Positions 1-64,000 of a stretch of 64,000 nt of DNA are shown piece by piece; the stretch's first letter is position 1, and every line of letters begins with the position of its first letter. The translations under genes and the position numbers were made by a program. Location of the stretch: the NCBI RefSeq assembly GCF_027595985.1, contig NC_073313.1, forward strand, positions 100,923,552 to 100,987,551. The letters run 5' to 3'. This stretch comes from Sorex araneus. Lineage: Eukaryota; Chordata; Mammalia; Eulipotyphla; Soricidae. The notes below the pieces were generated by a model. The model was given only the letters and a program-made list of their open reading frames with translations. It did not search any database and had not been told where the DNA came from.

Positions 1-1270
1 ATAAACAAATGGAACTATCTTAAACTAAGAAGCTTCTGACCCTCTAAAGAAACTGTGACCAGAATACAAAGACAGTCTACAGAATGGGAAAAGATATTCA
101 CCCAATACCCTTTTGATAAGGGGTTAATATCAAGGATACACAAGGCACTGGTTGAAGTCTACAAGAAGAAAATATCCAACCCCATCAGAAAATGGGGTGA
201 TAAAATGAATATAAACTTTCTAAAAGAAGAAAAGAAAATGGCCAAAAAAGATTTTCTTTTCCATGGTAACGTGAAAAAATGCTATTCACCACTAATCATC
301 AGAGAGATGCAGATCAAAAAAAAAATGAACTATCACCTCACATCACAGAAACTGGCACACATCCAAAAGAACAAAAGCAACCTGTGTTGGTGTGGATATG
401 GGGAGAAGGGAACTCTCCTTCACTGCTGTGGGAATACTGACTGGTCCAACCTTTTTGGAAAACAATATGGACGATTCTCAAAAAGCTAGAAATTGAACTC
501 CTATTTGACCCAGCAATACCACTTCTTGGGAATATATCCCGGAGATGCAAAAAAGTACAGTAGAAATTACATCTACACTTGTATTGTTATTGCAGCACTA
601 TTTATTATAGCCATAATCTGGAAAAAACCCAAGTGCTCTAAATTAGATGACTGGTTGAAGAAACTTTGGTATGTCTACTAAATGGAATACTATGCAAATG
701 TTAAAAAAAGATGAAGTCATGAAATTTGCATATAAGTGGATCGACATGGAGAGTATCATGCTAAGTGAAATTAATCAGAAAGAGAGGGACAGACATAGAA
801 TAACTGCACTCATTTGTGGAATACAATGTAACATAATAGGAGACAAACACCTATGGTTTTTATTAGAGATAAGGGTCAGGAGGATGGTTCTCCAGCTTGG
901 AAGCTGATCTCATGTGCTGAGCAAAAAGGCAGCTTGGATAGTGAAGGGAACACCAAGTAAATGATGGTTGGAGGGTTCACTCAGGATGGGAGATGCATGC
1001 TGAAAGTAGACTATGCACTAAACATGATGGCTGCTTAGTACCTGTATTACAAACCATAACACCCTAAAGGAGAGAGAGAATAAGAAGGAATGTGCCTGCC
1101 ACAAATGCAGAGGGTGGTAAGGGGATGGGGGTGGCAGGATGATACTGGGAAATTTGGTGGTGGGGAATGGGCACTAGTGGAGGGAAGGGTACTCGATCAT
1201 TCTATGACTGAAACATAATCACAACAGGTTGTAAGTCTATAAATATATTTCACGTTGATTCATTAAAAAA
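1..1270 (+). mobile_element. L1 3' part, 5' end outside window
   Basis: The end of an L1 ORF2 followed by its 3' UTR. An open stretch at 55-489 carries the conserved C-terminal block ([33 protein letters not shown]), including the Cys-rich motif. The frame is then broken: 493-681 and 671-907 continue the ORF2 end (MEYYA-like and [12 protein letters not shown] blocks) in other frames. The 3' UTR (about 840-1270) has the G-rich stretch and the 'gggcactagtggaggg' block shared with the other L1 tails here, and ends in an A-rich run. Dead copy. The start and one TSD lie outside the window. Confidence 0.9.
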
Positions 1271-1780
1271 GTGTAGATTGATACAAGTCATTCCAGGGAA
1301 AGATGCAAGGATCCTGACCCCAGATTCACTGAGAGCTTTTAACAAACTAAAATGAAGATTGGCATGTCAAGGTCAGAAGGACAAAGAGGTAAGTTAGGTT
1401 TCAGTGTGAAGTGTCTCTTTTCTCACTGATCTTAAGAGTGTGCCTTTTCCTGGAAAAATATCAGCTGAAGGGAGAAGTTATAGAAATGGAGTCGGAATCC
1501 TTCACGCAAAAGGTTTTGAAATAGGGTACCACTAAACACACAGAGAGATAAAGGCACTCTAGAGTAGCTCTCAAACTAACACACAGCACTCTGATGAAAC
1601 CACTCATTTATAGCAGAATTTTCCTACTGAAAAAAAATCATTATGACATTAATTCTCTTTGAGAAAGAATAAGAGTCATTCAGAAGCTCAGAGGAATATC
1701 ATGAAATTCTGGGAATAAAGTCCATTGAAAATATTTTCTCTGCAGAAAATCACATCATATCTGAACAGTGTTCTTAAAAG
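1271..1780. other. Unassigned sequence between repeats
   Basis: About 500 bp of AT-rich sequence in which I recognise neither a repeat nor a coding exon. Confidence 0.6.
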
Positions 1781-3220
1781 ATAAAAGGCTCACCCATTTC
1801 TCCGCGCCCGCACCCCCAGAATGACTGACGAAGAGGAGGAAGCTGCTTGGGACACCAGCAGCCCACCAGCAGCCTGCAGTATGTGACTTGAGAGTTTCCG
1901 CCAGGTCCCCCGAGCGGGGGACCGGCGTTTCTCTTTTTTTTTTTTCTTTAATCTCTCTCTCTTTCCCTCAACTTCTCCGGGGCACAGCACAGCATCTACC
2001 CCACTTCTCTGAGCACAAAATGGAGAGACGCACCCAAATGCGCGGCGCGGCTGGCGGGGGATCGAGGGCGGGGAAGTACGGGTCTCCGCCCACATCGGAC
2101 ACTTAAAGAGAGTGCAGCCACGTGGGCTTTCCCATTTCTCCGCGCCCGCACCCCCAGAATGACTGACGAAGAGGAAGGAGCTGCTTGGGACACCAGCAGC
2201 CCACCAGCAACCTGCAGTATGTGACTTGAGAGTTTCCGCCAGGTCCCCCGTGCGGAAATCTCTCTCTCTCTCCTTCAACTTTTTCCCTGGACTTTAGACA
2301 GAAACCCAAAACCGCGCGGCCGCTGCCGCGGCCGCGCAACCTAATGTCATCTTAGTATCAGCAATATGTAATGGTTCCTTCTTAATGGGTCGGACTTTTG
2401 TGGGTGATCCTAACAAGAATAGTAAGTATTTTGTTGAAATATTGAAGGCAATCAAAATGGTAGCCATCTCTCTGACTGAACTAAGCTATATCCCCACGCC
2501 GGCTGAGAAGAAATATCCTTCTTTCTCGGGAAGAAACGTGGTGTGGTGTCAAACATAGTGTGATGTCCATTAAGCAAACAGACCTGGTGGCGTGGGGATG
2601 GGAAATAAGGGGAAAAATTAGGTACATGGACCAGCGGGACGCTGGTGGTATCTCGAGCCGGAGCCGATATCAGCGCAAGACCTTTGGTTCCAGAAACTGC
2701 TTGCAGACACTCTACTAGACTATCAACTAAGCCAGAGCCCCACGCCGGCTGATGACGGGAAATTACCATCCTCTTCGGTTTTTTTCCCTTTGTCAGACAG
2801 CGTGGCGATTACTAAACAGGCGTGAACTCGGTGGCGCGGGACAAGGGGGAAAAAGAAAAGTTATGTAACAAACAGCAGGACTTAATATCTCTATATTCTT
2901 AGTAATGGAGAACTATCAAATGCCTCATTGGCAATAGGACTGTCTTTTTCTTTTTGGGGGGAAACCCCAGCAACGGTAGTGAGTTGTGTGTTGAAACATG
3001 GAATGTAATCGAGATAAGCGCGAATGAAGTGAAACTTATCACGTACAAGGGTGGGGACTAGGGAGGTGGGAGGGGGCGGCAGATATACTGGGGGGGTTGG
3101 TGATGGAAGATGGGCACTGGGGAAGGGAAGGGTGTTTGAATATTGTATAACTGACATAATCCTGAGAACTTTGTAACCCTCCACTTGGTGATTCAATAAA
3201 AAAAAAAAATAAAAGGCTCA
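1781..3220 (+). mobile_element. L1-tailed non-autonomous retroposon with tandem 5' units
   Basis: The insertion lies between two copies of ATAAAAGGCTCA (1781-1792 and 3209-3220). The 5' site reads TTCTT/AAAAGATA, which suits L1 endonuclease. The 5' half is GC- and CpG-rich. The 3' end has the pattern of the L1 tails in this window: a G-rich run, a 'gggcactgggga' block, then a 'ggtgattcaataaa' end and poly(A). No long reading frame is present, so it is non-autonomous. Relatives lie at 11.0-12.2, 30.4-31.4, 46.36-47.0 and 58.05-58.8 kb, plus tail fragments at 19.7 and 62.7 kb. I do not know a name for the family. An internally deleted L1 is the main alternative. Confidence 0.75.
1793..2260 (+). 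repeat. Tandem 5' units of about 336 bp
   Basis: The sequence at 1793-1918 recurs almost unchanged at 2129-2254 (landmarks: CCGCGCCCGCACCCCCAGAA, then a gacgaagagga block and a 'gagagtttccgccaggtccccc' block). The offset is 336 bp. The first unit is complete and the second is followed by the body of the element. The arrangement resembles promoter monomers of rodent L1. A promoter role is inferred, not shown. Confidence 0.8.
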
Positions 3221-3427
3221 ATATTCATTACCATGAAATCTAATCTCTCATTCACTGGGTTATTTGGCACTGACCACAGTTCATTCCAATAAAAAGCAGT
3301 ATTGAAAATAACGTTTGCCATTAGCTTTGTCCTAAAATATGAGAAGAGATAATGTTCAGTGATGCAAATGTTTTGTTTTTAACTGTCAACAATACATTAA
3401 GTAAAAACTATTATTATATCGTTATTA

Positions 3428-3500
3428 TATTATATATATAATTTGATCATTATATGTGTATATATGTATATATATACATATATATACATATATATATATT
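3428..3500. repeat. AT/ATGT microsatellite
   Basis: A run of TA, ATAT and TATG/TACA units that ends directly at the next retroposon. Confidence 0.85.
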
Positions 3501-4255
3501 ATCCAAGATGGCGCCAATGCCACCCAAACCTCTCCCGCACGCGACCCAACACACCAAGCAGGGAACTCTGCGTGTGACCCCTGCTGCACATCACTGGGTG
3601 TTTTGTAAGATTCGAATGGAGTGGCCTCGGCAGGGCACAGAGGGACTGTGGCCGGGCCCAATTGCAGTGCCATCAGGCATGGAGCCGTGGCAGCGGTGCA
3701 CACAGTGGTGCACACAGTGGCTCACCGGGTGGCCTGGGTCTCGGCATGAGTGTTCGACCTGGTACAGACCCTTCACGACAGGGTCCTTCTCTGTTAGCTG
3801 CTCAACAGCCTCCGGGCGCATTCTAGCAATCTCACTGAGATCAACCTGAGGCCGTAGATATCCCAGGTGCTGCCCAGAAATGCAGATAGTGCATGTTTGT
3901 CAGCATGCGAATTGTTACAACATGCCTGCCAATCAAAAGCTTGCTTTCGGTAGCCTGGGAACAACACCCATAAGGAGGATTAGAGGCCTGCTCAAAAGCC
4001 TCCATCCCTCTGGAGAGGCCAGCCAGCTACCGGGGATATCCCGCCCACACTGCAGCACTTAGCAAGTTACCCGTGATGTATTTGATATGCCAAAAACAGT
4101 AGCAGTAACAACAATAAAGTGTTCTTCGTATTCCTGGAGTGAGCAGACGCTTTTGGGCTGCACTGGCACAAGACAGGGATGGATGAAGACACTACTGGTG
4201 CCCACTTGAGCAATCGATGAGCAATGGGATGATAGTAATAGTGATAGTGATTATA
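3501..4255 (+). mobile_element. RTE-tailed non-autonomous element, long head
   Basis: Starts with 'atccaagatggcgcc' and runs through a GC-rich head of about 500 bp that I see nowhere else in the window. It then has the 'gatatgccaaaaacagta' body also found in the long SINE at 23.2 kb. The last 75 bp (4181-4254) match the tail of the RTE at 45.2 kb: a TAC TGG TGC CCA CTT GAG CAA block followed by a short gatagt/gatag repeat without poly(A). Mobilisation by RTE is inferred from this tail. No clear TSD because the left flank is a microsatellite. Confidence 0.6.
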
Positions 4256-4624
4256 CCCATTTTGTAGATAAGAAAATGAACCTTCAGAGATTAGTGAATT
4301 TACAATTCTCATATAGCTAGTCAGACTCCTTAAATACTTAAATCTTAAAAGAAACTCCCAGTCGTTATTTCCCAGTAGTATTCTCTTTATTCTGAGAATT
4401 CTTACCATTAAATAAATAAAATGATTTTGCTTTATGTAATTCTTTCCTTGCTAGTACATTTTTACTGTACTGGAATGAAATGTTGTGAAGGGAAACATTT
4501 TGTTAAATTCATCAGTATTGTTACTCATAGTTAATACAGTTGCAGACATGTAGTAGTTGCCTATCCAGATTTAGTGAACAAATGACAAACTGGAAAAGGC
4601 AAAACTCCACCCCATATCCAAGCA
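4256..4624. other. Unassigned sequence
   Basis: About 370 bp without recognisable repeat or coding content. Confidence 0.5.
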
Positions 4625-4911
4625 CCACCAAAAGCTCAAAATACACTGTTTTTTGATGCTAGGGTTTGAACCAAGGGCCTAACATTTACAAAAAATTTCT
4701 GAGCAACATTTCCAGTCCAAAGCCTCAAATCTCTCTCTTATTTGTTCTTAATATGGGGCCATACTGAGTGGTGCTTAGAGCTTACTCCTGTTTCAATTCT
4801 CAGGGATTACTCCTAAAAGTGCTCTGGGGACTATATATGGTGCCAAGCATGGAACTCTGGGTGGCCTTATGCAAGAAAAGTACTTAAACTTCTGTATTAT
4901 CCCTCTAGCCC
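4625..4911 (-). mobile_element. Old SOR-type SINE pieces
   Basis: Two minus-strand fragments. 4640-4715 is a decayed tRNA-like head. 4745-4911 is a nearly whole but diverged short SINE (ending in the reverse complement of the 'gggctagagggataatac' start). Both are clearly older than the copies at 28.2 or 42.9 kb. Confidence 0.65.
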
Positions 4912-5091
4912 ATGAAATTATTTTGACTTCTCTATATTGCTGATTTCTTTCTGTACATTTTTTCTATTCAATAGGTCTAAAAATAGAAAGTTATAGCTCT
5001 TCATTCTTTTTTATGCTGACTCTCAGTAATGAAAGGAAGATTAATTAATCAATGGAGGCATTTTCTTGACTAAATTTAACCTTAAAAAAAC

Positions 5092-5700
5092 CTTTTGTAT
5101 TTCACTCAAAATGATACTTTCCATGTTGATCCATTTATATGCAAATTTCATGACTTCATCTTTTCTGACAGCTGCATAGTATTCCATTGTGTAGATATTC
5201 CAAAGTTTCTTAACCAGTCATCTGTTAAAGATCACACTCATATGTGGAATATAAAGTAGCAAAATGGAACACTAACACCCAAGAGTAGTAGAGATAAGAA
5301 CCAGGAGGTCTGCCCCACAGCTTGGAAACTGGCCTCACATGCTGGGGGGAAAGGCAGCAGAGACAGAGAAGGGAACACCTAGTAGAGAATATTGGGAGGA
5401 TCCACTCAGGTTGAAAACTTCATACCAAAAGTAGACTATAGACAAAACATGATGGCCACTCAATACCTCTATTGCAAACTACAACATACAGCAGGAGAGA
5501 GAACAAATGGGAATTCCCTGCTGCAGAGGCAGGATGGGGTGGTGGGGGTTGGAATGGGGATGATGGGAGGGATACTGGGATCATTGGTGGAGGAGAATGG
5601 GCACTGGTGGATGGATGTAAACCAAATACAAACATGAAAGTTCATAAGATTGTAACTGTACCCCACAGTGATTCACTAATAAAAAATTTAAAATAAATAA
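5092..5700 (+). mobile_element. 5'-inverted (twin-primed) L1 3' end
   Basis: 5228-5700 is an L1 3' end in plus orientation, ending with 'gtgattcactaataaaaaattt'. The adjoining 5092-5220 is the ORF2 end in minus orientation. In the unrearranged L1 the inverted piece ends about 30 nt before the upright piece begins. That is the outcome expected of twin priming during reverse transcription. Flanking A-rich sequences could be a poor TSD but I cannot define it. Confidence 0.8.
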
Positions 5701-6526
5701 AAAAATTTTGCAAAAACAAATCTGAGAAATATGGATATAGCAAATAAGCAATTGAAAAACTGACAATCTGCAACATGGTAAATTTGAACTCTTTGGGGAT
5801 TTTGTCTGTTATGGTTACTATTTTCTTTGTTATTGGAGGTGGGACATAAGAAAAAAATATTTTTCATTCTTATCAGCAGGTGGCAGCATTTTTGGCAGAT
5901 TGGCAATCAGCTAAATAGGCATGTGTGGTTCATATACCAAGATAAAAAGTCTCGAAAAAGTCATAGTTCCTAAGTTCACCTTTCTTAGAATATTGTCAAC
6001 TTCTAATTAAAATGCAAGTTGAAATATAATCTGTTGAAGATAATGTCAGTAAAGAAGAAGTACACCCATCAATTGCACCCATCAACTGTGTTATCTGTTC
6101 TAAGGAGTCTGATATGACTTTACACATTCTTTACTACCCATTGTAGTATCAATAAGACATAACGGACATTCATGGTTTTATTTTTGGAGGACCCAAGCCA
6201 TATGGGAGCTCAGGAATTACTTTGTCTCAGCGTTTGGTGATTTAACTGTCACATACTTCCTATGAGGTCCTTTTACTTTGTGGAGGGTGTCTAGAAGGTC
6301 CCAGGGAAAATATGTAAAACAAGATTGAGACTGGATTTGAATCCTCGTTGTGGCATTTGCCCCACTTTTTCTGCAGAATAGTCTTCATATGACTGGTTCT
6401 ATGAGAGATTGCCATTTATTAATCTGTCATTTCAAATTGTTTGAAAACAATTTGAGAACATATATTAAGTTTTGATTGCTTTTCTTGTTTCCATTTTATA
6501 GCACAGAACTGGATATAAATTCTCAA
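5701..6526. other. Unassigned sequence
   Basis: No repeat or gene recognised. 6105-6129 contains a 25-mer that recurs with one base missing inside the SINE at 6.5 kb. Confidence 0.5.
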
Positions 6527-6766
6527 TAAAAGTGTTCACTGGGGGTCTGGAGCTATAATATGATATGAGTCTGATATGACTTACACATTCAGACTCATAT
6601 GAGGTGAGTAGGGTGTTTACCTTGCATGCGGCTGACCAGGTTCAGTCCCCAGAATCCCATATGGTACCCCAAGCACCACCAGGAGTAATTCTTGAGTACA
6701 GAGCTAAGAGTAACCCCTGAGCATTGCTGGGTATGACCCAAAAAGCAAATTAAAAAGTGTTCATTG
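6527..6766 (+). mobile_element. SOR-type SINE with internal filler and palindrome
   Basis: A short A-tailed SINE flanked by an imperfect TSD (aaaagtgttcactgg at 6527, aaaagtgttcattgg at the 3' side). The SINE begins at about 6542. Its head is interrupted near the A box by about 40 bp (6561-6602) that is foreign to the family and forms an inverted repeat. The B box and the body (catcccatatggtacccc, gagcaccaccaggagtaatt) follow normally. Confidence 0.75.
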
Positions 6767-8096
6767 GATGCTTGGTGGTACTGTCCTGAGTGTTAAGTAC
6801 TTTGTTAGACTTTATAAATTGTTGATAGGTATATATGATTCAATGCTATTTGTAGAACATAGGTGAACAGATTTCAAAAATTCAGTGTATAATATGCACA
6901 GATATTTTGTTTTATTTGAACAATTATGTATTTGTTCATCATTGAGAGCCTGGAAGGATGTACTGATATTTGCATAATCAATATAATGGAAACCAACATT
7001 TTCCTAAACTCTGGTGGTACAATTTAGAGATACAGTGCCTGCTTTTTTAGGAGCTGAGATGCAAGACATGACCATGCAATTGCGAATAATAATACAACTG
7101 ACCATATATTCTAAGCTCTCATTATATAAGGATAAAGAGGGAAAATATAGACAATAGTTAAAACAATAGCCAAGATGTTCTTTGAAAGTTTATAAACATT
7201 CTGGCTATTTGAAACCTCACAGAAAATAAAGTAAATTTTACTTTTATTGGAATGTTTGTTGTTATAGAAACATAGCAATGCTGTGTGCTATGTGCTGAAT
7301 GTTCACAACTCAAATATCTTCAACGCATAAATTAGCCCCAAGGGAACTAAAAAGCTAATGTTTTTTTAGAAAAATTCTTTGCTGAATCAGTTATTTTTTC
7401 CATGTGCTAACAATAGGTAAATGAACATACTATGAATAGTTTAGTAAAGTGATTGTGATTTTAGTTTTCATAGTTAATTTTAGCCTAAGCTGGCTAAAAT
7501 GAAGTAAAACACCCTAAAATCAAAACCATACTTTGAATAAAAGCAATTGTTTGACTATTTGTATGAACTACTTACAGAAGAATCATGGTTCTGAAAGCAA
7601 ATAAAACTGTATTTTCAAGATAACAGTAACTCATTTTTACTTTTTTCAAATTCCATATATAGACTAGAAATTTTTAAATAAAAGTCAGAAAGAAATGGTA
7701 ATTCCATTAAGTGATTTAAAAAATATAAACTGGGTTAAGGGAATCAAAATGATAAGCTAGATATACTTCACCTTTAAGTGGACATCACCACTTTCGTCAA
7801 AGGGAGGAAAAATGTACGGATTATATTTGCAAATAACATTTGGAGGTGATTAATGCCCAACTTATTTGCCATTGTAAGGAATGTACTTATTTCCCTCCCC
7901 CAGTTCCCATTGTGTTTACCTCAGGGTCTTATCCAAGATGCATTTATTTTTCTGTCAGTATTTCTTATGAGTAGCCAACTCACTCTTTAATCCTAAAATA
8001 TTAACTACATTCCCAATTGCTATTTCCAATATTTGAGGTGTATGGTCCATTTCCTAAATCCTTATAAATTTAGCTTATAAAATTTAATTAATTTTT
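6767..8096. other. Unassigned AT-rich sequence
   Basis: About 1.3 kb with no repeat family or open coding frame that I recognise. Confidence 0.55.
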
Positions 8097-8672
8097 AGAG
8101 AGTCTCTTGCCCGCACGCCTAGCTGTCTTCCCCAGAGCCCCTCAGAGGGGATGGGCTCCAGCTTCCCTCCCTACCCCGAGTAGAGCTCCCGGCGGCCGAA
8201 GACCACTGGAACCTAGCTACAAGCATGCTTGAGGCCCCTCTCCACACGTTTGGATGGGCCACACGCATGAAGGTACCGGCAGAGGAGCCCAGGTGTGTGT
8301 AATCCCATCAATGGCCAACATCCAGAGACTTAAAAGCGAGCTCTCAGAAGCACGCAGCCCCAAAGTGGCCACACAATATCTTGTAGCCAACTTCTCCCTC
8401 TAGAAGAAACTGGCTTCTGAGAGTTTCCTGCCCACATGGGACAGCCTTGCAAGCTTCCCATGGTGTATTCATATGCTAAATCCAGTAACAAGTTGGATCC
8501 CATTCCCCTGACCCTGAAAGAGCCTCCAGTGCGACATCATTGGGAGGGCCGAGTCGAGAGAGACTTCTAAGATCTCAGGGAAAGGACAAATGGAGAGGTT
8601 ACTGAACCCGCTCGAGAAATCGATGATTAACGGGATTTCGTGATTTTGTGATTTTGTGATTCGTGAATTAAT
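8097..8672 (+). mobile_element. RTE-tailed non-autonomous element, copy A
   Basis: Begins 'agtctcttgcccgcacgcct', with a GC-rich head, then a body containing 'tgtaatcccatcaatggcca' and a 'ccttgcaagcttcccatggtgtattc' block. It ends with an RTE-like tail (8584-8672: gga-caa-atg-gag block, 'cccgctcgagaaatcgatga') and a TGATTTTG simple repeat instead of poly(A). The same family occurs at 39.0 and, in minus orientation, at 57.3 kb. No long frame. Possible TSD aattaat is too short to be sure. Confidence 0.7.
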
Positions 8673-8834
8673 GTTTCTATGTAAAAAGCTTATGCCAGCA
8701 TTGCTTCAAATTTCTATGTGAGGCCAAAACCCAGACAATTTTATGATGGGATAATTGTTTTGAATTTTATAAAGGTCTTTTCTGAGGGTTGCCTTGCATC
8801 AAACTGACCCATCTTAAATATCCTGCACCTCCTG

Positions 8835-8925
8835 TGATTTCTGGGCCCACCATGAATGTTACTTGAGCACTGAGCCAGAAGTTAACCCTAAGCATAGCCA
8901 GGTGTGTCCACAGAAGAAAAAAAAG
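8835..8925 (+). mobile_element. SINE 3' fragment
   Basis: The block 'cttgagcactgagccagaag...agcatagccaggtgtgtcc' followed by an A-rich run matches the 3' half of the short SINE. The head is missing or unrecognisable. Confidence 0.5.
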
Positions 8926-9409
8926 GTCTTTCCTGTATCATGACTTTAGTTAGGAACAGTAAATCTGATGATCATCTGTGTTCCTTTTCATTCAAGTCTG
9001 GAACAAAACGCAATAATGCTAGGAATATTTTTCTTGCCAATCACCTCTTCAAGCACACTAACCACCTTTTCCATAGACATAGTGACCATTCATCCCACAA
9101 TATTATTGTTTCTGGGACAAGTACTAGGATTTATACCCAGCTGCTGTACATGCAAAATATGTCCTCTATTTCTGAACCTCTTCAATATTATTCTTTTATT
9201 GATATTTCTTGGAATTTTAGTAAAGTTCTAATTTTAATGATGTGACTTATATATACTTTTAAATTCTGCATCATAGTATATTTTTGAATAACAAGCTCTG
9301 GCATCAAACTTTCAGGATTTGATAAGATTATAAACATGAAAATTTTTACATGTAGATAGTATTTAGCATGAAATTGGTTAACTGTGCTATAAAATTTTAG
9401 TTGTCTCTC
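8926..9409. other. Unassigned sequence with short open frames
   Basis: Two overlapping frames of 113 and 87 codons are open on the plus strand. Their products show no family I recognise; the 87-residue one is hydrophobic but starts in AT-rich DNA without any gene context. I regard them as chance. Confidence 0.5.
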
Positions 9410-10670
9410 TACAATCCCAGGTGAGGTTTAGTTCCTCCAGCTGACACCACTGGGCCTAATCCAGAACTGAAGTCAGAGCCACTCCCTTCAAGTTTCCAGC
9501 TGCTTTCACACCCAACCTGCAACATATAAATGGGCCCACACTACAGTTCCTGAGGCACAAGCAGCTGCAGGACAGATCTCCTCAACAAATCTACATGTTG
9601 GTCTTGGCTATTTTTCCTGTCATTTGTTAACCATAGGCATAGAAGAAAGAGAGAAACCCTGACTAATCTCTGCATCTCCCTGAGGGATGAGGGGAGGGCT
9701 AACTACAAAGATAGCCCGACACTAGCAAACCAATGGGGAAAACATGAGATGCCCACCAAGTTCAATGAGTGAAGACAGTATCACCAAAAACATAAACACC
9801 AGTAAATCTTCACAATGTCCTTAGTGACACCATGATGAGGATGCTCAATGAGCTCAAACAAAAATCGCACAGGTAGTCAGCAAAGCACAAGGAAGTATAA
9901 AAGCTGAAATGAAAAAGACCTACTCAAATAAGAAATAACAGAAATGAAAAGCAAAGGAGATGATTTTAAAACCTTAAAAGAAGCTCTGAATAGGAGAATA
10001 ACAGCAGCTGAGCAAAAGGTCAAGGAGATCCAAAATGGGAAAGATAAAAGTGCTAAGAAAGAAAAATCAAGGTCTTTTAAAATCAAAGGGAAGAAGAAAC
10101 TGCTAGGAAACAGCAGAAGGTGGAAAATAGTTGGAAAAGAAATGAAGAGCATATCAGATATCTATGGGTGGATTCAGGAGGAACAATATAATAATCATAG
10201 GAGTCCCTGAAGAACAGGAATACAAATGTTACAAAGAAACAATTCTATAGAACTCATCAATAAGAATTTCCCAGACTTGAGGAATAAAGGCACTGAGAGT
10301 TGAGAGGTCCAAAGGGTCTCAAAAAAAAAAAACAGGGAAAACCCCAATACATGTTGTACTCAATATGACAAAATCCAAAGAAAGAATACTGAAAGCAGCA
10401 AGATCAAAAAGGGAACTTACATATGAAGTTCAGCAGCAGATCCATTAAGTGAGATTTAATAAGCCAGAAGAATATGGAAGTATATAGTATAAAAACTCAA
10501 TAAATGAATACTCATATAGTATGAAAAATCACCATGAATACTCTATCCAGCTACATTATCATTAGAATTTGAAGGAATGATACAAAGTTCATGGAAAGGG
10601 AACAGCTTAAGGAATTCATAGCACTGAACCCAGTTTTGCAAGAAACACTATAAAAGCTTCTCTAAAACTC
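9410..10670 (+). mobile_element. Old L1 / HAL1-like element (5' UTR and ORF1 remnant)
   Basis: From about 9890 the sequence encodes a broken L1 ORF1: a Lys/Glu-rich helical stretch, then 'IIIIGVPEEQE' (near 10190-10220) and an 'RKARSKRELTYE'-like block near 10390-10430, typical of the ORF1 RNA-binding domain. It then passes to 'aggaattcatagcactgaacccagttttgcaagaaacactataaaag', the kind of 3' end I associate with HAL1 half-LINEs, without any ORF2. The 9410-9870 part could be its 5' UTR. Several stops and frameshifts; an ancient copy. Plain L1 deletion is the alternative. Confidence 0.6.
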
Positions 10671-10768
10671 AGGATAAATTTCTCAGTTTGTGGCATTGAG
10701 TGTGTAACTCATTCATGGTGCATATGGTTGTCCTCTATTATATTTAAAAGGTGTTTTTACTCCTAGCT

Positions 10769-11017
10769 TAAAAGGGATTTTATGCATTTTCTTTTTATTA
10801 TGGTGAGTGTCACGTTATGCTCCCTTCTAGGAGAGAACATGTGATCTGGATGGTGGTCGATGAAGAGATTATCTGGAGCCAGCCAGAGGTGGCTTATGAT
10901 TGTGACTGCTAAGTTGCTGGAGACAGGGGGTATGGGCAGAGGATCTCTATTCCCAGTCCCATTGAACCCAGAATTCTCAGTCACAAAGTCCCGCATAACT
11001 GGATTTTATGCATTTTC
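10769..11017 (-). mobile_element. Small retroposon of about 213 bp with TSD
   Basis: 10786-10998 lies between two copies of GGATTTTATGCATTTTC (10769-10785 and 11001-11017). On the minus strand it starts near 'atgcgggactttgtgactga' and ends in 'cataataaaaag', so it has an A-rich 3' end. Parts ('tgcgggac', 'agcaacttagcagtcaca') resemble the head of the RTE-tailed element at 39.2 kb. The second TSD copy was later used again by the neighbouring insertion. Confidence 0.65.
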
Positions 11018-12260
11018 TTTCTTTTTTTAATTGAAATACCCTGAGAACAGTTACAAAGCTTTTAGGTTTAAATATCAGCCATACAATGATCAAACACCCA
11101 TCCCTTCACAAGTATACATGTTCCACCACTAAGAACCCCAGTGTACCCCCTCCCACCCCCCCACCTGTGTGGCAGATGATTTTTACTTTGATTACATTCA
11201 ATTTTCGACAGAAAAACCACTATTATTATTTGGAATTTCCCCCAACAAACAGACCTGCCAAAAAGGCACCATTAGATAATCTGCTTTATATTGCTGATAA
11301 TGAAGAGCGTTTGATGTCACACACCCGCAACAGTGGCCGTGTGGTTTTGGAATTCTGGTATTTTAGTAATTAAGTCCAGATGTATTTTTGCCAGCAGCCG
11401 CTGCATTCCAAGATTAGATTGTCTGCCTCTGGGATCATGGTCATTCAGGAGAGGAGGAGCCGTTCGTGGGCGGCACTTGGGGTGTTGTTTGGGCAGGGAG
11501 CAGGGCTGGTCCCGCCACCCCCCCCCCACATCGTGAGATTTCCCATGCATCCCATCACTGCAAACTCCTACCTCTCTTTTCAATTAGCTCTGAAAGGTGG
11601 CGGTTGCCATGCTGACTCAAAGGGGAAAAGGCCGAGGGACAAAAACCCTTCCCTTGCCGGGGCAGGATGGGGCCATAGCTTAGTTTACAGTCCAGGAGCA
11701 TTTCTGCCAGCAGCTGCTGCATTCTGAGATTGGTTTGTGTGCCCCTGGGATCATGGCCCTTCAGGGGGCAGAGGAGCATTCTTGAGCGTTTTTTTGTATG
11801 CCAGGTTTGGAGAAATAGTCCTGGTCCCCACATACCGAAGCCATGTTTGTAGCAGGTCATGGTCACTGGGATTCCATCTGGAGAAGGAGGGGAGACTGCA
11901 CCTGCTCCATCTGGGGCGCCCCGGTGTTATTGGCTTGGTCTGGGGTCCTAAGCATTCTCCAGCATTATGGAGCTGGCCGGCAGGGATTCCTCACTTCTGA
12001 GTGCGGCAAGATGGTGCTGGGGGCGGTTGAGGGTGTGACTTCCAGGGTCAGGGGCGGGCTGGAAGCTGGGATGGAACTGCTCAGTTCCAGTGCCCCCATG
12101 CAGTTTGGAGAAATAGTCCTGGTCCCCACATTACCAGAGCTCATGGTCGCCAGGATTCCATCTGGAGGTGGGGAGACTGCACCTGCTCCATCTGGGGCAC
12201 TCTGGTGTTATCGGCTTGGTCTGGGGTCCAGAGCATTCTCCCTGGATTTTATGCATTTTC
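10999..12260 (-). mobile_element. L1-tailed non-autonomous retroposon with tandem 5' units
   Basis: A perfect 19-bp TSD, CTGGATTTTATGCATTTTC, is at 10999-11017 and 12242-12260. The 3' end (11018-11330, read on the minus strand) has the T-run, the 'ttaattgaaataccctgagaac' end and the C-rich block of the family. The 5' part holds repeated units: 'gccagcagccgctgcattcc' at 11390 and again, diverged, at 11706 (316 bp apart), and the block around 11806-11962 again at 12102-12241. Non-coding, with CpG-rich sections. Same family as 1.8 kb. Confidence 0.8.
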
Positions 12261-12311
12261 AATAATGAATTAACATCTTATTTATGTTAGTTAAAATCAC
12301 TTAGAAATCAT

Positions 12312-12507
12312 CACAAATTGATTTTTTTTGCTCTTTGGGTCACACCCAGGGATGCTCAGGGGTTACTCCTGGCTTTGCACTCAGGAATTACTCCTGGCAG
12401 TGCTTGGGGGACCATATGGGATGCCGGGGATTGAACCCGGGTCGGCCGCGTGCAAGGCAAATGCCCTACCCGTTGTGCTATCACTCCGGCCCCACAAATT
12501 GATTTTT
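12312..12507 (-). mobile_element. SOR-type SINE, young
   Basis: A short A-tailed SINE in minus orientation, flanked by a 15-bp TSD (CACAAATTGATTTTT at 12312-12326 and 12493-12507). The B box is seen in reverse as 'gggattgaacccgggtc'. The body and pol III boxes are well preserved. Confidence 0.9.
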
Positions 12508-12589
12508 ATTTGATCTATTTTCTGGCACCTTCAATTGTCATTACTTTAATATTTAGAGATGGCAATATGAAATAAATTTATTATTTGCC

Positions 12590-12745
12590 TGTCAAGGGGA
12601 AAGATTGGGGGCTGGGAGAAACTTAGGAAAATTGGTGGAAGGAAGGGGACATTGGTGGTGGTGAAATTGGTGTTAGAACTTTCCAGGTCTGAAACAAATA
12701 TATTATAAACAACCTTGTAATTAATTGTGTCCTAGTGAAATAATT
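12590..12745 (+). mobile_element. Old L1-type tail fragment
   Basis: A G-rich stretch with 'ggtggtgaaattggtgttag' followed by 'tgaaacaaatatattataaacaaccttgtaa' and an A/T-rich end. This matches the general layout of L1-type tails in the window, but is diverged. Confidence 0.45.
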
Positions 12746-14272
12746 TTTAAATTCTAGCTGCTTTGTTATTACAGTCATGCATTGCCGAGTGACATTTCAG
12801 TCAATGATGGACAATATGTATAATGGTGGTCCTATTAGACTATATCATATAGTTTTGATCTGTAGTAAGCCATCTATATCTGTATATATACACTCCAAAA
12901 TTTCATATAATGAAATAATCACTTAAAAATTCATTTCTCAGAATCTATTGCCATCATTAAGTGGCATGTGATTGTATGTTTTTGGAAGTTTCTTTTTTCT
13001 GAATTGATATCCTAGGCTGTTTGAAAAAAGTTACTTCTCCAACAGTCATATATTCCTGTGACTATTTTTATGTTTCAAGTTGACCAGGTCAATGAATATA
13101 CAGGTGTTCTGTTTATTCATTATTTTTGTGCATATTTGTGAGAATATTTCCACATGAGAGAGCAGCAGAACAAATGAACTCTGCTTATTGCCTTCCCCAA
13201 TGTGTATGGCCATCATTCAGTACATTAAGAAACTCAACAGAATGAAAATAAAGAAGGATGAATTCACTCCTTTTTCTAACTCATTGATTAAATTGGGATG
13301 TGTTATCTCTTCTTTTACTATCTTAGAATTAGGAATTTAACTATTGGCTCTTGTGGTTCTCAGATTTGAACTGATTACACCACTGCCTTTCTTGTGTCAC
13401 TGACTTGTGGACAGCAGGTTATGAGACTTTACAGTATCCATGATTTCATGACTGATTGTTAGTAGTAAAGCTCCTTTTTCTTTCTATTTTCCCGTTTTTC
13501 TGGAGAGCCTTGACTAATATACTCTGCACATACATGTGCTATATTAAGGGTGGTCTAGTATTTTATATATTAATGAACACATGACTATATCATTTTAACT
13601 ATTCCAGATGTATGTATAGGGTGACCTCAATAAAGTTTATTTATTCATAAAATATAATAAAATACACAACAGAGTGTCTATACAAAAGGAAGCAGTAAAT
13701 GATTTGGCCAAACCATCTCTGGTTTCAGGTCTGGGTATTAATGGACTTTGAGACACTCTTCTTAAAGAAGACATATTTCTAAATTCAGAAAAATCTGAAT
13801 TTTGTGTCCTGAGAAGAAATTTTGGTAATTAAAAGAAAATACTTCAAATATGATTAAAAAGAAGTACTCTGATACTACAATGTTCAGCTTTAATCATGTT
13901 GTATAGAACTAAGAAAATAGATAAAATTACAGGATGGAATATCTGTGCTCAAGAGAAAGGACTCTAATGACCTGGACTGGCCAACAGTGGAATGAGTGGT
14001 CTTATGAAGTAGTTTGGTTGGTTTGACAAGAAATTATGCTTTCCTTAACCTGAATTGATTAAAATATTTTTTGTGGTGGGGAACTTTTATTTGCATTCAT
14101 AATCAGCCACAGGCAAGAGCAACTATAGATTCATGTTGAAAGAGGTGAGAGCAGTGCTTACTCTTTCACTTTACATTAATGGAAAAATACTGGGACGTTC
14201 AGCAGTTTTAAGTGCCATAATGATTTCTCAGGTAACAATCTGTGATAGCTAAAAGAAAGAAATATATTATAT
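12746..14272. other. Unassigned AT-rich sequence
   Basis: About 1.5 kb in which I see no repeat family, exon or open coding frame. Confidence 0.55.
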
Positions 14273-14468
14273 TGGGGACAGAGTAATAATATAGCAGGTG
14301 GGGCATTTATCTTGCAAGTAGCCGACCCAGGGTTTCATCCCTAGCATCCCATATGGTCCCCCGAGCACCACCAGGAGTAATTCCTGAGTGTAAAGCCGGG
14401 AATAACTCCTGAGCATCTCCAGGTGTGACCCTAATAGCAAAAAACAAAACAAAATGAAACAAAACAAC
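14273..14468 (+). mobile_element. SOR-type SINE
   Basis: A whole short SINE with moderate divergence: tRNA-like head, 'catcccatatggtcccccga' body, then 'aggtgtgaccctaatagc' and an A/AAAC-rich tail. Confidence 0.85.
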
Positions 14469-16268
14469 CACAACTAGTGATATTTTCCTGGACATGAATC
14501 ATGCTTTATTTTTTGAATCAGAAAAGTAATTTAGGCCATTGAACAACAAATTTAGATTGAACAAATTAATAATCTCCCCATCAAATGGATGGGCTGAATT
14601 TATGGAAACATAAGGTTTCCAACATTTCATATTTCCAAGTAAATCCCTTAAAGAATTAATGTTCTGCTTATATTATCACTTTGCTAAAGAATATTTAAGG
14701 GTACATAATCTTACAGGAAATATTAATGTTTTTAATATTCTGACAACTGACACTGTCATTTCAACATGGTCACCATGGTAAAGTAAAGATAGCATCGATT
14801 CACATGAATTTATAAGAAAACACCTGGGAATCATTGTGGTTATATTGTTTTCAGTAAGGATTCCATTTCTATAACTTGCAAATTTCTAATCCTCTTTTTT
14901 AAAGGAAATATTAAGGCAACGTGATTTAAAATGTCATTCATAGTTACGTTTCAGGCAGACAATTGTCCAGCAACAATCCCATCACCAATGTCAACATCTT
15001 ATGTGACTGCTATTTTAAAAATTAATTCATAGGAGAGACACTGTCATGTAGACCCCTCACAGAACTCAAAGTGTAAGAATGAACACATCTTTTATTTAGT
15101 CATTAAGTCGGTGCTAAGTTGCCTTCTAATTACTCTAAAGACTCAGGGAATAAAATAATGTAATGTTGCTATTACAAATGCCAAGAGACTAGGGAAATAA
15201 ATAAATCCATGAAGAATAGCGACACTAGGTATTTCATGTTTCCTAAAGTCCTTTTGGCATGATGTAAGAGGCAAGTCCCATCTGTCTATAACAGGTAAAG
15301 AATTGAAGAAGCACCTGGGGAAATATCCTAAATATCTATTCTTAGAAGAGAAACAGTATTATCATTTTAACCTTTAATTAAATTTAAGAAACAATAATAG
15401 ACAGTTGCTTACTACAAATTGAATTTGTTTACATGTGAAAAACCTTTTTGAAGGATGTTATCTTCTGACGAAATCAGAAAGCATTTTCATGGAGGAAATA
15501 AAAACTAAAGTTCTGGTTGCAGAGAATAAGAAGTAGCTACCATTTTTGGATTAGTAATTTCTATACTATATTTCTTTGATTTTAAATGCTCAAGTACTTA
15601 TTTAAAAGACACATTTCTCTGAAGCACTTATAATGTTTTTCACTTCTGTTTGAAGTAATTTAGTAATTTAAGTTATACCCTTATGAAATCCTATATCGAG
15701 TAGAATTCCAAATGGGGATTTTATCAGTTTTCTTATCCACATACTTTAAGATGTGGTGAATTTTTAATTTTTAAGTGAATTTTATTTAAGCGAATTTTTA
15801 AGATCCAATGATATGTTCAGACCATTGCAGCAATTAACAAAGCCTGCTGACATCATTGCTTAATGAACTAAAATGTTCTCAAACAAATTAATCTAGCCCT
15901 GAATCATGAACAATTTCCATTTATGACCTACAGTTTGAGTGATAAGGAAGTCTTCTTGTTTATCATATCTCCCCTTTTTTGCCATTTCCACCACCATCAT
16001 TACCTATCTACTTACAGTGACCTTAAAACATGTAATCTTTTGCAAAATTTCTCTTAAATGACTTCCCATTCCACAAATATTTAAATGAAAACTCCATATA
16101 CTTGCCTTCAAGAACTGAATTATCTAAATCTTACTACCTTTATATTCATGCCTTTATCTAATAATAGTTCAACAAATATTTATAAGTGCTTATTTAAGTT
16201 AAAGTTAAAAAATCTGATAAAAATCACTGCCTTAATCTTTTGATTGAGAGATGCAAAACAAAGACTAT
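14469..16268. other. Unassigned sequence
   Basis: Mostly unrecognised AT-rich DNA. 14941-15000 may be an old minus-strand L1-type tail ('tcccatcaccaatgtcaaca'). Confidence 0.5.
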
Positions 16269-16320
16269 GAAGGTACCAGAGCAAAACTATAGTGGGTAAG
16301 GCGTTTGCTTACATATATAT
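16269..16320 (+). mobile_element. SINE head fragment
   Basis: 'ccagagcaaaactatagtgggtaaggcgtttgc' is a tRNA-like SINE head that runs into an AT repeat. Body absent. Confidence 0.5.
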
Positions 16321-16374
16321 AGCAACTTAGATAAAGAAAGTGATGTGGAGAAAAAATAATTTGAGAATAAATGA

Positions 16375-16872
16375 TATGACACCTTGTTCATTGCAGTTCT
16401 ATTTACAACAACAAGGACATGGAAACAATTCAAATTTATAACGAATGATGATTTTAAAAAGAAGTAGTGGTAAGCAATAGAATACTATGCAGCAGTAAGA
16501 TGAAATAAAAGATAAAATCTTGCAGTGTGCTGCAATTTGGATGGAACTTGATGGTATTATTTTAACTGAAGCAAGTCAGAGAATGAAGACCAAATATCAG
16601 ATAATCTCACTTGTCTGTGATAGAGCGACACAACAAATGGATAAATGATATTGAATCAAAACTTGACCTTTGATTTCAAAACTGAGGTTTATTAAGCAAT
16701 GTGGGGAAGAGGAGAAGAAGCAAACTAGATGTGAGACAAGGAAAGTAGTTGAAAGTCTTGGACACTTTACAGGTGGCGAATGTGAAGCAACTTTATTCAT
16801 CAAAACATCAAAACTATATAAAATGCTATTGTATCCATGGTAACTTATGTACAATAAAAACAAAAATTTAAA
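16375..16872 (+). mobile_element. Old L1 3' end
   Basis: 'gttcattgcagttctatttacaacaacaagg', 'aatactatgcagcagtaag' and 'gatggaacttgatggtatta' are the ORF2 end of an older L1 type than those at 21 or 51 kb. It continues through a 3' UTR to an A-rich end near 16872. No intact frame. Confidence 0.8.
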
Positions 16873-16987
16873 AGTACAAACTGCTTAAGAAAAATATAAA
16901 TTTATATTTTAATAAATCTAGTGAACAAATATAATAATCTATGATGAACCAACATGATTAGCTCAACTATCTTTACCTAAGAATACT

Positions 16988-17112
16988 ACACACACACACA
17001 CACACACACACTCACGCACATATATATGCATATCCAAGAGTAATACATATATTACTATTAGGTATTTAAGAGTAATATATATACTATACATATATATGTA
17101 TATTACTCTTTA
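16988..17112. repeat. CA and AT microsatellites
   Basis: A (CA)n tract (about 16987-17011) followed by imperfect ATAT/TATA repeats and a repeated 'aagagtaatatat' motif. Confidence 0.85.
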
Positions 17113-19254
17113 TATATTCACCAAAGGTCCCCACAACAGGATTGCGGTGTTCAAAATCAGCTTGGAACTTCTAACACCCCTCACCATCTATTTTTGACTC
17201 CCTAACAATGTTAGCTTCTTTAATCTGCCATCATTAGGCACTTTAGAAATGTGTAGGTGAAAATAATTTGTCTGGCTAAAATTCAATTTTAGTCTTTTAA
17301 TGACCCACAGGGATCCAAACTAAAAGAACATAACATTCTCCATCCATACTGCAGTGTTTTCTGCCTTTTTGAATTTCCCCCTAGCTAATTTGTTTAGATT
17401 CAAGAGCAACTCTTCCTGTTAGAAGTTAATTTTTGTCTCAGTCACAAATTCCTACTCATGTAGTTAGCTAGACTTGGTAATATGCAAGAATTAATTTCAA
17501 CCTTCATGAGAGTCTTAGAAGTCCTCTGCATAGGGCAAAGTGTCCAGGTGCTTCTTTTTCATCCTTGTTGCCTTATACCTCCTCTTATTATTTTTGCATA
17601 GTCTCCTTTAGGTCAACCTATTAACTTGAATGCTCATTTGCTACCTCACTCTCTGCCCCTGATGTTTATGACTTCCTGGTGCTCATCTGCATACTTGATT
17701 TCTGCCAAACACTCTGCTTTCCGCTGCCTTTGAGCCCTGAATCCCTATTGCTTAGCTGGTTTTGTTTTGTCACTTTGTTCTGACATTTTGTTTCTGAATC
17801 ACCACCCTTTCTTAAATTCTCAAATGTTCGCATCTGCCTCTACTTTAAACACTGGGTTTCAGATCTTTTCCTGGTCCTGCCTCACTCTTATAACAATTCC
17901 TTTTCTTCTCTCACTTCGGAGGTCCATCGTCTTAGATCTTCTGCAAAGCAGAAAATTTAGTGAATCTCTTCCCTCAACCCAGCTACCACCAAAAACAACC
18001 AAGGACAGAAATTTATATTTTGAAGCAATATTAGCACTCTCCTATGAACCTTTGGGAGGAGGACACAGACAGGATGTGGCCTCTTAGCACAGGTGGATAA
18101 AATTGCCACTTACCAAGTGGGAAATAATAACAATAATTACCGGGAAGATTTTTTTTACAAGTGCTTAGTGCCCCAGGGCTAAAAGCCCTTTCTATCACAG
18201 GAAAACCAGAGAGAATAGAGAACTTGACTATGAAAGGTTTTAAAGGGTCACATCATACTTACAGTTCCCATTGGAGCTTGGTCAAGGAGAAAGAAAGCTT
18301 AATTGATTTTCATAATGAAAAACACATTTTTCAATCTTAAGGTCAGCTGAAGGCAAGGCAGTGATTAAAAGAAAAATAAATTAGTTAGGAATCTCAGAGA
18401 GTTAATGAAATATACAAGTTGAAGTTCTCCATGGAGCACTTTCCCCTTCATATGATTGATTTACACAGTCCAGATCTAAAATTAACATTAATGAGGAGCT
18501 CACATGTAAATTTCCAGGAAATCCAAAGAACTAGTTCCTTACATATGGATAATGCTCTGCGAAATCCATTTTCTCTTCTCAGCTTTTCACAACACATTGG
18601 ATAATACAAAACAAAAATCTGGAAACTGTCCATCCAAATGACCTAAGTTACAACAAAGACAAAGTGTTTCCAAGAAGCTCCTGGCATCTAAGATAGAAGA
18701 AACAGAGATAGCAACCTTGTTATTAGCTGCAATTCAAAAAAGGTGTTACTAAATGCAAAGTACAGTGTTGTCATTTCCTAATATTATCCTACATGTTCTT
18801 GAATTTGTTAAATTATGCTGATGATTGCGGTGATGTTTCTACCGCAAGGAATGAAAGCAGTTATCTTCCTATAGGAATGAGAGGTTTCAGCTACTTTTCA
18901 TATTTCCAGTAACCTGGAGAAAGAATGACTTAGTTTCTTTTTTTAATATATCAAAAGTCCAACAAAAATACTTTTCTTCTTTCTTGGAAATGAGAATTAG
19001 AGTAAATATTAATAAATGGGAAAATATTAGAATAAGGTAGACTTCAGGTGAATGTAAGGAAAAGTTTTAAAGATATTACATCTCCTTCTAAATATTTAAG
19101 GATTCCTTTGGTAAGGAGTAAGTTTACTGTACAATGGAAGTTGTCAAACTGAATAATAATATATTATGTTAGTTCTGCAAGGATTTCTATGAAAGCTAAC
19201 TTGGATAGCATCCAAGATCTCATTAGACATTGTGATTTCTTTTAAAACAATATT
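17113..19254. other. Unassigned sequence
   Basis: About 2.1 kb without recognised repeats. An open frame of 106 codons at 17767-18087 has no recognisable family and is probably chance. Confidence 0.5.
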
Positions 19255-19402
19255 TAATGAACAGTATAGGTGTTAAGACATTTGCCTTTCATGTGCCCAA
19301 CTCTAATTCAAATCCCTAGTACTATCAGGGGTTATCTCTGAACACAAATGAGAGTATATTCTGAGAACAGTTGGTGTGACACCAAAACAAAAAATTAAAC
19401 TA
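19255..19402 (+). mobile_element. Old SOR-type SINE
   Basis: A strongly diverged short SINE: 'gacatttgcctttcatgtgcccaac' head, 'ctagtactatcaggggttat' body, and a 'ggtgtgacaccaaaacaaaa' end. Confidence 0.7.
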
Positions 19403-19666
19403 AAAACAATATTTCAAAATATTTGGAAAGAATAAAAAAATGCAAAGTTTTAAGAGGTGATGCATATAAAATCTTCAAGGAATTCAGGAATGTGGCACAT
19501 TTCCCATTTTGTAAATTACTTTTTATTTTGAATAATAGCAGATGCATAAAAGAAGCAAAAATAATACAAATAATTCTTATATACTCTTCTAAGTTTTACC
19601 TCAATAGATATATATCTTCCATAACTGTCATGTCACAACCAGGAGATTGACATAACTCTTTTATTT

Positions 19667-20734
19667 AAAAACACTTCCTTCAGGATGGGTGTTCGAGCAA
19701 TGTATAACTGAGATTTAAACCTGAAAACTTTGTAACTTTCCACATGGTGACTCAATAAAAAAATTAAAATAATAAAAAAGCTACAATGTTCCAGTGGAAT
19801 TTTATTTGTATTTTTATCCTATTTCTAATTAAAATCTCAGAAATCTTGCAAATACTGTTATATTCCTTACGTATTAAGTAGGCCTGTTTACTTTAAATAT
19901 ATGAAATAAATGTCTTGAGAATTAAAATGTATGAAGTGGCTGAAGGTTTCTTTCTCACAAAAAAATTTTATTGATATACATGGCAATGAAACTCAAAGTA
20001 ATTGTTGCTAATTAACATGTGAAAATTTCTACACTCAACCATGTATCCATGTTTCAGATATTTTAGTAAATATAAGGATTTTCTGCTAAAGATAAACATA
20101 GGGTGTATATAATTAGTTCAGAATCAAATCACCGTCTGAGGTTGGAGCTATAGCACAGCGGATAGGGCATTTGCCTTGCACGCGGCTGACCCGGGTTCAA
20201 TTCCCAGCATCCCATATGATCCCCTGAGTACCACCAAGGGTGTTTCCTGAGTGCAGAGCCAGGAGTAACCCCTGTGCATTGCCAGATGTGACCCACAAAG
20301 CAAAAAAAAAGAAAAAAATCAAATCACCGTGAAATATATGAAATATATTGCATGAACAATGACTATAAGGCTAGATTCAATAAACAAGCAAATATGTATT
20401 AGCCAGCACATATGGAATAATAACGTATTATAATTCATAATATTAGTACCTGTTTTCTCATGGACACTCTGTCAAGTACCTTTAGCTTGCTCTAAAGAGT
20501 TGATATGATAAATTAATAGTAAGATTGATCAGTCTTCTATTCAGATATCATGATTCTTTGGATAAAAGACAGAAAGAAAAAGGGAGGGAAAGTATGTATG
20601 TCTGAATGTTCATATTGTGGCTCATGTAACACTACTAAAGACTATACTTGTATATATTATTCAGTTGTCACAAATAAAACAATTTTATGTTTATGGTGTC
20701 AAAAAATATAAAAAAATAAAAACACTTCCTTCAG
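19667..20734 (+). mobile_element. 5'-truncated L1-type retroposon with candidate 3' transduction
   Basis: A perfect 17-bp TSD (AAAAACACTTCCTTCAG) is at 19667-19683 and 20718-20734, and the left site TTATTT/AAAAA suits L1 endonuclease. Only the first 97 bp inside it (19684-19780) are L1-tail sequence, with an AATAAA and A-rich end. They are followed by about 940 bp of other DNA that ends with a second AATAAA (about 20672) and A-rich run. The simplest reading is read-through of the first poly(A) signal and co-mobilisation of flanking DNA. A SINE with its own TSD sits inside. Confidence 0.7.
20122..20330 (+). mobile_element. SOR-type SINE inside the transduced segment
   Basis: A whole short SINE between two copies of AATCAAATCACCGT (20122-20135 and 20317-20330), with A box 'tagcacagcgga', B box 'gggttcaattcc' and a poly(A) tail. 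Confidence 0.9.
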
Positions 20735-21176
20735 ACATTATAAGTTTTCCAGATAATTTTTATTCATATTATATATCATGTAATTAAATCATATATGAAA
20801 TAATAGGAATTACAATATGACTCGTTGTGTGTATAAAGCAATGGTTCAATAAATATATTTGCCACCCATAATTCTCCACATATTCTATCATTGTATTTTT
20901 TTCAGCTTCATAAAAACCCAGGTATAATCAATAAATTGATGATTGTCACAAAGCTGATTAACTGAGGTTGCAGGGTAGAGTTCAAACTCAGGTTTGGCTG
21001 ACTGCATATTCATTTTATGGGAGGCAGTTCTGTACTTGCTGATTGGTGAATCACCTGAGGCATATTTAGACAGATTTTGGGTGTTAAAATAGAAGTTGTA
21101 ATTCCTGCCTCTTGGCAAAATGGATATTTTCCATTTTGTTTATTTTTATTCATTTAATTGTTTTGGTATAATTATT
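20735..21176. other. Unassigned sequence
   Basis: About 440 bp between two retroposons, nothing recognised. Confidence 0.5.
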
Positions 21177-23228
21177 TACAATATGAATTTTATTTTACTA
21201 TTTTAAAATTTCACTTATTTTTATTTTTAATTTTTTTTAAATAGTGAATCACCATGAAGTACAGTTACATACTTTCACACTTTCGTGTTTGCCTTTCAGT
21301 CATACGATTATCTAGTAACCATCCCTCCAAGAGTGTTTATTCTCCACCACCAATCATTCTAGTATCCCTCCCACCACCCCCACCCCACCAGTCCTCTGTG
21401 GCAAGGAATATCCTTTTGTCTCTCTATCCTTTTGTGTTGTGGTTTGCAATAGAGGCATCGAGTGGCCATTGTGTTTTATCTATAGTCTACATTCGGCACG
21501 CATCTCCCAACCTGAGAGGGTCCTCCAAACACCCTTTACTCAGTGTTCCCTTCTCAATCTGAGCTGTCTTTTCCCCTGGCATGTGAGGTCAGCTTCCAAG
21601 CCAGGGGGCAAACCTCTCATACCTTATTTCTACTATCTTGGGTGTTAGTCTCCTATTCTGTTACTTTATATTCCACAGATGAGTGCAATCTTTCTATGTC
21701 TATCTCTCTCTTTCTGACTCGTTTCACTTAACATGATACTTTCCATGTTGATTCTCTTATATACAAATTTTATAACTTCATCTTTTCTAACAGCTGCATA
21801 GTATTCCATTGTGTAGATGTACAAAGTTTCTTTAACCAGTCATCTCTTCTTGGACATTCAAGATTTTTCCAGACTTAGGCTATTGTAAACAGTACAGCAA
21901 TGAACATTGAAGTGCAGATGTCATTTATACTATACTTTTTTTACCTCTCTGGGATATATTCCCAGAAGTGGTATTGCTGGGTCAAATGGGAGCTCAGTTT
22001 CAAATTTTTTAAGAATCGCCCATAATGATACCCAAAAGAGCTGAACCAGTCAACATTCCCACCAGCAGTGAAAGAGAGTTCCTTTCTTTCCATATATACG
22101 CCAACACAAGTTGCTTTTGTTCTTTTGGATGTGGGCCAGTGTCTGTGGTGTGAAATGATAATCTCATTGTTGTTTTGATCTGCATCTCCCTGATGATTAG
22201 TGATGAAGAGCATTTTTTCATGAGCCATTTGGCCATTTGGATGTCTTCTTTGAGAAAGTTACTTTTCATTTCATCACCCATTTTCTGAATGGGTTGGATG
22301 ATTTCTTCTTGTAGAGTTCAACCAGTGCTTTGTATATCCTTGATAACCACCCCTTATCAGATGGGTATTGAATGAATATCCTTTCCCATTCTGTAAACTG
22401 TGTTTGTACTTTAGCCCTTGTTTGTTTTGAGCTGCAGAAGCTTCTTAGTTTAAGATAGTCCCATTTGTTTATCTCTGTTTCCACTTGCTCGGCCAGTGGA
22501 TTGTCATCTTTAGAGAAAACTTTAGCTTCAATGACCTAGAGGTTTATGCGAAATTTGGCTTCAGTGTTCCTTATGGATTCTGGTCTGATGCTGAGGTCTT
22601 TATCCACTTTGATCTAACTTTTGTACACGGTGTTAAGTAGAGATCTGAGCCCATTTTTTGGCATGTAGCTGTCCAGTTTTGCCAGCACCATTTATTACAG
22701 AGGCTTTCTTTGCTCCACTTCAAATTTCTTGCTCTCATAACAAAGATTAGATGATCATATATTTGAGAGTGTGTGTCAGTATATTCCACTCTGTTCCATT
22801 GGTCTGTGGCTCTACCTTTGTTCCAGTACCATTGGTTTTAATTATTACCACTGTGTAGTAGAGTTTGAGGTTGGGGAATTTGATGCCTCCCATCTTCTTT
22901 TTCCCAAGAATTGCTTTACCTATTCGTGGGGGTTTATTGTTCCATAAGAATTTTAGGAGTCTTTGTTCTATTTCTTTGAAGAATGTCATGCGTATACTTA
23001 TAGGGATTGCATTGACTTTGTACAATACTTTCGGAAGTATTGCCATTTTGACAATGTTAATTCTCCCAATCCACGAGTAGGGGATATCTTTCCATTTCCT
23101 CGTGTCCTCTTTTATTTTATGAAGTAGCATTTTGTAGTTTTTTTGTACAGTTTTCTTTGTACTAAGCTTAACTCCTTAGTTAAGCTGATTCTGAGGTACT
23201 TGATTTTCTGAGGCATGATTTTTGAGGC

Positions 23229-23487
23229 ATGGGCTAGAGCGATAGCACAACGGTTAGGATGTTTGCCTTACATGTGGTCATCCTGGGCTCAATTCCACCA
23301 CCCCTCTCGGAGAGCCCGGCAAGCTACCAAGTGTATCTCGCCTGCATGGCAGAGCCTGGCAAGCTCCCCGTGGCATATTCGATATGCCAAAAACAGTAAC
23401 AAGTCTCACAATGGGAAAATTACTGGTGCCTGCTCGAGCAAATTGTTGAGTGACAGGATGACAGTGACAGTGATACAGTGATTATTG
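23229..23487 (+). mobile_element. Long SINE: tRNA head with RTE-type tail
   Basis: The head (gagcgatagcacaacggtta, then the B-box region) is the same tRNA-like head as in the short SINE. The body differs: 'ggagagcccggcaagctacc', 'gcctggcaagctccccgtgg', 'catattcgatatgccaaaaa'. The tail (23410-23483) reads, in the frame of the RTE protein, W-E-N-Y-W-C-L-L-E-Q-I, then 'caggatgacagtgacagtgatacagtga'. There is no poly(A). Inserted in the ORF2 of the old L1. A clear TSD was not found. Confidence 0.85.
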
Positions 23488-25193
23488 TGAAAGTTATTAT
23501 TTTTTCATGTCATTTTCTTTTCTATCATTATTTGCATATAGGAAACCTATGGAATTTGGGATATTGATTTTATAGCCTGCAACTTTAATATACAAGTCTA
23601 TTGTTTCTAGGAGTTTCTTGGTAGAGGCTTTAGGGTTCTATAAATCCATATCATCTGTGAATAGTGAGAGCTTGATTTCTTCATTTCCTACCTGAATGCC
23701 CTTAATATCTTTTTCTTGCTTAACCGCTGTTGCAAGTACTTTCAGTACTATATTGAAAAGAAGTGGTGAGAGTGGGCATCCTTGTGTCATCCCTGTTCTT
23801 AGAGGGAAGGCTCTTGGATTTTCCCCATTGAGGATGATGCTTGCCATAGGCTTGTGGTAGATGGCTTTGACTATATTGAGGAAAGTTCTTTCAATACCCA
23901 TTTTGGTGAGAGTTTTCATCATAAATGGGTTCTGGATCTTTTCAAAGGCTTTCTCCTTTCTCTGCATCTTGTAATATGATTATAGTATTTTTATCTTTTC
24001 TTTTATTGATATTATGGATGATTTTGATTGATTTCTGAATGTTAAAGAATCCTTACATCCCAGGGATGAATCCCCCTTGGTCCCAGTGTATGATCCTTTT
24101 GGTGAGTTGTTGAGTTCTATTTGCTAATATTTTGTTGAGAATCTTCACATCCGTGTATATCAGGGATATCAGCCTGTAGATTTCTATTTTTCTGTGGTGT
24201 CTTTGTTTGCTTTTGGTATTAGGGAGATATGAGCCTCATAGAAACTGTTTGGGAGAGTTTCTTTTTCTTCAATTTCCTGGAAAAGTTTGAGAAGAACCGG
24301 CAATAGGTCCTCTTTAAATGTTTGGAAAAATTCTCTAGTGAATCAATATGGACCTGGGCATTTGTTTTTGGGAAGACTTTTGATTACAGTTTCAATTTCC
24401 TTGATATTATTAGGTAGATTCAGGTATTCCAGATCTTCTTGGTTCAGCTTTGGGAGATTATAGGAATCCAGGAATTTCTTCTAGGTTCTCTTGTTTTGAG
24501 GTATACAGATTTTCAAAGTAGTCTCTGATGGTGTTTTGAATTTCTTTGGTTTCTGTTGTGATGTCCCTTTTTTCATTTCTGATTTGGTTTATTAGGGTTC
24601 TCTCTCTGTTTATGAGTCTGCTAGTGGTTTATCAATCTTACTTACTTTCTTGAAGAACCAGCTCTTGGTTTCAAAGATCTCTCGGATTATTTTTTGAGTT
24701 TCCATTTCATTAATTTCTGCTCAAAGTTTTATTATCTCTTTCCTGCTGCCTGGCTTGGGCTCCTTTTTTAGTCCTTTTCTAAGGTCTTGAGCTTATTTAT
24801 GTGGGCCCTTTCTTCCTTGCTAAGAAATGTTTGCAGCACTATAAATTTTCTCCTTAACACGCTTTAACTGCGCCCCATAAGTTCTGGTAGCTCGTGTCTT
24901 CATTCTTATTTGTTTCCAGGTATCTTTTGATTTCTTCCCTGATTTCCTTCCTGACACACTCTTTGTTCAACATCGAGTTGTTTAATTTCCAGGTGTTTGA
25001 TTTGGTTTTCTGCATCTGTGCATGATTAATTTCTAACTTCAGTGCATGGTGATCTAAAAAGAGAGTTGTTACAATGTCTATCTTCCTAATTCTGTTGAGA
25101 TATGTTTTGTGGCCCAGCATGTGGTCTATTCTGAAAAATGTTCCATGTGCACTGGAAAAGAATATGTATTCTTTTTGGGGGGGATGTAAAGTC

Positions 25194-25218
25194 ATATATA
25201 TATATATATATATATATT
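25194..25218. repeat. (TA)n microsatellite
   Basis: About 12 TA units inside the old L1; absent at the matching place in the intact L1. Confidence 0.9.
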
Positions 25219-25789
25219 AGCCCTCTCTCTTCTATTTCTTTCCTCAAAGCCAGTATTTCCTTGCTGAGTTTAAATCTTCTTTAAATCCAGAGGTTATAGG
25301 CCATTTTGAAGTTGCCAGCTACTATTGTGTTGCTAGCAATGTCCTCATTAAAGTCTGTTAGCAGTTGTTATAAATATTTAGCTGGTCCCTCATTGGGTAC
25401 ATATATGTTTATGAATGTGATTTCTTCCTGCTGTACATATTCTCTTGATTAATAAAAAATGGACTTTGCTGTCCCTTCTAAACTTTGTCAGCTGGAAATC
25501 TATGTTGTCATATACTAGTAATCAATCCCTATTTTTTAAGGGCGTAGTTTGCTTGCAGGATTGTTTTCCATCCTTTGACTTTGAGTCTGTGTTTGCTTTG
25601 ACTGTTCAGACGTATTTCTTGTAGACAGAAGAATGTTAACTTCAGTTTCTGTATCCATTTTGCCACTCTATGTCTCTTAATTGGTGCATTTAAACCATTG
25701 ACATTGATAGAGGTTGCTGTCATGGGGTTTTGTTCCATCTTTTCGTAAGGGTTTGTTGTGCTTTTAGGTTTATTTCTTGTCTTACAGTA

Positions 25790-26745
25790 GCCACTTTAGT
25801 TCTTATTTTAGGTTTGGTTTTGAGTCTATGAAGTTCCTGAGCTGTTGTTTATCCATAAAAGAGTATATCGTTCCTTTGAGTTTGAGTGAGAGTTTAGCTG
25901 GATAAAGTATTCTTTTCTTGCTGAAGCATTAATTTCATTGAGTTTTTTTAACTATATCCCACCATTGTCTTTGGACTTGGAGGATTTCCTATGATAGGTC
26001 TGCTGTAAATCTAACGGGTGCTTCTTTGTATGTGATTTCCTTCTTTGACCTTGCTACTTGCAGTATTGTGTCTCAATCCATGACATCCATCATTATAACT
26101 ATGATATGTCTTCGAGTCTTTTTATTAGGGTCTCTTTTAGCTGGCACCCTTCTGGCTCCTTGAATCTGGATGCCTGCATTCTCCAGCTCTGGGAACTTTT
26201 GAGCAATGATTTCTTTAACTGTGGCTTTTTCATTGGGGTCACCTCCCTGTCCTTCTGGTACTCTGATGATTCTAATGGTGTTCCTCTTGAAATCATTGTC
26301 GAGGTCTCTGATTCTCCCTAGAGCTATTTTCAGGTCGTTTCCCATTGTTTATTGTTGCCTGTAAGCTCTCTGCAGTTCATCTTCAAGCTAACTGATTCTG
26401 TCTTCCGCTGTCGCCATTCTACTGTTGAGGGCACTCACTGAGTTTTTTATTTCACCTACTGAATCCTTTATGCGTGACACTTTATTTTTCCAACTTCTTC
26501 TCTCATTTCTTTTTGTATTTTGTTGGCTGTCCATTCCACTGTTTCTTTCATGTCCTCTTTTAATTTACTGGATGCTTTTTCCACCGTTTCTTTGAGATCA
26601 TTGAACATCTTCTACATTTCATCTCTGAATTCTTTGTTGGAGAGCTCATATTTGTGGGTAATGCCTATAGAGGCTTCTGGACTCTTTTCATTATCCCCTC
26701 CTCGTGGTGGAGATTTGCATTGTTTCTTCATGTAGTTGTGGTTGT
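25790..26745 (-). pseudogene. L1 ORF1 pseudogene (RNA-binding coiled-coil protein)
   Basis: 26073-26345 keeps the RNA-binding domain: NTIRIIRVPEGQG, AQKFPELENAG and RRVPAKRDPNKK, aligning with the intact ORF1 at 55703-56665. The coiled-coil part towards 26745 is present but interrupted. Frameshifts separate the domains. Confidence 0.85.
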
Positions 26746-27373
26746 ATGGATGTGTGACCTTACAGTTCACTATCACTATCCCCTCTTGTATGAAGATAGG
26801 ATTCTGGATAAGCTCGATTGATCATGGTCACCTTTTTTATCCCTTCTAGAATATATCCTTCCTCTCAGGTATTCCTCTATGCCTTATGTCTAGCCTCTAA
26901 TGAAGCTTTTGAAGGATGTGATCTCATATATTGGCCTTGTACAGCTTCGTGTGTTCACTATTATTTTGGTGAAATTGAAATAGACTAGTGGGCTATTGAC
27001 TTATTATGTTTGAATAGCTAGGATGTTACTCAGGGAATTAGGTGATGAAGATTGAGATGTGATTCCAGATTGCTGGAAATGGGGAAAATAACTTCTGCTG
27101 ACCCAGCCGAGGCCACGCCCACTACTGTGGGGGTCATGCCCCCTGCTCTGGACGCTATGCTCCCAGCAGTGCTGTTAAGTGGAGGGGTCACACGCCTAAG
27201 GTCGGGGGCAAGGCAGGGGTGTTGGGAAACGGCACATTCCTGCGGGCATGATGGCAGTTCGGGAGGTGGGAGAGCATGGAATCTGATTCGAGGGCGAAGA
27301 TGCAGGGATGTCTTGTGGAGAGGATTGGAACCGGATCCGAGGGCATGGATACGGGAATGGCGGGTCAAGATCC
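26746..27373 (-). promoter_or_regulatory. L1 5' UTR of the old copy
   Basis: GC-rich part at 27090-27373 with CCACGCCC (27113-27120) and two imperfect repeats (27280-27310 and 27325-27355: 'gattcgagggc' and 'gatccgagggc'). It corresponds in place to the 5' UTR of the intact L1 at 57 kb but is diverged. Confidence 0.6.
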
Positions 27374-27389
27374 TACAATATTAATTTTA

Positions 27390-28177
27390 AATTGTGGTAC
27401 TAGTATAAATCAAGGTTGTCACTGACATTAAAATTGTCTTTTAATATGAAATATGAGTATTTCTAGTTGTAGAAGGTGCATTTTAGTATATAAAGTGGTA
27501 ACACATATTAGTCAATGACTATTTCAGAATAAAGACAAATAGTCTTTTATTTATTATTTTGAGGTAATTATGAATTCACATAAAGCTGGGAGCGCTAGTA
27601 TTGTGAGAAGCTATGTATCCTCTTTCTGTTTTTCCTCAGATACCTTGCAAATGTATATATATGTACATATATATTACTATATCAGTATACCATCATAGTA
27701 TATGTTGTACAATATCTATATATAAACTCTATATATTGCTGCATGAAACCATTAAAACTAAATATAGCATCAGAATATTATAATAAAATACCTGGAAAAT
27801 TGACATTGGCACAACAATTGATACAACTGGTACAATCTATCATATTCAGTTTTTACTTCTTTTATATGTACTCATTTGCGTGTATTTATTTCTATGTAAT
27901 TTTATCACATACGTATATTGTTTTATTACCACCAGAACCAAATTATAGGATGTTTGCATCATCACAAAGATCTATTCTGCTATACCTTTATTTTTACAGC
28001 CATTCTTTTACTTCCTTCCCCTGAAAACCGCTTTTCTGTTTCCATCTTTATAATTTTATCATTTCAAAAATGCTATGTAAATGAAATTATACATTATGTA
28101 GCCATTGGAAATTGATATTTCCATTCAGTGAAATACTGTGGAGGCTCAATGAAGTTGCTTGCATCAATAGTACTTTT
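27390..28177. other. Unassigned AT-rich sequence
   Basis: No repeat family recognised apart from short ATAT/TATG runs at 27650-27730. Confidence 0.5.
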
Positions 28178-28416
28178 AAAATTTCTGAGTAGCATTCGGG
28201 GCTGGAGTGATAGCACAGCGGGTAGGGCGTTTGCCTTGCACGCGGCCGACCCGGGTTCGAATCCCAGCATCCCATATGGTCCCCTGAGCACCGCCAGGTG
28301 TGATTCCTGAGTGCATGAGCCAGGAGTGACCCCTTTGCATCGCCGGGTGTGACCCAAAAAGCAAAATAAATAAATAAATAAATAAATAAATAAAATAAAA
28401 TTTCTGAGTAGCATTC
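28178..28416 (+). mobile_element. SOR-type SINE, young, reference-like copy
   Basis: A perfect 20-bp TSD (aaaatttctgagtagcattc at 28178-28197 and 28397-28416); the target TTTT/AAAA fits L1 endonuclease. The head has an internal pol III promoter: A box TAGCACAGCGGG (28211-28222) and B box GGTTCGAATCC (28254-28264). The body ends 'gggtgtgacccaaaaagcaaaa', followed by an (AAAT)n tail. This copy is the best guide to the family in this window. Confidence 0.95.
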
Positions 28417-30424
28417 TATAATACATATTAACACTCTTTAGTAGATTATGTATTTCAGGACACTTAGATTGTTTTCAAACTTTGGCTATTGCAAAAAGCT
28501 GATATAAATATTCATGTATATGAATGTAAGTCTTTACTTTTTTAGATAAATGCCCAGGAGGGCAAATTCCTAGTCATATGGTTGTTGCATATCTAATTTT
28601 ATAAGACTCAGTCAAATTACATGATAATTTATTTTTTGTTTATCATGTTGCAGATACTGTTCTAAGTACTTAAATTAAACAAACACATTTAATCCTCCTA
28701 AAACTTCTTTTTTTAACATGAATAAAGTCATGCTCAGGGATGTAAAGGAATGCTTTCAAGATCACATAGCTAGGAAGGAGCAGAACTGGACTTGAATACA
28801 AATGAATCTGATTCCAGAACCTGTTTGCACACTTAACAGTGACTGTATCCTACTTACTCCTTTGGAAAAGGGTGCCAAATAAAACAGATGGCAAGTTCTT
28901 CAATTTGCTATACAGCAAACACTTAATAGAGCAATTTTTTTCAGAAAGTAATGGTTAAGCATGCATGCTTAATAGCTGTATTTTGATGACTAAGAGAAAA
29001 GCAAGAGGGCTTAGAAGATTCGAAGTTTGTAGTAATATTTTGATTCATTGTTTGAACTGGAATTATTACTCGCTTAGATTGGGAAGTAGAATGGACATGC
29101 AATCAGTCCACCTAAACTCACATTTGGGTGTTCTTACTAGGAGTGTGAACCTGAGTAAATCACTTAACCTTATTTCGATTCTGCTTTACTCGCATATCTA
29201 AAATGAAATTAAAACTCCTTCTAATGAGGTTTTTGTCAAGATTAGATGTTAATATATTTTGTAAGTGATGAAGTACTATATAACCAGAAATATTAATTAT
29301 TGTCATTATCTGAAATTATTGTAGCAGGATTACAGATGTATTGCACAGCACAACTTGATTGGGCAGAGAAAAATCAACTTGTACAATGTACAGTTTTACC
29401 TATATCTTATAAGACTTTTTCTTATCAAGCTCACCGACTCACTTGTTGAAGGGGTTATGGAAACTGTAAATATGCAACAGAATAGGAGGAATTAGAAGTG
29501 CTCAAAGGCAAGAGACACTGAGAGCTCATCTTTAGTAGGAAGTTTGTGGTGTGGGTGTTGAGGGGCAAAGGGATAGTGATTGAGGGAAGAGGACACCTGG
29601 GTGGAGGGTGTGGTGCTTTAATAGTTCATGTGTGAAATCCTACTAATAACAGTATGTAAACTACAGTGCCTGCCCCAATTTTTTAAAAAGTCTGATCTGT
29701 TAATTTAAGTCACAGAAGAGTTACACATTTCTTTAGAGGACTAAATAACACATATTGTAGGTTTACTGTTCCTTATCTGCTGCAACAACTCAACTTTGCA
29801 AGAGAAAGCAGCTACAGATAATATGTAAATTAATGTGTGTTCTAAATTCCAGTAAAACATTATTTACAAGATTGATGATATATTTTGCCCACTGGTGGTA
29901 CTTTTCCAGTGTCTAATTTAAACAGTTCCTTCAGATATTTTCCAGTTTCTTTTCAATAAGAACGTAGCTTCAACTTTCTGTCTGATCCAGTAGATCTGGG
30001 GTTAGTTCTGAGATTTGGCAATTGTAACAAGCAATTGTACAAGAAATTGTAATTTGTACAGACAATTACAGTCCTTGTGGAAACTGAGAGCATTGAGGAG
30101 AAACACAATTTCAGGGGCATCTGCCTGGCTAGATATTTTTGATGAAGTTCGTCCTAGACTGGAAGTTTTAAGGAAATCTATGAAATAGCCTCCTCTCGGT
30201 TTTGTATGGAAAGTAGTGCCATCTTGTAGTTATTGTGCTTTTTCCCAGGGGACTCCTGGATCTTTCCTGGTTCTTTTTGTTTCTCCCTTTCTATTATCAC
30301 AGTTTTCTACAATTGAAAAGGTGGGAATGTTTGTTCTTGTTTTTTAAATAATGTAGGAGTACTGCTATTTGTTCAGTCTATGATTAAGCTGATTGTATTG
30401 GGCATGAATTCCACATTACTTTTT
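28417..30424. other. Mostly unassigned sequence
   Basis: About 2 kb. 29490-29690 has the G-rich and 'aatagttcatgtgtgaaatcc' pattern of a diverged L1-type tail. The rest shows no recognisable repeat or exon. Confidence 0.5.
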
Positions 30425-31365
30425 TATTTTCTTGTATCACCGTGAGATAGAGTTATAAAGCTTTCATGTTTGACACTCAGCCATACAATGATGGAACACC
30501 TACCCCTCCACCAGTGCCCATTTTCCACCACTGATGTCCCCAGTATCCCCCCTCCCCCACATCCCAGTCCTCACCCTGCCTCTAAGGCAGACAATTTCCC
30601 CAATACTCTCTCTCTAATTTTGGGCATTATGTTCTGCTCGAATTTTCTCACAACTATTCAACCATACCCGCCAGGGTCAGATAATAGATCATTTATTTTC
30701 CATTGCTCATTTTTTGGGGGGGTCACACCCGGCAATGCACAGGGGTTACTCCTGCTTCTGCACTTAGGAATTACCACTGACAGTGCTCAGGGGAACCATA
30801 TGGAATGCTGGGAATCGAACCCAGGTCGGCCGCGTGCAAGGCAAACCTCTACCCGCTGTGCTATTGCTCCAGCCCCCCCCCCATTGCTCATTTTGAATAT
30901 CATGAGAACTCACGTGGCCGTGATTGTAAATGTAAATTTCTAGACTGCAAATAGTTGGGTTCCAGAGACTCCTCTGTACAGCACAAATCTGTTTTGGGAT
31001 TCAATTGGAAGTCTCTGGGACAGGGCTATTGCTGCATTAAAATGGCTCCCGAAGGCAAATTGTGGGCATGACAGCCAGTTTTCTGGGCAAGCGGGGACTT
31101 GAGGAAGCACAGCCTGGTCCTCTGCCACCATGTGGCCTGGAGATTTAGTCCTAGGACCCACATCCCTGGACCTTGCTTGTGGAAGCTCTTGGTCACCGGG
31201 ATTCCATCTGGAGTAGGCGGGGAGACTGCATCTGCTCCATCTGGGCTGCCCCAGTGATATTGGCTCTGTATGGGGCCCAGAGAGATCTCTGGTGCTGTGC
31301 TATCTTCTGGGAATTGCCTTTGTGTCTCTGATCTAGGGCTGTTGGTGCGCAAAGATCCATTACAA
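30425..31365 (-). mobile_element. L1-tailed non-autonomous retroposon
   Basis: The 3' end is at about 30430 ('atcaccgtgagatagagtt', C-rich block 30530-30580). The 5' part at 31140-31290 matches the repeated block of the copy at 11.8-12.2 kb ('gggattccatctgga', 'gggagactgca', 'ctgctccatctgggc'). It may extend to about 31960, where related-looking GC-rich sequence continues, but I cannot fix the 5' edge or a TSD. A SINE has inserted at 30.7 kb. Confidence 0.7.
30701..30894 (-). mobile_element. SOR-type SINE nested in the L1-tailed element
   Basis: Short SINE flanked by CATTGCTCATTTT (30701-30713 and 30882-30894). A run of C at the head end marks the 5' edge. Confidence 0.9.
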
Positions 31366-32431
31366 AATTTTCAGCAGATTATGTTTTGGTGAGATCCATC
31401 CTAGGGATGGTAGAGTCAGGTTGGGGATATGGCAGCAATTTTGGATTGTGGAAGCAAGTAGCTACCAGGAACTCTGCTTTGGCAGTCACAGGCCAACCTG
31501 TCCCCTCCAAATTTACTTGGGTCTGTTCAGACATGCAGTGGTCCTAGTTTAACTGCGGCTTTTGATCTCTTATGAGATTTATTTGAAGCAAGGCCGGTAG
31601 TAAAACTTACAGGGTGGCACTGGAGTTGGATCATGGATGTGACTGCCAGTGCTTCCATGTATATATTGGAAAGTGGGGGGAGGTAGCCCATCCCAAATCT
31701 GAGAAAGCTATGAGCTTGTATAGCTGAACCGGAGGTGGTTTGTTGGTGTGGCTCCCACATACCTAACTTTGGACTGTTAAATTTCTTGGTAAACTTGGTC
31801 CCAAGTTGTTGGGGTCTGGCCAAAGAAAAGCACAGCGGCAATTTGGAGTTTTCAGGAAGCCTGAAGGCACCATCAGGCTGCTGATGCACTCGCCCCGAAG
31901 GAAAGGTTGGCCTGTTGGAGGCACCATACCCCCATGAATGTTCTTTCACTGCTAGATTGTATTCTGTTTCTACTGTAGTGTTGGCCTAGTTGTCACAAGA
32001 AAAGATAATTTTTCTGGAACACTATAATTTGGATGGTTAAAATTTAGCTCTTGATATACTAAATGAAATAAATAATATAGATAAATATATATTGCATGTA
32101 ATTATAAATAATTTGTCTGGATCGTCTATTCTTATAAAACATGGAAAACAGTAGAGAGACATTAAGGAAACAGTAAATATTTTATTAATTACACTACTTT
32201 TATTATAAGACAAAAAGCCTTGCTTGTTTTGTTCTACCCCATGATCCTATTTTGTATGTCAGAACCAAATATTCTCCTGTCTTTCTCTTTTAAATCTCTT
32301 CTCATACTGTCATACATGCTAATGTATCTGCCACTTACTGCCAGCCCCCCACTCAATTTATTGCCTCAGGCTGAGTAGGGTATGAATTAAGTACTCAAAA
32401 AAGACAAAAGAGAAAAGGATAATAATAATTT
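31366..32431. other. Possible 5' extension of the 30.4-kb element, then unassigned
   Basis: 31366-31960 is GC-richer than its surroundings and may be further head sequence of the previous element. 31961-32431 shows nothing I recognise. A 140-codon minus-strand frame at 31527-31949 has no recognisable family. Confidence 0.4.
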
Positions 32432-32765
32432 TGGTGTGGAAGGGCACAGCAGGCAATGCTCAGGGTTTAATTCTGGCTCTGTATTCAGGGATCACTCTTG
32501 TTGGGGACATGGGGACCAATTGGGGTGCAAGGTATTGAAGCTAGGTCAGGTGCATATAAGATAAGCATGTTGCCCACTGTACTATCTCTCTGGCCCCAGG
32601 ACAATAATAAAAACAATTTCCTCTATTTTGTAGTTGTTTTGGGCCCTTCGATCAGGCATCAATCCAGGTGGATTTTAGGGAGCCAAATGATACTGGGGAG
32701 TCACACCAGGGCCTTCCACATGCCAAGTATGCAATCAGCCTGTTGAGCTATCTTTCTAGCACCTC
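32432..32765 (-). mobile_element. Old SINE copies
   Basis: 32432-32597 is a diverged minus-strand short SINE. 32660-32765 is a second, incomplete fragment ('catgccaagtatgcaatcag', 'tgagctatctttctagc'). Confidence 0.65.
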
Positions 32766-33029
32766 TATTTAAATTTGAAAAATTGCTTTTCATTTTGTTT
32801 TCCCTCTTTCCCTCCCTTGTTGCTTCTGCTGAGGTGGCAAACAATTGGTTGTGATGCTTTCCTACTTAGTTGTGATATTAACTGTGGTGCTGACTAGATG
32901 TGCCACTTGCACTTACTTGCTTGTATTGTGCATAGGCCATAGGACACTTTGTTTGCGAAACAGAAGTCTCAAGCAGAAAGGTTGCTGAGGTCAAACTGGT
33001 GTCTGTGGGCCCCACGGGTGGCTCATGTG

Positions 33030-33720
33030 AAGTGGGGAGAAGAAAGATGGTCACTTTCTCCGATCTGCCTTTGCCACCCAGGAACCAGGGTTACTAGTTT
33101 CCTGTCTTGCCTTGCAAAAAGGAATTTCAGGAGTAGAAGAGCAGTGAAATTACAGTTTTTATTTGGAGGCTTTGAAGGGAAGGAGGTAGAAAAAGTGGGA
33201 GACAGTGGAGAGTAACGTGCTTGAGAGAACCTGGGCTTCTCCAAGGGTGGAGTGTTCCCACACACATACCAGCATTGGACATGAAAGCATGAAAGTACAC
33301 ATCTCAGGAGGGGAGATGTGGGCAACACATGTGCTCGGGCACCTCATGTGCCCAGCCATACGGGCGCAAGCAGCACATGGGTTCAGACAGCGTATGTGCT
33401 CCCTTTCTTTATTCAAGGTGGCCTTTATAGGGTTCCTCTAACCTGCCCCTGTGTGGGGCTTCTACCTAGGTCAAAGTCTGTTGCTAAGGCAGTTACCAGG
33501 GGTTTGGGAGTGGTGATGGTCTTCTTTGAAATTCCTTTCCTGGCCTTTTGTTTCTGCAGGAGCTTCTCTGGGTCTGTTACTATAAATAGGTGAGGGTCTT
33601 ACAAGGCCTTACTTCTTGTTTTTCCTGTTTTCTTCTGAGAGTTTTATCAGGCTTTCACAACTTTGGGGCTATTTCTTCCCATTGCCTTGGGAGGGGGCCT
33701 TCCCTATCCTGCCTACTTCA
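33030..33720 (-). mobile_element. Candidate class I ERV LTR
   Basis: On the minus strand the order suits an LTR: a start near TGAAGTAGGCAGG (33720), a U3-like stretch with 'gtaactgccttagcaacagac', a TATA-like CTATAAAG near 33431, an AATAAA shortly after and a second at about 33157. No internal retroviral gene is beside it, so it would be a solo LTR. Edges and TSD were not established; the class is a guess from the general look. Confidence 0.4.
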
Positions 33721-33734
33721 AAACCAGTACCTAG

Positions 33735-33822
33735 GATGATACTGGGGGTCAAAATGTCAACCTCATTAGCCTCATGCTTGTAAGGCAGACACTCTACCAT
33801 AGAACTATTCCTGGACCTCAAT
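33735..33822 (-). mobile_element. SINE head fragment
   Basis: 'cctcatgcttgtaaggcagacactctaccatagaactattcc' is a diverged reverse tRNA-like SINE head. Confidence 0.5.
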
Positions 33823-36800
33823 TTCCTCTTTCAAATGATTTTTCAGTTCCTTTTTATCTCTTAGCAAAGGTAATGACAGTGCACTCCAGTGATCAAAAAC
33901 ATATATTGGAATTTCTGATTTTAAGTATTAATTTCACCACTAGAAGTTAAACGAATGCCTTTGTTTCTGAAACTATAAAAATGCAACTACTAATAGTAAT
34001 TAGTGAAGATGACATTAGTGGAATATATAAAGTACTTTGCAAAAGTAAATCATCAATAACCACCACTTTAAAAAAAATTTGTTTTCAACAACATCAGTAC
34101 AGCCATTGAAAAATGAGCTAAATTCTGCATCTGGGTCACTATCTTAGGATCTGATTTTACCATGTCCAAATTCAGTTTTTCCTAGGAGACATGGAGAAGT
34201 TGAGCAAGTTCCAATTTGCATATAAGATGAGGGCAGGGAGAAAGTAGGAAAATCGTTTCTTATGCTTTTTATTCCTTTCAGAAACTCACTTTATTTTCCA
34301 GTGGTAAAATGGGCAAAGTAGAAAAGAACAAGGAAGTGGGAGGTATACAGATTGTTTTTCCCTTGAAACTTAATCATTGGCATGTTTATACCTGTCTCTC
34401 ACCAGATCTTGCCTTACCCCCTGTACCACAGCAATTAGAAAAGACCATTGTAATTTTGCTCAAATCAAAGCAAACTGGAAGCTGTAGACACATGAAGCCT
34501 GGAAAGGCAGGCTTCACATGTCTATTCCACAGATATACATGAAGTGGGAGATCATAAATGAAGAGAATACTTATGCTGGTTTGAAAATAACTACCAAGAG
34601 AGAGGTTTGATACCTCCTGTCAGTGAATAAGGGGTAATATTGATTTTCTCTATTGCATTATCTGTGTATAGTTAAAGGTGAGAGAATAATTGGCTTTAAA
34701 ATATCAGGCTCTCGTGAAAGTTTGCTTCTATCTTTGATACTGTGCACTGTTTTCCAGTATGAAAAAAAGTGTTTGTTTGTTTTTTTCTTACATCCAACAC
34801 CCTCGTTTCATTACATTTCTATCTGTACCTTATGAAGTGAGATTAATTTCTCTTGTTTCTTGCTATGAAAATGAAAAAATGAGCTGGAAAAAAATGGAAC
34901 ACAAAATGTCAAACACTAAAGTATCCTAGTTTAACCTTGGGCCGAGGTCAGCAACTTAACAAGAAGGTAATAAAGCAAAATTCGGAGTATTTGTATAATG
35001 GAGTGTCTTGCCAACCGTACTGACAGAGGGCTGTACTCTCACAGCTCTATTTATTTATAGCTTCCCCCTCCTCACCCAAATGCTACAGAACAACAAGTAT
35101 TCTGACAAGTTGGAATGCTAGTAGTTTACACAAAAAGCAAATCAATAAAAACCCATTCCAAAATGCCTGTCTTTTCCCAGTAATTAGGTGGGAAATAAGA
35201 GAATGGAATTCTTTTCACATTTAATGAGATTTAGTGATCAGAAAGACAGGTAGAGATGAAATATGCACCTTTTGACCTGATCAATCGGCTAGAAAGGGAT
35301 TCAGTTAGATTTAGAGATTCCAGCCAACAACTGAGATTTATACCTTTTCGCTTCTTTGGCCAGTGCCTTTGTACCCTATAATTCCTGTAGTTCGGTGGTC
35401 TTTGAAACTAATTCTTGTTTTATATTTTTCCCCATCTACATAGTGTTACTTGTTCCAACTAACAACAGAGAAACTGTGTCCTGAGTCTTTCAGCATGGCT
35501 TGGTCTCTTTTTCTCCAGTGATTTTTCATCTAGCAAGTGCAGTTCACTGTATAGACAGATGGGACCATACTGGATACAGAAAGGTGTCTAATAATTAGAG
35601 ACAGCTGCTTCAGGTAAATGCAGTTTTCAGATGGCAAAGAAACATCGTATTATGCTAATTTTCCAAAAATAACTTTTTAAAAAAAGGCTTGTAGTTAAGA
35701 AGTGTCTTCTGCTAAAACAATGATAATGCATAAAGTGATGTGAGTAATGGACCTGATTGGTATATTTTCTCTTCTCCATCTCTACCACCCTTCTGTATGT
35801 CAGTCTTGTTGTATTTTAAAAGGTAGTCCAGCAGGCAAAACACATTTTAAAAGAGATGATATGCTTATTTTTTTCTAGTTTCTACTATCACTATGTTTTA
35901 TGAGGTTCAAGCTGAAAATCCTGGGATAGCATCAAAAATTATACCAAGCTTGTAGACTCATGAGGAGTATTTGCTTAGCTATCTCTTCCTTTCACTTTAG
36001 CATCTCTAACAGTCTCTAGACCCTGTTTCTAATCTTTATTTCAATCACATACCTTGTTGTGTGATCAGAGGCAAAGCAGTCTCTATATTTTTATCTTTCA
36101 AATGGAGCTAAGCACATTTTAGAAGTACTATTCAGGGTAAAATTAACTAATACAAGTAATTTGAAGAAAATATGTAAATATTTACACAAAATATATTATA
36201 TCTCAGTTATTTGTGGTACCTCATTCAATATTGAAGATCATTTACTAAACCATTATGATCAAAATTTCTTATGTGTCTTTGGTTTTATAATTGATTTGTA
36301 ATGTTTACTATACAGAGATGATTTTTCTTGTGGATGGATTTTAAAAGATGCCCACTCTGTCTGCACTTAGGACAAACTTCTCTGTTCCAAGTTAAGAAAA
36401 ATGCTGATTTTAAGAAAATCCCTGTAGCCATACTGATATAAGATGCCATTATGGGCAGGCACCATTCCATTGCTTGAACGTGAAGCAAAGTAATGATGAG
36501 TTTACAGTAAGGCCCTATAAAAATCGGCTCTTGGAGCTTTGTACAGGTGCTTGCATAGCCTAGATCAGGTCTAATCAACTAGTGTAGTAAAAATTACTTG
36601 TTTTTCTGTCATAGATTGTCTCAATATGCTTGATTACAATAAAACAAATGCCATTTTCCTGATTTTTTATAAAAATATGAAAATACCATTTGCTGTATCA
36701 GTTTGCTGGCTCTGGTTATGTTGCCTGCAGCATGTGGACTGACAATTTCCTCATATTTTCTTTCAAGTTTTTTGGGGGTTCATTCCTATATGTTCTGCTC

Positions 36801-38059
36801 TTTACTTTTGAAACAATTCTTAGGCCACCTGCTTAATGGAAACGCTAAAGTATAAATTTTGAGGCCAAGATTCAGATAAAGAAGTTCTAAAAAAGACCAT
36901 TAACCTAAATTTTCATATAAAAATAAGATCTAATATATTATGCTTGTCTAAGGCAGAGGTAAAATGGTAATAAGCTCATGATTTTTCCTTGTTTGTCCAG
37001 TGAGTAGTAAACGAGAACATATGAGCTAGTATACATCATTGCCTATTTATCTCCCCTATTTATCACAACAAACACAGGCTACTCCAATCTGTTCAAACAT
37101 ACAATTGTCAAAAAAGTTAAGATACAATATAATCCTTTTATTCAGATTCACATGTGAAAACAGAGGGCTTTTACGTATGGCACTAGAGTCAGAGCCAGCA
37201 GGCCTATATTACCCAACTTACAGACCTGTCTAACACAGACCATAATGTAATGCTTCTCGAAGTGTGGCAGTCAGACTTGAGCATCTGATTCACCTTGGAA
37301 ACAGGAGAGATGCGAACTCTCAGTACCTTATTTCCCACTAGACCTACTGAATCAAATTGTATTGTAGTACTTAGCAATCTGCTTTAACAAACTCTCTAAA
37401 GGATTTTCATGCAGAAGTTCCAGAGCTACTGCCCTAAAGCATTTTTAATCCCTCTGAAAACTGCATTTTAGGCATCTGACATATTTGAGTTAATTTGAGC
37501 AGAAAATGATGGACATGGCAATGTGGAATGAATTTCTAAATTGTAAGGTCTTTTTAAAGATATTTGTACTTGAAGGAAATCAGTTCTTTAAATGAATAAT
37601 ATAATCCTTAAAGTTACCATAAATACTCTATATACACATTACAATACTAAATAGCATATGCATATATGTTAATATATATACATATATACAAGCTAGTGCT
37701 TCTACAATACACTAAAACACACAATTGACTTCATTCTTAGGAAAGAAAAAAGAGTAGAGCCATTTAGTCATTAAAGATGTCTGAGGATAGCAATTGATTA
37801 AAAACATGAGCAAGTAAAAAATTGTAAGGTATATACAAATAAGCAGATCCAGATGATATGTATACTAAAGTCTTGAGAGATTTCACTAATTCTTTCACTA
37901 AGCCACTGACAACTAGAGAACCTGACAAAAACTACTTGGGCATGTACCATATTTTACCTTGTTAGCATTTTACACAATGTGGTATTTCAGCAGGTGCATT
38001 CAATAGAATATGCCTACCTGCCATTCCCCTGCCATTAAGGAAAGAAAAGATTCAATTTC
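33823..38059. other. Longest block without recognisable repeats
   Basis: About 4.2 kb. I find no SINE, L1 or LTR signature and no convincing exon. AT-rich, with short AT runs near 37660-37690. Such a repeat-poor stretch in a repeat-dense window could be constrained non-coding DNA, but the sequence alone does not show that. Confidence 0.5.
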
Positions 38060-38165
38060 TAGGTGTTTATGAGTTTTAACAAAACAGTTTTGTGGTACTG
38101 GGAATTCAGCTCAGGATCTCACACATAAACGAGATATGTGCTATTCCTCTGAGCCACATCTCCAC
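38060..38165 (-). mobile_element. Old SINE fragment
   Basis: 'tgtggtactgggaattcagctcagg' and 'gctattcctctgagccacatctcc' look like a reverse tRNA-like SINE head, possibly of an older family. Confidence 0.45.
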
Positions 38166-38174
38166 CTTAAATAG

Positions 38175-38484
38175 TATATACTAAACTGTCACTGTCACTG
38201 TCATCCCTTTGCTCATCGATTTCCTGGGGTGGGCACCAGTAACGTCTCCATTGTGAAACTTGCTGTTACTGATTTTGGCATATTGAATACGCCACAGGTA
38301 GCTTGCCAGGCTCTGCCGTGCTAGCGAGATACTCTTGGTAGCTTGCTGGGCTCTCCGAGAGAGGCAGAGGAATCGAACTCAGGTTGGCTGCATGCAAGGC
38401 AAATGCCCTACCCACTGCGCTATCATCACTCCAGCCCATATACATATATATATGTATATATACATATATATATATATACTAAAC
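38175..38484 (-). mobile_element. Long SINE: tRNA head with RTE-type tail
   Basis: The SINE itself is 38187-38438, in minus orientation. It ends directly in ACAGTG repeats with no poly(A). Its tail (38187-38260) encodes, in the RTE frame, W-R-R-Y-W-C-P then E-I-D-E-Q-R-D-D. The body is the same as in the 23.2-kb copy. TATATACTAAAC is present on both sides (38175-38186 and 38473-38484). An expanded AT repeat lies between the SINE head and the right copy. Confidence 0.85.
38439..38480. repeat. AT/TATG microsatellite
   Basis: Imperfect TATA, TATG and TACA units beside the SINE head; may be an expansion inside the TSD. Confidence 0.85.
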
Positions 38485-38984
38485 AGTTTTAAAATATGTT
38501 TATCCTCACCAGCATTGCATACTGCAATTCAGCACCCTAGTTTATAATAAATGACAAGAGTGAGTCTCAAAGGATACTCAGGGAATTTGGGTCTACATGG
38601 CCTTCAAGCGCTTGTACTGAGAATTTTGAGTTTACGATATGACAGTTGAACTAGAAAGAGTTAATCTATATTAGGGAATCTGAGATAAAGGCCACTGTAA
38701 TTAATTACCACCGTAATTAAGTTCTTGTCTCTTTCTTGGTCCTGCTACTAAGGAAGACAAACTGAAGTGGCTGGCAATAATTGGCTAAAAATAAAAGCTT
38801 CATAAGTATGAGTGAGAGCCACAGGTTCCTGCTGCTTTTGGATGCCAAAGGCTCAGTTTGTTTTGGTTAGTTGGTCAGACCAAGGCTTAGAAAGCAAAAT
38901 ACAAAAGAAACATTCTCTCTACCAACAGGCTAATCCTTTCAAGAATATTAATAGGATGCCCAACTGATTCTAATTTTATTCTGT
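38485..38984. other. Unassigned sequence
   Basis: 500 bp, nothing recognised. Confidence 0.5.
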
Positions 38985-39648
38985 ATCCTTTCTCTAGGCA
39001 GTCTCTTGCCCCCGTACCTGGCTGTCTTCACCAGGGCCACTTGGAACTGGGTGGGTTGAGTTTCTCTCACCACCCTGGGCATAGCCCCAGAAGCCAAAGA
39101 CCTCCAGAACCCAGCCACAGCCACCCTCAAAGCCCCTCTCCACACATTCGGATGAGCCTCATGCATGAAGGAACCAGCAGAGAAACCCAGGTGTGCGGGA
39201 CCCGGGGCTGAGATCTCCAAGCCTCTCAGATCAGGACTTCTTAGCCTCCTCTAACCAGAACCCCATTTTCCAGTAGCTTAGCAGTCACATCCACAAAATG
39301 CCCCCGGCTCTGTGTAATCCCATCAATGGCCAAGATTCAGAGACTATAAAACAAAGCTCCCAGAAGCGTGCAACCTCTTATTGTCTAGTTCTCCCTCTTG
39401 GAGAACCTGGCAAGCTACTGAGAGCATCCTGCCCGCATGGCAGAGCCTGGCAAGCTCTCTGTGGTGTATTCGGTATACCAAATACAATGATGGGTCTCAT
39501 TCTTCTTACCCCGTTGAGAAGAACGAGTAAAGAGAAGCTGCTAAAATCTCAGGACTAGGACGAATGGTGATGTTACTGGTGCCACTCAAGAAAGTCAATG
39601 ACCAATGAGTTGACAGTGATACAGAGATACAGTAATCCTTTCTGTAGG
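38985..39648 (+). mobile_element. RTE-tailed non-autonomous element, copy B
   Basis: Framed by atcctttctctagg (38985-38998) and atcctttctgtagg (39635-39648). The head begins 'agtctcttgcccccgtacct' as at 8.1 kb, and the middle contains 'tgtaatcccatcaatggcca'. This copy has an extra stretch (39197-39300) with 'gcgggacccggggctgagat' that the 8.1-kb copy lacks. The body 'gcatggcagagcctggcaag' is shared with the long SINE. The tail (39559-39634) reads GAC-GAA-TGG at its start and ends in gacagtgatacag repeats, no poly(A). Confidence 0.8.
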
Positions 39649-40161
39649 CCAGTTATTTAAAGTTATAGGGAACTCTAGGCATGTAGTCTACTATCTTACA
39701 ACACTTACAAGGTGGTTGGGGGCTACAAAAGCATTTTGTTTGTGGACAATATAGATGTTTTATGGTGATGAAAGAGTAGTTTAGGTAATTTTTCTAAGGT
39801 AATTTTTAGGTAATTTTAGGTAATTTTTCTAAGAGTTTATTATGTTAGTGCTCTTTCTCTGGATAGATTTATATACCCTTAACAAGTTTTTCTCATAGTT
39901 AAACAAAATTTCAGATTTTCCTCAGTTTATTCTGATGTCTTGTTTCAATGTCTTAAAGAACTTAATGAATCCCTACCAAAGGACTGGGAAACAAAGCCAT
40001 CCATATTTAGTTTGCCAGATATCATAAGTCACTAGCATTGGTGGAAAGATTATTGATTTATGATGTAGCAGGCCTTCCTTGTTTATCATCTCAGGACTAG
40101 CCTATTCAGTATGATCATCTTGAACTCATCATTTCAGGAATATAAAAGAAGAAAGAGAATG
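39649..40161. other. Unassigned sequence with a small tandem repeat
   Basis: 39783-39834 is a local tandem repeat of 'ggtaatttttctaa' and shortened forms. Nothing else recognised. Confidence 0.55.
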
Positions 40162-40432
40162 CTAGGGCTACAGCTCAAAGGTGTGGAGTTCATGCTTTAC
40201 ATAGGAGTGACCCTGACTTCCAGATCTGAAGCCAGATCCCCCACCTGAGGACTGCAAACTGCTGTGGCCTGTTGTAGGCGTGGAACCTGGTGAACCCTGA
40301 ACACTCCCAGATGGTTCTCGAGACTCCTGGGAATCACCCTGGAGTAGTCTCTGGGCTTGGAATACTGCTAAAGAGGCTCCTGTAGACATTAAGAGAGACT
40401 TAAAATAAGACAAAACAAATAAAATAAAAAAT
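40162..40432 (+). mobile_element. Old tRNA-like SINE, long type
   Basis: 'ctagggctacagctcaaaggtgtggagttcatgctt' resembles a tRNA-like head with 'agggctacagctcaaagg' at the A box. It ends in an A-rich AAATAAAATAAAA run. The body does not match the short or RTE-tailed SINE. Confidence 0.45.
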
Positions 40433-41517
40433 TCCAAGTCTGATTTTAATAATTTATTTTATATGAGGCATAAAGGAATTGGAATATGACTTACTTTACC
40501 ATATTTAACCATTCCCTCAAGATAAATATTATAAAACATTGTAATTGATCTTCTCTTCAACATTTATGAACCTACTTAAAGAATTTTCAGCTCTGTAGGA
40601 AGATTATCTAAGGATTTAAGATAGGTGATTTTGGGAAAGCTGTAATAATTATCTGTTGCTGAACACCACATGAATTTTTAAATCTTTAGTTCTTAACTAC
40701 GTAGGTTCTCCATAGTGCTTTCCACAGTGCAGGAGGGAGAAATAGAGGTGTGGGGGGGGGGGAAGGAAGAGAAGAGGGAGAGAGAGAAATGTCAAGGGAG
40801 GACTCACTTAAGAGTTAGCATAATAGAAATGGAGGTAGTAATAAGCCACTTTACAGTTTTAGGTATAATATAGTGAAAGTGTGTGTGTTCACTGAAAAAG
40901 AGTCCTTTAGTTTTCTTTAGAATTCATATCAAAAGTACCTCTTTTACATAATTATATTGGAAAAGAGTTTTCCCTTTAACCTCTAAGCCTGGTAATTTCA
41001 CACCACTAAGTGCAGAGTACTTTCTGCTTGTGATTTTCATAATTGTTCCTCTCTTTAGTTGGTGTGCTAAGTACCAAAAAGTATCAAGAAAGCATTTCAC
41101 TAGGTGTAATGTGGAAAATAGAAATCATGCTACAATTTTTATGAAGTTCTGAATTTGTCTCTTTTCAATCCACTCTATACTATTGCTTTAAAGTGACAAG
41201 AGGCTAGTCTAGAAAAAAATACGAAACACAGCAACAAACCCTAAATCTCTCATTAAACAACTAGCACCCTAGTAGAGTTCATTATTTTTCACTTTCCAGT
41301 TATTGACTTTAATTAGAGAGCACGCACAAAGTTGAACTGCACCCAGTACTTTTTTAGAACTTCACACCAGTTTTACTATATTAAGATTATAACTTGCAAC
41401 AGAAAGTTCCTTCCAGTACTTTTATTATAGTTCTTTGTTAGGTTCCCACAAGAAATATTTATATTATATGGGACCAAATTTTCTTGCTATGCTGAACACT
41501 AAAATGCTATTATAACA
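40433..41517. other. Unassigned sequence
   Basis: About 1.1 kb; only a G run and purine-rich stretch at 40740-40800 stand out. Confidence 0.5.
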
Positions 41518-41732
41518 AGGGTCAGAGAGATAGTACAGGGGGTAAGAAAATTACCTTGAGTGTGGCTAATTCCAGTTTGTTCTTGGTTTGATCTCTGTTT
41601 GATCACTGCTTTACTTCCCTGCACCACACATGGTCGCCTGACAGCCATCTATAGCAATCCTTGAGCACAGAATCACATGGAACCTCTGAGCACAACTAGG
41701 TGTGATCCATAATCCCCTTCAAATAAAATAAA
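41518..41732 (+). mobile_element. SOR-type SINE, diverged
   Basis: 'gggtcagagagatagtacagggggtaag' head, 'gagcacaactaggtgtgatcc' near the end and an AAATAAAAT tail. Confidence 0.7.
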
Positions 41733-41936
41733 AATTCTCATAACTCAAAAATATCTCTCTAGAGAACTCAGAGATTCAGTGATTTGTTACCCCTAACATT
41801 GTATTGCAAATGATAGTGTATGTTACTTAAGGAATAGTATGACAAGTAAGTATGATGTGTTTTTAACCAGCACCAAGGTGATTTTTATGCACCATAAGTA
41901 TAAGAATAATGAAAAATTTTTGAAAAGCCACTTCAG

Positions 41937-42130
41937 TGAATCTATTTTGGTGGAGGGAATGAATGGGGCCACATCCAGCAGTGCTTATTCCTGTGTCTGT
42001 ACTCAGGGGTTATTCCTGGAAGACTCAGGGCACCATATGAGGTGTCAGGTATTGAACAATAGTTGACCGTGTGTAAGGCAAAGTTCACTGCATGCTGTAC
42101 TACCTCTCTAGTCCCACTGAATCTATTTTG
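41937..42130 (-). mobile_element. SOR-type SINE
   Basis: Minus-strand short SINE with TSD TGAATCTATTTTG (41937-41949 and 42118-42130). Moderately diverged. Confidence 0.8.
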
Positions 42131-42895
42131 TGGAATGATGGCAATTGTAAACCTAGAAAGGAATTAAAACATCTTAATAAATGGAAAAAGACACTTGAGC
42201 TTCCAAGGATCTGTAGAAAAGTGTTGTATCAGACATTAAATGAACCATAGAATCATGAAGAGGTTATTATATTTAGATTCTTGATCCCAGCAAAAGTCAG
42301 ATGATGCTGATAATGATAAAAACATAAAAATAAATTATAATAGTTAATCAACTCTTATGGGACTTATAGAATGCCAGGTAATGTACATACTAAGTCAACT
42401 GTATACATAACAACGAATATAAAATAAAGTAAAGTATACATTTGGCATGTCCAACATGAAACATTAATCTCTTCTGAGGGATGCTAAGGAATCACAGCTG
42501 AGAAAGAGATCTTTAACTTAACCCCAAACGACCAAAGACCAAAGAAAATGGGAGAAGAGTATTACATGGAGAAAAGCATAACCTATGGGAGAAGAGCACG
42601 GCCTGAATAAACAGGAGAAGATTATTACAAAGAAGTATATGTTCAGAGATTCACAGTAAAAATAAGTATAACTAGAGTGGAGCAAGGCAGAATACACAAA
42701 AGTTCTGCTAATATATTTCCTGAACATAACAATACTATTTCCAACTCATAATGCTCTTTCCTTGAAATGCTCTTTTAACATGACTGGCTCAATTTCGTCA
42801 AATGCTTTACTACTGAGCTATACCCCTTCTATGACTGACTCAATTTAAATCCATTTCCAATAAATCTTAAAGAGCAAGGTCTTTTTCGACCACTT
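42131..42895. other. Unassigned sequence
   Basis: No repeat family recognised, except a possible SINE-head scrap at about 42800-42830. Confidence 0.5.
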
Positions 42896-43104
42896 AAGTT
42901 ATGCCTTTCTTTTTTTTTTTTTTTGCTTTTTGGGTCACACCCGGTGATGCACAGGGGTTACGCCTGGCTCATGCACTCAGGAATTACCCCTGGCGGTGCT
43001 CAGGAGACCATATGGGATGCTGGGATTCAAACCCGGGTTGGCCGCGTGCAAGGCAAATGCCCTACATGCTGTGCTATCATTCCAGCCTCAAGTTATGCCT
43101 TTCT
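42896..43104 (-). mobile_element. SOR-type SINE, young
   Basis: A perfect 15-bp TSD (AAGTTATGCCTTTCT at 42896-42910 and 43090-43104). A long T run represents the poly(A) tail. Well-preserved body and head. Confidence 0.95.
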
Positions 43105-43559
43105 ATCACCTTTATTCTATTTATTCTATTTCTTTCTTCATTGATATTTGAAACTAGATTTTAAAATGTATGATTAATAGCTTATTACCTATGAATTTCT
43201 TCACTATATTCCTGTATTCTTTCTCCAAAACATAAGCACAATAGAGGAAATGAGATAAATCTTTTCTATCTCATTTAACTCAGCACCTTCACCATCTAAT
43301 ATCTGGCAGAAATATATCATTTATATTTGCCGATATTTAATTAGCGGTCTAACCCTTCTCCTTGTATTGTGGAAGCAGGGATAGAAATGTTTCCATCCAC
43401 TTCCCATGGCTTTGTATAGCTCATCTAAGTTTCAGATTTGCCAAGATGAAAATGAAAAAAGGAAATGGGAGTGTGGAGCAGGGCAATGGAGCAGGAAAAA
43501 TCTAACCTTGTAAAATGACCCAGGAGTGAAACTTCCAGAGAGGGAGTAATTGGGCAGAG
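43105..43559. other. Unassigned sequence
   Basis: About 450 bp, nothing recognised. Confidence 0.45.
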
Positions 43560-43947
43560 ATTACAAAGCAGGGTGCCTGCATCATGTGCCTGGCCTTGAG
43601 CCTCACTCAACCCCCTACTCACATACACCTGAACCGAAGAAACAGTCATGTAAGCCTTTAGCAAGTCATTCTAATGGCAACACATAGCCTTGAAAGGGAT
43701 TAGGCCGGGGACAAAGCAGAGAAGAAAAAGTGATAGGCCTATAGTGTTAAACTTTATATGATTGAATCTCTTGTAAGCCAAGACCCTCTATAAAAATGTG
43801 TGTATTTGGCAATAAAGTGAGCTGTGATCAACTGCTTACAGAGGGTGTTTCTCCAAGCATTTGTCCTCCTTTGCCCCACAGCCAGGCTCCTACCTGGACT
43901 CTATGCACAACGTGTCTGGGTGTGTTGGGGATAACTGTTCCCCAACA
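43560..43947 (+). mobile_element. Possible LTR fragment
   Basis: TATAAAAA at 43789-43796 is followed by AATAAA at 43811-43816, then a CT-rich stretch and an end in CA at 43947 within a hairpin (TGTTGGGGA / TCCCCAACA, 43923-43931 and 43939-43947). The spacing could be that of an LTR. No TSD or left edge found. Weak. Confidence 0.3.
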
Positions 43948-43999
43948 TGGAGGTACCTGGAATTGAATGTGATTAGAATTCTAATGATGTGACCTTTAT

Positions 44000-44250
44000 T
44001 TTTAAATGTAATTTTATTGACACACTATGATTTACAAAGTTGTTCATAATAGTTTCAGGCATGCAATTTCCCAATACTAATTCCACTACCAGCATGAACT
44101 TCCCTCTACCAATGTCCCCATAAAATTAGTTAGTAAGATAGGGACATACACCAACTTTCACAAATGGCCTAGAACACTACTTTAAGCACATCAGTGAAAT
44201 TATTAGATTTTTTAAGATAAGATTTAGATTCCTTGCAACCCTCTACTATC
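44000..44250 (-). mobile_element. Old L1-type tail
   Basis: 'ttttattgacacactatgattta', 'gttgttcataatagtttcaggc' and 'tctaccaatgtccccat' match the layout of L1-type tails read from the minus strand; strongly diverged. Confidence 0.6.
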
Positions 44251-44944
44251 ATACTCAGAAATTGCCTCTCTTGCTTTTGTTTAAGTTATTATCTTAAATA
44301 TTAAAGTTATTATCAAAATCTATCTATCCTGTATTTTGAAAAAATTGTCAAATGTACAACTTCAGTAACTATATCTAGTGACATTTTACATAATCTACCC
44401 CACAATTTTGCAGAGGTTCATTCATAGTGGTATTATATTTGTCTTGTTTTTTTGTTTCATATATTTATTAATCATTGTAACCCCCAATATAATACATCAA
44501 CATGTTTCTATGCATTTAGAGGAGAAATAATCTTAGTTAAATGGAAAATTATGCGATGGCTTCTGGAAGACCTTCATTTTAAGTAGCTTTACAACTGGAA
44601 CATTTTGTTTAGAAGTCTGGACCTTCTATCTTCAGTTTGTTGTAATCTACATTCACTGTGAAAACTTGTATTGATCATTTAGACCCAGTGTGTTCCAGGG
44701 CTCTGGGTTATTCTTTCTGTCCCAACTGACATAGAGATTGAACAAGGCCAGGTAGATGACATACAGCACTGCACCAGTACTCCAGCTCCAGTAAATACAA
44801 AGAGGGGAATCAAGCTTTTATGCTTCTTAGCCTGCCTGAAAATCTGACACAACATGGTTATGGCAGAAGCATCAAATTGGGTAAGAGGAGAAGGTCAAGT
44901 CCGCTAGGCCTGGTCAAAGTACTCTCCGTTATTTGTCTTGATTT
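44251..44944. other. Mostly unassigned sequence
   Basis: 44680-44800 may contain an old minus-strand SINE piece. The rest is not recognised. Confidence 0.4.
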
Positions 44945-45110
44945 TGGACCACATTTTTTTTTGTAGTACTCAGAGACTACTTCTGGATCTGTGCTTTGTG
45001 ATCACTCCTGGTTGTATTTGTAGTGGGCTGAGTACCTATGTAGTGTTGAGGATCAAATCAGGTTAAATATATTCAAGGCAAATGTCTTAACTCCTGCACA
45101 GTCTTTCCCC
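44945..45110 (-). mobile_element. Old SOR-type SINE
   Basis: Diverged short SINE in minus orientation ('gatcactcctggttgtatt', 'caaggcaaatgtcttaactcctgcacagtc'). Confidence 0.65.
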
Positions 45111-45205
45111 ATCCCCCACGAGATGCTGATAATTTGCTATAAGTTGCATTGCATAGACTTGCGTTGATTGCTACCTAGAATCAGATGTAATGGCATAAAC
45201 AAGTT

Positions 45206-46356
45206 ATTTACATTACTTGTATCACTTGTCATCCCGTTGCTCATTGATTTGTTCGAGCAGGCACAAATAACATCTCCATTCGTCCTGTTGTGTTCTAGTG
45301 TAGGCCAATGGTGTCTGCTTGCTCCAGGAACACAAAGATCATCAAACCATTCATTCAGAGTCTTAACGAAGAAGCCTGACAATCTCATAGGTAGGTGGCC
45401 AGGCGTCCTTTTGACATCCCGTGGAATCTGGTCAGTAATGGCTCTAGTCCAGCTGTCATCTCCAAATCGCATTATGTGTCCGGCCCATCTGATTTTCGAT
45501 GCCTTGGCAAATGAGGCAGCATCCTTGATCCTTGATCATCGATTGTGGTCGAAACTCCAGATTCCTTCTCTCACTGAGTGAAATGTGATATTACAAGCAC
45601 AGCTCATTCGATTACTCTTTGGGGGACATGAATAGCGTCCTCATCCTGTTTTCATAGGGCCCAGGTCTTTGAAGCATATGTTAGTGCGAATGGTGGCATC
45701 AAAAAGATGTGCCTAGAGCCAGAGGTTCTTCATTCTCTTAATGACTTATTTGAGGCTCTTGAAGGCATTCCACACCGCTCTCTTCCTCCTGTGCAGTTCT
45801 AGAGCCAAGTTGTTCTTCATGTTGAGTTCTCGACCCAGGTACACATAACTGCTGCATTTGGAGATATTCGTTTCATTGAGAGCAAATGGAATGTTAGGAA
45901 CTAGTTTGTTTTTCATGAACATTGTCTTCATAAGATTCAGTTGTAGTCTGACCTTTCCACACTCAACGGTCAAAGTCGTCCAACATGCGTGCCACTTGGC
46001 TAATGTTTGTTGTTATTAGAACAATGTCATCAGCAAAGCTGACGTGGTGTAGTTGCCTACCGTCTATCTTCACTATCATTCCTTCTCATTTCAGGTGTCG
46101 CATGACGTTCTCGAGGGTAGCACTGAAGAGTTTTGGTGAAATGGTATCACCCTGCCGAACCTCTCTCTTTACGTTGATTATCACTTCCTTGTAGAATGGT
46201 GAGATCCTGGTGGTGAATCTATAATACAGCTTGTGGAGGATCCTGATGTACCAAGTTTGAACGCCCTGTTTGGCTAGGGCTTCGATGACCGCTTCAGTCT
46301 CAATAGAATCAAAGGCCTTCTTAAAATTGATGAACATTAGACAGAGCGGCATCTTT
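45206..46356 (-). pseudogene. RTE retrotransposon, 3' half: reverse transcriptase pseudogene, nematode-like
   Basis: The minus strand encodes an RTE-clade RT. The block at 46352-46086 reads MPLCLMFINFKKAFDSIE, then VRQGDTISPKLFSATLENVM. Next come IDGRQLHHVSFADDIVLI (active site FADD, about 46030-46045) and the CSSYVYLGRE block (45746-45973). The last part includes a WTRAITDQIPRDVKRT stretch (45472 downwards) and ends LLEQINEQRDDK-stop (45222-45284). Only about 15 nt follow before the element ends. Broken by stops and at least two frameshifts. From memory this is much closer to RTE proteins of parasitic nematodes than to mammalian BovB. Its 5' half lies inverted at 47017-48050. Confidence 0.85.
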
Positions 46357-47016
46357 TTTTTAAATTTTATTTTATTGAATCACCATGTGGAAAATTACAA
46401 TGATTTCAGGCTTAAGTCTTAGTCATAAAATGCTGAAACAACCATCCCTTCACCAGTGCCCATATCCCACCACCGAAGACAAAGAAAAAAAAACCCACAG
46501 TACACCTCCCATCCCGCCCACCCCTGCACCCACCCCCGCCTTGTAACTGATAAATTTCACTTTACTTTCTATTTACTTTGGTTACATTCAATATTTCAAC
46601 ACAAACCTCACCATTATTATTAGGAGCACCCCACTAGAGTCAGACCTGTTGTGAAGAGAAATGAGGCACAGTAGCGGCCATGCAGTTTTGTATTTCTGTA
46701 CTTTAACAACTAAGTCCAGGGAGATTTCTTGCGGATCATTGCAAGCTGGTAAACCCCATCTGTGGTCGTCATAATATGGCGGTCCCCACGCCTTTCATCC
46801 CCGGGAAGGGACAGGCGAGAGAGAGAAATACCTTTCCCCTCCCGGGCGGGCATGGGGTCGCGGCTTAGTTCTCTGGCTGGAGACAATCTGCAAGGAGCAG
46901 TCCATGTTGAAGTTGGTTCAGCTGGGTCTGGATTCACGCTCGTGCAGCTGTGGAGGAGCTGCACGCGCATGCGGCCCCCGGGGTCACATCTCGGCAGCCG
47001 ACAGAGCGGCATCTTT
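46341..47016 (-). mobile_element. L1-tailed non-autonomous retroposon inserted in the RTE
   Basis: A perfect 16-bp TSD (ACAGAGCGGCATCTTT at 46341-46356 and 47001-47016) frames a 644-bp insert with a T-rich left end and 'attgaatcaccatgtgg', i.e. a poly(A) tail and tail block on the minus strand. Its 5' part is CpG-rich and shorter than in the 1.8- or 11-kb copies. The TSD itself is RTE coding sequence, so the RTE was there first. Confidence 0.9.
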
Positions 47017-48050
47017 AACAACATCTCGTGATGTTGGTGTTGTCCCAATATTCCAAACGGGATCAGACCACCATCCACTTCATGCGAAATTCTACTTCAT
47101 GGAGCGGGGAGAAAGGGCTGCAAAGTTTAAGAAAAGAACTCCTAGAATAAACACCAACTGGGAGCTCTTTGGCACTATTGAGGCAATATGGGAAGATGCC
47201 GTAGTTGACAACATTGACGAGTAATGCAATCGACTGGTTCAGCAGCTCCATGACTGGGCAAGGAATGCTGAGAGTGAAAAAGCTGAAAAAAGACATCTAT
47301 CTTCAGAAACTCTCAAGCTCATTCATCAACGTGGTTTGGCGTGAGCCTTAGGCAATCACAAGCTAACATCCAAGCTCGAAAAGCTGTGCAGAGAAACGAT
47401 AAAGGAAGAACTCAAAGAGAGAAGAGCATCAGTGTTGGCTGATGTGGCAGAAGCTGATAAAAGTATTCGCAACATCCGCTTGTCCTTTGCCAAGGATTAC
47501 TGCCCTCCGACATCCTGATGGATCTATCACATCTTCCAGAAACACAATAGAGAAGGCTATCAATGACTTCTGCTTGGATGTCTTTGACAGCCACGTCCAC
47601 CTGGCAACATACCAAATTCCACAAGATGGATATATCATTCCCAGCATTCTTTCTTCTGAAGTCCAACATGTCATTTCTTCAATGAAGAAGTGTACAGCAC
47701 CCAATCCAGACAAGGTCAGACCAGAACACCTAAAGAATCTGCCACCAGTACTCGTCAATACACTGGCTCAGCTCTTCATATGCTACCTGTCTGAACGCAA
47801 GTTTCCATCCCAAAGGAAAACCAGCAGGACCGTTTTGTTGTACAGGAAGGGAGACATCTTTGGACATTGGCAACTATCACCCGATCTGCCTGTTGTCCAT
47901 CGTCTGCAAGTTGTTCACTCGAGTCATCCTGAATAGGATTGGCAGAACACTAGACGAAGGACAACCATGCGAGCAAGCCAGGTTCCGAAAAGGATTCAGT
48001 ACAATTGACCATGTCCACCCAGTGACTAAGCTCATTGAGGTTTCGCTAAA
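47017..48050 (+). pseudogene. RTE retrotransposon, inverted 5' half: endonuclease end to RT start
   Basis: On the plus strand: QTGSDHHPLHAKF (end of the endonuclease with the SDH motif, 47050-47090), then NWELFGTIEAIWED, SSEVQHVISSMKKCTAPNPD, RPEHLKNLPPVLVNTLA, DIGNYHPICLLSIVCKLFTR and GFSTIDHVHPVTKLIEVS ending at about 48049. Stops (for example at 47221-47223) and frameshifts show it is dead. The residues at its end (LIEVS) directly precede, within a few codons, those at the start of the minus-strand half (MPLC). The two halves are therefore one element with a 5' inversion. Confidence 0.85.
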
Positions 48051-48129
48051 TAAGTTCACTAAGCATCAATAATGTGTCCCACTTTTTTACGGATGCTACG
48101 GGAAAGACATGAGAGTGGAGTTTTTCTCA

Positions 48130-48290
48130 CAGTCATTTCTGATAATCATTTTTGAGGATTTTGTTTTGCTGTTGTATGGTCTTTGAGAACTAGATGTGCT
48201 CAGGACTTACTCCTATCTGTGTTCAGAAATCTCTCCTGGCTCTGGGGACTACATGGGTTGCCAGAAATCAAACTGAGGTCAGCGGCAGGC
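48130..48290 (-). mobile_element. Old SOR-type SINE
   Basis: 'gatgtgctcaggacttactcctat', 'ctcctggctctggggactacatggg' on the minus strand; head end lost at the junction with the next L1. Confidence 0.65.
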
Positions 48291-49450
48291 TTCAAAAAAT
48301 CAAGTACTTCAGAATCAGTTTAACTAGAGAAATGGAAGACTTATACAAAGAAAACTATAAAACACTAGCTCAATAAATAAAAGAACACATAGACAGAACT
48401 CTCCATGATACTGAAGCTATCTTGAAGTCATCTTCAAGTATGAAGCAGCACAGACTAGGCAAGTGAAATAAAAGATAAATAAATGGACAACATTAAACTA
48501 AGATGCTTCTGCACTTGAAAGGAAATGATGAGCAAACTACAAGGACAACCTACAGATTGGGAAAAATTATTTACTCTCACCCATCTGATAAGGGGTTAAT
48601 ATACATGATATATTAGTAAAACTAGTTAAAACAGAAAAAAAATCCAATGCCATCAAAAATTGGGAAGAAGAGATTTACAGAAACTTTCTCAAAAAAGAAA
48701 CAAGAATGGCCAAAAGACACATGAATCTACACTATTAATAACCAAGGAGATGAAAATCTAAACAATGAGACAGCATCTCATGCCACAGAGACTGGCACAT
48801 ATAAAAATTCAAATGATAAAGAGCAACCAGTGCTGGTGCGGGTGCAGAAAGAAAGGGCCTGTCATTCACTACTAGTACAAATGCCGATTAGTACAGACTT
48901 TTTGAAAACCAGTATAGACATTCCTCAAAAAAGCTATGTATTGAACTTCCATGTGACCCAGCAATATGGCTCCTGGGAATTTTGGGCCCCCCCAAACACA
49001 ATGCACTAAATCCATCTGCACTCATATGTTCATTCCAGCACTATTCACAATAACCAGAAACTGGAAACAATGCAAGTGCCCAAGAACATATGACTGGGTA
49101 AAGAAATCACAGTACATCTACACAATGGAATATGATGCAGCCACCAGAAAAAAAATTTAGTTATGAAATTTACTTATACTTGGACATGGGTGAAATGAGT
49201 CAAAGGGAGAGACAGACATAGAGTGATTATACTCATTTGCAGGATATATATATATATACATATATATAAAACATCATATAGTATAAGTATAACATCCAAT
49301 AGAAATGAGGGCCAGGAGGACTGTTCCATTGTATGAAGTTTGCCACAAGAGGGGGGAATGCAGATGGGACAGAGAAGGGACCACTGTGACAAAGATAATT
49401 GGAAATGATCACTCTGTACAAGACCTGAGTGGTGAAATGAGGTAAAGTGA
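48291..49450 (+). mobile_element. Old L1 3' part
   Basis: Starts at 'aaaaaatcaagtacttcagaatcag' (the YLGISLTKE region of ORF2) and runs through 'ctgataaggggttaatatac', the 'gcaaccagtgctggtgcggg' Cys-rich block and 'cagcaatatggctcctgggaa' to a 3' UTR ending near 49450. Many stops and deletions. The 3' UTR differs from the young L1 tail. Includes a (TA)n run at 49243-49270. Confidence 0.85.
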
Positions 49451-49767
49451 TATGCATAATACTCTTTCAGCAGAAGTATTACCTAATCAATTTTTCTTTT
49501 TTATTCACATTTTCTTAAAATAAAATGAGTTCATATGAATTTCTTAGAGCAATTTCTGGCTCATCATAATTTCTCAATAATCGTGATTGTCAATATTACC
49601 ACCATATTTGTTAGGTGTGATCTCTGTCTTAAATTTACATTGATCCTGGTCCTGGTCTTGACTCAAATGTTAAGTATGAGTTTGTCCATCTTTTAAACCA
49701 CTGCAAATATTTATTTTTTATATTATAATGTGAATTATCTCATATATTCCCTATAGGGGGCAGGGAG
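49451..49767. other. Unassigned sequence
   Basis: About 320 bp, nothing recognised. Confidence 0.45.
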
Positions 49768-50355
49768 TGTGGGGAACTACTGCCTATGCAGGGCCCTAAA
49801 ATGGACATACCCCTGGGAGCTGCCTCAAATGAGGGCCAAGAATACTTAACACAGCTCTCTGTCCCATGACCCCGAATAAGTGGAGTGGCCATTGTGTTGC
49901 CAAACTAAGCCCATAGAGAAGTTAATAGTTCACTACTCAAAGTCTGCAAGGATGTTAATAAGAAATAGATGTACTTTGATTCTACGGAAATTGCACCTAC
50001 TGCAATTACGGGAAATCACAGAAATAATAATGTTTTTCTGTATATTATTGATTGAGGAACAAGTTGTTTATAACTATACTATGCTCCTCACCTTTGTTAT
50101 AATCATAAGCATGTGCTCTTTGTAACAATCATGAGTAACTATAAATGATGATTTTACCTGCCAAGTTCCTGATAGAGTTGTATAAAAGATTGCCTGAAAT
50201 AAAGATCAATGCTGCTGTTCCATCAGAACTCAGCCCTCTGAACACTTGTATTGTCTCTTAAAGCCTCACCTTCCCTCTCTACAGGTTCAACTGTTGGCTG
50301 GCCCGGCAAGGGCGGGATGTGAAGAACTGCCTCTCGTGTCTGGTCTGGTAAGCAA
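49768..50355 (+). mobile_element. Candidate ERV LTR with short leader
   Basis: 49768-50283 starts TGTGGGG and ends CTCTACA, with TATAAAAG (50181-50188) and AATAAA (50198-50203) spaced as in the U3/R region of an LTR. After it comes 'ttggctggcccggcaagggc', loosely like a tRNA-Lys primer-binding region, and a 'ctggtctggtaagc' stretch like a splice donor near 50345. No gag, pol or env sequence follows, so it is an LTR with at most a scrap of leader. Family not identified. Confidence 0.5.
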
Positions 50356-50461
50356 AAATTTTAAGAGTTTCAGAGTCTGGAATTTGAATTCAGTGTGGGA
50401 GGGCTGTGGGTTAATTTGTCTTAGAGTCTAAATGTTTTTTGTGACCCCAAATGCACATATT

Positions 50462-50627
50462 TCTTTGGGGTGGGGGTCACACCTAGTGGTGTTCAGGGAT
50501 TATTCCTGGCTCTGTGCTCAGGGTTCATTACTGGTAGGGCTAGGGGATCATAAGCAGTGATAGGTATTGAACCCAAGTTGACTGCTTGAAAAGCAAGTGC
50601 CCTATTCACTACACCTCTCTCTGGCCC
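50462..50627 (-). mobile_element. SOR-type SINE
   Basis: Minus-strand short SINE, moderately diverged; 'gggtcacacctagtggtgtt' at its 3' end and 'cacctctctctggccccc' at the head. Flanks 'gcacatatttctttg' and 'ccacatatatttg' may be the TSD. Confidence 0.75.
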
Positions 50628-51358
50628 CCTAACCACATATATTTGAATATTAATTCCTAACATTATGGTATTAGGATGTGGGTCTTTTGGGAGGGGATTA
50701 CCTCATAAAACAGATCCCTTGCAAATGAAATTAATGCTCTTATAAAAGAGGCCCAAGAGAGCTATTTCATCCTTTTCACTATGTGAACTACAATGAAAAT
50801 TCTGTGACCCAAGAGAGGCTTTTTTGGGACCATTTTAGAACTTGGATCTCAGTATTTTAATGTCCAGAAATGAAAGAGATAAATTTCTGTTGTATATAAG
50901 TCACCCAGTCAATGTATATTGAGCTAAATGACTTAAAGGATTAAGACAGCTAATGAGTTCAGAAGCAGGAATATAGTCACAACACTGCCTTCTGAAACCC
51001 AAGTGAAATCCATAAGCGAAAATCAGATCCAAAATAATTAGTAGCTGGTCAAAGCTGAAAAGCATTAAGAACAACAGCAAAATGGGAGGCAAAACCAGGG
51101 GGTGCCTAAAAATATTTCTGAGTGAAACTGAAGAACTCAAGCTAGTTTTTAATGATGCTGACTGAGATGATCTGGCTAAAGGGTCCAGAATCAAAGAGAA
51201 AAGATGTAATTTCTGTGTTCAGTCAAAGATGGGACTAACTGCAACAATAGTCATCCTCCCTTGCATTCTGGAACTGCTTTTTTTCAGCTTTTAAGGAAAT
51301 TTATTTTATATATTAACTTGGATTACAAAATGGTAATTTTAGTCTTCACACATGATGA
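50628..51358. other. Unassigned sequence
   Basis: About 730 bp left of the full-length L1, no recognised repeat or exon. Confidence 0.5.
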
Positions 51359-51373
51359 TTAATATATTCTTTG

Positions 51374-51841
51374 TTTTTTTTTTAATTTATTTATTTTTAA
51401 TTAGAGAATCACCGTGAGGGTACAGTTACAGATTTATACACTTTTGTGCTTATACTTCCCTCATACAAAGTTTGGAACCCATCCCTTCACCAGTGCCCAT
51501 TCTCCACCACCCGTGAACCCAGTGTCCCTTCCACCCTCCCCAATCCCATCTCCCCCCCACCCCACCCTGCCACTGTGGCAAGGCATTCCCTTCTGTTTTC
51601 TCTCTCTAATTAGCTGTTGTGGTTTGCAATAAAGGTGTTGAGTGGCCGCTGTGCTCAGTCTCTAGCCCTCATTCAGCCCGCAACTCCCTTCCCCCACATG
51701 GCCTTCGACTACAATGTAGTTGGTGATCGCTTCTCTGAGTTGACCTTTCCCCGGAACGTGAGGCCAGCCTCGAAGCCATGGAGTCAACCTCCTGGTACTT
51801 ATTTCTACAGTTCTTGGGTGTTAGTCTCCCACTCTGTTATT
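51374..51841 (-). other. L1 3' UTR with G-rich tract
   Basis: On the minus strand, a polypurine G-rich tract (51526-51575) lies between the ORF2 stop and the 'gggcactggtgaagggatgg' block, then 'cacggtgattctctaatt' and an A-rich tail. The G-run spacing would allow a G-quadruplex, as known for the 3' UTR of other mammalian L1. Confidence 0.85.
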
Positions 51842-54800
51842 CTATATACCATAGATGAGTGCAATCTTTCTATGTCTGTCTCTCTCTTTCTGACTCATTT
51901 CACTCAGCATGAAACTTTTCATGCCCATCCACTTGACTACAAAATTCTTGACCTCCTTTTTTCTAACAGCTGCATAGTATTCCATTGTATAGATGTACCA
52001 AAGTTTCCTCAACCAGTCATCCGTTCTGGGGCATTCGGGTTTTTTCCAGATTCTGGCTATTGTAAACAGTGCTGCGATGAACATACATGTGCAGATGTTG
52101 TTTCGGTTGTATTTTTTTGCCTCTCTGGGATATATTCCCAGCAGTGGTATTGCTGGGTCAAATGGGAATTCAATATCTAATTTTTTGAGAGTCGTCCATA
52201 TTGTTTTCCAGAAGGGCTGAACCAGTCGGCATTCCCACCAGCAGTGAAGAAGGGTCCCTTTCTCCCCACATCCTCTCCAACAGCGGTTGCTTTTGTTCTT
52301 TTGGATGTGTGCTAGTCTCTGTGGTGTGAGGTGATATCTCAAAGTTGTTTTGATCTGCATCTCTCTGATGATTAGTGATGCAGAGCACTTTTTCATGTGC
52401 CTTTTGGCCATTCGTATTTCTTCCTTGGTAAAGTTTCTGTTCATTTCTTCGCCCCATTTTTTGATGGGGTTGGATGTTTTCTTCTTGTAGAGTTCAACCA
52501 GTGCTTTATATACCATTGATATCAACCCCTTATCTGATGGGTATTGTGTAAATATCCTTTCCCATTCTGTGGATAGTCTTTGTATTCTGGTCACTGTATC
52601 TCTTGCGGTGCAGAAGCTTTTTAGTTTAATGTAGTCCCATTTGTTGATCTCTGTTTTTACTAGATTGCTTAGTTCCGTGTCACGTTTGAAGATACCTTTA
52701 TCTTCAATATCGTGGAGGGTTTCGCCGACCTTGTCTTCAATGTACCTTATGGTTTGTGGTCTAATGTTGAGGTCTTTAATCCATTTTGATCTGACTTTTG
52801 TGCATGGTGTCAGGTCAAGGTCTAAACCCATTTTTTTGCATGTGGTTGTCCAGTTGTGCCAGCACCATTTGTTAAAGAGGCTTTCCTTGCTCCACTTCAC
52901 ATCTCTTGCTCCCTTATCAAAGATTAGATGGTCATACATTTGGGGTTGTGTGTAGGGATATTCCACCCTGTTCCATTGGTCTACGGCTCTGCCTTTGTTC
53001 CAGTACCATGCTGTTTTAATTGTTACTGCTTTGTAGTAAAGTTTGAGGTTGGGGATGGTGATGCCTCCCATCATCTTTTTCCCAAGAATTGTTTTAGCTA
53101 TCCTTGGACGTTTGTTATTCCATATGAATTTTAGGATTGCTTGATCCATTTCTTTGAAGAATGTCATGGGTATACTTATAGGGATCGCATTGAATCTGTA
53201 TAATGCTTTAGGGAGTATTGCCATTTTGACAACATTGATTCTCCCTATCCACGAGCAGGGTATATGTTTCCATTTCCTCATGTCCTCTTTGATTTCATGG
53301 AGTAGCGTTATGTAGTTTTCTTTGTAAAGGTCTTTTACTTCCTTGGTTAAGCTGATTCCGAGGTACCTGATTTTCTGGGGCACGATTGTGAATGGGATTG
53401 CTTTTTTCATGTGCCTTTCCTCTGCCTCCTTGTTTGCATATATGAAGGCCATGGATTTTTGGGTATTGATTTTGTAGCCTGCAACTTTACTGTATAAGTC
53501 TATTGTTTCTAAGAGTTTCTTAGTAGAGGTTTTAGGCTTCTCTAGATATAGTATCATGTCGTCTGCAAATAGTGAGAGTTTGATTTCTTCCCTTCCTATC
53601 TGGATGCCCTTAATCTCTTTTTCTTGTCTAATAGCTATCGCAAGTACTTCCAGTACTATATTGAAGAGGAGTGGTGAGAGTGGGCATCCTTGTCTTGTGC
53701 CTGATCTCAGAGGAAAGGCCCTTAGTTTTTCCCCGTTGAGGATAATGCTTGCCGTAGGCTTGTGATAGATGGCTTCGACTATCTTGAGGAAAGTTCCTCC
53801 AAACCCCATTTTGGCGAGGGTTTTCATCATGAAAGGATGTTGGATCTTGTCAAATGCTTTCTCTGCATCTATGGATATGATCATATGGTTTTTATCTTTA
53901 CTTTTGTTGATATGCTGGATTATGTTGATTGATTTCCGAATGTTAAACCATCCTTGCATCCCTGGGATGAATCCCACTTGGTCGTGATGTATGATCTTTT
54001 TGATGAGTTGTTGGATCCTATTTGCTAGTATTTTGTTGAGGATCTTCGCATCGGTGTTCATCAGGGAAATTGGTCTGTAATTTTCTTTCTTAGTGGTGTC
54101 TTTGTTTGCTTTGGGTATTAGGGAGATATGTGCTTCATAGAAACTGTTTGGGAGAGTTCCTGTTTTTTCAATTTCCTGGAAAAGTTTGAGGAAAACAGGC
54201 AATAGGTCTTCTTTAAATGTTTGGAAGAATTCGCCAGTGAAACCATCTGGGCCTGGGCTTTTGTTTTTGGGGAGGTTTTTGATTACTGTTTCAATTTCCT
54301 TAACATTGATGGGTCTATTCAGGTATTCCAGGTCTTCTTTCTTCAGTGTTGGGAGATTATAGGAATCAAGGAATCCATCCATTTCTTTTAGGTTCTCCTT
54401 TTTTGTGGCGTAAAGACTTTCAAAGTAGTCTCTAATGATCTTTTGAATCTCACTGGTTTCTGTTATGATGTCCCCCTTTTCATTTCTGATTCGATTTATT
54501 AGAGTTTTCTCTCTTTCTTTCTTTGTGAGACTTGCTAGCGGTTTATCAATCTTATTTATTTTCTCAAAGAACCAACTCTTTGTTTCATTGATCTTTCGGA
54601 TTGTTTTTTTGGTTTCGATGTCATTAATTTCTGCTCTAATTTTTATTATTTCTTTCCTTCGGTCTGGTTTGGGGTCCTTTCTCTGGTCCTTTTCTAGGGT
54701 CTTGAGTCGTGAAGTCAAGCTATCTATGTGGGTCCTTTCTTCCTTCCTGAGGAATGCTTGGAGAGCTATAAATTTTCCCCTTAACACCGCTTTAGCTGCG

Positions 54801-55660
54801 TCCCATAGGTTTTGGTAGCTCGTGTCTTCATTCTCATTTGTTTCTAAGTATCTTTTGATTTCTTCCTTGATTTCCTTCTTGACCCACTCATTGTTCAACA
54901 TGGAATTGTTTAATTTCCAGGTGTTTGATTTGATTTTCCGTATTTGTGGGTGGTTAGCTTCTATCTTCAGCGCATCGTGGTCTGAAAAGATGGTTGATAC
55001 AATTTCTATTTTTCCGATTCCATTGAGGTATGTTCTGGGGCCCAGTACATGGTCTATTTTTGAAAATGTTCCATGTGCACTGGAAAAGAATGTGTATTCT
55101 TTCTTTTTGGGGTGTAAGGCCCTGTATAGGTCTATTAGGCCTCTCTCTTCAATTTCATCATTCAGAGTCAGTGTTTCCTTGTTGAGTTTTGTTCTTGTGG
55201 ATCTATCTAGAGGTGATAAGGCCATATTGAAGTCTCCGACTACAATTGTGCTGTTGGTGATGTCCTCTTTGAAGTCTGTTAGGAGTCGTTTTAAATATTT
55301 AGCCGGTCGTTTGTTAGGAGCATATACGTTTAAGAGTGTGATTTCTTCCTGTTGTACATATCCCTTGATAAACAGAAAATGACCTTCGCTGTCCCTTTTG
55401 ATCTTTTTCATCCTGAAATCTATGTTGTCGGATACCAGGATGGCCACTCCAGCTTTTTTAAGGGGGTTGTTTGCTTGGAGGATTGTTTTCCATCCTTTGA
55501 CTTTGAGTCTATGTTTACTCTGTTTGTTCAGGTGTGTTTCTTGCAGGCAACAGAATGTTGGGTTTAATTTCCGGATCCATTTAGCCACTCTGTGTCTTTT
55601 GATAGGTGCATTTAGGCCATTGACATTGAGAGAGATTATTGTGATGTGGTTTTGTGTCAT
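51842..55660 (-). CDS. ORF2: L1 ORF2 protein, endonuclease/reverse transcriptase, intact
   Basis: 1272 residues, close to the 1275 of human L1. In L1 this protein nicks target DNA at TT/AAAA-like sites and copies its own RNA at the nick. Residues 1-235 are an APE-type endonuclease with the expected residues: N12 (SLNVNGLN), E41 (CLQETH), D143 and N145 (VGDFNM), D203 (KIDH) and H228 (SDHDAL). The RT has '[14 protein letters not shown]' and the active site F-A-D-D at 698-701 (53558-53569). The Cys-rich C-terminal motif [14 protein letters not shown] lies at 1127-1140. The start is the first ATG after the 42-nt spacer and aligns with the L1 ORF2 N terminus. No stop or frameshift. Needs ORF1 product from the same RNA. 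Translated probably by reinitiation, as known for L1. Confidence 0.95.
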
Positions 55661-55702
55661 CTTTCTGTGGGATTTGTTGTTCTTATGGGGCTCCTCCTTG
55701 TC

Positions 55703-56665
55703 TTACAGTAGCCCCTTTAGACCTTCTTTCAAGATTGGTTTTGAGTCTATGAAGTTCCTGAGCTGTTGTTTATCCGAGAAATAGTGTATGGTTCCTTCGA
55801 GTTTGAGTGAGAGTTTAGCTGGATAAAGTATTCTTGGTGAGGCATTCATTTCGTTGAGTTTTTTCACTATGTCCCACCATTGTCTTCGGGCTCGGAGGGT
55901 TTCTTCTGACAGATCGGCCGTAAATCTGAGGGGTGCTCCTTTGTATGTGATTTCCCTCTTTGACCTTGCTACTTGTAGAATTGTGTCTCTATCTACAGCA
56001 TCCGCCATTCTGACTATGATATGCCTTGGAGTCTTTTTATTTGGGTCTCTTTTTGCTGGCACTCTTCGGACTTCTTGTATCTGGACGCCTGCCTTCTCCA
56101 GCTCTGGGAATTTCTTAGTGATGATGTCTTTGACTATGTTTTTTTCATTGGGGTTACTTCCCTGTGGTTCTGGTACTCCAATGATTCTTATGTTGTTCCT
56201 CTTGAAGTCATCCCCCAGGGCTCTGATTCGCTCTATAGCCATTTTGAGGTCTTTGGCCATGATTTGTTGCTGTCTGTAAGCTTTCTGCAGCTCATCCTCA
56301 AGCTCGCTGATTCTGTCTTCGGCTGTAGTCATTCTGCTGTTGAGGGCATCTAATGAGATTTTTATTTCATCTACCGATTGCTTTATTTGTGAGACTTCGG
56401 TTCGAAGGTTTGAAATTTCTGCTCTCATTTCTGCTCTCATTTCTTCCTGTATTTTCTTGGTAGACCGTTCCAGCGCTTGATTCATCTCCTCCCTTAATTT
56501 ATTGGATGTCTGTTCCATAGTTGCTTGGAGTAGGTCGACTCTCCTCCATATTTCCTCTCTGAATTGTTTATCTGAGAGGTCGTAGATGTTGGGAGACTCT
56601 TTTGAGGTTTCTAGTATCTTTTGTTCTCCCTCTCTTCGTGGAGGGGATTTTCGCTGTTTCTTCAT
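55703..56665 (-). CDS. ORF1: L1 ORF1 protein, RNA-binding coiled-coil, intact
   Basis: 320 residues (human 338). In L1 it trimerises, coats the element RNA and acts as a chaperone in the cytoplasmic RNP. Basic N terminus (MKKQRKSPPRR), then a heptad-rich coiled coil at about residues 35-152. The RRM follows from about 156 (NNIRIIGVPE; RRVPAKRDPNKK; RHIIVRMADAVDRD). The C-terminal domain has the LRFTADLSEETLRARRQW block, typical of mammalian ORF1p. A short in-frame repeat, MRAEMRAE, lies in the coiled coil (about 77-84). The frame is fully open, and the start is the first ATG after the GC-rich 5' UTR. ORF2 follows after 42 bp on the same RNA. Confidence 0.95.
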   Translation of the reverse strand: MKKQRKSPPRREGEQKILETSKESPNIYDLSDKQFREEIWRRVDLLQATMEQTSNKLREEMNQALERSTKKIQEEMRAEMRAEISNLRTEVSQIKQSVDEIKISLDALNSRMTTAEDRISELEDELQKAYRQQQIMAKDLKMAIERIRALGDDFKRNNIRIIGVPEPQGSNPNEKNIVKDIITKKFPELEKAGVQIQEVRRVPAKRDPNKKTPRHIIVRMADAVDRDTILQVARSKREITYKGAPLRFTADLSEETLRARRQWWDIVKKLNEMNASPRILYPAKLSLKLEGTIHYFSDKQQLRNFIDSKPILKEGLKGLL

Positions 56666-57300
56666 ATTGTCACGGAAGTGCAGAGTTGGAACCTTGTAGT
56701 TATTTATTCCTCTTCCTTTTTGTGGGAAGAAGGGGCTCCGATTGTGCTAAACTTCCCTTATTCACTGATAGCTTTTATACTGTCAGCCAAAGCTAATGGG
56801 TATTTTGCGTAAATGTTTGAGATCGCAAAAGTGAGTTTTCAAAGGAATACACAGTACGGATTGAGCTGATGTAGCAAAGAATAACTGTGGCCGTGTTAGC
56901 GTTGGCCGCTCTGAGAGGAGGCCATGCCCACTTTAGACCACGCCCACTAAAACACAGATAGAATGAATTCTATCAATTGTGGCCAAAGGAGAAGGCATGG
57001 AATGTTAAAAAAAAAAATAAAATAACTGCTGCCGCTCTGGAAAGAGGCCACGCCCACTTTTTAGGCCACGCCCCCTGAGATGAGGACACGCCCCTAAGCA
57101 GCAGAGTGGGGATTGGTCAGGATCGGACGGCGGCGGCGGAAAGGTGCCAGGCAGGGGCTTCAGGAGAAGCCCCGAGCCGCGGCGGGCAGGGGGCGGGGAG
57201 GGGGGCTTCTCCGCGCTGAGGCAGGCTCTCCAAGGGATTGCCTGTTTACCTGCAGGATGGAGATTGGTCAGGATCCGACGGCGGCGGCGAAAAGGTGCCC
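56666..57300 (-). promoter_or_regulatory. L1 5' UTR / internal promoter with repeated blocks
   Basis: GC- and CpG-rich at 57020-57300. GATTGGTCAGGATC plus a GGC-rich block occurs at 57111-57148 and again at 57262-57299, 151 bp apart. A second pair (about 56905-56945 and 57030-57072) holds 'gccgctctg' and GCCACGCCC-type boxes. CCACGCCC occurs at 56938, 57048 and 57066, with CACGCCCC at 57087. Such boxes bind Sp/KLF-type factors in general. A promoter role follows from its place in a full-length L1, but the repeated design is inference. Confidence 0.75.
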
Positions 57301-57325
57301 TTAATATATTCTTTGAAAGCACAGT

Positions 57326-57945
57326 TTAGTAAATCACGAATGACGAAATCCCGTTAATCACCGATTTCTCGTGCGGGCTCAGTAACATATCATTTTGTCC
57401 TTTCCCTGAGATCTTAGATGTCTAACTTGACTCTGCCCTCCATAAGATGTTGCAGTGGGGGCTCTTCAGGGTCAGGAGAATGAGATCCAGCTTGTTACTG
57501 GATTTTGCATATGAATACACCATGGGAAGCTTGCAAGGCAGGTGGGCAGGAAACTCTCAGAAGATTGCCAGTTTCTGCCATAGGAAGAAGGCTAAAGCGG
57601 CTGCGCGCTTCTGAGAGCTTGCTTTTAAATCTCTGTCTGGATGTTGGCCCTTGATGGGATTACATACACCTGGGTTTTTCTGCCGGTACCTTCATGCATG
57701 AGGCCTGTCTGAACGTGTGGAGAGGAGCCTCCAGCATGGCTGTAGCTAGGTTCCAGTGGTCTTTGGCCACCGGGAGCTCTGCTCGGGGTGGGGAGGGAAG
57801 CTGGAGCCCATCCTTTCCAAGGGGCCCCGGGGAAGACAGCCAGGCATGCGGGCAAGAGACTCTCTGCATCACTCTCTTCTGAGAGCTTGCTCTTAAGTCT
57901 CTCTCTGGATGTTGGCCGTTGATGGGATTACACACACTTAGTAAA
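57326..57945 (-). mobile_element. RTE-tailed non-autonomous element, copy C
   Basis: Minus orientation, 57334-57937, with an 8-bp TSD TTAGTAAA (57326-57333 and 57938-57945). The tail (57334-57401) has the 'cccgcacgagaaatcggtga' form seen at 8.6 kb. The head at 57840-57880 ('tctcttgcccgcatgcct' on the minus strand) is preceded by an extra copy of an internal block: 57881-57937 repeats 57613-57669. This suggests tandem head units. No long frame and no poly(A). Confidence 0.8.
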
Positions 57946-58054
57946 ATACTTTTACAAATTAGGTCCCATTCATAAATTGCAGAAAACCCTGGTGAGGGAA
58001 AGAATCTAATTCCTAGAGTTAAAGCATTAGAATTCTGAGAATTTTCAGTAGATT

Positions 58055-58790
58055 TTCTTTTAATAAACTTATTAATTCACCATGAGGTACAGTAACAAAA
58101 ATCTCATGTTAGAACATTGATCATACATCATCTATAACTTATCCCTTCCACCACCAAAATCCCCAGATCCCCCCCATTCCCCCTCCCCCTGCCTGTATGG
58201 CAGACAATTTGCAAAGTATTTTTTCTCTACTTTAGTTACTTTCGATATTTCAAGACCAGTCATACCACCTCTCATACCTGCTGAAAATGCAATGTTAGAC
58301 AATGTGTTTTGTATTGCTTGTTATGGATATAATAATATAATAATGCATGGCCGAGACAGAGGCCAAGCGCTCAAGGAATTCTAAGATTTTAATAATTAAG
58401 GTCTGAAGAAATTGCTGCAGTAAGTTGCTCGTGTCGAAGATTTATCTGTTTGTCACTGGATGGTGGCCACATTGGAGCTTAAGTAGATGGTGGGCGGATG
58501 TGACATCATCTCGGTGTGCCATCAGGGTGGGGAGGGAGAACGACCCACTCCTCCCATGTCCCTTGAGACTTGGGATTTGCATCTTGCCACCACCGCAAAC
58601 TCAAACCTGGTGCTTCTTGCTGGCTTCTAGAAAATGGTGATCGCTGGGGGCCTTAGAAGGCAGGCAGAGGGACAGCACCCACCCTCCTCTGGAGCAGCCC
58701 AGCGGAGAAGGCCTTTTGCAAAGTCCAGGGCCATCTCTGCCGCAAGTTGCTCAGGTCGGAGATTCATGCGTGTGTCTGGAACTGCTTTTT
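58055..58790 (-). mobile_element. L1-tailed non-autonomous retroposon
   Basis: 3' end at about 58066 ('attaattcaccatgaggta'), C-rich block at 58150-58195, then GC-rich head. The block 'ctgcagtaagttgctcgtgtc' at 58415 recurs diverged at 58737 (322 bp apart), the same unit length as in the 1.8- and 11-kb copies. TSD not found. Confidence 0.7.
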
Positions 58791-59029
58791 GGTAGGCATT
58801 TAAAACATTAAATCCAAACCCAAGAATGCTTTAAATAACCTTTGAGGTCATTCTCAGCCGCAAAACTAAGAATTTGTATTTTTGAGATCTATTTAAGTAA
58901 AATTATGCATGGCTTGAAACAATCATTTTCTAGGGAAATATATTTATGCTGCCTTTTGCAAATCAAAGTTCAATTTGACTTTTTTGGGAAGAAAACGTTT
59001 ACTTTTATATTTGCTTTTGCAAGCCACAA

Positions 59030-59325
59030 CTAGTCGTGCTCATATCTTACTCCCACCTCTGCACTCAGAAATCACTCCTGGCAGATTGCCAAAGATCAAA
59101 CCCAGGTTGTTGCATGCAAGAACAAACACCCCACTCTACTATCTCTCTGACCCTCAAATCCTTTGAGTTTATTTAAAATTTTTTGGGGTGGTGGCCACAT
59201 TGGTCTTTGTTCAGGGCATATTCCTGGCTCTACACTCAGGGATCACTCCTTGGGGTGCTGAGATCAAACCTGGTCGACTGGATGCAAGGCAAATGCTCTG
59301 CCCACTGTACTATCACTCTGACCCC
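59030..59325 (-). mobile_element. Two old SOR-type SINEs in a row
   Basis: 59030-59152 and 59176-59325 are both minus-strand, diverged short SINEs, the first lacking its tail end. Confidence 0.7.
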
Positions 59326-61104
59326 AGAACCTTTCAATTTAAAGATCAAAGACTCAAATGAAGCAAACAGCAAAAACATCCCAATGTCATTTCTCTGTCT
59401 CTCCCTTTAAACAGTTTGGGAATAATGTGAAAAAGCAGTAACTGGCCCTTTGGTATCTGTATTCTTAGTCCTGGGGGGTAGCCTCATTTTAGTCATGCTA
59501 AGCAAACATTAAGAGACCTGGGAGAGAAGCCACGGTCTTAGAGTGCCTTCCTGCCCCCGGAAAATTCCAGGTGAACAGCTTCATCCCTGGGGCCACCACT
59601 TGTGCTAAGTGCAGCTCTGAAGTTTTGTCTGGCAGCTCTGCAGTCTGTGATTCCTGGTGCCACAATGATTTCTGGCCGCACTGCAGTCAGGTCTGTACGG
59701 GTACCAACACCATATCTAAAGGATGTGATCCTTGGTGAGCACCACATTAAAAGGCATGGGAGCACTATAGTGGATTGGATCGAGTGGGAGGGCGCACAAA
59801 TCACACCCATGGTGACCATTACAATGAGAATGCTTGGTGCACCATAACGAAAGGAGTCCCAAGCACCTTGCTGAGTTTTCAAGTACCAAAACCAGGAGCA
59901 TAATAAGCAACAAGCATGCCACAGTGAGGCAGTCAGGGATATAAAACAAACAAGAAACTCCAAACATTAAAGTATTCTTCCCTTTATTCCACTGGCAAAG
60001 TTCCCCACAAATATCACATTAAAATATATCAGGTGATTGCAAGTAAGGCTTGCTTCTATTGAAGGAAATTTAGTATACTAAAATATCTTGCAAAATAAAA
60101 GTTATTGCATATTGGCAAAGTCTATAAACTGCTAACTGAAGAGCCGAGGGAAAGGAGTGTGATCTCTGAAGAGGTTGTTTTAACTTTGAACGTTATTTTC
60201 CTCAGTAACTCATCTTTTCCGATAGTGCTGCTCAGTGAGGTCTACGATCATTAAGTTAGTCAAAGGACAGTATCACTTTGCTGCAGTTTATAATAGTCTC
60301 AAACATCACTCTGTACACAATTTGGCCACTTACAGGGCATCAATTTCATTACTAATTTTGTTTGTCACTTGAACTTACTTGTAAGTATTGTTAGATTGAG
60401 AGATTCACTCCTACAGCATTCCAAGTCTTTCTATGGTCAGTTCTCCCTTACTGTTGTCCTGGAATATAAATTTACAGTGATTTACTTCTCAGCTACTACT
60501 GAGTCTAGTGAACAAAACTCAATTTTTGTTCTACAAAACAAAATTTAATTTTGTTTCTTGTTTACCTATTTAATAAAATTTTTTTCTGTATAGTTATCTA
60601 TCCAAAAATCAATAAAGCTTCCATCGTGCTTAATCCCTAGGTGCCTAAGATTAAAGAGTATTCTGTAGGACTAGCCTTTAGAAATTCTCTTTTAGATTTA
60701 GGAATAAATTTAGGAATACTTCTTTAGGTTCCTAGCAATACAGAATAGGTCCTTATTCCTCCTTATTGCTCCATTTGTTGTCATATTTATACCATCAGTT
60801 TTTTTTTGCACTAATCCCAAAACAGTATTCTATAACTGTTCATAATATTGTGAACTCATCTTATTATTATTTATTTCCATTTAAATATCTTTCATGTCTC
60901 ATTGGCATAAATATATTCAATGTCGTACATCCAGGTAGAGGGTACCATGAGTGTAAATCACATCAGAGATGAAAGGTGACAAATTAAAATGGATCATTCC
61001 AAAATTCAAAATATAATGTGTGGCTACACTGAAAAAATTTATTCTCTTAAGCTGAATACACTAGAAGAAATAGATTCTTAGAGTCATAAAATCTCTCAAA
61101 GTTG
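59326..61104. other. Unassigned sequence
   Basis: About 1.8 kb. The GC-richer part 59530-59960 has opposing short open frames (141 codons minus, 81 plus) without a recognisable family; it may be an old retroposon. The remainder is AT-rich. Confidence 0.45.
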
Positions 61105-61680
61105 AATAATGATAAAGTGGAAAGCCTAAACAGGTTTACTACAAGCAAGGAAACTGAAACAGTAATTAAAAATCTCCCCAAAAACAAAAGTCCCGGCACT
61201 GATAAATTCTACAAAACCTTTAAATAATATTTCCTACCTATACTAAAGCTCTTTCAAAATAAAGACACGGAAATCCTTCCTAAAAACACCTTGTATGATG
61301 CTAACATTACAGTAAGACCTAAAGAGATAATTTGGAAGTATCTTGGAACACAAAGATACTTCCAGAAAAGAAAATTTCAAACCAATATCCTTGATGAATA
61401 TCACTGTAAAAAGCTTTATCAAACTCTTAGCTAATCAAATCCAATAATATATTAAAAACTCACACCCTCTGATCAAATGGGATTCATCCCAGAGATGCAA
61501 GGATGGTTCAACATATACAAACCAATTAATATAATACAGCACATTAGTAAAAAGAAAGATAAAAATCATATGATTGTATAAATTGATGCAGAAAAAACTT
61601 TTGACAAGATCCGCAACATACATTCATGATAAAACCCCCAACAAAATGAGGGTGGAAGGAACGTTCCTCAAAATAAAAAT
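61105..61680 (+). mobile_element. Old L1 ORF2 fragment, left piece
   Basis: 'gaaactgaaacagtaattaaaaatctcccc', 'ccaatatccttgatgaatat', 'gggattcatcccagagatgc' and 'ttgatgcagaaaaaacttttgacaag' are the RT region of an older L1 type. It resumes at 62653 and 62907 after later insertions. Confidence 0.85.
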
Positions 61681-62652
61681 GGCCATCTTTTTAAAACAAC
61701 AATGATATATCATTTCACACCTCAGAGACTGGCCCGCATTCAAAAGAACAAAAGCAACCGGTGTTGACATGGATGTGGGGAGAAAGTTTCTCTCCTTCAC
61801 TGCTGGTGGGAAGGCCTACTGGTTCAGCCCTTTCGGAAAACAATATGGACGATTCTCAAAAAATTAGAAATTGAGCTTCCATTTGACCCAGCAATACCAC
61901 TCCTGGTAATATGTCCCAGAGAAGCAAAAAGGTATAGTAGAAATGATAAATGCATTTGTATGTTAATTTCAGCACTGTTTACAATAGCCAAAATATGGGG
62001 AAAAAAACGGAGTGCCAAAAAACAGATGACTAGTGAAAGAAAATTTGGTACATCTACACAATGGAATACTATGCAGCTGTTAGAAAAGATGAAGTCATGA
62101 TATTTGCATATAAATGGATCAACATGGAAAGTATCATGTCAAGTGAAATGAGTCAGAGAGACAGACATAGAAAGATGGCACTCATTGTGGAATATAAAAT
62201 AACTGAGTGGGAGACCAACACCCAAGATTAGTAGAGATAAAGACCAGGAGGTCTGTCCCACAGCTTAGAAACTGGCCTCACATGCTGAGGGAAAGGCAGC
62301 TTAGATAGAGAAGGGAACACCAAGTAGAGGATGTTGGGAGGACCCATTCAGGTTGGAAGATGTGAACTGAAAGTAGACTATAGACCAAACATGAAGGCCA
62401 CTGAATACCTCTATTGCAAACTACAACACCCAAAAGGAGAGAGAACAAAAGGGAATGCCCTGCCACAGAGGCAGGGTGGGGTGATGGGGGATGGGGTGGT
62501 GGTGGTGAGAGGGATCATTGTTGGAGGTGAATGTGCACTGGTGGAGGGTGGGTAAATGATCACTGTATGAGTGAAATGCAAACACAGAAGTTCAGAAGTT
62601 CGTAACTGTACATCACAGAGTTTCTCTAATGAACTTTTTAAAGGCCATCTTT
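61681..62652 (+). mobile_element. 5'-truncated younger L1 inside the old L1
   Basis: A 10-bp TSD GGCCATCTTT (61681-61690 and 62643-62652). The insert starts in the ORF2 end ('cctcagagactggcccgca', Cys-rich block) and continues through the 3' UTR of the young L1 type to 'taatgaactttttaaa'. Frame broken. Confidence 0.85.
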
Positions 62653-63350
62653 AATATGCCCACAATCAGTATAAATTTTTTAACTTTTTATTGAATCATT
62701 GTGAGACCATTATAAAGCTGTTCATGATTGAATTTCATTCATACATTTCATAATTCATTCATTCATACAGTATTCCAACACCCATCCCTCCACCAGTGTA
62801 TATTTCCCAGCACCAGTGTCCCCAGGTTCTCTGCCGTCACCCCACCCCCTTCCTTGCCTCTATGGCAGATTCTTTTTTTCTTCTCTCTCTCTGTCCAGTA
62901 TAAATCTTAATGATTAAAATCTAAAAATATTCCCTCTGAGATCAGGATATCTATTCATTTGTCTTCTATTCAACATAGTATTAGAATTCCTGGCTACAAC
63001 AATCAGGCAAGTAAAACAAATAAAAGAGATTTAAATTGGAAAAGAACTCAAATTGCCACTATTTTCAGATGACATGATGATATAGACAGAAGAATCTAAA
63101 AAGAGTATACAAAGAAATCAACAGTACAGAGAAGTGGACAGGGACAAATCAATACACAAAAATCAGTCACATTCTTATGTGCACAGAATGAATCAGAGGA
63201 GAAAATGATCAGGGAGTCTATCCCACATAAAACGCATCAAGTTATCAACTATCTAGGAATCAGCTTAACAAAGGAAGAGGGAGATATATACCATGAAAAT
63301 TTTAAATCACTTAAGAGATAGAAGAAGACATTAGGCAATAGAAAAATATC
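62653..63350 (+). mobile_element. Old L1 ORF2 fragment, right pieces
   Basis: 62653-62677 and 62907-63350 continue the L1 of 61105-61680: 'attccctctgagatcaggat', 'ctacaacaatcaggcaagta', 'ttcagatgacatgatgatat' (the RT active-site region), 'aactatctaggaatcagctt'. Interrupted by the next feature. Confidence 0.85.
62668..62906 (-). mobile_element. 5'-truncated L1-type tail with TSD
   Basis: CAGTATAAAT (62668-62677 and 62897-62906) frames about 219 bp of tail only, in minus orientation ('attgaatcattgtgagacc', 'cacccatccctccaccagtg'). Confidence 0.85.
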
Positions 63351-64000
63351 TCATGTGAATGGCACACATCCAAAAGAACAAAAGCAACCACTGTTGGAGA
63401 GGATGTGGGGAGAAAGGGGCCCTTCTACACTGCTGGTGGGAATGCCGACTGGTTCAGCACTTTTGGAAAACAATATGGACGACTCTCAAAAAATTAGAAA
63501 TTGAGCTTCATTTGATCCAGCAATACCACTTCTGGGAATATATCCTAGAGAAACAAAAAAGTGTAGTCTAAATGACATCTGCACCTGTATGTTCATTGCA
63601 GCACTGTTTACAATAGCTAGAATCTGGAAAAAAATAAAATGAGTGTCCGAGAACAGATGACTGGTTAAAGAAATTTTGGTACATCTATACAATGGAATAC
63701 TATGCAGCTGTTAGAAAGGATGAAGTCATGAACCTTGCATATAAGTGGATCAACATGGAAAGTATCATGCTAAGTGAAATGAGCCAGAAAGAAAGGGACA
63801 GACATAGAAATATTGCACTCATCTGTGGAATATAAAACTACAGAGTAGGAGACTAATCCCCAAGAATAGTAGTATATAATACCAGGAGGTTGGCTCCATA
63901 GCTTGGAAGCTGGCCTCACACACTGGGGGAAAGTCATCCCAGATACAGAAGGGAACACCAAGTAATATGTGATTGGAGATCCTTCTCGGGAAGGGAGATG
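63351..64000 (+). mobile_element. 5'-truncated younger L1, 3' end outside window
   Basis: Starts within the ORF2 end ('ggcacacatccaaaagaac', Cys-rich block at 63380-63440) and reaches the 3' UTR at the window edge. 63359-63571 is open for 70 codons, then frames shift. Its left junction lies in the old L1. Confidence 0.85.

Follow-up and report, generated by a model that had tools for sequence, protein, structure and literature searches.

The long SINE of the shrew Sorex araneus is a composite of a host tRNA-type head, about 104 nt of RTE 5′ leader and the RTE 3′ end. Two copies of it lie in the window, the whole stretch of 64,000 nucleotides that was analysed. The SINE very probably represents a non-autonomous partner of the RTE, in which RTE ends were placed on a host head and copying is driven by an RTE that was itself probably derived from a parasite. 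An earlier note on this DNA had traced the tails of these SINEs to the RTE. The finding was correct yet understated, as the SINE middle is RTE-derived too and two further families have RTE ends.

Composition of the long SINE

The SINE and RTE elements of the window are as follows.

23230–23483, plus strand: long SINE copy 1 (family AB), 86.2% against AB consensus positions 1–246
About 23230–23297, plus strand: tRNA-type head of SINE copy 1
23295–23402, plus strand: RTE 5′ leader piece within SINE copy 1 (88.9% over 108 nt against the RTE leader at locus L089, E 1.6e-35)
23410–23483, aligned from 23420, plus strand: RTE 3′ end within SINE copy 1, with a terminal repeat of the ACAGTGAT type (score 59)
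38189–38438, minus strand: long SINE copy 2 (family AB), 78.8% against copy 1 and 90.9% against the AB consensus
38260–38361, minus strand: RTE leader piece of SINE copy 2 (91.2%, E 4.5e-36)
38195–38252, minus strand: RTE 3′ end of SINE copy 2 (tail 83.1% against the RTE)
45212–46353, minus strand: 3′ part of an RTE copy, RTE1_Sar type (84.8% over 1152 nt against locus L040; stop codon 45224–45222)
46354–47028: other sequence between the two parts of the RTE copy
47029–48043, plus strand: 5′ part of the RTE copy, inverted (in plus orientation 80.8% over 932 nt against L040 and 85.4% over 103 nt against L089)

On the minus strand the RTE (45284–45222) translates as D-E-W-R-C-Y-L-C-L-L-E-Q-I-N-E-Q-R-D-D-K-stop. 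The homologous frame of SINE copy 1 (23410–23483) reads W-E-N-Y-W-C-L-L-E-Q-I-V-E-stop, and that of copy 2 (38187–38260, minus strand) reads W-R-R-Y-W-C-P-P-Q-E-I-D-E-Q-R-D-D. These translations bear out, over ~60 nt in the homologous frame, the claim of the earlier note that the tails of both long SINEs carry the last codons of the RTE. The phrase is literally true because the RTE has almost no 3′ UTR; in the SINE tail there was no sign that these codons function as codons. Both SINEs were also said to end in a short repeat and not in poly(A), and this held when the endings were compared and consensuses were built: both tails run into the same short repeat as the RTE, and the SINE, RTE and family C (see below) consensuses all terminate in short non-A repeats.

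The consensuses were derived from 38 SINE copies (the two of the window included), 30 RTE 3′ ends (that of the window included) and 20 chimera copies. Loci were taken genome-wide (8, 30 and 30 best-match loci plus 20 regions), so that the copies are best matches to window queries and not a random sample. In the alignment of SINE and RTE ends, which the note had proposed as a check, 48 of 52 core positions were identical. At the remaining four, some of the 30 RTE copies have the base of the SINE and others do not (16 T/14 C, 15 C/15 T, 14 T/14 C/2 A and 15 A/12 G/3 T), and thus the SINE tail has no fixed difference from the RTE copies in 52 nt. Three of the split positions fall at CpG of the SINE consensus and the fourth at CpG of the RTE. 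RNA folding of the three tails gave no excess stability over shuffles (z −0.87, 0.25 and −1.14). A roughly alike stem was predicted in all three, none better than shuffles, so a conserved hairpin as the recognised tail structure is not claimed.

The middle of the SINE is also RTE sequence. All or most of AB consensus positions 72–175 matches the RTE leader at 84–91% in four of five stretches upstream of long RTE copies (E 1.5e-37 at L089, 3e-33 at L090, 3e-34 at L091 and 2e-22 at L092). The matches sit upstream of endonuclease-coding sequence, which is an open frame in L089; at the fifth locus, L093, no leader was found and the SINE head was present alone. Since the middle matches the leader upstream of the endonuclease, the SINE consists of head, leader and 3′ end, and the idea of a relation limited to the tail was replaced.

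The head carries a B box at consensus position 56 and an A-box-like motif at 13. With this head, 3′ homology to a resident LINE and dispersed copies flanked by target site duplications (TSDs), the element belongs with the tRNA-derived SINEs that have a LINE tail. Counts were made over 212,680 bases, a sample comprising the window and the flanks of fetched loci, with the element that had drawn each locus removed. Among 67 heads, 55 had neither leader nor tail within 250 nt, 11 had both and one had the leader only. Conversely, 20 of 21 tails were preceded by a leader piece and one by RTE. Eight leader-bearing elements were headless, four with the spacing of family D (see below) and four resembling 5′-truncated long SINEs. 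The 55 heads without RTE parts belong to a short SINE whose later part differs from the long SINE (consensus from 53 of the 55). It is probably the SOR SINE of Soricidae (Borodulina & Kramerov 2001). ARAGORN called tRNA-Ala(TGC) at 28203–28275 and 30800–30871, both coinciding with short-SINE copies, and the single tRNA match of Rfam in the window (12417–12487) was barely over cut-off.

Scaling from the 11 to 15 long SINEs of the sample, which is small, close to repeats and includes the window, gives 124,000 to 170,000 in the genome. Genome searches for the long SINE returned first-look candidates in numbers well below this, 3,933 and 6,701; 40 of the 3,933 were scored and all 40 matched. First-look counts are lower bounds, very common words being skipped by the search.

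Two further families with RTE ends

Family D retains the RTE leader and 3′ end and has lost the ORF; it was found at two places in the window and in the flanks of loci L012 and L037. Family C is a chimera that includes the first exon of VAV3.

8097–8650, plus strand: family D copy 1, internally deleted RTE, its 5′ boundary placed by a start common to another copy (leader match 8435–8531; RTE 3′ end 8584–8636)
38996–39635, plus strand: family D copy 2, internally deleted RTE, boundaries approximate (leader match 39392–39486; RTE 3′ end 39558–39623)
3501–4251, plus strand: chimera family C (consensus from 20 other copies)
3501–3621, plus strand: 5′ module of family C
3650–3868, plus strand: VAV3 5′ UTR and exon 1
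3867–3975, plus strand: linker, ~106 nt
3963–4104, plus strand: RTE 5′ leader
4120–4251, plus strand: RTE 3′ end, about 130 nt

The first ~100 nt or more of family D had no match in the fetched RTE leaders. A 10-nt sequence, CAGGGACGAA, occurs exactly or nearly so in both the RTE leader and the RTE 3′ end. A clean 10-nt microhomology at the family D joint was considered and is kept as a hint only, as four D copies have extra or changed bases there.

Family C runs from a module with CCAAGATGGCGCC through the VAV3 5′ UTR and exon 1 and the linker to the RTE leader and 3′ end. Against PDB its exon reading matched Vav-3 (E 2.4e-35) and Vav (2.7e-25). The VAV3 gene itself, at C8:57892321 (loci L102 and L105), reads MEPWRQCAQWLIHCKVLPANHRVTW and onwards, then CAG/GTAAGG. 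Family C is identical to the gene at 204 of 225 positions, and the homology stops exactly at the exon 1/intron 1 border, CCCAG/GT. The captured host exon ends at an authentic splice donor, as in an SVA_F1-like retroelement that captures first exons, and for this reason the sequence points to capture through splicing.

The other route, in which an RTE entered a VAV3 fragment and the exon was joined at the DNA level without a VAV3 transcript being spliced into an RTE derivative, is unlikely, though it deserves some weight. The linker would fit it: no match to the ~106 nt was found in the part of VAV3 intron 1 that was fetched, its initial ~1.3 kb, and the 40 linker places scored out of 2,245 candidates are all on contigs other than C8, where VAV3 lies. 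Against it, the homology ends at the very border where the gene has its donor.

The first look gave 2,154 candidate places, mostly unscored, with the exon as query; the linker gave 2,245 and the 5′ module 1,145. In each search 40 were scored and 40 of 40 matched, one of the exon matches being the VAV3 gene; the 212,680-base sample held one VAV3 exon copy, that of the window. Because 8 of 68 residues differ from the VAV3 gene, the exon reading suggests a passenger and not a protein in use. One family C copy (L103) has part of the 5′ module repeated in inverted orientation. At G000:C6:77841885-77867947 two copies lie in the same orientation about 25.6 kb apart, perhaps through segmental duplication.

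It is likely that at least three non-autonomous families, built by the host and sharing the two ends of the RTE, came to be driven by a LINE that had passed from nematode to shrew: a tRNA SINE of the order of 100,000 copies, the internally deleted RTEs, and the VAV3-exon chimera made by splicing (~2,000 or more copies).

Mobilisation and origin of the RTE parts

The RNA of the long SINE would begin in the head that it shares with the common short SINE, a host Pol III promoter of tRNA type from which transcription is presumed to start. It would continue through ~104 nt of RTE 5′ leader and the terminal ~60 nt of the RTE to the short repeat. The RTE protein, acting in trans, would recognise the 3′ end of this RNA, nick the target and prime reverse transcription there, leaving a SINE copied with short TSDs and without poly(A). 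The most likely origin of the SINE is a fusion in which an RTE RNA or insertion without its interior, as in family D, was attached downstream of a short-SINE head.

TSDs were sought at both elements, as the note had suggested, and were found above control, in support of retrotransposition of both. At the SINEs, TSDs of at least 10 nt (one mismatch allowed from 10 nt) were present at 10 of 28 usable loci compared with 13 of 756 mismatched pairings, 10 of the 38 loci having been dropped where the start of the head was not found. Exact TSDs of at least 8 nt were present at 7 of 24 RTE loci compared with 11 of 552 mismatched pairings (6 of 30 loci dropped; the inverted copy of the window is among the 24). 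Clear TSDs are confined to these loci, and some lie within AT-rich simple sequence. The RTE copy at 45212–48043 is 5′-inverted, with its 3′ part on the minus and its 5′ part on the plus strand, the pattern expected from twin priming. An insertion of ~660 bp with an A-rich end separates its halves (46354–47028), and AAAGATGCCGCTCTGTC flanks both sides in the manner of a TSD.

Mobilisation by L1, with the RTE parts as passengers, is improbable. The short SINE has the same head and no RTE parts, which indicates that the head can spread another way; the long SINEs, however, lack poly(A) and end in an RTE-type repeat, and their TSDs adjoin this repeat. The TSDs, together with the common short-repeat ending and the consensus alignment, support the earlier proposal that the SINE 3′ ends are captured RTE 3′ ends, as Bov-tA relates to BovB. 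Several mammalian SINEs carry tails of other RTE families (PMC3747384), and an older mammalian RTE family might likewise have provided the tail here. This is highly improbable, as the tail has no fixed difference from window-type RTE copies in 52 nt and the SINE middle matches the leader of the same RTE.

Protein searches were carried out with two pieces of the RTE. Among the best 120 of 411 matches to the L089 endonuclease piece (262 aa), Sorex fumeus came first and Haemonchus followed (70% over 97%). Angiostrongylus, Necator, Ancylostoma, Heligmosomoides and Nippostrongylus were also present, with one Sorex araneus protein lower. With the C-terminal consensus piece, Nippostrongylus was first (77% over 100%) among the best 120 of 945. 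In both searches the matches listed with an organism shown came only from Sorex or from strongylid nematodes, and the nearest non-shrew relatives among the matches listed are in strongylid nematodes. The Sorex fumeus endonuclease pieces (P0001–P0003) are annotated as ‘craniofacial development protein 2-like’.

The RTE of the window is evidently RTE1_Sar, an assignment based on its protein relatives. RTE1_Sar was published as common to strongylid nematodes and Sorex (Dunemann & Wasmuth 2019, PMC6542046), in a paper that did not detect the RTE in hedgehog, solenodon or mole. Together with the two protein searches, this paper supports the suggestion of the note that a foreign LINE lies behind host SINEs. 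The RTE most probably came from the parasite, so that transfer would have run from worm to shrew. As the relatives of the RTE are in strongylid nematodes, a nematode-related element would have given a host-made SINE its two ends and the machinery that copies it.

The tail was in the LINE before it was in the SINE, because the proteins of nematode homologues have this terminal peptide or one like it. In an alignment of the RTE C-terminus with 11 database proteins, 10 extend to the end. The peptide is EWRRYWRPLEQIDDQRDDR in three Nippostrongylus rows, nearly so in Heligmosomoides, Haemonchus and one unnamed row, and similar in Necator, Angiostrongylus and Parelaphostrongylus. The SINE consensus tail, WRRYWCPLEQIDEQRDD, is 2 of 17 residues off the Nippostrongylus peptide; WRCYWRLLEQINEQRDD, the majority reading of the shrew RTE copies, differs from that peptide at 4 of 17, though the shrew copies are split at three of these sites. 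Sequence sharing by itself gives no order, and the RTE could on that ground have acquired its 3′ end from the SINE. This order is hardly credible and is rejected, barring shrew contamination of the nematode proteins, as the common stretch is coding sequence for the C-terminal residues of the RTE protein and the nematode proteins have the same or similar ends. Divergence does not order SINE and RTE, either in similarity-chosen copies (median non-CpG divergence 4.2% for 38 AB copies and 7.3% for 30 RTE copies) or in the sample (4.2–10.8% for 10 SINEs; 8.6% and 13.8% for only two RTE stretches).

The two window tails scored 59 and 64 when aligned to the RTE 3′ consensus, with a maximum of 28 in 2,000 dinucleotide shuffles each, and the SINE consensus tail scored 89 against a shuffle maximum of 28 (2,000 shuffles). 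A 24-base pattern made from SINE copy 1 and the RTE matched those two places, missed SINE copy 2 and was found in 0 of 100 shuffles. Chance or low-complexity similarity, for which the simple repeat of the final few bases could be cited, is a negligible prospect and is rejected by the shuffles and by the consensuses, built on 38 SINE and 30 RTE copies of the genome.

Relation to known systems

A SINE with RTE ends is of a well-known kind, the nematode link of the RTE is also known, and the long SINE may already be named in Repbase or SINEBase. A literature search on shrew SINEs and the RTE and on VAV3 retrotransposons, covering few subscription journals, gave no report of the SINE–RTE pair or of a VAV3 chimera. 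RTE1_Sar is named in two papers, in one of them as a citation only. A look for shrew passages in PMC12026660, PMC11240701, PMC7245038, PMC5753468, PMC4476161, PMC7716205 and PMC3747384 showed nothing on the long SINE. In PMC3747384 the mammalian rows of the table passage include no shrew pair and the main text is without ‘shrew’ or ‘Sorex’; the main text of PMC6542046 is without ‘SINE’ or ‘non-autonomous’.

The results tie the documented sharing of a transposon between worm and mammal to a larger effect, in which the foreign element would have provided an abundant host SINE with both of its ends. Since the RTE went undetected in hedgehog, solenodon and mole (PMC6542046), the transfer could be dated from the age of the SINE and its occurrence among shrews. 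The VAV3 chimera would be an example of such an engine amplifying a host first exon.

According to PMC3747384, Bov-tA has a tRNA head and a LINE tail, and Bov-A2 has the LINE 5′ end and 3′ end without tRNA. The shrew long SINE is like Bov-tA in its tRNA head and LINE tail, and the case of BovB and Bov-tA is extended here to a nematode-type element. BovB of ruminants is a LINE reported as horizontally transferred (PMC6542046). Unlike BovB, the shrew LINE is the strongylid-nematode type RTE1_Sar and the host is a shrew; like RTE1_Sar of PMC6542046, its nearest non-shrew relatives among the matches listed are in strongylid nematodes. No match named BovB occurred among the best 120 of 411 or the best 120 of 945, a comparison by match names. 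MAR4, RTESINE1 and RTE1-N1_LA consist of an RTE 5′ end and RTE tail without tRNA (PMC3747384); family D resembles them in plan, and those have other hosts and other RTE families. The short SINE, probably SOR, has the head of the long SINE and differs in being without the RTE leader and tail.

Family C has its counterpart in human SVA_F1 with MAST2 exon 1, where the first exon of a CpG-island gene was joined to a retroelement through the exon's own splice donor and then amplified. The logic of family C is the same. SVA_F1 is SVA-based, is driven by L1 and has fewer copies than family C, whereas the ends of family C are from the RTE and its unscored candidate places number ~2,000.
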